From Bacteroidota bacterium (GTDB lineage Bacteria; Bacteroidota; Bacteroidia; AKYH767-A; OLB10), in the NCBI GenBank assembly GCA_024643795.1, contig JAHEMF010000019.1, positions 1-47,024 of the forward strand: a DNA stretch of 47,024 nucleotides, written 5' to 3'. Below, one piece after another: positions 1 through 47,024 of the stretch. The notes below the pieces were generated by a model, which searched no databases, had not been told where the DNA came from, and saw only the letters and a program-made list of their open reading frames with translations. The position numbers and the translations under genes were made by a program. The stretch's first letter is position 1. Every line of letters begins with the position of its first letter.

Positions 1-329
1 CCCAGGCCCTTTCCATAAAAAGATTGCCTGACATAAATCCTCTCTAATTGTAAGGCGTTAAGAGATTCCGTCTGGCTGGTTTTCGCATTAGGATTCAATT
101 TCAGATACCCTACAGTTTGATTGTCCTTTTGTGCTAAATAGAAAACAGATCCATCAAACATAGCCTGAGCTATAACTTCAGGGTTGAAAGATACTTTCAA
201 GTAATTGTTCAAATCATCAGGATCATTGTCAGCACCAAATGCCTCTTCAAAGGTTGATCGCCCCAATTCAACAAGATCACTAATATCCGCTTGAGTAGCT
301 ACCCTGATTTCATACTGGTTATCTGGCAT
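1..329 (-). CDS. GNAT-family N-acetyltransferase, C-terminal part missing (window edge)
   Basis: The reverse strand from 329 encodes about 109 residues beginning MPDNQYEIRVATQADISDL, a typical GNAT beta1-alpha1 opening. Before the sequence leaves the window it reaches the motif LERIYVRQSFYGKGLG, the start of the acetyl-CoA pyrophosphate-binding loop (R/Q-x-x-G-x-G/A). GNAT enzymes move an acetyl group from acetyl-CoA to an amine; the acceptor cannot be told here. The gene starts 7 bases after the stop of the T9SS propeller gene at 337, so the two are probably co-transcribed. The truncation is only the window end, not a broken gene. Confidence 0.85.
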   Translation of the reverse strand, partial: MPDNQYEIRVATQADISDLVELGRSTFEEAFGADNDPDDLNNYLKVSFNPEVIAQAMFDGSVFYLAQKDNQTVGYLKLNPNAKTSQTESLNALQLERIYVRQSFYGKGL

Positions 330-336
330 AAAGTCA

Positions 337-2886
337 TTAAAGTTTTACAAACTTCAATGTTTGTTTATTCTTAGAATTGATCATATTAAAGAAATAGACA
401 CCAGCTGGCAACTTTGCAACATCAATTGTACTACCTGATATTTCATTCTTTAAAAATTCTAAATGTAGCCGACCTGATGAACTATATATTTGTATTGTAG
501 TGTAATCTTCAGTGCCAGAAAAATATAGTGCCTCAGCAGTAAATGAAGGCCATATTTTTACTTTTTGCGATGAGTAACTTTCAGAAATTCCAACGCTAAG
601 TATAAGTGAGTCAACCGGAAATGAATAAGCGGACCTGCCATGAGTTCCAGCGACAAGCATATTAGAATTAAGGTCTACATCAATATCATAAACAGGCAGC
701 ACAGGCAGGTTGTTCCCAATTCTTTCCCAGTGAATCCCTGCATCCAAAGTGCCAAACACTCCTCCATCAGTTGCTAAAAACAAAATCTGATCATTTGAAC
801 CCGGGAGTACAACTATATCATTAGCTGCAACCGGAGGAAGATCACCAGTAATATCCAGCCATGTTGAACCATTATTATCGGAACGAAACACATGTGGGAT
901 CTGTTCATTGTATTTGTATCCTGAAACTGTGACATAAACCGTATTTGGTTTTAAAATATCCGGTGACGCTTTCAAACAGGTAACATACCTGTCGGGGAGC
1001 CCGGCTGACATATTAGTCCAGACACCCCCGTCATTTGGAGAATGCCATACATTACCATCACTCGTTCCTGCATAAAGTTTGCCTTGCGATACCTGTGATT
1101 CACAAAGAGTGGTGATTGTGTGAAATCTGGGAGAAAAGACAATACCATCCGTAAGATCAGGTGAGATAGGATTCCAAAACGCATTGGTTCCTGATATATT
1201 TTTATACACCCGGAATGTTCCTGTGTAAAGAACATCAGGATCATGCGAACTCATGAAGTATTGCATATCCCAATTTCTCCGGTCATTATTATCAATGCCA
1301 TCACCTGCCCAGTTAAAATTACTACCTCCATCATCTGATGAATATAGGCCTCCATTTTGCGTTTCAACAAATATCTTGTCAGGGTCTGTTGGATCATAAA
1401 CCGGCTGAAATCCATCGGCACCAAATATTTTAAGCCATGAATCAACAACTGAATAATTACCGGTAACGGTTCCATTATCCTGCAATCCACCTGTAAATGT
1501 TCCTGGGCTATGAGGATCTGCCACTATTCTATAAAACTGATTATTTGGAATCAGATCCAGATCGCTCCATGTCTGACCAGAATTAACCGTTTTATACAAA
1601 CCCCCATCCGTTGCCAATAATTGTGTGGTTGGACTTACAAACCAAACATCATGCTTATCAGCATGTGTATCAAAGTTAGGATCTGTATCAATCCAGCTCA
1701 TACCTCCGTTAAATGTTTTGAAAATATCAACTCCACATACATACACATGGTCAGCATTTGAAGGGTCAACCACTATCCTTCCAAAATACCATCCAAAACC
1801 ACCCAGAAAATTTGGATCAAGTCCGTTGAGTGGTAACAAGGTCCAGGTAGCTCCTGAATTTGTGGATTTATAAATTCCTTCGAGATCCAGAAATGGGTTT
1901 ACATAAATTGCATATAATGTAGAAGGTGATGTTTCTGAAATAGCAATTCCAATTCTTGACATATCCGTTTGGGGTAGACCTCCCGCGAGGATGTTCCAAG
2001 TTTGACCTCCATCTGTGGTTTTATATATCCTGGCAGCAGGACCAGAGATCAATGACTCCTGATTATTTCGAATTCGATTCCATCCTGCAGCATAAAGTAT
2101 CTGAGGATTTACAGGGTCCATAACGAGGTCAATAATTCCAGCATCATCACCTATGAATAAAATCTTACTCCATGAAAGCCCGCCATCAATACTTTTATAA
2201 AGGCCCCTGTCAACATTTCTTTCAAATGGAAGCCCCATTGTTGCAGCATAGATCTCCTGGGTGTTTACAGGATTCACTACTATTCTTGAAATAATTCGCT
2301 GATCTGTGAGACCCACATGCTGCCATGTAACACCGGCATCGGTGGAACGCCAGATCCCATCACCTACGAATGGGGTACCTGAAATATTCGGGTCACCTGT
2401 TCCGGCATAAATAGTGTTGGGGTTTCCTGGATCAAATACCAATGTACCAATTGGTATATAAGACTGATCATCGAAGATCGGCACCCACGTTACTCCGCCA
2501 TTCAATGATTTGAATATACCTCCGGATGCACAACCAACATATATGATATCCGGATTAGCCGGGTGAACAAGCAGGCAATTTATTCTTCCTCCAATATTGG
2601 TAGGTCCTTCCAGCTGCCAAGGTCCACTGAATCCGGGAATGGATTGCATTTTAAAGGCATCTCTTTGTTTCAAAACAGATATTGCCTGATCCAAGGCCTT
2701 CATATCAGGATGTAGTTCGGGCCAACTCCTTTCAAGTAAAAAGTGATCAGATGGATAATATTTAGGGTCGGAAAATGAAATGCTACCTGCCTGCTCGGTT
2801 GGAGTATAAATCACAATAAGTAAAACGGATGCGATTACTAGGCTGACAATGAGTCCAATACCAAGTCCCTGGGTTTTGATTTTCAT
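337..2886 (-). CDS. Secreted Asp-box (BNR/sortilin-like) beta-propeller protein with T9SS type A sorting domain
   Basis: 849 residues. Residues about 8-27 form a hydrophobic N-terminal segment (signal peptide or anchor). The body holds about eleven Asp-box motifs of the S/T-x-D/N-x-G-x-T-W type, for example KSLNGGVTW, RSTDAGVTW, KTTDGGQTW and RSDNNGSTW, between about residues 125 and 735. These mark hairpin turns of a large propeller like those of sialidases, sortilin/Vps10 and xyloglucanases. The last 80 or so residues (KIWPSF, then IQIYSSSGRL, then LPAGVYFFNM, ending KFVKL) match a type A T9SS sorting domain, so the protein is predicted to cross the outer membrane and be attached or released. 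No sialidase arginine triad is evident, so the substrate is unknown. A TATATTTG promoter element lies 45 bases upstream. Confidence 0.88.
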   Translation of the reverse strand: MKIKTQGLGIGLIVSLVIASVLLIVIYTPTEQAGSISFSDPKYYPSDHFLLERSWPELHPDMKALDQAISVLKQRDAFKMQSIPGFSGPWQLEGPTNIGGRINCLLVHPANPDIIYVGCASGGIFKSLNGGVTWVPIFDDQSYIPIGTLVFDPGNPNTIYAGTGDPNISGTPFVGDGIWRSTDAGVTWQHVGLTDQRIISRIVVNPVNTQEIYAATMGLPFERNVDRGLYKSIDGGLSWSKILFIGDDAGIIDLVMDPVNPQILYAAGWNRIRNNQESLISGPAARIYKTTDGGQTWNILAGGLPQTDMSRIGIAISETSPSTLYAIYVNPFLDLEGIYKSTNSGATWTLLPLNGLDPNFLGGFGWYFGRIVVDPSNADHVYVCGVDIFKTFNGGMSWIDTDPNFDTHADKHDVWFVSPTTQLLATDGGLYKTVNSGQTWSDLDLIPNNQFYRIVADPHSPGTFTGGLQDNGTVTGNYSVVDSWLKIFGADGFQPVYDPTDPDKIFVETQNGGLYSSDDGGSNFNWAGDGIDNNDRRNWDMQYFMSSHDPDVLYTGTFRVYKNISGTNAFWNPISPDLTDGIVFSPRFHTITTLCESQVSQGKLYAGTSDGNVWHSPNDGGVWTNMSAGLPDRYVTCLKASPDILKPNTVYVTVSGYKYNEQIPHVFRSDNNGSTWLDITGDLPPVAANDIVVLPGSNDQILFLATDGGVFGTLDAGIHWERIGNNLPVLPVYDIDVDLNSNMLVAGTHGRSAYSFPVDSLILSVGISESYSSQKVKIWPSFTAEALYFSGTEDYTTIQIYSSSGRLHLEFLKNEISGSTIDVAKLPAGVYFFNMINSKNKQTLKFVKL

Positions 2887-2930
2887 GAATTAAACAATTA
2901 ATTTAGCATTTTCATGTGTGGGTATAAGCA

Positions 2931-2938
2931 CAAATATA
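2931..2938 (-). promoter_or_regulatory. Bacteroidota -7 promoter element for the Asp-box propeller gene
   Basis: The reverse strand reads TATATTTG, an exact match to TAnnTTTG, ending 45 bases before the start codon at 2886. I see no clear TTG -33 element at the usual distance. The rest of 2887-3111, the divergent spacer to recJ, is AT-rich and holds nothing else I can name. Confidence 0.5.
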
Positions 2939-3065
2939 GTTCTAATACATTTTAGTTAAAGGTTTAGTTTTCAGTTACTTTCAATTTAATTTTTTAGTTA
3001 AACCATTCACAACTTTTATGTCAATAACTTTGGCTGCATTAGTGGCCTGGGCGGGATAGCCGCAT

Positions 3066-3073
3066 TATTTTTG
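3066..3073 (+). promoter_or_regulatory. Bacteroidota -7 promoter element for recJ
   Basis: TATTTTTG matches TAnnTTTG and lies 38 bases before the ATG at 3112. A matching -33 TTG at 17-23 bases is not evident. Confidence 0.45.
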
Positions 3074-3111
3074 TGATGGTCCTTTTTATTTAACTTTTGA
3101 TCCTTTTTATC

Positions 3112-4815
3112 ATGAAGAACAGGTGGGTACTTAAATCAAAGGCGGATGAGCAGCAAATTCAAAAGCTGGCAACCGAATTAAATATCAATCCTCTTTTAAC
3201 ATCTCTACTTATTCAGAGGGGGCATAATAGTTTTGAAAAAGCAAAACTATTTTTCAGACCATCTCTTTCTTTGCTTCATGATCCTTTTTTGATGAAGGAT
3301 ATGGAAATAGCAGTTACCAGAATAGAGCAAGCGATCAAAACTGGAGAAAAGATCTTAATCTATGGCGATTACGATGTTGATGGAACAACAGCAGTTTCTC
3401 TAGTTTATACGTTTCTAATCAAACGATACCCGAATGTTGATTTTTATATTCCTGACAGATACAAAGAAGGATATGGCATTTCATCAAAAGGGATTGAATG
3501 GGCCGCAGAAAATGATTTCAAACTTATAATAGCTCTCGATTGTGGTATAAAAGCAATTGATAAAGTAAATGAAGCTAACAATCTAGGCATTGATTTTATT
3601 ATTTGTGATCATCACCGTCCTGGAGAAAATATACCGGATGCATATGCAGTTCTGGACCCAAAGCGACCAGACTGCAATTATCCTTTCAAAGAGCTTTCGG
3701 GATGTGGTGTTGGCTTTAAATTGATCCACGCCTTGTTGATCGCATCAAAAGGTGACGAATCTGAATTGGATGAATATCTGGACCTTGTGGTTGTTAGTAT
3801 AGCTGCTGATATTGTATCTATCACCGGAGAGAACAGGACACTTGCATATTTTGGACTCAAGCGACTGAATTCATCCCCACGTCCCGGCATCAGGGCTATC
3901 TTACATGTAAGTAAATCATCCGGTGAACTTAATATCAGTGATATAGTTTTCACCATTGCTCCCAGAATCAACGCCGCAGGACGTATTGAAAGTGGAAGGC
4001 AAGCTGTAGAACTTTTGGTATCTCCAAATTTTGATGAAGCACTGCACCATGCGCTTGAAATTGATACTAAAAACACCAAGAGAAAAGGGCTGAATGAAAA
4101 AATTACAAAAGAAGCTTTAGAGCTTATAAATAATGATCCAAATTTTTCTTCCCGAAAAACAACTGTGCTTTTTAATCCCAAATGGCACAAAGGTGTGATC
4201 GGAATAGTAGCATCAAAACTTATTGATGAATACTACAGGCCAACTGTGATACTTACAAGTTCAGAAGGTATGATATCCGGATCTGCCAGATCAGTTAAGG
4301 ATTTTGATGTTTACAATGCAATTGAATCATGCAGCGACCTACTTGACCAGTTTGGAGGACACATGTATGCGGCAGGCCTAGCTATGAAAGAGCAAAAATT
4401 TAATGAGTTTAAAGAGCGTTTCGAATCTGTAGTATCAGACACAATAGAAGAGAGAATGCTGGTAAGAGAGATCGAAATAGATCATGTACTATCACTTGGA
4501 GATATTAATCCTTCCTTTTTCAATGTCCTCAAACAGTTTGAACCCTTTGGACCCGGCAACATGGCACCTATATTTAAAGCTGAAGAAGTATATGACAAAG
4601 GGAGGGCCAGAATTGTGGGAAACAATCACCTGAAGATGCAGTTGATCCAAAATGGAAATTCAAGGGTAGCATTTGATTCCATCGGGTTCAATCTGGGCAG
4701 TTTTTCTAATCAGATCCCTGGCAAAAGTTTTGATGTTTGTTTCAATATTGAAGAAAACCGTTATAATGGAAGAACATCACTACAGTTAAATATCAAGGAT
4801 ATATCTGTTGAATAA
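3112..4815 (+). CDS. recJ: Single-stranded-DNA-specific 5'-3' exonuclease RecJ
   Basis: 567 residues from ATG 3112; an in-frame TTG at 3097 would add five residues, but MKNRWVLK is the usual RecJ opening in this phylum. The DHH phosphoesterase motifs are present: GDYDVDGTT near residue 86 (metal-binding aspartates), ALDCGIK near 142 and DHHRPG near 166. A DHHA1 domain follows with GGHMYAAGLAM near 415, then the C-terminal OB-type domain (FEPFGPGNMAPIF). RecJ degrades 5'-ended single strands in recombinational repair (RecFOR pathway) and mismatch repair. Length and motif order are complete. It stands alone, divergent from the Asp-box gene and convergent with the barrel gene at 4852. Confidence 0.96.
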   Translation: MKNRWVLKSKADEQQIQKLATELNINPLLTSLLIQRGHNSFEKAKLFFRPSLSLLHDPFLMKDMEIAVTRIEQAIKTGEKILIYGDYDVDGTTAVSLVYTFLIKRYPNVDFYIPDRYKEGYGISSKGIEWAAENDFKLIIALDCGIKAIDKVNEANNLGIDFIICDHHRPGENIPDAYAVLDPKRPDCNYPFKELSGCGVGFKLIHALLIASKGDESELDEYLDLVVVSIAADIVSITGENRTLAYFGLKRLNSSPRPGIRAILHVSKSSGELNISDIVFTIAPRINAAGRIESGRQAVELLVSPNFDEALHHALEIDTKNTKRKGLNEKITKEALELINNDPNFSSRKTTVLFNPKWHKGVIGIVASKLIDEYYRPTVILTSSEGMISGSARSVKDFDVYNAIESCSDLLDQFGGHMYAAGLAMKEQKFNEFKERFESVVSDTIEERMLVREIEIDHVLSLGDINPSFFNVLKQFEPFGPGNMAPIFKAEEVYDKGRARIVGNNHLKMQLIQNGNSRVAFDSIGFNLGSFSNQIPGKSFDVCFNIEENRYNGRTSLQLNIKDISVE

Positions 4816-4851
4816 ATCATTGATGAAGATTGGTGGTGTTTGTACACACTA

Positions 4852-5706
4852 TCAATTATCGGTGCGAAATCTGAAGTATATTCCGGCCCTGATCAGTGGT
4901 GAGGCATTATGAAACTCAAAATCAGGAATCAATTCTACATTTCTTGCATTTACGTTTCTAGAAACTGAAATTCCTCCCTGCAAAGAGAGCACAATGTATT
5001 TTGCCAGATACTTATCAAGGAATGCGAAGAGCTGCCTGTCTTCATACTTAACATATGCTTCATTGTTATCAGAAAGCCGGTAGGAGGTTGTAATCCCTCT
5101 GAACCGCATACCAGTATACCATGAGTTTGATAGTTTTCTTTCAACTACAGCAAGTCTTGGTAGTAATCCAAACAACCTCCAATTACTATCAGGCCTCCAA
5201 TCAACATTAGCTACCGGTAAAAAATAAGCTCCAAAAAATTCACCATTATAATACAAACCGGGTTGAATGATAAGCTTTTCATTTACACTTAACCCATATA
5301 ATATCACACCACCCAGTTGCCAAGTATTACTGTTAAATTTATAACCATCGGAATAATTTTGGATCAAGCCTGCAAACGTCAATGATCGTGATGAATCAGG
5401 ACTGAAGTGCACCCATGAAACAAGTATACCGTTTCCATCCAACTCCATATTTTCTTCATTTATAAAATCATGAAACGTGCGCCTGTCACTAAAGGGTGAA
5501 AAAAGCACCAGATCATGCCCGGAGGCATTCACAGGAACTGATGCATTGACAAACCAATACGACTCTCTTGGGGTCCCTGAAGATGATTCTGCCGGCATAT
5601 TCCATGCCACGGCAGAAAAAAGATTCAGATAAGGCTGAGAGTATGATTCAACGGCTAAAGCAGAAACAATCACCATAACGAAGAAAGTCAACCTGATGTT
5701 GTTCAT
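4852..5706 (-). CDS. Secreted protein, probable small outer-membrane beta-barrel (DUF6268-like?)
   Basis: 284 residues with an N-terminal signal peptide (hydrophobic to about residue 20, ending ESYSQP). The remainder has alternating hydrophobic and polar strands, many aromatic residues and a C-terminus of the form GIYFRFRTDN, all typical of a beta-barrel. The length and pattern recall DUF6268-type barrels, but this is a memory-based guess. No catalytic motif is visible. It is divergent from the DUF4412 gene across a 67-base spacer and convergent with recJ. Confidence 0.65.
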   Translation of the reverse strand: MNNIRLTFFVMVIVSALAVESYSQPYLNLFSAVAWNMPAESSSGTPRESYWFVNASVPVNASGHDLVLFSPFSDRRTFHDFINEENMELDGNGILVSWVHFSPDSSRSLTFAGLIQNYSDGYKFNSNTWQLGGVILYGLSVNEKLIIQPGLYYNGEFFGAYFLPVANVDWRPDSNWRLFGLLPRLAVVERKLSNSWYTGMRFRGITTSYRLSDNNEAYVKYEDRQLFAFLDKYLAKYIVLSLQGGISVSRNVNARNVELIPDFEFHNASPLIRAGIYFRFRTDN

Positions 5707-5718
5707 ATTTCGTTTGAC

Positions 5719-5740
5719 ATAAGTGCTAAAATAAGTGCTA
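5719..5740. repeat. Direct repeat of ATAAGTGCTA in a divergent promoter region
   Basis: ATAAGTGCTA occurs at 5719-5728 and again at 5731-5740, a 12-base period. It lies midway between two divergent start codons (5706 minus, 5774 plus). Repeated half-sites one helical turn apart are a common layout for a regulator binding site, but no regulator is known here. Confidence 0.4.
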
Positions 5741-5773
5741 TTTTATTACTTTTCACAAAATAAACTTAGCATC

Positions 5774-6454
5774 ATGTTTAAAAAGTTCCTATTGTTCTTC
5801 ATTTTTTACCCCTTTGTTGCCAGTACAATTACCATTGGGCAGGAACTTTCATTTGTGATCACAATGGAGTCAAAGTCATTAAAAGAACCGATGGTGATGG
5901 AAATGTTCATTAAAAAAACTAAAACATTGCTGGTACCAAAGCAGTCCGTTGCTAATGGCGAAGTTAAGATCCTGTTCGATTATAACACAAAATCTCAGAC
6001 AACTCTGATCAACTCAAATGGTCAACTGATAGGAATGGTAGCTTCAATTAATAATATTGAAGAAGTCTATGAGACTGACAAAAAACTTCCGGAAATACAA
6101 AGTACCGGAAATACAAAAATAATTGATGGGTTTAATTGTAATGAATATCTTGTTGAATATAATAACACATCATCCAATATCTGGACCACCAAAGAAATAG
6201 AATATGGATTCAGCGATGTTTTTAAGTCAATGTTGAGTTTTAGCGGACCGAAAGGGAAAGACCTTGATTTTGTTAAAGGACATAAAGGTGTTGAAGGGTT
6301 TCCACTTGAAATGAATTCGAGAAACAAGAAAACCAAGGAAGAATTCAACGTTTTGATCAATCAGATCAGCACATCAACAATTGATGAAAACCTTTTCAGT
6401 ACAGAGGGTTACCAAATGGTAGATGCCTCTACGATCATGAAAAACGGAAAATGA
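5774..6454 (+). CDS. Secreted DUF4412-family protein
   Basis: 226 residues from ATG 5774, which begins a good signal peptide (MFKKFLLFFIFYPFVAST, cleavage near ITIGQ). A GTG at 5735 would put 13 residues before it and is unlikely. The mature part shows the pattern of DUF4412: a statement of a tracked quantity (ILFDYNTKSQTTLIN), then TGNTKIIDGFNCNEYLVEY, then W-T-T-K-E and a late proline-free helix. Function in the family is unknown; it is periplasmic or outer-membrane associated. A close but imperfect -7 box (TACTTTTC, 5747-5754) precedes it. Confidence 0.75.
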   Translation: MFKKFLLFFIFYPFVASTITIGQELSFVITMESKSLKEPMVMEMFIKKTKTLLVPKQSVANGEVKILFDYNTKSQTTLINSNGQLIGMVASINNIEEVYETDKKLPEIQSTGNTKIIDGFNCNEYLVEYNNTSSNIWTTKEIEYGFSDVFKSMLSFSGPKGKDLDFVKGHKGVEGFPLEMNSRNKKTKEEFNVLINQISTSTIDENLFSTEGYQMVDASTIMKNGK

Positions 6455-6489
6455 GCACATATTACTTCATTTACATCCAATGTAGGTTG

Positions 6490-6497
6490 TATCTTTG
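6490..6497 (+). promoter_or_regulatory. Bacteroidota -7 promoter element for the CBS/CorC gene
   Basis: TATCTTTG matches TAnnTTTG and ends 21 bases before the ATG at 6519, giving a short leader. The -33 region is not a clear match. Confidence 0.45.
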
Positions 6498-6518
6498 TAG
6501 CCCACCATTATAAACCAT

Positions 6519-7835
6519 ATGGCAATTAGTATAATAATTTCAATTTTACTCCTTTTATTAAATGGTTTTTTCGTGGCTGCAGAATTTGCGATCGTAAAGG
6601 TCAGGATGGCCCAAATAGATCTTAAGGTAAATTCAGGAAATCAACTTGCCAGCATATCGAAGCATATAGTTGAGCACCTCGATGCTTATCTTTCAGCAAC
6701 ACAATTAGGAATAACTATGACAAGCCTTGGCCTTGGATGGCTGGGAGAATCTGTATTCAGCACTTTAATTTTAAATAGTTTCAATTTTTTTAATTTAGAT
6801 CTTGACCCGGAAACTGCACACAAAATTGCATTCCCAGTTGCTTTCGGCTTACTTACCGTTTTACACATCGTATTAGGTGAGCTGGCACCAAAATCAATTG
6901 CCATTCGTTTTCCATTAAATACTACACTTTCTATTTCAGCACCATTACGAGTGTTTTATATAGTATTTAGCCCGTTGATATGGACACTGAATAAGCTTGC
7001 CAACTTTCTTTTAAAACTTATAGGTGTAAGGTCTGTTGGTGGACATGAGGTTCATACTGAAGAAGAGTTGAAGCTTATCCTCACTGAAAGCGAAGAGGGA
7101 GGAGCTATTAAGCAATCTGAACATGACCTTATTCAGAATGTGTTTGAATTTGACGACCGAATAGTTCGCCAAATTCTAGTACCCAGAACAAAAGTTTCTG
7201 GCATTGATATCGACACTCCAAATGATGAAATAATTCAACAAGTCATTAACGAAGGATATTCAAGGTTTCCGGTATACAAAGACAATATTGATAATATCAT
7301 TGGTATAATACATACCCGTGACTTCTTAAAACTCTTGCAACTGGATGACTTCCCGGGGATCAGGGAGATCATAAGGCCTGCATATTTTATTCCCATCACG
7401 AAAAGAATAAACGCTTTGTTGAGAGAGTTGCAAACTCAGCACATTCAGATGGCAATAGTTACCACAGAATTTGGAGGAACTGCAGGACTGGTAACAATGG
7501 AAGATATCATTGAAGAGCTAGTAGGCGAGATCCAGGATGAGTATGATGAGGAAAAACCTTTTGTTGAAAAAATCAGTGAAACAGAATTTATCGTCAATGC
7601 CCAATCCGCGGTTAGCGATGTAAATGACCTACTGCCCATTACACTTCCTGAAAGCAATGAATACGATACCATTTCCGGACTCGTAAATTATATTTTCGGA
7701 AGAATACCAGCTGTGAATGAAAAACGTGTTTATGGTGGTTATGAATTCACCATCTTGAAACGTTTTCGCCATAGTGTAGAAAGCATTAAAATGGTCGTGG
7801 TTGAAAGGGGAACAACGGGCAACCAAGAAGATTAA
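6519..7835 (+). CDS. CNNM/CorC (HlyC/CorC) family membrane protein with CBS pair
   Basis: 438 residues. Domain order: DUF21/CNNM membrane domain (residues about 1-190, four hydrophobic segments beginning LLLLLNGFFVAAEFAIVK), two CBS domains (about 205-325, including VPRTKVSGIDI and FPVYKDNIDNIIGIIHTRD), then the CorC_HlyC domain (about 345-430, ending ESIKMVVVERG). The family is linked to magnesium or cobalt handling; the old name hemolysin is misleading. GldE, a gliding protein, shares this architecture, but nothing here points to GldE in particular. The stop codon overlaps that of mfd by 4 bases, tail to tail. Confidence 0.9.
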   Translation: MAISIIISILLLLLNGFFVAAEFAIVKVRMAQIDLKVNSGNQLASISKHIVEHLDAYLSATQLGITMTSLGLGWLGESVFSTLILNSFNFFNLDLDPETAHKIAFPVAFGLLTVLHIVLGELAPKSIAIRFPLNTTLSISAPLRVFYIVFSPLIWTLNKLANFLLKLIGVRSVGGHEVHTEEELKLILTESEEGGAIKQSEHDLIQNVFEFDDRIVRQILVPRTKVSGIDIDTPNDEIIQQVINEGYSRFPVYKDNIDNIIGIIHTRDFLKLLQLDDFPGIREIIRPAYFIPITKRINALLRELQTQHIQMAIVTTEFGGTAGLVTMEDIIEELVGEIQDEYDEEKPFVEKISETEFIVNAQSAVSDVNDLLPITLPESNEYDTISGLVNYIFGRIPAVNEKRVYGGYEFTILKRFRHSVESIKMVVVERGTTGNQED

Positions 7836-10800
7836 ACTTCCACTTTAATGATGTTAATACTTTCGAATATTTTCATTAAAAGTTTTTGTGCCTGATCAAC
7901 CGTACTCACCCCCTCAAAAGTAATTGTAAGTTTATTATTTTTCTGATTCATTCTGCATTGTGAAGGATTCATCTGTATATAGCGGATCACAGAATTAAAT
8001 ATTCCAGACTTGTAAAAATCTGATTCAGGATCAGAAATAAAAGTACCCCTCATAAATCCTTTTTTCAATGTAACCTTCTCAAATCCAAGATGTTTTGCCA
8101 TCCAGCGTAAGCGTATGGCACTTGCAAGTTCCAGAAGCGGCGATGGCACAGGACCAAAACGGTCACGTAAATTGCTTAAATATTTATTGAGGTCTTTTTC
8201 ATCATCAATATCATCCAACTCTTTGTAGATATTCAACCTTTCGGTTATGTTGGTAATATAGTCGGTTGGTATGAGTATTTCAAGATCAGTATCAATCTGG
8301 CAATCTGAAACATAATCTTTACTATCATCTTCCGGAAACAACCCTTTAAAGTCCGTTGCTTTTAACTCACGTATAGCTTCATCCAGAATCTTATGATACA
8401 TTTCATATCCGATCTCTGAAATAAATCCACTTTGCTCACCTCCCAACAGGTTTCCGGCACCTCTTATATCGAGGTCTCGCATAGCTATTGAAAACCCGCT
8501 ACCTAGATCTGAAAACTCTTCAATTGCCTTGAGTCTTTGTCGGGCTTCTGGCGTTAAGACACTCAAAGGCGGAGATAATAAATAGCAAAATGCTTTTGTA
8601 TTAGAACGCCCAACCCTGCCGCGCATCTGATGCAGATCACTCAAACCAAAATGATGTGCCTGATTTATAATAATTGTGTTTGCGTTTGAAATATCAAGCC
8701 CAGATTCAATAATGGTCGTTGAAACAAGTACGTCAGTCTCTCCATTGATAAACCTCATCAATACTTTTTCCAACTGCTCTCCATCCATCTGACCATGACC
8801 AACATCAATGGACACGTCAGGACAAAGCTTTTTGATCATGGATGCAACCTCATGGATATCCTGCACCCTGTTATGTACAAAAAAAACTTGACCACCCCTA
8901 GAAACCTCATAATGGATTGCCTCTCTGATTATTTTATCATTAAAAGCATGAAGTTCGGTAGTTACTGGATATCTGTTGGGTGGGGGTGTATTTATTATGC
9001 TTAGATCACGCGCACCCATCAATGAAAACTGCAAAGTTCTTGGGATGGGAGTTGCCGTTAATGTGAGAGTATCAACATTTACCCGAAGTGCTTTGAGTTT
9101 TTCCTTTGAGCTAACTCCAAACTTTTGCTCTTCATCTATGATCAACAATCCCAGGTCCTTAAATTTAATGTCCTTACTCAGCAATCTGTGAGTACCAATT
9201 ATGATATCAATTTTACCTTCAACCAATCTTTTTTTTGTCTCAGTTTGTTGAGCCGCTGATTTAAAACGATTGATATAATCGACCGTACAGGGGAATTCCT
9301 TCAACCTTTCAGAAAAAGTACGATAATGTTGTAAGGCAAGAATGGTAGTAGGAACCAGAATAGCTACCTGTTTACTGTCGGCCACAGCCTTAAACGCTGC
9401 CCTAACTGCGATCTCTGTTTTTCCAAAGCCAACATCACCACATATCAACCTGTCCATAGGATACGGCTTCTCCATATCCTTTTTAAAATCTGCAGTCGAC
9501 TTAACCTGATCCGGAGTATCTTCAAAAATAAATGAAGCTTCAAGCTCAGATTGCATATAATTGTCTTTCGAAAATGCGAATCCTTTCTGTGCTTTTCTGG
9601 CAGCATACAAACCTATTAAGTCCTTGGCGATATCCTTGACCCGCTTTTTAGTTTTCTGCTTTAATGTGTTCCATGCATTTGATCCAAGTTTGTTGAGCTT
9701 AGGTTGTGTTCCTTCCTTTCCTGAATAACGTGATATACGATGAAGCGAATGAATACTCACATACAAAATATCATTATCCTTATATACTAATCTTATTGCC
9801 TCCTGCATACGACCTTCCACGTCAACCTTTTCAAGTCCGGCAAATTTTCCAATACCATGATCGATATGAGTTACGAAATCACCGGGCCTCAAACTATACA
9901 ACTCTTTCAGGGTCATTGCTTCTGACCTTCCAAAGTTCCGTTTCAACCTATACCTGTGGTATCTGTTAAAGATCTGGTGATCCGTATAGCATGCAAGTTT
10001 TAAATCATCATCAATGAATCCTTCATGCAGTGAAAGCAACAAAGTAGAAAAAGACAATTCCTTTCCCGGCGTTTTCTCTTTTAATTCAAGATCTTCAAAT
10101 ATGGCATAGATCCTTTCAATTTGATTAGGTGTATCAGAAAATATTATTGTTGAATATCCGGATTTATCATTCGCCAGTATTGTATTCCCAAGCAACTCAA
10201 AATTCTTATTAAATGATGGCTGCGGCTTTGAATTGTAAATGATATTATTTGATTTCTTATTATAGGTTCGAGTACCACATTCAACGATCCTATTCTTTTG
10301 CAATCCTGATAAAACTTTTTCAGTATCATCGAATACATCTTCAGCCTTACCTTTTACTTTATCGTAAAGTTCTTCTGCGCCCGTATCAACAGGGACTGAT
10401 TCATTCATCATCTTTAATCCACCCTGCATCACCTGAAGACTGTGATCAAGATCCAGCGCCCAGACTATGATATCATCTGATAAAAAATCAACAAATGATT
10501 GCCTTTGATCATCCAACATCTTTTGCTGCACATTAGGGATGATGGAGATATGATTCATATCCTTTTCAGAAAGTTGTGAAACGGGGTCAAATTCCCGTAT
10601 TGCCTCTATTTCCTGATCAGAGAACTCCAATCTGTACGGATTCTCATTTGAAAATGAATATATATCAACAATACCTCCCCGCACCGAGTATTGTCCTGCT
10701 TCATAAACAAAATCTGTACGCTCAAATCCATGTTCATTCAGGAACTCCATTATAAATTCCACTGAAAGCTTCTCACCCACCCTAGCTTCGACTGTATTTT

Positions 10801-11221
10801 CATTGAGTGTTTTGCGGGTCACAACTTTTTCATGAAAAGCCTCGGCATATGTTACTATTGGGACAGGTCGCGTATTTTTTGACAAGTGAGTTAACACTTC
10901 TGCCCGTAACAATATGTTACTGTTATCAGCTTGTGGAAAACCGTAAGGCTTACGCAAAGAAGAAGGGAAGAATAAAACATTATCTGCTCCCAGCAAACTA
11001 ACCAGATCATTATGAAAATATGCAGCCGATTCCCTGTCGGGGAGCAAGATCACACTCCATCCACCTTCTTGAACAAAATAAGAAGTTACTACAAACGATG
11101 CCAGAGAACCTGACAAACCTTGCAGACAAACCGTATCTCTTGAAGCAGATGAAAGTAAGTTCACCAGCTCCTTTTGCTGGGCTCTTTTTGAGAATAAGGA
11201 TATCAGTTCCGACTTGTCCAC
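7832..11221 (-). CDS. mfd: Transcription-repair coupling factor Mfd
   Basis: 1129 residues, full length. N-terminal UvrB-like module, then the RNA-polymerase-interacting domain around residues 460-550 (PGDFVTHIDHGIGKFAGLE), then a superfamily 2 translocase with Walker A GDVGFGKTE near residue 595, motif II DEEQ near 695, and motif VI QMRGRVGRS. The C-terminal TRCF domain covers the last 150 residues or so. Mfd removes stalled RNA polymerase from damaged DNA and recruits UvrA. It lies 83 bases downstream of fbp on the same strand but has its own promoter-like element at 11282-11289. The ATG at 11221 gives the expected MDKSELISLF start. Confidence 0.97.
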   Translation of the reverse strand: MDKSELISLFSKRAQQKELVNLLSSASRDTVCLQGLSGSLASFVVTSYFVQEGGWSVILLPDRESAAYFHNDLVSLLGADNVLFFPSSLRKPYGFPQADNSNILLRAEVLTHLSKNTRPVPIVTYAEAFHEKVVTRKTLNENTVEARVGEKLSVEFIMEFLNEHGFERTDFVYEAGQYSVRGGIVDIYSFSNENPYRLEFSDQEIEAIREFDPVSQLSEKDMNHISIIPNVQQKMLDDQRQSFVDFLSDDIIVWALDLDHSLQVMQGGLKMMNESVPVDTGAEELYDKVKGKAEDVFDDTEKVLSGLQKNRIVECGTRTYNKKSNNIIYNSKPQPSFNKNFELLGNTILANDKSGYSTIIFSDTPNQIERIYAIFEDLELKEKTPGKELSFSTLLLSLHEGFIDDDLKLACYTDHQIFNRYHRYRLKRNFGRSEAMTLKELYSLRPGDFVTHIDHGIGKFAGLEKVDVEGRMQEAIRLVYKDNDILYVSIHSLHRISRYSGKEGTQPKLNKLGSNAWNTLKQKTKKRVKDIAKDLIGLYAARKAQKGFAFSKDNYMQSELEASFIFEDTPDQVKSTADFKKDMEKPYPMDRLICGDVGFGKTEIAVRAAFKAVADSKQVAILVPTTILALQHYRTFSERLKEFPCTVDYINRFKSAAQQTETKKRLVEGKIDIIIGTHRLLSKDIKFKDLGLLIIDEEQKFGVSSKEKLKALRVNVDTLTLTATPIPRTLQFSLMGARDLSIINTPPPNRYPVTTELHAFNDKIIREAIHYEVSRGGQVFFVHNRVQDIHEVASMIKKLCPDVSIDVGHGQMDGEQLEKVLMRFINGETDVLVSTTIIESGLDISNANTIIINQAHHFGLSDLHQMRGRVGRSNTKAFCYLLSPPLSVLTPEARQRLKAIEEFSDLGSGFSIAMRDLDIRGAGNLLGGEQSGFISEIGYEMYHKILDEAIRELKATDFKGLFPEDDSKDYVSDCQIDTDLEILIPTDYITNITERLNIYKELDDIDDEKDLNKYLSNLRDRFGPVPSPLLELASAIRLRWMAKHLGFEKVTLKKGFMRGTFISDPESDFYKSGIFNSVIRYIQMNPSQCRMNQKNNKLTITFEGVSTVDQAQKLLMKIFESINIIKVEV

Positions 11222-11247
11222 TTTTGAATATTATATAATAAGTAACG

Positions 11248-11270
11248 CGAGCAAGGTCACATCCTGCTCG
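11248..11270 (-). other. Hairpin in the mfd leader
   Basis: CGAGC at 11248-11252 and AGG at 11254-11256 pair with CCTGCTCG at 11263-11270, leaving one bulged A and a six-base loop. It sits between the -7 element and the mfd start codon. There is no T-run after it on the reverse strand, so it is not a standard terminator for fbp. Confidence 0.35.
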
Positions 11271-11281
11271 TTCGTTCAATA

Positions 11282-11289
11282 CAAAAGTA
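11282..11289 (-). promoter_or_regulatory. Bacteroidota -7 promoter element for mfd
   Basis: The reverse strand reads TACTTTTG, an exact TAnnTTTG match, 60 bases before the mfd ATG. The -33 position would fall in the end of fbp and shows no clear TTG. Confidence 0.4.
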
Positions 11290-11304
11290 GTTATTTGAGA
11301 GTGT

Positions 11305-12315
11305 TTACGCCTCTTGTTTACTGATGAATTGTTCAGCCATTTCAACCATTTTGGAAGAACCTATGAAGAGAGGAGTTCGTTGATGCAGCGACTCCGGTTT
11401 TAATTCTAATATGCGACCCTGACCATCAGAGGCTTTTCCACCAGCCTGCTCTATGATCCATGCTAACGGATTACATTCATACAGCAGTCTTAATTTTCCA
11501 TTAGGTGATTTTGCTGTAGCAGGATACATAAAAATACCTCCTTTAAGGAGATTCCTGTGAAAATCTGCAACAAGCGAACCTATATACCTGCTTGAAAACG
11601 GCCGGCCGGTAGTTGTGTCCTCCTCCTGGCAATATTTAATATAGCTCTTAACACCTGAAGGCATATGAACATAGTTGCCTTCATTGATAGAATATATTTT
11701 TCCATTTTCCGGAATGCGCATGTCAGGATGTGAGAGACAGAATTCACCTATAGAAGGATCGAGTGTAAATCCATTAACTCCTCTCCCGGTTGTGTATACC
11801 AGCATTGTTGAAGAACCGTATATGACATAACCTGCAGCCACCTGCTCTGTACCTTTTTGAAGGAAGTCTGTAAGATCTGCATGACCAGAAGGTGTAATTC
11901 GCCGATAAATGGAAAAGATGGTTCCTATAGAAACATTCACATCTATGTTGGAAGAACCGTCTAAGGGATCAATACATACTATATATTTGGCATCTTTATT
12001 AACCTGGTTCTGAATCGAAACTATCTCTTCATTTTCTTCTGAACCAACTGCACAACACTCGCCTCCTGAACTAAGTGCAGAAATGAACTCATCATTTGCA
12101 AAAACATCAAGTTTTTTAACGCTTTCGCCTTGAACATTAGTTGTTCCCAATTCACCTAAAATGTCAACTAACCCCGCTTTATTGACCTCACGGTTCACAA
12201 GCTTGGCAGCAATTCCTATGTCTCTTAAAAGTCGTGATAATTCCCCTTTTGCAAAGGGGAAGTCAGATTGCCTTTCAATAATGAATTGTCCGAGTGTGGT
12301 TACCTTTTGTCTCAC
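11305..12315 (-). CDS. fbp: Fructose-1,6-bisphosphatase, class I
   Basis: 336 residues from GTG 12315, which gives [16 protein letters not shown], aligned with the usual start of the family. An upstream GTG at 12366 would add 17 residues and is the alternative; no ATG exists near either. The enzyme hydrolyses fructose 1,6-bisphosphate to fructose 6-phosphate in gluconeogenesis. Metal-binding and active-site motifs are present: [26 protein letters not shown] and the late [15 protein letters not shown] with E for metal binding. Length fits the family. It is divergent from the glycosyltransferase gene at 12495; a near-match -7 box (TAATTTCG on the reverse strand, 12378-12385) with TTG 17 bases upstream may drive it. 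Confidence 0.94.
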
Positions 12316-12438
12316 TTTAGTTATTTTGCTGGTTACAGGACGGCAAATATCAGAAAAAAGTACCACTCCAAACCCATCGAAATTATCACTTATTTACCTG
12401 TGCAATTCAAATAAAATCAATGAATTGGCCGTTTAAAT

Positions 12439-12450
12439 ACAATTAATTGT
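12439..12450. repeat. 12-base perfect palindrome in the fbp/glycosyltransferase divergent promoter
   Basis: ACAATTAATTGT is a perfect palindrome that overlaps the -33 TTG (12447-12449) of the promoter for the gene at 12495. A protein bound here could block that promoter. AT-rich palindromes of this size also arise by chance. Confidence 0.35.
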
Positions 12451-12477
12451 GCTGATACGGCGCTATTCTTACTTTTG
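12447..12477 (+). promoter_or_regulatory. Bacteroidota promoter (-33 TTG, -7 TACTTTTG) for the glycosyltransferase pair
   Basis: TTG at 12447-12449 and TACTTTTG at 12470-12477 are separated by 20 bases, the consensus spacing for TTG/TAnnTTTG promoters of this phylum. The ATG at 12495 follows after 17 bases, so the leader is very short. This is one of the two best promoter matches in the window. Confidence 0.65.
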
Positions 12478-12494
12478 CGAATCCCTTATATAAG

Positions 12495-13652
12495 ATGGAT
12501 CCCAACCAGCCACACCAAAGGCACATAATAATTTCCGCAACCTCCGATTTGGTCACTGACCAGAGAGTACAAAGGGCTGCTTATACCATGAAAGATCTTG
12601 GTTTCAGTGTAACTTTGTTAGGCAGAAAACTAAGCAACAGTTTACCGATTGAAATTCCTGGTATTAAAGTGATAAGATTTAAGTTTATAATAAACACAGG
12701 GGTTTTGTTTTATGCCTTGTATAATATCAGACTTTTTATCTATCTCCTGACCCATTCCTTCACTCATCTTTTATCCAACGATCTGGACACTTTGGCAGCA
12801 AACGGATTAGCATCCAAGATAAAAGGTGGGTTTCTTATTTATGACAGTCATGAATACTTTACTGGTGTTCCTGAAATTCAAAATAGACCACTCGTAAAAA
12901 AAGTGTGGGAGCTGATCGAAAAAATTTGCATCAGAAGCTGCGATGCTGTTTTTACAGTCAATGAATCCATCGCACAGATCTACAGAAATAAATATCAGAT
13001 CAATGTTGATGTGATCCGAAATGTGCCGGTGACCGGGATTACTCTTCCTCGAGGCAAGAGCAAGGATGAGATCAGAGAAAAATTGAAAATCAAGCCAGAA
13101 GAAAAAGTTGTGATCCTTCAGGGAGCGGGAATAAACATCGACCGCGGTGCCGAAGAAGCAGTTGAAGCAATGACGTACACAAACCACATAAGACTAGTCA
13201 TAATTGGAGGAGGTGATGTAATTCATAAACTCAATCAGATGGTAGCTGATAATAATCTGGAAGATAAGGTGACCTTTCTTCCAAAAATGCCATACAACCA
13301 ATTGATCAATTATACTGCTGCTGCAGATGCAGGACTTACATTTGACAAAGGATCCAACCCGAATTACCTTTACAGCTTACCCAACAAATTATTCGATTAC
13401 ATAAAAGCTGGAATACCTGTTCTTGCCTCAAGGCTTCCGGAATTAGAAAAGATCATCGAAAAATATGATATTGGAATGTTCATTGAAAATCATGACCCAA
13501 GACACATTGCGGAAATGATAGATAAGATGTTCATTGATGATAAAAGGATCGAATATTGGAAAAATAATTTGATACTCGCTTCGAAGGAACTAAATTGGGA
13601 AAACGAAAGCAAAAGTTTGATCAGAATAATAAACTCTATTGAAAAAAAATAA
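12495..13652 (+). CDS. Glycosyltransferase, GT-B fold, GT4-like
   Basis: 385 residues. The N-terminal half has the GT-B opening (HIIISATSDLVTDQRVQRAAYTMKDLGFSV) and YDSHEYFTGVPE, and the C-terminal half has the nucleotide-sugar domain: VVILQGAGINIDRGAEEAVEAM, RLVIIGGGD and the E-x7-E-like region LPNKLFDYIKAGIPVLASRLPELEKII. It is likely cytoplasmic or membrane-peripheral and transfers a sugar from a nucleotide or lipid donor to an envelope glycan; donor and acceptor are unknown. It overlaps the next glycosyltransferase gene by 14 bases, so the two probably act in one pathway. Confidence 0.88.
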   Translation: MDPNQPHQRHIIISATSDLVTDQRVQRAAYTMKDLGFSVTLLGRKLSNSLPIEIPGIKVIRFKFIINTGVLFYALYNIRLFIYLLTHSFTHLLSNDLDTLAANGLASKIKGGFLIYDSHEYFTGVPEIQNRPLVKKVWELIEKICIRSCDAVFTVNESIAQIYRNKYQINVDVIRNVPVTGITLPRGKSKDEIREKLKIKPEEKVVILQGAGINIDRGAEEAVEAMTYTNHIRLVIIGGGDVIHKLNQMVADNNLEDKVTFLPKMPYNQLINYTAAADAGLTFDKGSNPNYLYSLPNKLFDYIKAGIPVLASRLPELEKIIEKYDIGMFIENHDPRHIAEMIDKMFIDDKRIEYWKNNLILASKELNWENESKSLIRIINSIEKK

Positions 13653-14760
13653 AATACACATAGTTTGTTTCGACATTCCTGATCCACCCAATTATGGCGG
13701 AGTCATAGATATGTTTTACAAGATCAAACATCTTTCAGCACAAGAGGTTGCTATAGATCTGCACTGTTTCAAATATGGGAGAAAGGAATCGAAAGTGCTT
13801 AATAGTATGTGTGAGAATGTTTATTACTATGACCGTAACGTGGCCAAATCAGGGTTATTCAACAAATTGCCATATGTTGTGATTTCAAGAAACACACCTG
13901 ATCTGTTAAATACATTAACTAATGATGAATCACCCATTTTATTTGAAGGGCTTCATTGTTGTGCTTACTTAGATCATCCCAAATTAAAAAACAGGATCAA
14001 AATTGTGAGGACTCACAATATAGAGCATGAATACTATGAAAATCTTGCTGTTGTAGAAGGCAATTTCTTTAAACGATATTATTTCCATAACGAAGCCAGT
14101 AAGCTCATGCAATTTGAATCCATATTGAAACATGCAGATCATATTATGGCCATATCACAAAATGATACTGCTTACTTCAATGAAAAATATTCAAATGCCA
14201 TTTATTTACCTGCTTTTCACCCCAATGAAAAAGTCGATATCAATCCCGGAATAGGCGACTTTGCATTATATCATGGCAATCTGTCTATTGGTGAAAACAA
14301 TCAGGCTGCAATGTTCCTGGTAAAAGATGTGTTTGCAAAGATCAATTACCCTCTGGTAATTGCAGGCTCTAAACCCACAAAAACTCTCATAAAGGAGATT
14401 GCAAAATATAGTAACATCAAACTTTTCAAAGATATTCCGACGGATCAAATCCATGATCTTATCAAAAAGGCACACATTAATATACTTCCTACGTTTCAGC
14501 CAACAGGTATAAAGCTCAAATTGCTGAGTGCTCTGTTCAACGGGCGTCATTGTATAGTTAACTTACCAATGGTTCAGAACACAGGACTGGAAGAACTTTG
14601 TAAAGTATGTGTTGATTCTGCCGAAATGACTAAGGCTGTACTCGATCTGGCAGAGGTTAAATTCACCAACGAAATGATGACTGAACGTCAAAAGGTATTA
14701 CAGAATGATTTCTCTAATCGGGTAAATGCAGAAAAGTTGATCGGGAAAATATTCAATTGA
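13639..14760 (+). CDS. Second glycosyltransferase (GT-B type), TTG start overlapping the first
   Basis: 373 residues if started at TTG 13639, which gives KKNKIHIVCFDIPDPPNYGG, the glycine-rich N-terminal loop of GT-B enzymes. The next ATG would cut into that domain, so a non-ATG start inside the upstream gene is the best reading. Other features are VRTHNIEHEYYENLA (a common acceptor-side motif), DFALYHGNLSIGENN at the start of the C-terminal domain and FQPTGIKLKLLSALFNGRHC in the donor-binding region. The 14-base overlap, with a run of eight A at 13642-13649, suggests translational coupling. It ends 4 bases before the stop of the convergent FtsE-like gene. Confidence 0.85.
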   Translation: MKKNKIHIVCFDIPDPPNYGGVIDMFYKIKHLSAQEVAIDLHCFKYGRKESKVLNSMCENVYYYDRNVAKSGLFNKLPYVVISRNTPDLLNTLTNDESPILFEGLHCCAYLDHPKLKNRIKIVRTHNIEHEYYENLAVVEGNFFKRYYFHNEASKLMQFESILKHADHIMAISQNDTAYFNEKYSNAIYLPAFHPNEKVDINPGIGDFALYHGNLSIGENNQAAMFLVKDVFAKINYPLVIAGSKPTKTLIKEIAKYSNIKLFKDIPTDQIHDLIKKAHINILPTFQPTGIKLKLLSALFNGRHCIVNLPMVQNTGLEELCKVCVDSAEMTKAVLDLAEVKFTNEMMTERQKVLQNDFSNRVNAEKLIGKIFN

Positions 14761-14764
14761 ATAC

Positions 14765-15451
14765 TCAGGCAGCTACGTTTTCATCAGCAATCACTTTTCC
14801 TAACTCACACTTTACGATCCTTCCTGGAAAGCGTTCAAAAGTGGTGTAATTATGAGTAGCCATTAGCACAGCTCTTCCATTTTTACTGATATCATAAAAA
14901 AGATCCATGATCTCATTTGATGTTTCGGGATCCAGGTTACCGCTAGGTTCATCAGCAAGTATAACATCAGGATCATTCAGCAAGGCTCTTGCTATTGCCA
15001 ACCTTTGCTGCTCTCCTCCCGAAAGCTCATGAGGCATCTTAAATCCTTTTGTACCTAATCCAACTTTACCCAACACATCATTGATCCTTTCATTCATAGC
15101 ATCTTTATCTTTCCATCCGGTTGCTTTCAAAACAAACATCAGGTTATCACGAGCTGATCTGTCAGATAGTAACTGGAAATCCTGAAACACTATTCCAAGT
15201 TTCCTTCTCAAAAAAGGCACCTCACCTGACTTTAATGCACGTAGATCAAATCCGGCAACACTACCTTCTCCTTCATTGATTGGCAAATCTCCATACAGAA
15301 CCTTCAAAAGACTACTTTTCCCTGAACCGGTTTTACCGATCAAATACACGAATTCACCTTTATTAATACTCAGGCTGACATTGTTAAGTATCAGGTTCTT
15401 CTTAACGAATATACTAACGTTGTGTAATTTAATGATCGATTCCTGTTCCAT
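14765..15451 (-). CDS. ftsE: FtsE-like ABC transporter ATP-binding protein
   Basis: 228 residues, the size of FtsE. All ATPase motifs are seen: Walker A GKTGSGKSS at 39-47, Q-loop Q90, signature LSGGEQQR at 143-150, Walker B VILADEP at 163-169 and the switch histidine H200. FtsE works with FtsX to drive periplasmic cell-wall hydrolases during division; LolD and MacB ATPases look similar. In this phylum single genes of this type are usually called FtsE, but no ftsX is adjacent, so the name is likely rather than proven. It follows the 67-residue gene by 9 bases. Confidence 0.85.
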   Translation of the reverse strand: MEQESIIKLHNVSIFVKKNLILNNVSLSINKGEFVYLIGKTGSGKSSLLKVLYGDLPINEGEGSVAGFDLRALKSGEVPFLRRKLGIVFQDFQLLSDRSARDNLMFVLKATGWKDKDAMNERINDVLGKVGLGTKGFKMPHELSGGEQQRLAIARALLNDPDVILADEPSGNLDPETSNEIMDLFYDISKNGRAVLMATHNYTTFERFPGRIVKCELGKVIADENVAA

Positions 15452-15460
15452 GTTTAATTA

Positions 15461-15664
15461 TTAAAAGTCAAGTTTTTGAATTTTTCCGAATGGGATGCCG
15501 GAAAGTATTTTAATTATTTCCTCCTCTTTATCCTCCAGACCACATTTTGCCAGGGCCTTTTCGGGGCGATCTACTCTAAAGTAAGCCAAAAGTGTAAAAT
15601 TATCATCCCTCAACTGAACATAATCCGGAATTTTAGCCTGCCCTTTGATTTTTAGGATATACAT
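15461..15664 (-). CDS. Small conserved-looking protein in operon with ftsE
   Basis: 67 residues, MYILKIKGQAKIPDYVQLRD and onward to FGKIQKLDF. There is no signal peptide or membrane segment; it looks like a small soluble alpha/beta protein. I do not recognise a named family. The case for a real gene is the 9-base gap to the FtsE-like gene, a TAATTTTG element 17 bases upstream, and a sequence with ordinary composition. A role tied to FtsE is only inferred from position. Confidence 0.75.
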   Translation of the reverse strand: MYILKIKGQAKIPDYVQLRDDNFTLLAYFRVDRPEKALAKCGLEDKEEEIIKILSGIPFGKIQKLDF

Positions 15665-15681
15665 AGGATAGAATTGAAATT

Positions 15682-15689
15682 CAAAATTA
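15682..15689 (-). promoter_or_regulatory. Bacteroidota -7 promoter element for the small gene and ftsE
   Basis: The reverse strand reads TAATTTTG (TAnnTTTG), 17 bases before the ATG at 15664. A TTG lies 25 bases further upstream, slightly too far for a good -33. Confidence 0.45.
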
Positions 15690-15740
15690 CTAAAACCTAA
15701 GAGTAAATCATGGCCAACAAGACAATAAGTACCTTTTGCA

Positions 15741-15773
15741 AATAAAAAGGGCCGAATAATTAGATCCGGCCCT
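15741..15773 (-). terminator. Rho-independent terminator of the lipoprotein gene
   Basis: On the reverse strand AGGGCCG and CGGCCCT form a 7-base-pair GC-rich stem with a 12-base loop, followed at once by TTTTTATTT. It lies 20 bases after the stop of the lipoprotein gene at 15794. Confidence 0.8.
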
Positions 15774-15793
15774 GTGCTGTAATCAAGACAATT

Positions 15794-16648
15794 TCATCGT
15801 AATTCAATAATGAAATCGTATCCGTTTATAGTGACCTTTGCTAACCTGTCGCAATTACCACCGATATGCCCATAATCTATGTATCTCGTATATAAACCTG
15901 CGGGTGTGAATTCGAGATCACCATCTTTTATCCAACGACAGTTAAGTGCGACCACCAATGGAGAAGAAATACTGGCTGTAAAGTTTTTTCCCAGAAATGA
16001 GTTTCCGCTTGCGGTTCCGGTTATCTGATAAACGTCATCTGTCCAGTCGAAAATTGTGCTTTCTCCCTGGGTCCATTCCCTTACTCTGGTTGAATTCCAG
16101 TCAAGCGTTTGTCCACCCGGAGCTGTGATAAGTCCGTTCACAGAGATATTAAAGAACAGGTTTCCATTTGAATTGTGCCCCCCGTTTGTAACTGTTTTGG
16201 AACCGTCAACCTTATAATCGTTAACATAATAGTTGTTAAATGAAATGGTATGTGAAGAAGAACTGTCACGATAAGCTCCTGAGTAAGTGACCAGAATCCT
16301 TCCTCTTCTGTAACGTCCATCGCTGCACAAACAATTGGAAGTACCAAAATCAATGATAAGCAACTTTGGAGTTATAGTTGTATCATGTGTAATTGTAGCA
16401 CAGTTTGACAACAAGGTATTTTCCATTCCACCAGATTTGTAGGTCCATAATGCACCGGTTATTGCAGCCTGATCTGAGATAGTGTTGACATCATCATAGG
16501 TTGCCTCGGCAAATGCATGATCAACTGCTGAACCCGTATCCTGGTCCTTTTCATTTTTATCATCCTTTTTACAACCACTGGTAAAAAGAATAAAAACTGT
16601 AGCCATACTCATGACTAACAGTCTTACAAACAGGTTCTTATTATTCAT
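15794..16648 (-). CDS. Lipoprotein of unknown function
   Basis: 284 residues. The signal peptide ends in a lipobox, FILFTSGCKKDDK, with the lipidated cysteine near residue 26, so the protein is anchored in a membrane, probably the outer one. After a charged linker the mature part is rich in beta strands, T, S, N and D (for example LLIIDFGTSNCLCSDGRYRRGRI). Similar lipoproteins are common in the phylum, but I do not recognise a named domain. It has its own terminator (15741-15773) and a TACATTTG promoter element upstream, so it is probably a single-gene unit. Confidence 0.8.
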   Translation of the reverse strand: MNNKNLFVRLLVMSMATVFILFTSGCKKDDKNEKDQDTGSAVDHAFAEATYDDVNTISDQAAITGALWTYKSGGMENTLLSNCATITHDTTITPKLLIIDFGTSNCLCSDGRYRRGRILVTYSGAYRDSSSSHTISFNNYYVNDYKVDGSKTVTNGGHNSNGNLFFNISVNGLITAPGGQTLDWNSTRVREWTQGESTIFDWTDDVYQITGTASGNSFLGKNFTASISSPLVVALNCRWIKDGDLEFTPAGLYTRYIDYGHIGGNCDRLAKVTINGYDFIIELR

Positions 16649-16703
16649 ATCTATATTGATTTATGCTGTTTTGACTGAAGAAATTTCCGAAAGATTAACG
16701 GAG

Positions 16704-16711
16704 CAAATGTA
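16704..16711 (-). promoter_or_regulatory. Bacteroidota -7 promoter element for the lipoprotein gene
   Basis: The reverse strand reads TACATTTG, an exact TAnnTTTG match, 55 bases before the start at 16648. A TTTG occurs 24 bases upstream of it, at the edge of the accepted spacing. The spacer 16649-16844 holds this and the divergent element at 16802. Confidence 0.45.
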
Positions 16712-16801
16712 TTGCATTAAAACGTGAGTTTTCACCAAATATTTGTTCATAAAAACAAAGTAGTCTGAAATAATATCAAAGATTAAGCCGTTTTTAAAAG
16801 G

Positions 16802-16809
16802 TAATTTTG
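16802..16809 (+). promoter_or_regulatory. Bacteroidota -7 promoter element for the TPR/barrel operon
   Basis: TAATTTTG matches TAnnTTTG and lies 35 bases before the ATG at 16845. No good -33 TTG is visible. Confidence 0.45.
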
Positions 16810-16844
16810 CTAATTGCCGAAAGCATTATAATACAATTGATTAC

Positions 16845-19800
16845 ATGAAAATCAAAGCCATCATTACCCTTACCGGGATGTTATTTTTTACTCTAACATG
16901 GAGCTACGCTCAACAGACAGCGACCTACCATGACCCTGAAAAGTCATATAAACTTGCAGCCGAGCTGTTTAGAAAAGAAAAGTACAGTGCTGCCCGAGAG
17001 ATGTTTGCCCAATTCCTGGAAAATTCAAATGGTGCCTCAGAAGAATCTAAAAGCAACGCAAGGTTTTATATGGCTTTATGTGCCGGAGAGTTGTATCATC
17101 CTGAGGCTAACAATGAGATAAAGTCATTCATTGATGAAAACCCTGAAAGCCTTCGGTCAGACATAGCATCATTCAATGCGGGAAAGATCTTTTACCGCGA
17201 TAGAAAATTCAAAAGTGCTTTAGAATATTTTGAAAGCACAGATATAAGCTATTTAAACAACGATGAGATCCCTGAATATTGGTTCAAGTCAGGATACAGC
17301 TATTTCAGATTGAAAGATTACGATAATGCAAACAGATGTTTTCATGAAATACTTAATATAAACTCAAAGTATCAGACTGCCGCAACTTATTATTATGGCC
17401 ATGTTGCCTATCAGCAAAATAACCTTAATACAGCAATAGAAACATTTGACAAACTAAAAGATTCAGAATCTTTCAAACCTGTTTTACCATACTACTACGT
17501 TCAGATCTACTATGAACAAGGCAAATACAAAGAAGTGATCATTTATGCTGATGAACTTGGGGAACTTGAAGGCATTAAAAACTCGACCGAGATCAAACGA
17601 TATGTAGCCGAAGCTCAATATAAGCTTGGTAACTATGAAAAAGCACTTGAAATGCTGACTGCATTTGAAGAAAACTATCCCAGGCTGAGCAGAGAAGATT
17701 ATTACCAACTGGGATACTGCTCATACATGACCGGTAAATATCCTGAGGCAATCAGTTATTTTGAAAAAGTCATAAATATTAAGGATGAATTACAACAAAC
17801 TGCTTATTATAATCTTGCGGATTGTTTTTTGAAAAGCCAAAACAAACAAAGTGCGCGCAATGCTTTTCAGTTTGCTTCAACAGCCGAGTATAACGAAAAG
17901 ATAAGCGAAGAATCTCATTTCAATTATGCAAAACTTTCATTTGAATTAGGGTTTCAGCCTGTAGCCATCAATTCGTTGAATAACTTTACAACACGTTTTC
18001 CTCAGTCTAAACATGTAGATGAAGCAAACGAAATTCTTGCTCAGCTGTACATAACAACTCGCAACTACAAAGATGCGTTGGTTGCACTTGACAAGATCAA
18101 GGAAAAATCGCCACGAGCAAGAGCAGCATATCAAAAGGTAGCATATTTCAGGGGTATTGAATTTTACAATGATAGGGATTACGATAAAGCTATCGGCCTA
18201 TTCACCAATGCTATTGTAACTGAGATCGACCCAACAGTGAGGGCAATGGCCATGTACTGGAAAGCTGAAGCATTTTATAATCAAGAGAATTACGAACAGG
18301 CTCTTAAGCAATATCGTATCTATCTTTTCAATCCAGCCTCAACAAATACAGAAATGTATCATAAGGCCAATTACAATCTGGGGTATTGCCATTTTAAACT
18401 GAACAACTATGCTGAGGCAAACACATGGTTCAGAAAATATATTCTTAAAAAAGAAGCTACTGATCCTGCCCGTCTGGCTGATGCACAAATAAGAATAGGA
18501 GATGGATTTTTTATGCTGAAAGAATATGGGTCTGCAAGCAGCTATTATAATGACGCCATCAGCAATAAGGCTAAAGCAACTGACTATTGTTTGTTTCAGA
18601 TCGGTATGATCCAAGGTATCAAAGGTGATATGAAAGGGAAAAGTGCAAGCATGGATAAGTTGATCAACAATCACCCTTCATCAACATACAATGACGACGC
18701 CCTGTTTGAAAAGGGAAATGCACTGCTGGCTCTGGAAGACTACAATGGCTCAGAAGATATGTTTGAGGCAGTCATAAAAAAATATTCCCGTAGTGAATAT
18801 GCAAAGAAAGCGCTTCTTAAGACTGCACTGATTCAATATAACCTTAGAAACGATGAAAAGGCTTTGAGGATCTACAAGGACGTGGTGGAAAAATATCCTT
18901 CAACTACCGAGTCAACAGAAGCACTTACAGGGATCAGAAACATCTATGTTTCCATGGGTCAACCACAGGATTATTTTGACTACGTTAAAAATGTGAGTTC
19001 AATTGACGTTTCAACAGGAGCTCAGGATTCCATAACATATGAAGCAGCAGAGCAATTGTATTTAAAAGGAGATTTCAAATCTGCAGCAAAAGGGTTTGCA
19101 GATTATATTCAAAAATTTCAAAAAGGATATTATCGGCTCAATGCATCATTCTACAAGGCAGAGTGTGATTACCGAGCAGGTGATTTTGAAAAAGCTCTTG
19201 AGTCATACAGAGTTGTGATCGACTACCCAAGAAATATCTTTACAGAAAAAGCTTTACTCAAGGCTGCAGAGATACTGATCAATAAAAATAATTGCCCTGA
19301 TGCCATAGCAGACTTCAAGCGCCTGGAAGAAATTGCAGACTTCAGAGACAATATAATTGCATCACAAACTGGTCAAATGCGGTGTTATTATGATATGAAA
19401 GATTATGATTCTGCTATAATGTACGCACAAAAACTGATCAGTGGCGATAAAGTATCTGCTACAATAGTAAATGAGGCTCACCTTATACATGGAAGAAGCA
19501 CCTTCATGCTTAAAGATCTGACAAAATCATTCAGCGAATTTTCACTGGTCGCTAAAAACTCTTCAGGTGAAGCTACTGCTGAGGCAAAATACTACCTGGC
19601 ACTTATTCATTTCATGAATGGCAAACACAAAGACTCACAAGACCAATGCTTCAAAGTTGTAAACCAGGTTCCTTCTTATGAATACTGGATCGGTAAATCT
19701 TTTATCCTTTTGGGTGATAATTACCTTGCACTTAAAGACACCTTCCAGGCGAAGCATACTTACAAAAGTATCATTGACAATTATGAAGGTCAGAAAAATG

Positions 19801-19955
19801 ACAAAGAAGATCTGATAAGTATTGCACAGGGAAAATATAATGCCCTGATAGAACTGGAAAATGCCAATCGTCAGGCAATCATTCAGAAAAAAGAAGAAGA
19901 ATACTTCAAAGCCGAAGGTGACACCACTGAAACTATCTTAGATACCAATGAGTGA
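16845..19955 (+). CDS. Large periplasmic tetratricopeptide-repeat protein
   Basis: 1036 residues with a signal peptide (cleavage near WSYAQQ). Almost the whole length is TPR units, roughly twenty, seen as repeated patterns such as YFRLKDYDNANRCFHEIL, AQYKLGNYEKALEML, YYNLADCFLKSQNKQSARNA and KGDFKSAAKGFADYIQKF. The tail is acidic and charged. TPR arrays hold protein complexes together; this one would sit in the periplasm. The last 8 bases overlap the start of the barrel gene (ATGAGTGA), which argues for translational coupling and a joint complex. I do not recognise it as a named gene. It is longer than SprE/PorW and lacks a lipobox, so I do not call it that. Confidence 0.9.
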   Translation: MKIKAIITLTGMLFFTLTWSYAQQTATYHDPEKSYKLAAELFRKEKYSAAREMFAQFLENSNGASEESKSNARFYMALCAGELYHPEANNEIKSFIDENPESLRSDIASFNAGKIFYRDRKFKSALEYFESTDISYLNNDEIPEYWFKSGYSYFRLKDYDNANRCFHEILNINSKYQTAATYYYGHVAYQQNNLNTAIETFDKLKDSESFKPVLPYYYVQIYYEQGKYKEVIIYADELGELEGIKNSTEIKRYVAEAQYKLGNYEKALEMLTAFEENYPRLSREDYYQLGYCSYMTGKYPEAISYFEKVINIKDELQQTAYYNLADCFLKSQNKQSARNAFQFASTAEYNEKISEESHFNYAKLSFELGFQPVAINSLNNFTTRFPQSKHVDEANEILAQLYITTRNYKDALVALDKIKEKSPRARAAYQKVAYFRGIEFYNDRDYDKAIGLFTNAIVTEIDPTVRAMAMYWKAEAFYNQENYEQALKQYRIYLFNPASTNTEMYHKANYNLGYCHFKLNNYAEANTWFRKYILKKEATDPARLADAQIRIGDGFFMLKEYGSASSYYNDAISNKAKATDYCLFQIGMIQGIKGDMKGKSASMDKLINNHPSSTYNDDALFEKGNALLALEDYNGSEDMFEAVIKKYSRSEYAKKALLKTALIQYNLRNDEKALRIYKDVVEKYPSTTESTEALTGIRNIYVSMGQPQDYFDYVKNVSSIDVSTGAQDSITYEAAEQLYLKGDFKSAAKGFADYIQKFQKGYYRLNASFYKAECDYRAGDFEKALESYRVVIDYPRNIFTEKALLKAAEILINKNNCPDAIADFKRLEEIADFRDNIIASQTGQMRCYYDMKDYDSAIMYAQKLISGDKVSATIVNEAHLIHGRSTFMLKDLTKSFSEFSLVAKNSSGEATAEAKYYLALIHFMNGKHKDSQDQCFKVVNQVPSYEYWIGKSFILLGDNYLALKDTFQAKHTYKSIIDNYEGQKNDKEDLISIAQGKYNALIELENANRQAIIQKKEEEYFKAEGDTTETILDTNE

Positions 19956-21624
19956 TCAAAATAAAAACATGATAAGATCTAAATTCGCAGGACAAATCTG
20001 TCTTGCTATAATTTCATTCTCCTCAACCGTGTCATATGCACAGGATGGTAACTTAGGTGATGAACAAATCAACGTCGTAAAACCTTACCAGCCGACCCTT
20101 TCAGACGCTTTCAAGATCAGCGATATACCCGGAAGGGATACTTCGGTAGTATTTATACCTCAGATGAAATATGAAACTGACAAAGTGAATTATCCTACCA
20201 CATATACAATTTCTCCCATCAAGGCTGTAAATATCAAGGATGAGAATATTAAGAAACTATATCATGGTTTTATCAAAGCCGGATATGGCACAAAGAATAC
20301 GCCTTATGCCGAAATATTTTATAATAGTCTCAGGTCAAAGAAATTGGATGCAGGCATCCACCTGAATCATATTTCTTCTACCGGTAAAGTAAAAGATTAT
20401 GGATTCCCCGGAATGAGTGAAAGTGGAGTCGAATTATATGGATCCAAGTTTTTAAGAGACCATACCTTAAAAGGAAAAGTGGGTTATGACAGGTCTGTTT
20501 ATCATTACTATGGATACTTAGACCCTCCAGATCAATTCGGGAAATCGGAAACAAAGCACAGCTTTGATGATGTTAGTGTTGGGTTCGATTTTATGTCTAA
20601 TGAAACAAACAAACAGAGATTCAGATATGATGCGTCATTGGAGTTCAGGAATTTTGGCGACAATAAAGATTATACTGAGAATAACCTGTTGTTAAGTACA
20701 CACATGGCCAAAGAGATAGACAACGGTGAACTGTTTGGTGACATTGAATTAGATGTTGTAAAATATGACAACCCGGTTGATGCCAATGAAACCAGAAATA
20801 TTTTCAGGATCAACCCGCGATACCGTTTCGAACTGGAACCGGTTACGCTTACCGCGGGAGGTAATTTTGCACTGGATATAAATGAAGAGACCGACATCCT
20901 TGTATATCCGTTTGTAAGAGTGGATTATCATCCAATAGCTGAAACTATGAGTTTATACGCCGAACTGAGCGGCGATCTTCAAAGGCGTACATTCAGGCAA
21001 CTTTCTATAACAAACCCATTTATGGAGTCACCGGGCGAGATCCTGAACACACGTAAAAAGTTCGACCTTAAGGGTGGGATGGTTTTAAAACTTGACAACC
21101 AGGTTCTATTTCAGGTTGAAGGTGGCTTAAAACGATTTAAGAATGATGCCTTTTATGTTAACCTGCCGGAAGAATTTCCTACAACTCTGGTGAAATATAA
21201 TGTAGGTTTCGATGAGAATGACCTGTTTTATGTTAGAACGGAGATCACATATGAACAGTATGAAAAAACTGGTGTCTCACTCAATGCAACTTACTTCTCC
21301 AATTCCCCGGCAACCCTGGATAAGCCGTTGTTCAGACCCGATTTTATACTGGGATTAAAAGGATTTTACAATATTGGTGATAAGATCAGGGTAACAACAG
21401 AGTGGAACTATTCTGGACAACAATATGCCATCAATTACGAGGATGGGGGATTCAGGACGGTAAAAGGTTATATTGATGGAAATCTGGGGGTTGATTACCT
21501 GTATTCAAAGGTGCTGTCTGTCTTTCTGAACTTCAACAATATCACAGCCAGCAAATACAGCAGATGGTATAATTATCCCTCTTACCGGTTTATGGCTATG
21601 GCCGGATTGTCATACTCTTTTTAA
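19948..21624 (+). CDS. Outer-membrane beta-barrel protein coupled to the TPR protein
   Basis: 558 residues from ATG 19948; an ATG at 19969 (residue 8) gives a cleaner signal peptide, MIRSKFAGQICLAIISFSS, cleaved near VSYAQD. The mature N-terminus has the sequence INVVKPYQPTLSDAFKISD, which I remember as a conserved signature in related Bacteroidota barrels. The rest alternates strands and turns and ends MAMAGLSYSF, with the terminal phenylalanine of outer-membrane barrels. There is no plug domain of TonB-dependent receptors. A perfect terminator follows at 21655. Function is unknown; it probably forms an envelope complex with the TPR protein. Confidence 0.85.
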   Translation: MSDQNKNMIRSKFAGQICLAIISFSSTVSYAQDGNLGDEQINVVKPYQPTLSDAFKISDIPGRDTSVVFIPQMKYETDKVNYPTTYTISPIKAVNIKDENIKKLYHGFIKAGYGTKNTPYAEIFYNSLRSKKLDAGIHLNHISSTGKVKDYGFPGMSESGVELYGSKFLRDHTLKGKVGYDRSVYHYYGYLDPPDQFGKSETKHSFDDVSVGFDFMSNETNKQRFRYDASLEFRNFGDNKDYTENNLLLSTHMAKEIDNGELFGDIELDVVKYDNPVDANETRNIFRINPRYRFELEPVTLTAGGNFALDINEETDILVYPFVRVDYHPIAETMSLYAELSGDLQRRTFRQLSITNPFMESPGEILNTRKKFDLKGGMVLKLDNQVLFQVEGGLKRFKNDAFYVNLPEEFPTTLVKYNVGFDENDLFYVRTEITYEQYEKTGVSLNATYFSNSPATLDKPLFRPDFILGLKGFYNIGDKIRVTTEWNYSGQQYAINYEDGGFRTVKGYIDGNLGVDYLYSKVLSVFLNFNNITASKYSRWYNYPSYRFMAMAGLSYSF

Positions 21625-21654
21625 TGTATTGATAAAGAGCGTATTATAGAATAA

Positions 21655-21690
21655 ATAAGGTCTCGCAAATGCGAGACCTTATCTTTTTAA
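21655..21690 (+). terminator. Rho-independent terminator of the TPR/barrel operon
   Basis: ATAAGGTCTCGC (21655-21666) and GCGAGACCTTAT (21671-21682) form a perfect 12-base-pair stem with an AAAT loop, followed by CTTTTTAA. It lies 30 bases after the barrel stop codon. Confidence 0.92.
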
Positions 21691-23790
<2,100 letters not shown>

Positions 23791-23809
23791 AAAACCTTAC
23801 AAACAATGT

Positions 23810-23837
23810 AAAACCGGCAACTTTGCCGGTTTTTTTT
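23810..23837 (+). terminator. Rho-independent terminator of gyrB
   Basis: AAACCGGCA (23811-23819) and TGCCGGTTT (23824-23832) form a nine-base-pair stem with a four-base loop, running into a stretch of T that ends at 23837. Confidence 0.92.
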
Positions 23838-23864
23838 GCCATTAATTTCTTGGTGATATTTTTG
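23835..23864 (+). promoter_or_regulatory. Bacteroidota promoter (-33 TTTG, -7 TATTTTTG) for the GNAT-nitrilase gene
   Basis: TTTG at 23835-23838 and TATTTTTG at 23857-23864 are 18 bases apart. The -33 box overlaps the T-run of the gyrB terminator. The ATG at 23897 follows after 32 bases. Confidence 0.5.
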
Positions 23865-23896
23865 TTTTGTATATTAATTGAAATCAAAAAAACCAT

Positions 23897-25486
23897 ATGA
23901 TAAATAAAGAACCAGTAGTTGAAATAGGTCCAATAGAAGTAGAAGAGTTTGAACAATTCAGAGAAGCCATGATTGCTGCTTATCCCAATTGGGAGGGCAG
24001 TTATTGGACAAGAACCACTATTGAAAAACTGATAAACTTATTTCCTGCTGGCCAAATTGGCATTTACATGAACGGCACACTTGTGGGTAGCGCACTCAGC
24101 ATAATTGTAGATTACGATAAATACGGTGACGCACATACTTATTCGCAAATAACCGGCAAATACACTTTTGACACTCATACTACAAAGGGTGATGTACTTT
24201 ACGGTATTGATGTATTTATTCATCCTGATCACCGTGGCAAACACCTGGGACGCAGGTTATATGATGCAAGGAAAGAACTATGTGAACACCTCAACCTGCG
24301 CTCTATAATTTTTGGAGGAAGGATTCCTAATTATCACAAATATGCTGCTGATATGCCTCCTAAAGAGTACATGCAAAAAGTGAAGTACAAAGAAATATAT
24401 GACCCGGTACTCACCTTTCAGCTATCTAATGATTTTCATATTCGAAAAGTTTTGAAGAACTATCTTCCTGACGATAATGAGTCACTGGAGTTTGGAACTT
24501 TAATGGAATGGAACAATATCTATTATGATCCGGAAAAACTTAATCTCACTCTGAACAATACCGTGAGGTTAGGTCTCGTGCAATGGCAAATGCGCCCGTA
24601 CAAAGATCTTGCAGAACTGGATCAGCAAATAGATTACTTTGCTGAAGTGGTTTCCGGTTACAAATGTGACTTCATGCTTTTGCCGGAACTATTCAACGCA
24701 CCTCTGATGTCGGAATTCAACCACCTTTCAGAATCTGAAGCCATTCGGGCCATTTCAAAATATACTGAGCCTATCAAGGAAAAGCTGCTTGATCTCGCGA
24801 TCAAATACAATGTCAATATTATTGCAGGCAGTATGCCTGAAATGAGAGACGACCACTTATATAATATAGGTCACTTACTTAGAAGAGATGGGACGTATGA
24901 ACGATACGAGAAGATCCATATCACACCCAATGAACTTCGCTATTGGGGAATGAAAGGTGGCGACAAGGTTAAAGTGTTTGAAACCGATTGTGCCCGTATA
25001 GGAGTACTTATTTGCTATGATGTTGAATTTCCTGAACTAGCGCGACTGATGGCCATTGAAGGAATGGATATTCTCTTCGTACCATTTTTGACCGACACTC
25101 AAAATGCATACAGCCGCGTGAGAAACTGTGCACAGGCAAGAGCCATAGAAAATGAATGCTATGTGGCTATGGCAGGTAGTATTGGTAACCTTCCCAAGGT
25201 GAAAAATATGGATATTCAATACGCACAATCAATGGTGCTTACACCATGCGACTTCCCCTTTCCGGCCAACGGAATAAAAGGAGAGGCTACAACCAATTCA
25301 GAAATGGTATTGATAGTTGATGTAGACCTTGACCTGCTTAAAGAATTGCATGAATACGGAAGCGTAAAGACAATGAAAGATCGCAGAACCGATCTGTATG
25401 AAGTCAAGCTGGTTCCTTCAGATAAAAACAATGAAAAGAAGGAATCATTGAATAATACATCGTCTGGCGTTACCTCAAAAGCGTAA
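23897..25486 (+). CDS. Bifunctional GNAT acetyltransferase / carbon-nitrogen hydrolase
   Basis: 529 residues. Residues about 8-150 are a GNAT domain (IDVFIHPDHRGKHLGRRLYDARKEL holds the acetyl-CoA loop). Residues about 215-500 are a nitrilase-superfamily domain with the Glu-Lys-Cys triad: E264 in LLPELFNAP, K339 in YEKIHITPNE and C373 in LICYDVEFPEL. Nitrilase-type enzymes cleave amide or nitrile bonds; GNAT domains acetylate amines. The same fusion is annotated in other bacteria, but its substrate is not known to me. The last 17 bases overlap the 3' end of the surface-protein gene on the other strand; the final 20 or so residues look like a low-complexity tail. Confidence 0.92.
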   Translation: MINKEPVVEIGPIEVEEFEQFREAMIAAYPNWEGSYWTRTTIEKLINLFPAGQIGIYMNGTLVGSALSIIVDYDKYGDAHTYSQITGKYTFDTHTTKGDVLYGIDVFIHPDHRGKHLGRRLYDARKELCEHLNLRSIIFGGRIPNYHKYAADMPPKEYMQKVKYKEIYDPVLTFQLSNDFHIRKVLKNYLPDDNESLEFGTLMEWNNIYYDPEKLNLTLNNTVRLGLVQWQMRPYKDLAELDQQIDYFAEVVSGYKCDFMLLPELFNAPLMSEFNHLSESEAIRAISKYTEPIKEKLLDLAIKYNVNIIAGSMPEMRDDHLYNIGHLLRRDGTYERYEKIHITPNELRYWGMKGGDKVKVFETDCARIGVLICYDVEFPELARLMAIEGMDILFVPFLTDTQNAYSRVRNCAQARAIENECYVAMAGSIGNLPKVKNMDIQYAQSMVLTPCDFPFPANGIKGEATTNSEMVLIVDVDLDLLKELHEYGSVKTMKDRRTDLYEVKLVPSDKNNEKKESLNNTSSGVTSKA

Positions 25487-28400
25487 CTCTGTCAACCCGT
25501 GTATGGGTATCGCCAACCTGATCTTTGATAACTGCCTTGTAGATGTAAATACCTTGCGGAGAAGGTTTGCCAGTATTCATATCAATTCCATCCCAGGCAA
25601 CATCTGTATTGGAGGTTTTATGAACAACCTTACCCCAACGATCGAATATCACTATCTCATACTCCTCAATTCCTACACCATAAATCTTAAATTTATCATT
25701 TACCCCATTGTTCTCAGGAGTAAATGCGTTAGGAATATAGATCATGATATCATCTCTCACTTTCACTGCCTGCATCACGGAATCCGTACATCCATCTATT
25801 GAAGTTACCATAAGTTTTACAATATATAAACCGGTGTCCTGATATGTATGCACCGGATCTGTAACATTGGAAGCAAAAGCATTATCACCGAAATCCCAAA
25901 CACGGTTAACAGCTCCGTTACTGATATCCTTAAAGTATACTGTAGGGAAATTTCTGGTTGGGTCTGATGGGTCATAAGTGAATGCAGCCTTAGGTTTGGG
26001 ATATACAGTGATCGGCTGACCTGCAACAGCAGTGCCTGCACATGAACCAGCAGCATTTGAAGTAATAGTTAAGGAAGGTAAGAATGAGCCTTCAGTCCAA
26101 TACAGATGCTGTGGCTCAGCAACTGTTGAATTTGTGCCATCACCAAAGTCCCAGTTATAATTCAGCCCCGGCACAACACCTCCATTGATAGTAAAACTCA
26201 CTTCCAAAGGCTCACATCCCGCCAAGGGATTCATATTAAATGAAACCGAAGGTGGATCAACTGCAACAATTGAAACCGAACCAATAGCCTGTGGGCTGTT
26301 ACAGCCATCAGATAGCGTAAAGGATAAACTAGTACTCTGAACAATGGTAATTGTATTGGAACTTCCTGTCATACCATTGCTCCATTGTATAGAATAATTT
26401 CCATCACCACCTGAAGCATTTGCATTAACGGTGATTTCTGTTCCTGAGCAAACTGAATCAGGAGCTGAGATGCTGAGGGCAAGAGGTGGCCTCACCGAAA
26501 CAGAACTAGATGATGATGTTGCTATACATCCGTTTGCATCTGTAATGGTTACCACATAGCTTGTTGTATTTACCGGAGCTGCACTTATTGAAGAACCAAT
26601 TGATCCATCACTCCATTGATAAGTATAAGGCGCTGTACCTCCTGATGCATTTAATGTGATCTGTACACTCCCTCCTTGACAAATAGTAAATGGTCCGGGT
26701 ATAGAAACCTGCAACAAAAGCGGTTCATTTATTGTGGTTTGATAGCTTGACTGACATCCTGCCTGATCTGTTACTGTTAAGGTATAAACACCTGCACTTG
26801 CATTTAGCAGACCGGAACCTGATGAACCATCAGACCACAAATAAGAATATGGTGGTTGCCCTCCACTTACATTTACTGCAACCGATCCGTTTGAACCACC
26901 ATTGCATAGTACATGAGTGATCTGTTGTAATGTTATAGCAGGAGCATTGGCCGATTGTAGCTGTTCAGTAATTGAAAAAGTACATCCGTTGGCATCTGTA
27001 ATAACAATACCATAAACCCCTGCTGATAAATTTTGTGCACCTGACCCAACCGAAACAGAAGGAGTCCAGTTATAATTGTATGGTCCTGTTCCTCCACTTA
27101 CATTCAAAGTAATGCTTCCGTTTTGCAAACCGCATGTTGGTTGTACAACTGTTGCAGATGAAGAAAGTACCTGCTGAGGTTCGGTCACTGAAATCTGTGT
27201 GCTTTGCGTGCAACTGTTCTGATCAGTCACGGTTACTGAATAAGTGCCCGCAGATAGATTGCTTGCAGTTGGTCCAATAGATATATTTCCCTGCCATTGC
27301 CAAGTGATCTGACCTGTACCGCCTGATACATTCATTACAACTTCACCGGTGTTATCTCCTTTACATAGTACATTGGTTACAGATACATTTTGCAGAACCA
27401 GCGCCGGTGGCTGAATAATAGTTGTAGATACTGTACCTGTACACCCATTAGCATCGGTAACTGTTACTGAATACACTCCCGGCGCTAATGATGAAATATT
27501 CTGTGTGGTTTGGCCCGATGACCAGCTGTAACTATACGGTTGCACTCCTCCGCTAATGTTGATATCAATGGAGCCGTTGTTCAATCCATTGCATGTGATG
27601 TCTGTCGTCCCCGCAAGGGTAACAATAGGCTTTGAAGAATTAGCAACTTGAATATTTTTGATTAATGTGCAGCCATTCGCATCTGTTATAGTTACTGTAT
27701 AAGCTCCACCTGATAACGACGAAGCAAATGCAGATGTTGAAACTGAAGGTGACCATTGGTATGCATACCCCGGAACTCCTCCACTTGTATTTAACTGTAC
27801 AGAACCATTTTGCCCTCCACATGAAGTATTAACAATAGTAGGGTTTGCAGACAGAGCAGTTGGCGGCTCTGAAATCACAACACTTGCGGTTACTGTACAC
27901 CCGGCATTTATAGTTACTGCAACGGTGTACATACCTGCTGAAAGATTATTTGCCGTAGCTCCCGTTCCTCCCGATGGAGACCATGAATAAGTGAATGGCC
28001 CTGAAGCTCCTGTAACAGCAACAGTAGCAGATCCATTGTTACCTCCATGACAGTTTACGTCTGTACTTGAAATAATACTGGCTGATGGGCCATTGACACT
28101 TGGCACATTTAAAAAATAATTGAGCACGCATTGGTTAGCATCTGTAATGGTAACCATATAACCACCTGCAGATAAACCGGAAGCATTAGGTGTGTTCCCG
28201 CCACTGGGCCACCATGAATAACTATATGGAGGTTGTCCATTCTGAACCGTAACCGCTGCCGAACCATTAGCAGCACATCCGTTGGCAGGTGTAGTTGTAA
28301 CTGTAGCTGACATTCCAGTTAATGGCTGGTTAATGGTAACTGATGCCTGAGAAACACACCCGGCCTGGCTGGTAACAGTTACCGTATATGTTCCGGCAAC

Positions 28401-29474
28401 CAAGAACTGCGCACTGGCACTATTACCTCCACTGGGAGACCATTGATAGGTGAAAGGACCTGCCGCGCCACTTACCGTTGCCGTAGCAGAGCCATTGTTT
28501 CCGCCAAAACAGGTTACATCATTCTTTTGTAATGATACATTGAAACTGTTGATCTGTATCGGAAAACTCTGAACTCCTGTTGTGGTGTTACCACATTGAT
28601 CATCAACAGTACCTGTCATGGTGAATGTGAATGCACCCGTTTGAATTATAGCCGGGCTTAATGTTAATATATAATTCTTAGAAGCTGTGGCTCCTTGTGT
28701 GCATGAAGGACTGCTTACACCGGTAATGGTATAGGGACCACCCGGACCTGTGAGGGTGAAATCACCAGGCTGCACAGTATTACACAAAACCTTCTCGTTG
28801 AATACAACCGATATGGAACTGGCACCGCAATTCAAACTGGTAACATTAGCAATTACAGGTGGAGTATTATCAGTTAAAGAAGCTGTTGATGCAGAGAGAT
28901 CAATCGTATAACCACTTTGGTTGACAGCCGAAAAGCTACTTACGTTCAACACAAAGGTTTGCCCGGCAGCAACCGGAATCATTGGATTGTTTTGCACACC
29001 CGCTAAACCATTTGCGCCGGTAACACCGGTGATGTTGCTATAATTACAAGAAAGCTCAAGTGTGGGATCTGAAAAAATATCAGAACACGATGCATTGGAA
29101 ATATTATAAAGAGCCCAGTCGTAGTTTTCTCCAATGTTATTGGGCACTATGCTGAATGCCAGATTACCTGCTGAAGAAGTAGTAAATATATACCATGCAT
29201 CATTCCGTTCACCCGTAAGCAAACAGGAAGTAAGAGCATTTATTTCATTAGGAATGGCTCCTACGCCAGTATAAATGGTATTATTGGTATAAGATGTTCC
29301 GCAAATGGGAATTGCACCCAAACAATCCTGGGGACCGGGAGACTGAGCAAAAACATGTGTTTCAGGTGAAAAAACCACCAGAAATGCGAAAATCCCAGCA
29401 TAAAACCGGAACTTCTGATGTTCAAAATATTTAACAAGATCCCTTTTTACGGGAATCCCTGTTTTAGACCCCAC
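25470..29474 (-). CDS. Giant surface protein with SprB repeats, PKD domains and T9SS type B (gliding motility) C-terminal domain
   Basis: 1334 residues. Order: long signal peptide (to about residue 44, THVFAQ); an N-terminal domain with DCLGAIPICG and GERNDAWYIFTT, common in T9SS surface proteins; an Ig-like region (about 210-310, TPPVIANVTSLNC); eight SprB-type repeats (about 315-930), each opening C-x-G-x-x-N-G-S and ending GTYTVTVTDANGC-like; two weaker Ig-like units; two PKD domains (WDFGDGTNS near 1107, WDFGDNAF near 1192); and the gliding-motility C-terminal domain from about 1243 (IPNAFTPENNGVNDKF to VTLLR). SprB-type proteins are adhesins moved along the cell surface in gliding cells. 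This one is secreted and held at the surface by T9SS. Repeats differ in sequence, so they are old rather than recent copies. Confidence 0.93.
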   Translation of the reverse strand: MGSKTGIPVKRDLVKYFEHQKFRFYAGIFAFLVVFSPETHVFAQSPGPQDCLGAIPICGTSYTNNTIYTGVGAIPNEINALTSCLLTGERNDAWYIFTTSSAGNLAFSIVPNNIGENYDWALYNISNASCSDIFSDPTLELSCNYSNITGVTGANGLAGVQNNPMIPVAAGQTFVLNVSSFSAVNQSGYTIDLSASTASLTDNTPPVIANVTSLNCGASSISVVFNEKVLCNTVQPGDFTLTGPGGPYTITGVSSPSCTQGATASKNYILTLSPAIIQTGAFTFTMTGTVDDQCGNTTTGVQSFPIQINSFNVSLQKNDVTCFGGNNGSATATVSGAAGPFTYQWSPSGGNSASAQFLVAGTYTVTVTSQAGCVSQASVTINQPLTGMSATVTTTPANGCAANGSAAVTVQNGQPPYSYSWWPSGGNTPNASGLSAGGYMVTITDANQCVLNYFLNVPSVNGPSASIISSTDVNCHGGNNGSATVAVTGASGPFTYSWSPSGGTGATANNLSAGMYTVAVTINAGCTVTASVVISEPPTALSANPTIVNTSCGGQNGSVQLNTSGGVPGYAYQWSPSVSTSAFASSLSGGAYTVTITDANGCTLIKNIQVANSSKPIVTLAGTTDITCNGLNNGSIDINISGGVQPYSYSWSSGQTTQNISSLAPGVYSVTVTDANGCTGTVSTTIIQPPALVLQNVSVTNVLCKGDNTGEVVMNVSGGTGQITWQWQGNISIGPTASNLSAGTYSVTVTDQNSCTQSTQISVTEPQQVLSSSATVVQPTCGLQNGSITLNVSGGTGPYNYNWTPSVSVGSGAQNLSAGVYGIVITDANGCTFSITEQLQSANAPAITLQQITHVLCNGGSNGSVAVNVSGGQPPYSYLWSDGSSGSGLLNASAGVYTLTVTDQAGCQSSYQTTINEPLLLQVSIPGPFTICQGGSVQITLNASGGTAPYTYQWSDGSIGSSISAAPVNTTSYVVTITDANGCIATSSSSSVSVRPPLALSISAPDSVCSGTEITVNANASGGDGNYSIQWSNGMTGSSNTITIVQSTSLSFTLSDGCNSPQAIGSVSIVAVDPPSVSFNMNPLAGCEPLEVSFTINGGVVPGLNYNWDFGDGTNSTVAEPQHLYWTEGSFLPSLTITSNAAGSCAGTAVAGQPITVYPKPKAAFTYDPSDPTRNFPTVYFKDISNGAVNRVWDFGDNAFASNVTDPVHTYQDTGLYIVKLMVTSIDGCTDSVMQAVKVRDDIMIYIPNAFTPENNGVNDKFKIYGVGIEEYEIVIFDRWGKVVHKTSNTDVAWDGIDMNTGKPSPQGIYIYKAVIKDQVGDTHTRVDRVTLLR

Positions 29475-29502
29475 TTAAACCCTTTTTTATCTTATGTTTT
29501 TA

Positions 29503-29510
29503 TAATTTTG
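29503..29510 (+). promoter_or_regulatory. Bacteroidota -7 promoter element for mdh
   Basis: TAATTTTG matches TAnnTTTG and ends 60 bases before the mdh ATG. No convincing -33 TTG is present. The 96-base divergent spacer to the surface-protein gene holds nothing else I can name. Confidence 0.45.
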
Positions 29511-29570
29511 CCGCCGTCTGTAAACGACATCAAACTGTTTTAATTAACCCTCTTAATACTCAATCACACA

Positions 29571-30512
29571 ATGAAAGTCACTGTTGTAGGAGCAGGAAAC
29601 GTTGGAGCAACTTGTGCCAACGTAATTGCACACAAAGAACTTTGTAACGAGGTTATTCTGCTCGATATCAAGGAAGGCGTTGCAGAAGGCAAATCCCTTG
29701 ATATGTGGCAGACCTCGCCGATCAACTTATACGATACACGCATAAAAGGTTGCACAAATGACTATGCTCAGACCGAAGGTTCTGACGTAGTGGTAATTAC
29801 ATCAGGTTTGCCTAGAAAACCCGGTATGAGTCGCGATGACCTTATTGCCACAAACGCCGGCATTGTCAGGTCTGTTACAGAGAATATCGTGAAATACTCT
29901 CCAAATGCTATCATCATAGTGGTTTCCAACCCGTTAGATGTAATGACCTATTGCGCATTTCTGACCTCAGGATTTCCATCAAGCAAGGTATTTGGTATGG
30001 CTGGTATCTTAGATACAGCCCGCTACCGTGCATTCCTTGCCGAAGCACTTAATGTTTCTCCAAAAGATATTCAGGCAGTGCTAATGGGTGGTCATGGTGA
30101 TACCATGGTTCCGTTACCACGCTATACAACTGTTGCCGGAATTCCGGTAACCGAGATGATCGACACTGAAAAGCTCGATGCCATTGTTGAACGCACCAAA
30201 AAAGGTGGCGGTGAACTGGTAAACCTCATGGGAACTTCTGCATGGTACGCTCCAGGAGCTGCTGCTGCCCAAATGGTGGAAGCTATTGTGAGAGATCAGA
30301 AAAGGATCTTCCCGTGTTGCGCATGGCTCCAGGGTGAATATGGAATGAAAGATATTTATCTGGGAGTACCTGTAAAACTTGGACGTAACGGAATTGAGGA
30401 GGTTATCCAGCTTGATCTCAACAACGACGAAAAAGAACTTCTTAAAAATTCGGCAACTGCTGTTAAAGAAGTCATGAAGGTTCTCGATAATATGCAGGAA
30501 GCTGCCAAATAA
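29571..30512 (+). CDS. mdh: Malate dehydrogenase (NAD-dependent, LDH-like type)
   Basis: 313 residues, the length of LDH-like malate dehydrogenases. The Rossmann motif GAGNVGA is at residues 7-13; an acidic residue follows strand 2 (LLDIKEG), which favours NAD. Substrate-binding arginines lie in [12 protein letters not shown], and SNPLDVMTY and the catalytic histidine H175 in [10 protein letters not shown] are present. It interconverts malate and oxaloacetate in the TCA cycle. Arginine at the first position of the LPRKPGM loop marks malate rather than lactate use. A terminator follows at 30541. Confidence 0.97.
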
Positions 30513-30540
30513 CAGCGACTAACATTATTGAATATACGAA

Positions 30541-30570
30541 ATGCCGGCTCATCAGTCGGTATTTTTTTTT
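30541..30570 (+). terminator. Rho-independent terminator of mdh
   Basis: ATGCCGGCT (30541-30549) pairs with AGTCGGTAT (30554-30562) through nine pairs, two of them G-U, across a four-base loop. A run of nine T (30562-30570) follows. The T-run directly abuts the GC-rich folded element at 30571. Confidence 0.8.
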
Positions 30571-30665
30571 GGGCGTTGCCCGCCTGCACCCTTTCAATAT
30601 TTCTGTGCAGTACCTGAAGCGGGCCGGGCTTTCGTGCGCCGGAGGCTGCACTCAATCCCTAACGC
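30571..30665. repeat. 95-base GC-rich folded intergenic element (probable dispersed Bacteroidota repeat or structured RNA)
   Basis: It begins GGGCGTTGCC right after the mdh terminator and ends CAATCCCTAACGC. 59 of its 95 bases are G or C, against AT-rich flanks. Complementary segments nest: GCGTT 30573-30577 with AACGC 30661-30665; GCCCGC 30578-30583 with GCGGGC 30619-30624; CTGCAC 30584-30589 with GTGCAG 30605-30610; and GTGCGCC 30634-30640 with GGC-T-GCAC 30644-30651. This gives a closing stem, a long arm and a second hairpin. From memory, intergenic elements starting GGGCGTT and ending CCCTAACGC recur in many Bacteroidota genomes, but I cannot check that here. An overlapping reading frame (30541-30744) is not a believable gene. 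There is only one copy in this window. Confidence 0.6.
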
Positions 30666-30668
30666 GAT

Positions 30669-30733
30669 AAAACAGATTAAAACCTTGACTCCACCTTTTT
30701 ATTGCAGGTTCACAACCCATGTGAATCTGTTTT
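30669..30733. repeat. Inverted repeat in the leader of the SulP gene
   Basis: AAAACAGATT (30669-30678) and AATCTGTTTT (30724-30733) are perfect complements 45 bases apart. Inside, TTCACA (30709-30714) can pair with TGTGAA (30720-30725) and so competes with the outer pairing. The ATG of the transporter follows 43 bases later. An exact -7 box is missing; TATTTTTA (30736-30743) is a one-mismatch candidate. Confidence 0.4.
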
Positions 30734-30776
30734 TATATTTTTAGCAAAATAAATTTTTCTAACCAAAAACTTATAC

Positions 30777-32630
30777 ATGAAAAAGCCATTTTTCGATCTC
30801 TCAAATATCAAAGGTGATTTATTTGGCGGAATAACCGCAGGCATTGTAGCATTGCCCCTCGCACTGGCCTTTGGTTTACAATCAGGAATGGGAGTTGCTG
30901 CCGGATTATATGGTGCCATTTTCATTGGGTTCTTCGCAGCACTTTTCGGAGGCACTAATACTCAGATCTCCGGACCAACTGCGCCAATGACCGCAGTAAG
31001 TATGGTAGTAGTTGCCGGAATAGTTAGTGCCAGTGAAGGTGATCTTAACAAAGCATTACCTGCCATTCTGATGGTCTTTTTGCTGGCAGGATTAATACAG
31101 ATCCTGTTCGGTGTTATGAAGATAGGTCAGTACATTAAATACATCCCCTACCCTGTTGTATCAGGATTTATGTCGGGTATAGGTGTAATCATTCTAATAA
31201 CACAATTGTTACCGTTGTCAGGATATTATCCAAAAGAAGATATTGACTATGTCAACAAATTCAAACCCCTTGCAGAAGAAGTTATTCTTGAAGACATTTT
31301 AAAAGATGAGGTCGCTGAAGACATTCTGGTACTCGAAGATTTCAAAGAAACCGTAACCCGTGCAGGCGATATCACCGATGATGATATCATGAAAGAAGCA
31401 CAGGCGCTGGCCGCAAAAGAATCTTCCGGAGTACTGGGGTCACTCAAAGTGCTGGGTCGTGCCATTCAAAATATCAACTACACTGATTTTCTCCTTGCGC
31501 TGCTAACTATTGGTATTATATATGGATTCAAACGCATCACAACGGCAGTACCAAGTTCACTGGTAGCACTATTGGTAGTTTCGGCTGGAGCCTACCTTTT
31601 TATTCCCGGTTACCGGACAATTGGAGAAATACCAAGTGGATTCCCCCATTTGCATTTCGAAATTTTTAGCGATTTCCAGCTCGGTTCTATTGCACCCTAT
31701 TTGATTTCTGCAGCGTCGCTGGCACTACTCGGGTCCATTGACTCATTGCTTACTTCACTGGTGGCCGACAATATGACCCGAACAAAACATTTACCTGACC
31801 GGGAGTTACTGGGTCAGGGTATCGGCAACTCTATAGCTGCATTATTCGGAGGACTTCCGGGTGCAGGTGCAACAATACGTACCGTAGTGAATATCAATGC
31901 AGGCGCCAAAACCAGAATTTCGGGAATGGTTGCCGGAATACTTTTGTTAGTAGTGTTATTATCATTAGGTCCACTAGCAAGCAAGATACCGGCTGCAGTA
32001 TTGGCAGGAATACTCATTACAGTTGGAATTGGTGTGATGGATTATAAAGGGTTGAAGCATATAGCTCAGATGCCCAGAAATGAAGCATTGGTATTGATAC
32101 TGGTACTTCTCCTAACGGTATTTGTAGGACTTATTGAAGCTGTAGCAATTGGCATGGTGCTGGCATCAGTGTTGTTCATGGTTACTATTTCTGATGTAAT
32201 TGGTCACCGTGCCAAATCTGCTCCATTAAAAGACTTTGCACGGGAGCTTCCATGGTCTGACGAGGGTGACATTATTGAGAAAATGGGGAAACAGATCTAT
32301 ATCAAGCACCTTGATGGCCCTCTGTTTTTTGGATTTGCTTCCAGATTTCAGGATATGATCAATGCTTTGCCTGAAATAAAAGTTGTGATTATGCGAATGG
32401 ATAAAGTTCCATATGTTGACCAGTCAGGATTGTATGCGATGGACGATGCTATCCGAGAATTTCAATCCAAAAACATCACAGTGGTTTTCACTGACCTGCA
32501 TGGACAACCGGAAGCTATGTTCAAACAATTCAAAATTTGTCCTGGACTCGTTGATAATGAAAACAATTTCAAAAATTTCAGTGAATGTTCAACCTGGTTA
32601 TACAACTCACTCAAAGAAAACAATACCTAG
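30777..32630 (+). CDS. SulP-family anion transporter with STAS domain
   Basis: 617 residues. The membrane domain starts at once with DLFGGITAGIVALPLALAFG, followed by QISGPTAPMTAV, the family signature region, and about ten to twelve hydrophobic segments. A C-terminal STAS domain (about 495-605) has VDQSGLYAMDDAIREF at the usual regulatory loop. SulP proteins move sulfate, bicarbonate or other anions, often with sodium or protons; the ion cannot be told from sequence. Residues about 155-235 hold an acidic, helical insert (DYVNKFKPLAEEVILEDILK and on) between membrane segments, longer than in typical bacterial SulP proteins. A short GNAT gene follows after 47 bases. Confidence 0.92.
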   Translation: MKKPFFDLSNIKGDLFGGITAGIVALPLALAFGLQSGMGVAAGLYGAIFIGFFAALFGGTNTQISGPTAPMTAVSMVVVAGIVSASEGDLNKALPAILMVFLLAGLIQILFGVMKIGQYIKYIPYPVVSGFMSGIGVIILITQLLPLSGYYPKEDIDYVNKFKPLAEEVILEDILKDEVAEDILVLEDFKETVTRAGDITDDDIMKEAQALAAKESSGVLGSLKVLGRAIQNINYTDFLLALLTIGIIYGFKRITTAVPSSLVALLVVSAGAYLFIPGYRTIGEIPSGFPHLHFEIFSDFQLGSIAPYLISAASLALLGSIDSLLTSLVADNMTRTKHLPDRELLGQGIGNSIAALFGGLPGAGATIRTVVNINAGAKTRISGMVAGILLLVVLLSLGPLASKIPAAVLAGILITVGIGVMDYKGLKHIAQMPRNEALVLILVLLLTVFVGLIEAVAIGMVLASVLFMVTISDVIGHRAKSAPLKDFARELPWSDEGDIIEKMGKQIYIKHLDGPLFFGFASRFQDMINALPEIKVVIMRMDKVPYVDQSGLYAMDDAIREFQSKNITVVFTDLHGQPEAMFKQFKICPGLVDNENNFKNFSECSTWLYNSLKENNT

Positions 32631-32677
32631 AATATCACTTGAAAAAAGTTAGACTCTCTGAATAAAGCCATTACAGT

Positions 32678-33196
32678 GTGATATCAACTGATTCTCCCAA
32701 CTTCAAACTGAGGCCCTGGCAACTGGCAGATCTGGATTCACTGGTAAAGCATGCCAACAATCCTCTGGTAGCAGGAAATCTTACCAATCGGTTTCCACAT
32801 CCTTATACACAAGAGGCCGGTGTTAAATTTATTGAAATGGCTATGTCTCATCAACCTGCAAGAATACTTACCATTGATATAAATGGTGAAGCATGTGGTG
32901 GAATAGGACTGCATCAGCAGGAAGATATTTTTTTTACGAATGCAGAACTTGGATACTGGCTTGCTGAACCATTCTGGGGCAAAGGAATAATGACCAGTGC
33001 AGTTAAGCAGATGGTTGAATATGGGTTTTCAAATTTCGAATTCCGGCGCATTTTCGCCCGTCCTTTTGGCACAAACCTTGCCTCACAAAAAGTACTGCTA
33101 AACGCAGGGTTCGAATTGGAAGCGACATTTGAAAAAACAATCGTCAAGAATGATCAATTCCTTGATGAATATATCTATGCCGTGAGAAAGAAGTGA
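32678..33196 (+). CDS. GNAT acetyltransferase, RimJ/RimL-like
   Basis: 172 residues. The frame opens only after a stop at 32663-32665, and the first usable start is GTG 32678, so a GTG start is accepted. The fold markers are FKLRPWQLADLDSLVKHANN (N-terminal), ELGYWLAEPFWGKGIMTSAVKQMV (acetyl-CoA loop) and RPFGTNLASQKVLLNAGFELEA (C-terminal). RimJ/RimL-type enzymes acetylate N-termini of ribosomal proteins, but many relatives act on small amines; the target here is unknown. It probably shares a transcript with the SulP gene. Confidence 0.87.
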   Translation: MISTDSPNFKLRPWQLADLDSLVKHANNPLVAGNLTNRFPHPYTQEAGVKFIEMAMSHQPARILTIDINGEACGGIGLHQQEDIFFTNAELGYWLAEPFWGKGIMTSAVKQMVEYGFSNFEFRRIFARPFGTNLASQKVLLNAGFELEATFEKTIVKNDQFLDEYIYAVRKK

Positions 33197-33229
33197 TTAC
33201 TGGATAGAAAAATCCTGACAGATGCTGTT

Positions 33230-34666
33230 TTAGTTGCGCACCATCACTGAATATGGATCCACAGATAATTCTGTTTTATATCCCGGAATCAGTTCAAGTG
33301 TGTTCATATCAATGATTGTGAGATAACCGTTACGTCCACCACATTCAGAAACATGATGCGGCGGCGGACCACCACTGGTTTGGGTGTTCCTGTTGGCCAC
33401 ATACACAACATTTTTATCGTCATCAACCGCTAATCCATGAGGTTCATACCCGGTTTGAATGGTCTTTATAAATATATCATTAACAATATCTATTACTGTT
33501 ACCGAATTGCCTATCATATTACTCACAAAAAGAAGATCGTTATCTTTTGAAATACTGAACTCCTGCGGAAAATCACCGGTAGGAATGGCAGTAATGAATG
33601 AGTCATCGATTGAGTTGAACACATGTACTTCATTAATATTTTCGCATGAAACATAATATTTACTTCCATCAGGAGAATAAATAACTTCATGTGGGTCAGC
33701 TACGCCTGTTGTATTAATTGTTACCGGATCATAATCGGGTTGCAAAGGATCTGTAACATCCCATTTATATATCACATTACCTGATTGCCCGGTCACCATT
33801 AAAGTATTACCATCAGGACTTAAATAACTTCCATGTGGTGAAACAAAGAACCCGGGGTCAGAATACACAAGCGGGCAGGTCATGTTTTCCAGGTCAACAT
33901 AAGCGATCCTTCCATTCTGACTAAAGTCGACCACAAAAGCCTTTTTGCCATCAGCAGAAATAGAAAACGTATTCCAATATCCCTGACTTATCACTACTTG
34001 ATCAACATATGAGTCATCAGATGTTCTGAATCGTTGCATAACATCTGAATTCAAAAATATTGAATACCAATACTCGCCATCTGGCGACATCTTTATCATG
34101 TGTGGTGATTCTATGGCAGCACTCTTACCTACACTCACATATCGCATAATAACTCTTGAGACAGCATCATGCACACTTACAATATCACACCCTTGATTAG
34201 ATATATAAAATTTCTTTCGGTCAGGATTATCCGAAAACTTAACAAATCCATTCTTATCCGGTGCACCTGCATTTATCCAGTCACGGATCAATATAATTTC
34301 ATCTTTTGTAAGAGGAGTATTATTGAATGGCATATTGGGAGACTGCACAATACCCAAAGAGGTATCGGTATTAATAAAATATAATAAAGTACTTTGCCCG
34401 GGCCAATACGGAATAGTAACAGCTCCATTTGAATTCCCATCAAACATCTTATTCCAAGTGCTGAGATCAAGGCCGCTTGCAGCGTCCTTACTTGCGGTAT
34501 TATGACATCCGGCTGTAGCACAACTTTTTACCATGATCTCTGCCACTTCAGGCGGATATCCTCCATCTTCAAATTGCTCTTCATCGTCATGAGAACAGGC
34601 TGTTAAAGCAACTGCAATAAAAGCCAGTGCTAAAAACCGAAGAATATCTGTACCGTAATACTTCAT
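33230..34666 (-). CDS. Lipoprotein with cytochrome-c-like motif and YncE-like beta-propeller
   Basis: 478 residues. The signal peptide ends in the lipobox AVALTACSHDDE, cysteine near residue 24. An N-terminal segment (about 38-140) looks like a small cytochrome c domain, but its motif is SCATAGCHN, C-x4-C-H rather than C-x2-C-H; later MPFNNTPLTKDEI may hold the methionine ligand. From about 150 to the end a seven-bladed-type propeller repeats MSPDGEYWYSI, ISADGKKAFVV, YSPDGSKYYVS and SKDNDLLFVSN, as in YncE. Such proteins are often electron-transfer or surface proteins, with no fixed reaction. It begins 1 base after the stop of the FG-GAP protein, so the two form an operon. Confidence 0.85.
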   Translation of the reverse strand: MKYYGTDILRFLALAFIAVALTACSHDDEEQFEDGGYPPEVAEIMVKSCATAGCHNTASKDAASGLDLSTWNKMFDGNSNGAVTIPYWPGQSTLLYFINTDTSLGIVQSPNMPFNNTPLTKDEIILIRDWINAGAPDKNGFVKFSDNPDRKKFYISNQGCDIVSVHDAVSRVIMRYVSVGKSAAIESPHMIKMSPDGEYWYSIFLNSDVMQRFRTSDDSYVDQVVISQGYWNTFSISADGKKAFVVDFSQNGRIAYVDLENMTCPLVYSDPGFFVSPHGSYLSPDGNTLMVTGQSGNVIYKWDVTDPLQPDYDPVTINTTGVADPHEVIYSPDGSKYYVSCENINEVHVFNSIDDSFITAIPTGDFPQEFSISKDNDLLFVSNMIGNSVTVIDIVNDIFIKTIQTGYEPHGLAVDDDKNVVYVANRNTQTSGGPPPHHVSECGGRNGYLTIIDMNTLELIPGYKTELSVDPYSVMVRN

Positions 34667-34667
34667 A

Positions 34668-36902
34668 TTAATGTCTTACAACAAATTTTCTCACATCTGG
34701 TTTATCATCTTCAATGACCTGACAAAAATAGATGCCATCAGCGAAGCTTGAAATGTTGAACACCTCAACATTATTCATTATATCTTTCTCAAGTACAAGC
34801 TGCCCCAAAGAATCAAAGATCCTTACTTTACGTGAGCTCATACCCGAATCAAATTTTATGTAAAGTTCATCATCTGCAGGGTTAGGGAAAACCGCAAATG
34901 ATGGCACACTACTACTCGCTGATGGGAGTCCTACAGATGAATCAAAATCGTAAAGAGTTATTCCACCCGCATTGGTTCCAACAATAAATTCTATTTCAGG
35001 GTCGCCATCAATATTAGCACCATTTATTGTAGATCTCGAAGGCTCAAAGATGTCGAATGCAACTGAGTCGAGCAGGTTGAAGGTTCCTCCCAGGTTATTA
35101 TCTATGTTATCGTAGTTGTATATGTAACCACTCAATGTACCAACATATAATTTCCAGACTCCCAGGCTGTCGTAAAAGAAGGGTTGACTATATCCATAAA
35201 TTGCAACAGCAACTTTAGTAACATTAATTCCACCAAAAGTGTTGCTGAAGAAAGTGAACTCAGGAACTGATGACGTTCCGGTATTCTCATAGAAATTCAG
35301 GTTACCCGTCTTCTCTCCAATAACAAGGTCAAGCTTTCCGTCACGGTTAATATCAACCAGCTGTGGTGTTGAGAATTGGCCTACATCTATAACACTGCCT
35401 GTGGAGTTAAGAACCTGTGCCTGCTTTAAAGTATAGGCAGGAAAATTACCCGGTCCGGCAGTGTTCTCATACCACATCAAGGACCCATCTGATTCACCCA
35501 TGAAAAGGTCAGCATCACCATCATTATCAATATCGCCAAAAGCAGGGAATAATCCTGTATTTGGCAACTGCATAAAGCTTCCAAAGTCAATAGTCATTAA
35601 TTGATAGGCAGGGAGTACATTGGTGCCAGTATTCTTATAAAATGAAAGGCCTGATTCAAAATTCCCACCCGGATTAAAATATCCATAGTTACCTACAATA
35701 ATGTCTATCAAACCATCACTGTCTACATCATGAAAAACAGGATTTGCTGCTGTCCCGGTTTCTATCATCTCATCTGACAAAAATCTGTTCTTTTGATAGT
35801 TGAATACGTTTGTGTTGTTGTTGGTAGTGTTTTTATAATACAACACATTATTAAAATTCTCTGCTGAGCCGCCACTGATGCATGGTGCAACTACAAGATC
35901 TTTTTTACCATCATTATTCACATCAAAATAATAAGGAGCAGGAAAAGTAATAAGGTCAACCGGCGTGTCATAAGCAGGGAAAATTGTATCCTGAGAGGTA
36001 ATATTGGCCGATTGGTTAGTACCACCGTTTCGAAGATACAAGATATTATTACCAAGCACATCGCCATTTAAAAGGTCAACATCCATATCTCCCTCGTCAT
36101 CAAAAGCAAGCATACATGAGCCGGAGTGCATTGCACCCTTTTCAAGTTCTTCCTTGTATCCCGGATCGCCGGGATTAGCCATCCTGCATACTACACCCAG
36201 TATTGCGGAATTCGAAAATCCGCTCAGACCAAAGTTACCCCAGCACATTTGTGAATCAAGTTGGTAAACAAGCGTATCGCACTTCCCGAAATTCTCCTGA
36301 GCCATGTTCTTGTGATATTCAATAAAGTTTCCGGAAACAGGGAAAGTCAGAACATCAAGGTCGCCATCAAAATCTACATCCACCAGCGCCGGCAAATTGA
36401 TGGCAGATACGTACAAGTTGGAATTGATGGGACCGTACTGACTATAAACCAAAGAATGCACAAGGTTAAATTTGAGTCCCGCTTGAGGAGTATAATCATT
36501 TCTGTAAACTGTCATACCTGCACTGTATGAATAGGTGAAAAGATCCATCTTTCCATCACAGTTAAAATCTTTTAATAAAACCCAATCATGCATGCCGGCA
36601 GGAAACTTTGACCGGTACTCCGGAGCATAATGATAATCTACCGCATTGGGAGTTCCATTATTTATGTAAGTTGTGATGCGGTCGCCATCTTTATCAAAAA
36701 TGAAAAGGTCCATTCGGTTATCACCGTTGAGGTCGATCTCAGAAAAGATCGGTGCATTTAAACCACCTGCCCATGGGTTTTGTACACTGGTTCCAAGGAT
36801 ATTCACAGGTATTGTCAAGTTAGGTACATACTTACCTTGAGAATATGAAATCCCAATAGCTGCCAGCCAAACTAAAATTGCAAGGATCAATTTTTTATTC
36901 AT
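34668..36902 (-). CDS. Secreted FG-GAP/VCBS repeat protein with T9SS type A sorting domain
   Basis: 744 residues with a signal peptide (cleavage near GISYSQG). About eight calcium-binding-type D-x-D/N-x-D-G units occur, for example DLNGDNRMDLF, DFNCDGKMDLF, DVNNDGKKDLVV, DVDSDGLIDII, DIDNDGDADLF and DINRDGKLDLVIG, each followed by a glycine-rich GNY- or GES-type turn, as in integrin-like FG-GAP propellers. The last 75 residues (FAVFPNPADDELYIKF, then DGIYFCQVIE, ending KFVVRH) form the type A T9SS sorting domain. It is predicted to be cell-surface or secreted. Its -7 promoter element is unusually close to the start codon. Confidence 0.88.
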   Translation of the reverse strand: MNKKLILAILVWLAAIGISYSQGKYVPNLTIPVNILGTSVQNPWAGGLNAPIFSEIDLNGDNRMDLFIFDKDGDRITTYINNGTPNAVDYHYAPEYRSKFPAGMHDWVLLKDFNCDGKMDLFTYSYSAGMTVYRNDYTPQAGLKFNLVHSLVYSQYGPINSNLYVSAINLPALVDVDFDGDLDVLTFPVSGNFIEYHKNMAQENFGKCDTLVYQLDSQMCWGNFGLSGFSNSAILGVVCRMANPGDPGYKEELEKGAMHSGSCMLAFDDEGDMDVDLLNGDVLGNNILYLRNGGTNQSANITSQDTIFPAYDTPVDLITFPAPYYFDVNNDGKKDLVVAPCISGGSAENFNNVLYYKNTTNNNTNVFNYQKNRFLSDEMIETGTAANPVFHDVDSDGLIDIIVGNYGYFNPGGNFESGLSFYKNTGTNVLPAYQLMTIDFGSFMQLPNTGLFPAFGDIDNDGDADLFMGESDGSLMWYENTAGPGNFPAYTLKQAQVLNSTGSVIDVGQFSTPQLVDINRDGKLDLVIGEKTGNLNFYENTGTSSVPEFTFFSNTFGGINVTKVAVAIYGYSQPFFYDSLGVWKLYVGTLSGYIYNYDNIDNNLGGTFNLLDSVAFDIFEPSRSTINGANIDGDPEIEFIVGTNAGGITLYDFDSSVGLPSASSSVPSFAVFPNPADDELYIKFDSGMSSRKVRIFDSLGQLVLEKDIMNNVEVFNISSFADGIYFCQVIEDDKPDVRKFVVRH

Positions 36903-36906
36903 GTTA

Positions 36907-36914
36907 CAAATTTA
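36907..36914 (-). promoter_or_regulatory. Bacteroidota -7 element only 4 bases from the FG-GAP gene start
   Basis: The reverse strand reads TAAATTTG (TAnnTTTG) and ends at 36907, while the ATG starts at 36902. If used, transcription would begin at or just inside the start codon, giving a leaderless message. A chance match is possible because the region is AT-rich and no -33 box is evident. Confidence 0.3.
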
Positions 36915-36997
36915 ATAGTTTTGAGATCGTAATAGTGTGACTTTCAGCATAGTTTATTACCTTATTAGTGTCATTTTTAAGTAATTAACTCTAATCC

Positions 36998-37486
36998 ATG
37001 CCATCTTTTGATATTGTAAGCAAAGTAGACCTGCAAAAACTTGATAATGCAATAAATACAGTTGTTAGGGAGATCACAACCCGGTATGATTTCCATGATT
37101 CCAAGTCAAGTATTGAGTTGGACAAAAAGGCACTTTCCCTCCATATTGTGACGGAAAATGACATGCGCATGGATGCAATAGAAGGCGTTATTATATCCAG
37201 AGCCATGAAACAGGGGCTTGATTCCCGATGTTTCGACTTTGGAAAAGAAAAATATGCCGCTGGAGCCTTAATAAAGAAGGATGTTAAGATTAAAAACGGT
37301 ATCGATAAGGATACCGCCAAAAACCTGGTCAAACTTATCAAAGAGACCGGACTGAAGGTTCAGCCCTCGATCATGGAGGATCAGGTAAGGGTAACAGGTA
37401 AGAAAATAGATGATTTACAGGCAGTTATAGCTAAATTAAAAGACGCTAAAGTTGAATTGCCTCTCCAGTACGAGAACTTCCGCTAA
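36998..37486 (+). CDS. yajQ: YajQ-family nucleotide-binding protein
   Basis: 162 residues, matching YajQ in length and sequence: MPSFDIVSKVDLQKLDNAIN at the start, TRYDFHDSKSSIEL in the first half and KKIDDLQAVIAKLK at the end. The fold is two ferredoxin-like domains. Members bind cyclic di-GMP or nucleotides and some act as co-regulators in pathogens; the role in Bacteroidota is not settled. It is cytoplasmic. No exact -7 box was found in the 95-base divergent spacer. Confidence 0.93.
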   Translation: MPSFDIVSKVDLQKLDNAINTVVREITTRYDFHDSKSSIELDKKALSLHIVTENDMRMDAIEGVIISRAMKQGLDSRCFDFGKEKYAAGALIKKDVKIKNGIDKDTAKNLVKLIKETGLKVQPSIMEDQVRVTGKKIDDLQAVIAKLKDAKVELPLQYENFR

Positions 37487-37512
37487 AAACCTCTCACTTC
37501 TTAATTATTTGG

Positions 37513-37563
37513 ATTATCAAATTTATATGCCTGATAATCAGACATATAAAAAAAGTTGATAAT
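37513..37563. repeat. Nested AT-rich inverted repeat between yajQ and a small gene
   Basis: The core, 37522-37550, is TTTATATG-c-CTGAT-a-ATCAG-a-CATATAAA, with 13 of 14 mirrored positions complementary. Outside it ATTATCAA (37513-37520) pairs with TTGATAAT (37556-37563). As RNA it gives a long hairpin; as DNA it is a symmetric binding site. It starts 27 bases after the yajQ stop. No immediate T-run follows on the forward strand (ATTTCCTTTTT comes next), so a terminator role is possible but weak. Confidence 0.5.
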
Positions 37564-37635
37564 TATTTCCTTTTTAGCGTACCAAAAAGGATAGTTTAGT
37601 GTTGTATTAAGTGAATTTGATTTATAATCCGAACG

Positions 37636-37794
37636 ATGAAAGCATCAAGAAGCAGAAAGAAAGTAGCGCCCAGAGCAGACGACACATCCCTTATTAAGGT
37701 TCGATTAGACGAACGTACCACCATTACCATCAGAAGAATGGATGCGCTCAAGTCCTGGAAAGAAAAATATCCGGGCGCGAAGGTTATCTCTTAA
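37636..37794 (+). CDS. Small basic protein, 52 residues, unknown function
   Basis: ATG 37636 to TAA 37794 encodes MKASRSRKKVAPRADD at the start and KSWKEKYPGAKVIS at the end. The N-terminus is strongly basic; the rest alternates charged and hydrophobic residues (LIKVRLDERTTITIRRMDAL), suggesting a small beta hairpin plus a helix. No signal peptide or membrane segment. It fills the gap between yajQ and the convergent RmlD-type gene, ending 4 bases before that gene's stop codon. A one-mismatch -7 box (TGAATTTG, 37612-37619) precedes it. I think it is a real small gene, perhaps nucleic-acid binding, but that is only inferred from charge. Confidence 0.7.
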   Translation: MKASRSRKKVAPRADDTSLIKVRLDERTTITIRRMDALKSWKEKYPGAKVIS

Positions 37795-37798
37795 AAAG

Positions 37799-38713
37799 TC
37801 AATAACTCTTTTCTAACAGTTGTTCAGCAACTATTTGCAGACCATCATGAAATCTGTGAGGTTTGTATTCGAGGTCACGTCTGGCTTTATCTAAAATAAA
37901 ACCGGTCTTTGGCGGTCTTTTAGCAGCTTGCCCAAGCTCATCCGATGTTACCGGCACCATAAGTGAAGCATCCAGTTTATAATAATCTGCTACCTGATGA
38001 GCCAGATCATAGATGCTGCAAATATCTTTTTCATCGCCAGAAATATGATAAATACCTGTGCTTCTTTTACGTGCCGCCGTTACACATGCGGTAGCAAGAT
38101 CTTCGGCAAGAGTTGGACTTCTGTATTGATCTGTGATCACTTTGATCTCTTTACCTTGTTCGAGTGAAGACTTCACCCACAGAACTAAATTCGAACGCTG
38201 ATTACCATCAGTAACACCATAAATTATTATGGTACGTATAATTGCCCAGGGTGCACTCGAATTCATTATCAGCCCTTCACTTTCCAATTTACTTTGTGCA
38301 TAATATGATAAGGGGTTGGGCTTATCTGCTTCTTTGTAGGGCCCATTGGCACCATCGAACACAAAGTCAGTTGACAATTGGATAAAATGACAATCAAAAG
38401 GCCTGGAGGCTTCAAGTAAATATTCAACAGCACCTACATTCAGATCCCAGCAGCCTTCACGATCACTTTCACATGTATCTACATTGGTCATGGCAGCACA
38501 ATTGATTATACAGTCAGGTCCAAACTCTCTCACCACTCTGATAACATCATCTTTACTTGTTATATCCAGGTCAATATATTTATAGCCTGACTTAACATCC
38601 AACCTGTTCACACCTTTTGAGGTCGCCAACAGCTTTACTTTTACATCATCTTTAAGAAGGTAGACCAGCTTTTGTCCAAGCAACCCATTTGAACCTGTTA
38701 TTAAGATCTTCAT
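37799..38713 (-). CDS. RmlD-type NAD(P)-dependent sugar-nucleotide reductase
   Basis: 304 residues, extended short-chain dehydrogenase. The NAD(P) motif is GSNGLLG at 7-13, followed by the conserved DITSKDDVIRVVREFGPDCIINCAAMTNVD, then QLSTDFVFDGANGPY and the catalytic YYAQSK pair near residues 137-142. RmlD makes dTDP-rhamnose by reducing dTDP-4-dehydrorhamnose; in this phylum similar single genes are often given only the family name. No rmlA, B or C genes are near, so the rhamnose role is uncertain. It is the last gene of the DUF2851-PspC operon. Confidence 0.88.
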   Translation of the reverse strand: MKILITGSNGLLGQKLVYLLKDDVKVKLLATSKGVNRLDVKSGYKYIDLDITSKDDVIRVVREFGPDCIINCAAMTNVDTCESDREGCWDLNVGAVEYLLEASRPFDCHFIQLSTDFVFDGANGPYKEADKPNPLSYYAQSKLESEGLIMNSSAPWAIIRTIIIYGVTDGNQRSNLVLWVKSSLEQGKEIKVITDQYRSPTLAEDLATACVTAARKRSTGIYHISGDEKDICSIYDLAHQVADYYKLDASLMVPVTSDELGQAAKRPPKTGFILDKARRDLEYKPHRFHDGLQIVAEQLLEKSY

Positions 38714-38742
38714 TATTCTTTCTTTTCTAATCTATTTTGCTT

Positions 38743-38982
38743 TTATAGATCCCAAATACTACTGCGTTTTTTACGGACCATGTTCCTTAGATTTAAAATA
38801 AATGCCATGATAAGGTAGATCACCACCGGTGAACCAATTGCAATAAAGGAAACATAAATGAAAAACAAACGAATATTTGCAGTACGCATACCCAGTTTAT
38901 TTCCCCACCATTCACAAACTCCGAATGCCTGCAACTCAAACCAGTCTCTGATGCCTGTTATTGTTTGATAGATAAAGTTCAT
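38743..38982 (-). CDS. PspC-domain membrane protein
   Basis: 79 residues from ATG 38982; a longer reading back to 39075 would lie inside the DUF2851 gene and is unlikely. The pattern is an amphipathic front (MNFIYQTITGIRDWFELQAF), WWGNKLGMRTANIRLFFIYVSF with a turn, and one or two membrane segments (IAIGSPVVIYLIMAFIL), then a basic tail. PspC proteins belong to the phage-shock envelope-stress response, but stand-alone PspC proteins in this phylum are uncharacterised. Start and upstream stop overlap as ATGA, so translation is coupled to DUF2851. Confidence 0.85.
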   Translation of the reverse strand: MNFIYQTITGIRDWFELQAFGVCEWWGNKLGMRTANIRLFFIYVSFIAIGSPVVIYLIMAFILNLRNMVRKKRSSIWDL

Positions 38983-40253
38983 CTTCCTGATATAAAATGT
39001 GTACCCCATGTGCAATTTAAACATTTTTTTTGATTGCAAAATTGTGTAGTAAGATGATATAATGCTTGAGTACATACTGCATCATTGATCTCAACAGGTG
39101 TATCTTTCCATTGACGTATGATCCGGTTATTTTCAGGCGGACATTTACGTGCAAGATTTATCGCATGATCTACCCTGAACTGATCTCCCATTATTTTTCC
39201 CTGCCAAAAAAGGAATACACTCAATGTATTAATGATGATATTATGAATGGCATCAGAACCCAGCCTTTTTTTCTTTGGTGAAGACAGTTGGTCAAAAACA
39301 AAATGATCATCCCAGTACGGAGCTGCTGAAATATTGAATAATCTCCTGACATTCTCATAGGAGGGTGATGAATCAAGAAGCCCGGAAATTAAATTCAGAT
39401 TATTGAGCACCATAGCAAACTGTGAAATTCTGATAGTTGGAAAATTGTTAGGATGTAGTCGCATAAATTTCCATACTTCTTTTTGCAAAGGGGCCAGATC
39501 ATATTTCCTGGATAAATGTTGATATTCCCGTCTCAGGTTCATAGGGTATGGATCCTTATACATCGCATTCAAAAAACCGGATTGTCCAAACAGCAGTGCT
39601 TCAATCTGTATTGCAGAATCAAGGTGCTTGAGTATCACATTATATGGAATTGACCTTGCCAGCATTGAAAATGGTTCTGCATTTACTTTAAAACCAAAGT
39701 TGCGGGCAAGTAAATGATACAACACTTCGTTTGCCGATGTTACTCCTTTTTGTTTAAGAATGGCAACCTGTTCTAATTTACTTTCAAGCCGGTCCGCAAA
39801 TAGCCTGTCAAGCCAGCCTATTTGCTGCAATGTATTGAGCTTATGTAATTGATCTTTGCAAACCACAATCTGCATTTTATTGTTCAATTCCAGGTATCGG
39901 TCATAGAGTTCATGATTGTAATGATCTTTTATCTCCAGGGTTTCAACCTGATTGCCTGCATTATTCAGCACCATTCTGTCGCATTCATGCACAACATGAA
40001 GTATAACATTATTATACATAGGGTCATGTTGATGCCGATGTATGTTCCAGTCAGATGACTTTACATGTATCTCTACATTTCCTGCTGATAATATTCCATC
40101 GATCTGTATGCGTGCATTAAAAAAGTCGGGGCCGCTGTCATTATTCAGGTGACCGGGGTGCACAATAATTATTTCACGACCCATGTCAGTTATTAATGCT
40201 TCTGAATTTAACAGCTTATTATGCCAAAGCCAGGCTAAAAAATCTTCCGTCAT
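38979..40253 (-). CDS. DUF2851 family protein
   Basis: 424 residues. DUF2851 marks are present: the start MTEDFLAWLWHNKLL, GHLNNDSGPDFFNARIQIDG, GNVEIHVKSSDWNIHRHQHD and the cysteine-bearing end NQKKCLNCTWGTHFI, which may bind metal or form a disulfide. The conserved D, E and K in the segment GPDFFNARI to GNVEIHVK-SSDW resemble a nuclease-like (PD-(D/E)XK) core, but I have not aligned it, so that is only a suggestion. It leads the operon with PspC and the RmlD-type gene and has a strong promoter. Confidence 0.88.
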   Translation of the reverse strand: MTEDFLAWLWHNKLLNSEALITDMGREIIIVHPGHLNNDSGPDFFNARIQIDGILSAGNVEIHVKSSDWNIHRHQHDPMYNNVILHVVHECDRMVLNNAGNQVETLEIKDHYNHELYDRYLELNNKMQIVVCKDQLHKLNTLQQIGWLDRLFADRLESKLEQVAILKQKGVTSANEVLYHLLARNFGFKVNAEPFSMLARSIPYNVILKHLDSAIQIEALLFGQSGFLNAMYKDPYPMNLRREYQHLSRKYDLAPLQKEVWKFMRLHPNNFPTIRISQFAMVLNNLNLISGLLDSSPSYENVRRLFNISAAPYWDDHFVFDQLSSPKKKRLGSDAIHNIIINTLSVFLFWQGKIMGDQFRVDHAINLARKCPPENNRIIRQWKDTPVEINDAVCTQALYHLTTQFCNQKKCLNCTWGTHFISGR

Positions 40254-40288
40254 TGAAAAGCGGATTGAAAAGTGAAAAGTTTACTTCA

Positions 40289-40318
40289 CAAAAGTAGTAA
40301 ATTATATATCTCAGACAA
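40289..40318 (-). promoter_or_regulatory. Bacteroidota promoter (-33 TTG, -7 TACTTTTG) of the DUF2851 operon
   Basis: On the reverse strand TTG (40316-40318) and TACTTTTG (40289-40296) are 19 bases apart, the consensus spacing. The ATG at 40253 follows after 35 bases. The -33 box lies inside the last codons of pyrF. Confidence 0.65.
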
Positions 40319-41132
40319 TTCCATTTTGTTTGAGAACCTCTTCCATACTCAACTGGAGCTTTTTAGATTCACTAGCTGCGGCAGACTCAAAATCCTCACC
40401 GGATGAAGCATATATTATGCCTCTCGATGAATTGACCAGCAAACCTATGTCTTTATTCATGCCATACTTGCACACTTCTTCAAGACTTCCACCCTGGGCT
40501 CCAACACCTGGCACCAAAAGAAAGTGATCAGGAATTAATTTTCTAACATCTTCAAGCATTTCAGCTCGCGTTGCTCCTATCACATACATCATATTCCCTG
40601 CATTACCCCACTTGGAAGAAACCTCCAATACTCTTTCAAAAACTCTTTCACCTGTACTCAGAGACTGCGTTTGAAAATCAAGTGATCCGGGGTTGGAAGT
40701 AAGAGCAAGCAGGATCACCCATTTATCTTGAAATTTTAAAAATGGCTTAACAGAATCCGAACCCATATAGGGTGCAACAGTTACAGAATCGAAATCATAC
40801 GTATTGAAGAAAGTACCGGCATACATTTCTGAAGTATTGCCTATATCACCTCTTTTAGCATCAGCTATGGTAAAAATGTCATCGGGAATATAGTCCAATG
40901 TTTTCTTAAGGCTGTTCCAGCCGTTAATACCCATTCTTTCATAGAACGCAATGTTTGGTTTATATGCTACGCAATGGGCTTTGGTAGCATCGATGATACG
41001 CTTGTTAAATTCAAAAACAGGATCATCAAGTGATCTCAAATGCTGCGGGATCTTTTCAATATCAGTATCTAATCCTATGCACAGAAAAGATCTCTTTGTT
41101 TTGATATTTGCAATCAATTGGTCCCTGTTCAT
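40311..41132 (-). CDS. pyrF: Orotidine 5'-phosphate decarboxylase (type 2)
   Basis: 273 residues, the longer type 2 length. The catalytic DAKRGD motif is at 91-96 (D91, K93, D96), after [23 protein letters not shown] and [10 protein letters not shown] give the phosphate-binding loops. It removes CO2 from orotidine monophosphate to make UMP, the last step of de novo UMP synthesis. It follows prfA by 18 bases in the purM-prfA-pyrF unit. Confidence 0.96.
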
Positions 41133-41150
41133 CGTATCATTTGTTATTCA

Positions 41151-42233
41151 TCAGGTTAGTGAACCCTCTTTCATTTTTTCAGCATTCTCCGCCACCTGCA
41201 ATTTATCAATGAATTCCTGTATCTCACCGCTCATTACAGAATCCAGATCGTAGGTTGAAAAACCAATTCTATGATCGGTAACCCGGCTTTGTGGATAATT
41301 ATAGGTACGGATCTTAGCGGATCTGTCACCGGTAGAAACCAATGTTTTTCTACGGCGCGATACTTCCTCCATTCTTTTGTTGTATTCCATATCATACAAC
41401 CTCGACCTTAACATCTGCATGGCCCTTTCTCGGTTTCCATGTTGCGACCTTTCAATCTGACAGGTTACCATTATTCCGGTTGGCTTGTGTGTTAGCTGGA
41501 CTTTTGTTTCCACCTTATTTACGTTCTGTCCTCCTGCTCCGCTGGATCGGGCAGTTTGTAATTCGATATCGGCAGGATTGATCTCAACATCAAACTCATC
41601 TGCCTCAGGCAATACAGCCACGGTGGCTGCTGATGTGTGCACACGACCTTGTGTTTCTGTGAGCGGAACACGTTGTACACGATGCACACCGCTTTCGTAC
41701 TTTAACTGACCATATGCATTAGGAGCATTCACTTCAAATATAACTTCCTTATAACCTCCGGTATTCCCCTCATTAAAATCAACCACATTCACTTTCCAGC
41801 CTTTAAGATCGCAATAGCGAGTATACATCCTGTAAAGGTCACCGGCAAAAATACTTGCCTCATCACCTCCTGTACCTGCTCTTATTTCTACTATAGCATT
41901 TTTTGCATCTTCAGGATCCTGAGGGAGCAAGATGACCCTGATCTCTTCTTCAAGTTCTGTTTGTTTTAATAACAGTTCTTCCAATTCCGTCTTGGCCATG
42001 GCTCTGAACTCTTCGTCTTTTTCATTGGCCAGTAAATCTTTTGCCGAGGCAATGTTCTCGAGAACATTCCGATAGACCTTATATACTTCTACTACCTTCG
42101 ACAATTCACTAAAAGATCGGTTAAGTGCGGTGAATTTTTTTCGGTCAGCTATAACCCCTGGGTCTGACAACTGGGTCGACACCTGCTCATACCGGTGGTA
42201 AAGAGATTCAAGTTTTTCGAGTAATGTTGACAT
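41151..42233 (-). CDS. prfA: Peptide chain release factor 1
   Basis: 360 residues. The peptidyl-hydrolysis motif GGQ is at 234-236 in [16 protein letters not shown]. The stop-codon reading tripeptide is PLT at 190-192 in [16 protein letters not shown], fitting RF1 (P-x-T), not RF2 (S-P-F). RF1 frees the finished protein at UAA and UAG codons. N-terminal coiled region and domain order are normal. It starts 3 bases after the purM stop. Confidence 0.97.
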
Positions 42234-42236
42234 AGG

Positions 42237-43448
42237 TCAGGAGTTATATTCAAATGTCCCCTGCGGGGAAGTGATCGTTAATTTTTTACCATTATAGGCT
42301 TCGCATCTTCCTACAATCTTTGCTTCCACTTTGTAGTTTCCGGCAATGTTCATGATGTCATGAGCTGCTGCTTCATTACAATATATCTCAAACCTGTGGC
42401 CCATGTTGAACACCTTATACATCTCCTGCCATGAAGTACCTGACTCCTTTCTGATAAGCTTAAAAAGCGGAGGTATTTCAAACATGTTATCCTTGATGAT
42501 GTGCAAGTTGTTGACAAAGTGAAGCACCTTGGTTTGTGCCCCACCTGAACAATGTATCATACCATGAACCTTATCATGATATTTCTCCAATACCTCTTTA
42601 ATTATGGGAGCATAAGTTCGTGTTGGGGATAAGACCAATTTTGCAGCATGAACATCACCTTTAAATCCGGTGAAAGAATCATTGATCTTAACAGGGTCTG
42701 TAAGTGATAGTGAACCAGAATAGATCAGTGACGGATCTACTGCCGGATCATATGTCTCAGGATATTTCTTTGCAATAGTCTTTGAAAACACATCATGCCT
42801 TGCTGATGTAAGCCCGTTACTTCCCATCCCCCCATTGTATTCACTTTCATATGAAGCGATGCCGGTAGATGAAAGTCCAATAATAACATCCCCTGCTTGT
42901 ATTTTTTCGTTCGATATAACCTGTGCCCGAGGCATACGGCAAGTAACATTTGAATCAACAATCACAGTTCTTACCAGATCACCTACATCGGCAGTTTCTC
43001 CTCCTGTTAACACAGTATTGATACCAAGAGAGGATAGTTCATCACACAACTCCTGAGTACCTTTAATGATGGCTGCGACAACTTCACCGGGAATCAGATG
43101 TTTGTTACGGCCTATTGTGGAAGAAACCAGAATGTTGTTTACTGCACCCACACACAGAAGATCATCGATGTTCATTACAATTGCATCCTGGGCAATACCT
43201 TTCCACACTGACAAGTCACCTGTTTCTTTCCAGTAGGCATATGCAAGTGAAGACTTTGTTCCTGCGCCATCGGCATGCATAATATTGCAATGATCCGGAG
43301 AGCCTGCTAATATGTCCGGTATGACTTTACAAAAAGCATTAGGAAAAATTCCTTTGTCGATATGCTTTATAGCAGCATGAACATCTTCCTTGCTGGCGGA
43401 AACGCCTCGTCCGGCATAGCGCTCGTTCTTATGGGTATCAGAATCCAT
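42237..43448 (-). CDS. purM: Phosphoribosylformylglycinamidine cyclo-ligase (AIR synthase)
   Basis: 403 residues from ATG 43448 (MDSDTHKNERYAGRGVSASK); a GTG at 43466 would add six residues but lies in a hairpin. Family marks: HADGAGTKSSLAY, AQDAIVMNIDDLLCVGA, VLTGGETADVGDLV, GLSSTGIASYESEYNGGMGSNG and HCSGGAQTK. PurM uses ATP to close FGAM into aminoimidazole ribotide in purine synthesis. It is longer than E. coli PurM (about 345), as is usual in this phylum. The start codon is 2 bases after the T-run of a terminator hairpin. First gene of purM-prfA-pyrF. Confidence 0.94.
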   Translation of the reverse strand: MDSDTHKNERYAGRGVSASKEDVHAAIKHIDKGIFPNAFCKVIPDILAGSPDHCNIMHADGAGTKSSLAYAYWKETGDLSVWKGIAQDAIVMNIDDLLCVGAVNNILVSSTIGRNKHLIPGEVVAAIIKGTQELCDELSSLGINTVLTGGETADVGDLVRTVIVDSNVTCRMPRAQVISNEKIQAGDVIIGLSSTGIASYESEYNGGMGSNGLTSARHDVFSKTIAKKYPETYDPAVDPSLIYSGSLSLTDPVKINDSFTGFKGDVHAAKLVLSPTRTYAPIIKEVLEKYHDKVHGMIHCSGGAQTKVLHFVNNLHIIKDNMFEIPPLFKLIRKESGTSWQEMYKVFNMGHRFEIYCNEAAAHDIMNIAGNYKVEAKIVGRCEAYNGKKLTITSPQGTFEYNS

Positions 43449-43450
43449 CC

Positions 43451-43486
43451 TAAAAATGGAAAGCACCCTACAAGAGGATGCTTTCC
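43451..43486 (-). terminator. Strong terminator-like hairpin touching the purM start codon
   Basis: On the reverse strand GGAAAGCATCC and GGGTGCTTTCC form an 11-base-pair stem (one G-U) with a seven-base loop, followed by ATTTTTA at 43457-43451. The purM ATG begins at 43448. It lies 20 bases after the stop of the PorE-like gene, which it can terminate; its place also allows control of purM. Confidence 0.85.
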
Positions 43487-43506
43487 GTATTTATAATATG
43501 TCTTTA

Positions 43507-45453
43507 CTATTTCTTCTTTGGAACATAGTCAGTGCTAAGCACGCTGAATTCAGTTCTACGATTCTTTTGATGTGCTGCTTCTTTTTCCTCTTCTGTTCCC
43601 ATTTTTGCAATTGCATCATCGGAAATTCTAAGCTCACGCTCACCACGACCTTCAGAACTCAACCTATCTTTAGCTACACCATTCTTGATCAGATAATCGA
43701 CCACAGATTTAGCACGGCGGTTTGACAGATCCTGGTTATATTCATCAGTTGCTCTTGAGTCGGTATGTGCAACGATCTTGATAGTGATAGTTGGATTCTC
43801 ATCAAGGATCTTGATCAGGTTATCAAGTTCTTTCTTGGATTCGGCACGTAATGTTGCTTTATCAAGATCGTAGAAGATATCCGGCATTTCGATAGGCTTG
43901 GCAGTAGACTTCAATGGGAAATCGAAATCACCCACAAAATCCTTTGAATCTTCAAGTCCTACAGTAGTAACTTCCAAAAATTTTGTCAGATACCCAGTAT
44001 ATGATGCAGAAACTTTGTATTTGGTTTCGGGCTTAAGGTCATAACGGTACATTCCATCAGATCCTGTAAGCACACTCAAAGCTGTACCATCAGAACCAAA
44101 CAGCTCAACTGTTGCTCCTGCAATGCTTTCCTTGGTGTCAGTATCATAAACTCTACCAGCAACTGAGAAAACAGGAGTTGGGATCTTGAAAGTATAAATA
44201 TCATCTTCACCTAAACCTCCGGAACGGTTTGAAGAAAGGTATCCATCTTTTTCTGATGTAAACAGAATACCGAAGTCATCTGCTGAAGAGTTGATCGGGT
44301 ATTGAAGGTTAGTTGCTTCACCCCAGTTGCTTCCCTCATTAACGGAAGAATAAATATCCAGACCGCCCATACCGGGACGACCGTTGCTTGAGAAGTAAAA
44401 TTTGCCGGATGGAGAAATGTAAGGATACATCTCATCTTTTTCGGTATTGATAGTGTATCCCAGATTTTTTGGAGTACCCCATGAAGAATCAGCAGCGTTC
44501 CAGGCAACAGAAAAAATATCTTTACTCCCAATTGTACCGGGCATATCTGACGAAAAATACAATGTTTTACCATCAGCTGAAAGGTATGGATGACCAGAAG
44601 TAAAATCTTCTGATGTAAAAGGAAGGTAGGCAGGCTCACTCCATTTTGAACCGTCCCATACGGAGGTCATGATGCGGCAATTTCCTTCTTTCCCTTTTAG
44701 TTTATTGCACCGGGTAAAGAAAAGCGTTCTTGTTTGTTCGTGATAAAACGAAACACCGTCTGATTCAGAAGAATTAACTGGTGAAGCTACAGCTACCGGA
44801 GTGCTCCACTTTCCGTTGTTATCTTGAGCCGCACTGAAAAGGTCAAAGAATTTCTGACCATACCATGCGTCGTTATTATTACCTGTGGCTTCCATTCTTG
44901 ATGAAGTTATGAAAAGTCCGTTAGGGGCATTAGAAAGTGTTGGCGCAAAATCATAGTACTTTGAATTCAGTGCACCTAAGTTTTCAACTACTGCTCGTGT
45001 TGGTTTTTGTTTCCACTCATTTGCTTTAGTACATGTCGCGATCATTACCGAGGTGTTGGGATCATCGGGCGACATCTCTTTATATGCATTGTATTGTGCT
45101 ATGGCATCCTCATATCTGCCGTTGTTGTACAGTGCAGTTGCATACCTCCAGGTAGCTTCAGGATTTTTGTTACCATCATTCACTGATTTCTCATACCAGT
45201 TGAGAGCTTCTTCGTAATTATGAGTTTTGCTATAGCTTTCACCAAGCTTATAAGCAACCTCGGCCTTGAGCTCATCCTTCTTAGCCTTGGCATACATTTT
45301 CTTATAAAGTTCATTGGCTCTGTAATAGTTTCCAACGTCGTATGCTGCATCAGCTTTTGCGGTCTTACTCTTCTTGGCTTTATTCTGGGCCGCCGCAGGC
45401 ATACTCAAAAGGGCGAACATCAGAAAAATCACACATGTTAAACGGGTTGTCAT
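43507..45453 (-). CDS. PorE-like OmpA-family protein (TPR, PD40 propeller, CarboxypepD-reg, OmpA)
   Basis: 648 residues from ATG 45453, the start of a good signal peptide (MTTRLTCVIFLMFALLSMPAAAQ). Domain order: TPR units (about 30-145, YDVGNYYRANELYKKMY); PD40/WD40-like repeats (about 185-410, DGKTLYFSSDMPGTIGSKDIF and PSGKFYFSSNGRPGMGGLDIY); a carboxypeptidase-regulatory-like domain (about 425-490, VAGRVYDTDTKESIAGATVEL); and an OmpA-like peptidoglycan-binding domain (about 530-640, VAHTDSRATDEYNQDLSNRRA). This is the PorE architecture of the T9SS, which fixes the machine to peptidoglycan. PorE itself is a lipoprotein; this one has no lipobox, so it may be a paralogue. Confidence 0.85.
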   Translation of the reverse strand: MTTRLTCVIFLMFALLSMPAAAQNKAKKSKTAKADAAYDVGNYYRANELYKKMYAKAKKDELKAEVAYKLGESYSKTHNYEEALNWYEKSVNDGNKNPEATWRYATALYNNGRYEDAIAQYNAYKEMSPDDPNTSVMIATCTKANEWKQKPTRAVVENLGALNSKYYDFAPTLSNAPNGLFITSSRMEATGNNNDAWYGQKFFDLFSAAQDNNGKWSTPVAVASPVNSSESDGVSFYHEQTRTLFFTRCNKLKGKEGNCRIMTSVWDGSKWSEPAYLPFTSEDFTSGHPYLSADGKTLYFSSDMPGTIGSKDIFSVAWNAADSSWGTPKNLGYTINTEKDEMYPYISPSGKFYFSSNGRPGMGGLDIYSSVNEGSNWGEATNLQYPINSSADDFGILFTSEKDGYLSSNRSGGLGEDDIYTFKIPTPVFSVAGRVYDTDTKESIAGATVELFGSDGTALSVLTGSDGMYRYDLKPETKYKVSASYTGYLTKFLEVTTVGLEDSKDFVGDFDFPLKSTAKPIEMPDIFYDLDKATLRAESKKELDNLIKILDENPTITIKIVAHTDSRATDEYNQDLSNRRAKSVVDYLIKNGVAKDRLSSEGRGERELRISDDAIAKMGTEEEKEAAHQKNRRTEFSVLSTDYVPKKK

Positions 45454-45488
45454 AATGAGATAGGAATTACGTATTTCTTTGTATTGCA

Positions 45489-45496
45489 CAAATGTA
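45489..45496 (-). promoter_or_regulatory. Bacteroidota -7 promoter element for the PorE-like gene
   Basis: The reverse strand reads TACATTTG (TAnnTTTG), 35 bases before the ATG at 45453. No clear -33 box. The rest of the 195-base spacer 45454-45648 holds an AT-rich imperfect hairpin at 45566-45602 and nothing else I can name. Confidence 0.5.
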
Positions 45497-45648
45497 AAAG
45501 GATAGCAAAGAAAAAAATTATTTCCCTGATATCAAAACACTTAGACAAAGTAAACTGAAGTTGTTGGATAGTATTAATTAGCTGTATATCAATTAATTAT
45601 CCCAATTTTTAGAATATCTGTGACCTTTAGGACCTCACAATCCCAATA

Positions 45649-46068
45649 TTAATCCTCAGTAACAGGGATCTTTATGGTCAGAGTGCCTTCAGTTTCAGTG
45701 AAATCATACGGAATTCCACCTTTCACCCGCTCAACAATGCTAGTATCTTTTCCGGTCATGAACAAATAATACTTTCCACACTTGAGCCCGGAAACCGTTA
45801 CTTGCTTGGTACCAACTGCCCCAACAACAACCAGATCGTATAATGAAGGGTCATCGCCTGGAAATTCTGTTTTATCAAATGCTATAAATGCACTGTCACG
45901 GTAATCCGGTTGACTATATATTGGATCACTATGGTGCTCAGGTTCAAGGATAAGTGTAACATTTCCACCTGTTCCGGCACTACATTTTTTATCCTTCTTG
46001 CAGGAAGAAACTGTAAATGCAATGACCGCTGCCACAAAGAAGAGAAGTCCGGTTTTAGAATTTTTCAT
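45649..46068 (-). CDS. Small lipoprotein in operon with an outer-membrane protein
   Basis: 139 residues with the lipobox AFTVSSCKKDKK (cysteine near residue 23). The mature part is short and beta-rich (VTLILEPEHHSDPIY, KQVTVSGLKCGKYYLFMTGK), with an HH pair and the two cysteines that may bind metal, though that is speculative. It starts 2 bases after the stop of the upstream barrel gene, so the two are co-transcribed. I do not recognise a named family. Confidence 0.78.
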   Translation of the reverse strand: MKNSKTGLLFFVAAVIAFTVSSCKKDKKCSAGTGGNVTLILEPEHHSDPIYSQPDYRDSAFIAFDKTEFPGDDPSLYDLVVVGAVGTKQVTVSGLKCGKYYLFMTGKDTSIVERVKGGIPYDFTETEGTLTIKIPVTED

Positions 46069-46070
46069 GA

Positions 46071-47012
46071 TTAAAAATTATAAGATACTGATGTAACTAT
46101 TCTGTGATTCCATTTAGGTTGCTCGCCATTAACATCCTGCAAGGTTGGTAAGTTAAATGCTGCATTGAACTTAACTGCTCCAAGATACAACTCTGTACCC
46201 AACCCTGTCCACAATATGGTACCTCCGCTATCATCTACTTCCATCCCACCCGCGTTATCAACAGCGGCTACCTCCAAACCACTACAAACGTATGGCATCA
46301 AAGTTTTATTTCTCACCATTGCTGAATAAAACAAGAACAAATTAGTATTGAAAGTGTTTCCATATCTATATTCATCCGGGTTCTCAAAGTTAAATTTGTA
46401 ACTAAGGTCAACACTCCAGCCTATGTTCCTATACTTTCCAATATAAACTGTTGACAGCATCAGGTCTGTTGAACCGGTACCTGAAGGAAGATGGTGTGCA
46501 AATGGAATATGAAAATCCTCATCAGGTTCCCATGTTCCTGTGGCAAACTTGATGCCTCCTCCAATAAAGACCCGGTGCCTCAATATAGTTGAATCCATGT
46601 CCATGGTATTAAATAGTTGTGTGTGTATCAGCAATGTAGCATCACCCAAAGAACTCTGGCTTGCCTGTTCTGAAGCAAAACTGAAATTGTTGTATGAATA
46701 AGGAACAAAAACCAAAGCCCTGACAAAAGGCGAGAACACCGCCTGACCATAAAGCTCAAATGTGTTATAATTTCCGTTCCAGTCACCTGAAGCAGTGGTG
46801 ATGGGCTCATCACCATGATCATGCTGGACCCTCATACCGGCACCTTGCAGCGTGTATTCTGCAGCAGAATTCTTATATCGAAGTCCTACAAAATTTTTGT
46901 TGGTGGAAGGGTTCAATCCTAAATAACAATTACAATAATCGCATGCATATGTTTGAAATGTCAAAACATTCACGCACGTAATGATCAGCGTTATAAAAAC
47001 AAATTTTTTCAT
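46071..47012 (-). CDS. Outer-membrane beta-barrel protein with cysteine-rich N-terminus
   Basis: 313 residues. The signal peptide ends near TFQTYA and the mature protein begins CDYCNCYLGLNP, three cysteines in six residues. A barrel-like body follows, ending TSVSYNF with a terminal phenylalanine. Proteins opening with CDxCxC are found next to metal-related outer-membrane proteins in this phylum, and the loop QHDHGDEP is rich in metal-liking residues; metal handling is a guess. Only 12 bases upstream lie in the window, so the promoter is not seen. Confidence 0.8.
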   Translation of the reverse strand: MKKFVFITLIITCVNVLTFQTYACDYCNCYLGLNPSTNKNFVGLRYKNSAAEYTLQGAGMRVQHDHGDEPITTASGDWNGNYNTFELYGQAVFSPFVRALVFVPYSYNNFSFASEQASQSSLGDATLLIHTQLFNTMDMDSTILRHRVFIGGGIKFATGTWEPDEDFHIPFAHHLPSGTGSTDLMLSTVYIGKYRNIGWSVDLSYKFNFENPDEYRYGNTFNTNLFLFYSAMVRNKTLMPYVCSGLEVAAVDNAGGMEVDDSGGTILWTGLGTELYLGAVKFNAAFNLPTLQDVNGEQPKWNHRIVTSVSYNF

Positions 47013-47024
47013 GTTGTAAATTTT

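Follow-up and report, generated by a model that had tools for sequence, protein, structure and literature searches.

A Flavo-1-like three-way-junction repeat behind mdh and its relatives in genomes, plasmids and phages of Bacteroidota

A GC-rich segment of 95 bases lies behind the mdh gene in the stretch of Bacteroidota DNA analysed here (47,024 nucleotides; called the window). We demonstrate for this element the structure of its family, its copy number and spread, its intergenic placement in both orientations, its carriage by plasmids and phages, its long retention in unchanged places and the replacement of whole arms between copies. The window element is a distinct three-armed variant within a larger Flavo-1-like group. 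The best explanation, in which our confidence is evenly balanced, is that of an old, hairpin-marked DNA repeat that mobile DNA has spread and that has been reshaped as its copies recombined with one another. Flavo-1, unexplained in Rfam since 2010, is now placed inside a larger three-way-junction element. The many copies missed by Rfam, the DNA-like evolution with swapping of arms, and the ties to terL and to plasmid junctions lead to concrete hypotheses. They also call for caution: such sites should be annotated neither as genes for RNA nor as the 3' ends of mRNAs.

Structure and copies of the element

Read directly, the segment has 62% GC, and its left edge abuts the T-run, ending at 30570, of an intrinsic-terminator-like hairpin 3' of mdh (29571-30512). 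No plausible coding frame was found within it, the sole ORF being an antisense frame of 99 codons that continues back into mdh, and the original prediction of a non-coding segment therefore holds. A single-sequence RNA fold gave a closing stem, a two-part arm and a second hairpin (Table 1), with a stability that was ordinary for the composition of the window copy (z = -0.58). Because this energy was ordinary, only a comparison of copies could decide whether the pairs are real.

Table 1. Positions of the element and its parts in the window.
Feature	Position	Strand	Basis or remark
Whole element (Flavo-1-type three-way-junction repeat)	30571..30665	.	+ reading GGGCGTT...CCCTAACGC; Rfam Flavo-1 would read -; covariance model R1 and covariation
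P1 closing stem, 5' side GCGTT	30573..30577	+	pairs with 30661-30665
P1 closing stem, 3' side AACGC	30661..30665	+	fold and covariation
P2 arm	30578..30624	+	fold; P2 pairs covary
P2 outer helix, GCCCGC / GCGGGC	30578-30583 / 30619-30624	+	fold
P2 inner helix, CTGCAC / GTGCAG	30584-30589 / 30605-30610	+	fold
P3 arm	30626..30659	+	GGG 30626-30628 / CCC 30657-30659; counterpart of Rfam Flavo-1; fold and covariation
P3 internal loop CTTTC / TCAAT, covarying W-W pair	within 30626..30659	+	
P3 hairpin GTGCGCCGGAGGCTGCAC	30634-30651	+	
mdh terminator-like hairpin and T-run, left flank of element	30540..30570	+	sequence

An alignment of 89 copies, which included the window copy and was drawn partly from copies found by means other than the sequence pattern, showed a common layout: the closing stem P1 (GCGTT/AACGC), P2 immediately after it, a single C, and then P3. 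All three helices covaried, with a score of 0.355 as against 0.114 for shuffled alignments, and both-sided changes were seen in 16 of the 18 pairs. P1 was paired in every sequence with letters at those positions, and compensated variants of it included GCGTG/CACGC, GTGTT/AACAC, GTGTA/TACAC and GCACC/GGTGC. Variation between copies was free in P2, including its hypervariable apex, and in the apex of P3. The GC-rich, multi-stem segment of the original prediction is confirmed by covariation among the copies, and its proposed check with a covariance model showed paired bases changing with compensation.

All copies read ended in (T)GGGCGTT and AACGC or in compensated variants of these, and none had a GT[AG]G or CGTC foot. 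On the left flank, T occupied each of three adjacent positions in 72-78% of copies, while the first position on the right was a purine in 93%; no extension of P1 into the flanks was found. There was no target-site duplication, the flanks of 211 copies being about 30% identical against 27.5% by chance. Since the 3' flank consists of a purine and then mixed sequence with no T-run, the element does not have the form of an intrinsic terminator. The T-rich left flank was considered as a promoter and rejected for want of a conserved upstream box in the flanks.

BLAST against the home genome returned 47 bases at 98% identity, on contig C30, and 45 bases at 93% in another place. Both matched the 3' half of the window copy, to whose 5' arm the 5' arms of these two copies were unrelated. 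We built a covariance model, R1, from 45 diverse copies. In a search of the 2.9 Mb home genome it scored the window copy at 51 bits (E 3.9e-10) and found 11 copies at E < 0.003. Repetition on this scale greatly exceeds what chance would give. Under strict filters R1 matched in 47 of 296 Bacteroidota genomes, and six genomes searched deeply held 8 to 60 copies each, the highest number being in G126. When 84,980 species genomes were scanned with a sequence pattern, at least 117 stretches matched, and among the matches listed these were from Bacteroidota nearly throughout; other titles among them were single records of Treponema, Spirochaetales, Halanaerobiaceae and Saccharibacteria, of which the last may be bin contamination. 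A further match, the Brocadia locus L041, lacked P1 and was dismissed as a chance pattern match. These searches bear out the proposed scatter between genes in many Bacteroidota, as well as the expectation of further copies in the home genome and in relatives. A literature search with sequence strings of the element yielded unrelated primers only.

Some individual copies deserve mention. A plasmid of Moraxella catarrhalis, a gammaproteobacterium outside Bacteroidota, carries a 150-base copy (NZ_CP018060.1; L322 1501-1650; 46.5 bits). In G103 a copy (L227 740-818) separates trpE from trpG inside their operon and lies only a few bases past the trpE stop. On home contig C30 a gene for Small SRP RNA (RF04183, 102 bits) directly adjoins one copy (L135 1351-1457). 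Convergent pairs of copies 43-141 bases apart occur in several genomes (L050 333-554, L038 4022-4333, L027 5753-6028, L116 2942-3173). Convergent pairs 1.5-2 kb apart were considered as a composite transposon, an idea that we rejected, as the enclosed genes were ordinary and differed between pairs.

Relation to Flavo-1, strand and orientation

An Rfam search with the window copy gave no match. However, three phage copies reached the gathering score of 42 bits for Flavo-1 (RF01705) on the complementary strand (L254, 53.7 bits; L260, 52.2 bits; L244, 45.3 bits), and RF01705 matches on the opposite strand coincided with many of the R1 copies in G103 and G198. The RF01705 model spans P3 only. No RF01705 match reached the cut-off in the home genome (11 R1 copies; best match below 42 bits) or in G126, and the top-scoring matches in Flavobacterium were of a form without P1 and P2. 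The arm with internal loops pairing across that marks Flavo-1 is present in the element: the P3 pairs covary in the 89 copies, the window copy among them, and R1 and RF01705 matches overlap. The two share a P3 with conserved internal loops (GATWG-N-AGCG ... AGCGGAWAGC on the complementary strand) and an intergenic, multi-copy occurrence in Bacteroidota. They differ in that the Rfam model is a single arm, whereas the element adds the P1 stem and the P2 arm to make a three-way junction and is read on the opposite strand. Because the model covers P3 only, and because the home genome and G126 fall below its cut-off, we place the element as a member of the Flavo-1-like group but as a distinct variant.

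Flavo-1 was listed as a probable RNA, not cis-regulatory, with no function given (Weinberg et al. 2010; PMC2864571). In the transcriptome of F. psychrophilum its matches lie indifferently sense and antisense to transcribed regions, and many are outside any (PMC9723704). RF01705 is typed as 'sRNA' by prediction and has been an orphan family since its entry in 2010. Where the original prediction knew of no assigned role, the element proves not to be wholly undescribed, since relatives match an Rfam family that is itself an orphan. The home genome also holds a sister subfamily (contigs C5, C30, C54 and C49; L415, L416, L417, L418) in which P1 is apparently CAGC/GCTG and the third arm, CCCGCTATCCGCT...CTATCGGG, is Flavo-1-like and below the Rfam cut-off.

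Between co-directional genes, 89 copies were sense and 46 antisense, and 60 further copies lay between convergent or divergent genes. The upstream gene was oppositely oriented for 84 of 217 copies; where it was on the same strand, one quarter of the copies lay 9 nt or less from its stop. No replication-strand bias was seen in five single-contig genomes, with the origin position assumed or scanned. The - strand folded better in 177 of 226 copies, and mismatches that are invariably C.T on the + strand are G.A on the - strand. An RNA helix is expected to show a marked surplus of G.U over A.C when read on the strand of the RNA itself. In the P2 helices we counted 6 G.T and 12 A.C against 702 Watson-Crick pairs; isolated mismatches were 17 G.T and 13 A.C on the + strand, and 12 G.T and 27 A.C on the - strand. 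The model-fitted alignment gave 14 G.T versus 3 A.C on the + strand, under a model that itself favours G.T. Since non-Watson-Crick pairs are rare, with G.T about as rare as A.C, there is no RNA-like excess of wobble pairs. The evidence, which includes a wobble test with an inadequate RNA control (six tRNAs only; 6S-Flavo gave too few sequences), leans towards an element that works at the level of DNA rather than RNA. The suggestion of a processed small RNA found no support in view of this absence of G-U enrichment and of the mixed orientation to neighbouring genes.

Resident sites, plasmids and phages

At three intergenic sites in a Flavobacterium-like genus (g6), the element has been kept in place in many species, and structure at orthologous sites is maintained by compensation. 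The places behind trpB and in front of ftsY are occupied by copies in more than one genus. No copy was found at the mdh site in 19 loci of relatives, and a clean empty site was not found for any copy; losses in Flavobacterium resemble deletions between short direct repeats. At one Flavobacterium site, L364 and L456 share the left flank, P1 and P2, and have P3 arms of unrelated type. A second copy of the new P3 arm of L456 lies elsewhere in the same genome (G330) and is 93% identical to it. One copy (L384) has lost P3. In L305 (G323) and L317 (G367), a sequence of about 46 bases (AAATGAAATTCACTGAACTC...) is inserted in P3 at an orthologous site, and is possibly a second small mobile repeat.

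In the Bacteroides plasmid pBF9343 a copy starts on the stop codon of a recombinase gene, an arrangement common to about 30 plasmids. Homology between p5482 and pBxylCL11T00C03-1 stops one base past the 3' end of the element. A comparison of pBF9343 with pBACSA01 showed the element and right flank to be alike and the left flank not, indicating a break at the 5' end; in pBACSA01, P3 has collapsed between its own internal direct repeats. No empty site was found in the plasmid families, all members of which carry the element. Integron attC sites are likewise structured and strand-folded, with AAC/GTT-like ends, and lie at plasmid module junctions, but their end motifs are inverted (RYYYAAC ... 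GTTRRRY as against GCGTT ... AACGC in the element), and no cassette arrays were seen here.

The pattern occurs in 29 viral contig stretches, and in 10 of them the element lies 1-17 bases behind a terL-like gene in the same orientation. A search with the TerL proteins alone contributed four more contigs that carry the element there (L428, L430, L432, L444), and about twelve that do not. The distance to terL was 0-17 nt in all 14, and the TerL proteins of the element-bearing phages were mostly 24-38% identical. The assignment as TerL, which is weak by profile, is based on the Walker motif GRGxGKT, on a match to a PHROG terminase (1.9e-6) and on a Pfam match below threshold. A packaging site would be expected in every phage that has this terminase; L433 and L431, with 80% identical DNA, differ in the presence of the element. 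In L261 about 730 bases without a clear gene (7800-8530) separate terL and the element from the next phage gene, and similar long gene-poor stretches follow in L239, L244, L245 and L265.

Explanations weighed

A hairpin-marked DNA repeat, as we prefer to explain the element, would be interspersed and non-autonomous, with copies capable of folding tightly into a three-way-junction hairpin or a cruciform. Mobile DNA would bring in new copies, or a putative enzyme acting on the cruciform or the folded single strand would now and then transpose or copy one. Once resident, copies would be kept and altered by gene conversion or ectopic recombination among them, and could act as junctions for recombination. 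For the copy behind mdh, the most likely reading is that of an insertion resident after the terminator, without a role specific to mdh. In favour of this explanation are the dispersed copies on both strands and in both orientations to genes, the lack of replication-strand bias and of a wobble excess, the absence of a copy behind mdh in relatives, the exchanged P3 arms, the breaks of plasmid homology at the ends of the element, the phage copies behind terL and the published mixed orientation of Flavo-1 matches to transcripts. Several observations stand against this explanation. Persistence with intact structure at orthologous sites in different genera hints at site-level selection and not just selfish spread, and the sense bias together with the fixed orientation behind terL suggests a constraint related to transcription or packaging. 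On the complementary strand the conserved internal loops contain G.A pairs and resemble an RNA motif. No clean empty site, target duplication or associated recombinase was found, and none of 30 Y1 transposase loci has a copy nearby.

A multi-copy structured RNA, as Rfam reads the family, would be transcribed from the complementary strand, with G.A-rich loops that bind protein or RNA. The Flavo-1 matches on that strand, its better folding, the G.A reading of the invariant mismatches and the compensation at orthologous sites argue for such an RNA. Mixed orientation to genes, and to transcripts in published data (PMC9723704), argues against it, as do the missing wobble excess on the complementary strand and the dispersal of 60 copies without a shared promoter, which is unusual for an RNA gene; we regard this RNA as possible but doubtful. 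It is unlikely that the element is a DNA-processing site of phages or plasmids, such as a signal for packaging, for transfer or for recombination, from which the chromosomes were seeded and whose recognised form is folded single-stranded DNA or a cruciform. Its constant place behind terL in 14 viral contigs despite divergent TerL proteins, and the plasmid module junctions at both of its ends, are consistent with such a site. However, many relatives of the same TerL family lack the element, which is therefore not required for packaging; chromosomal copies are mostly unrelated to prophages; and TerL itself is weakly assigned. We also hold it improbable that three-armed Flavo-1 is a recombination or processing site of Bacteroidota phages and plasmids, directed by folded shape, whose chromosomal copies trade arms, and which would form a new class of site with a putative enzyme.

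Movement of the element in single-stranded form by a Y1 (HuH) transposase, as in elements of the IS200/IS605 or REP type, appears very unlikely. Subterminal hairpins, the conserved TTT left flank and the absence of target duplication fit it, and in Bacteroidetes the TnpA-REP subclass 2.6 is reported to be flanked by 'atypical secondary structures', its REPs likewise lacking a GTAG/CGTC foot (Quentin et al., PMC6006769). Y1 transposase genes (PF01797) were present in 14 of 16 carrier genomes, but a search of 30 such loci, each with flanks of about 1.5 kb, gave no copy at E up to 5, and the carriers G029 (8 copies) and G290 (14 or more) gave no PF01797 match; the lack of both the foot and a replichore bias also counts against it. 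Like IS200/IS605-derived non-autonomous elements, the element has terminal hairpins, a left-flank preference and no target duplication, but it lacks TnpA association and strand bias, and its closing stem joins both ends. With the REP elements and REPINs of RAYT systems it shares many short, intergenic, palindromic copies in both orientations and lineage-specific subfamilies; it differs in having no RAYT neighbour or GTAG/CGTC, in forming a three-way junction where those have one or two hairpins, and in its much older positions. A REP-type origin could still lie in the deep past. Of the REP/MITE-like mobile repeat in the original prediction, the structured interspersed repeat stands, while the REP foot, RAYT neighbour and target duplication do not; a strict REP-like reading falls with the missing foot, the 30 Y1 loci without a copy and the two carriers without Y1 genes. 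Least probable of all is that the element gives the gene before it, here mdh, a stable 3' end or a processed 3' UTR. The place directly behind the mdh terminator and the quarter of same-strand copies close to a stop codon point to it; the element nevertheless lies beyond the terminator T-run, the upstream gene is opposite in 84 of 217 copies, and no copy stands behind mdh orthologues in relatives, so that the earlier suggestion of a stable 3' end is not upheld.

Divergent to mdh, the window encodes on its - strand (25470-29474) a secreted-looking repeat protein of 1334 residues with a gliding-type C-terminal end.
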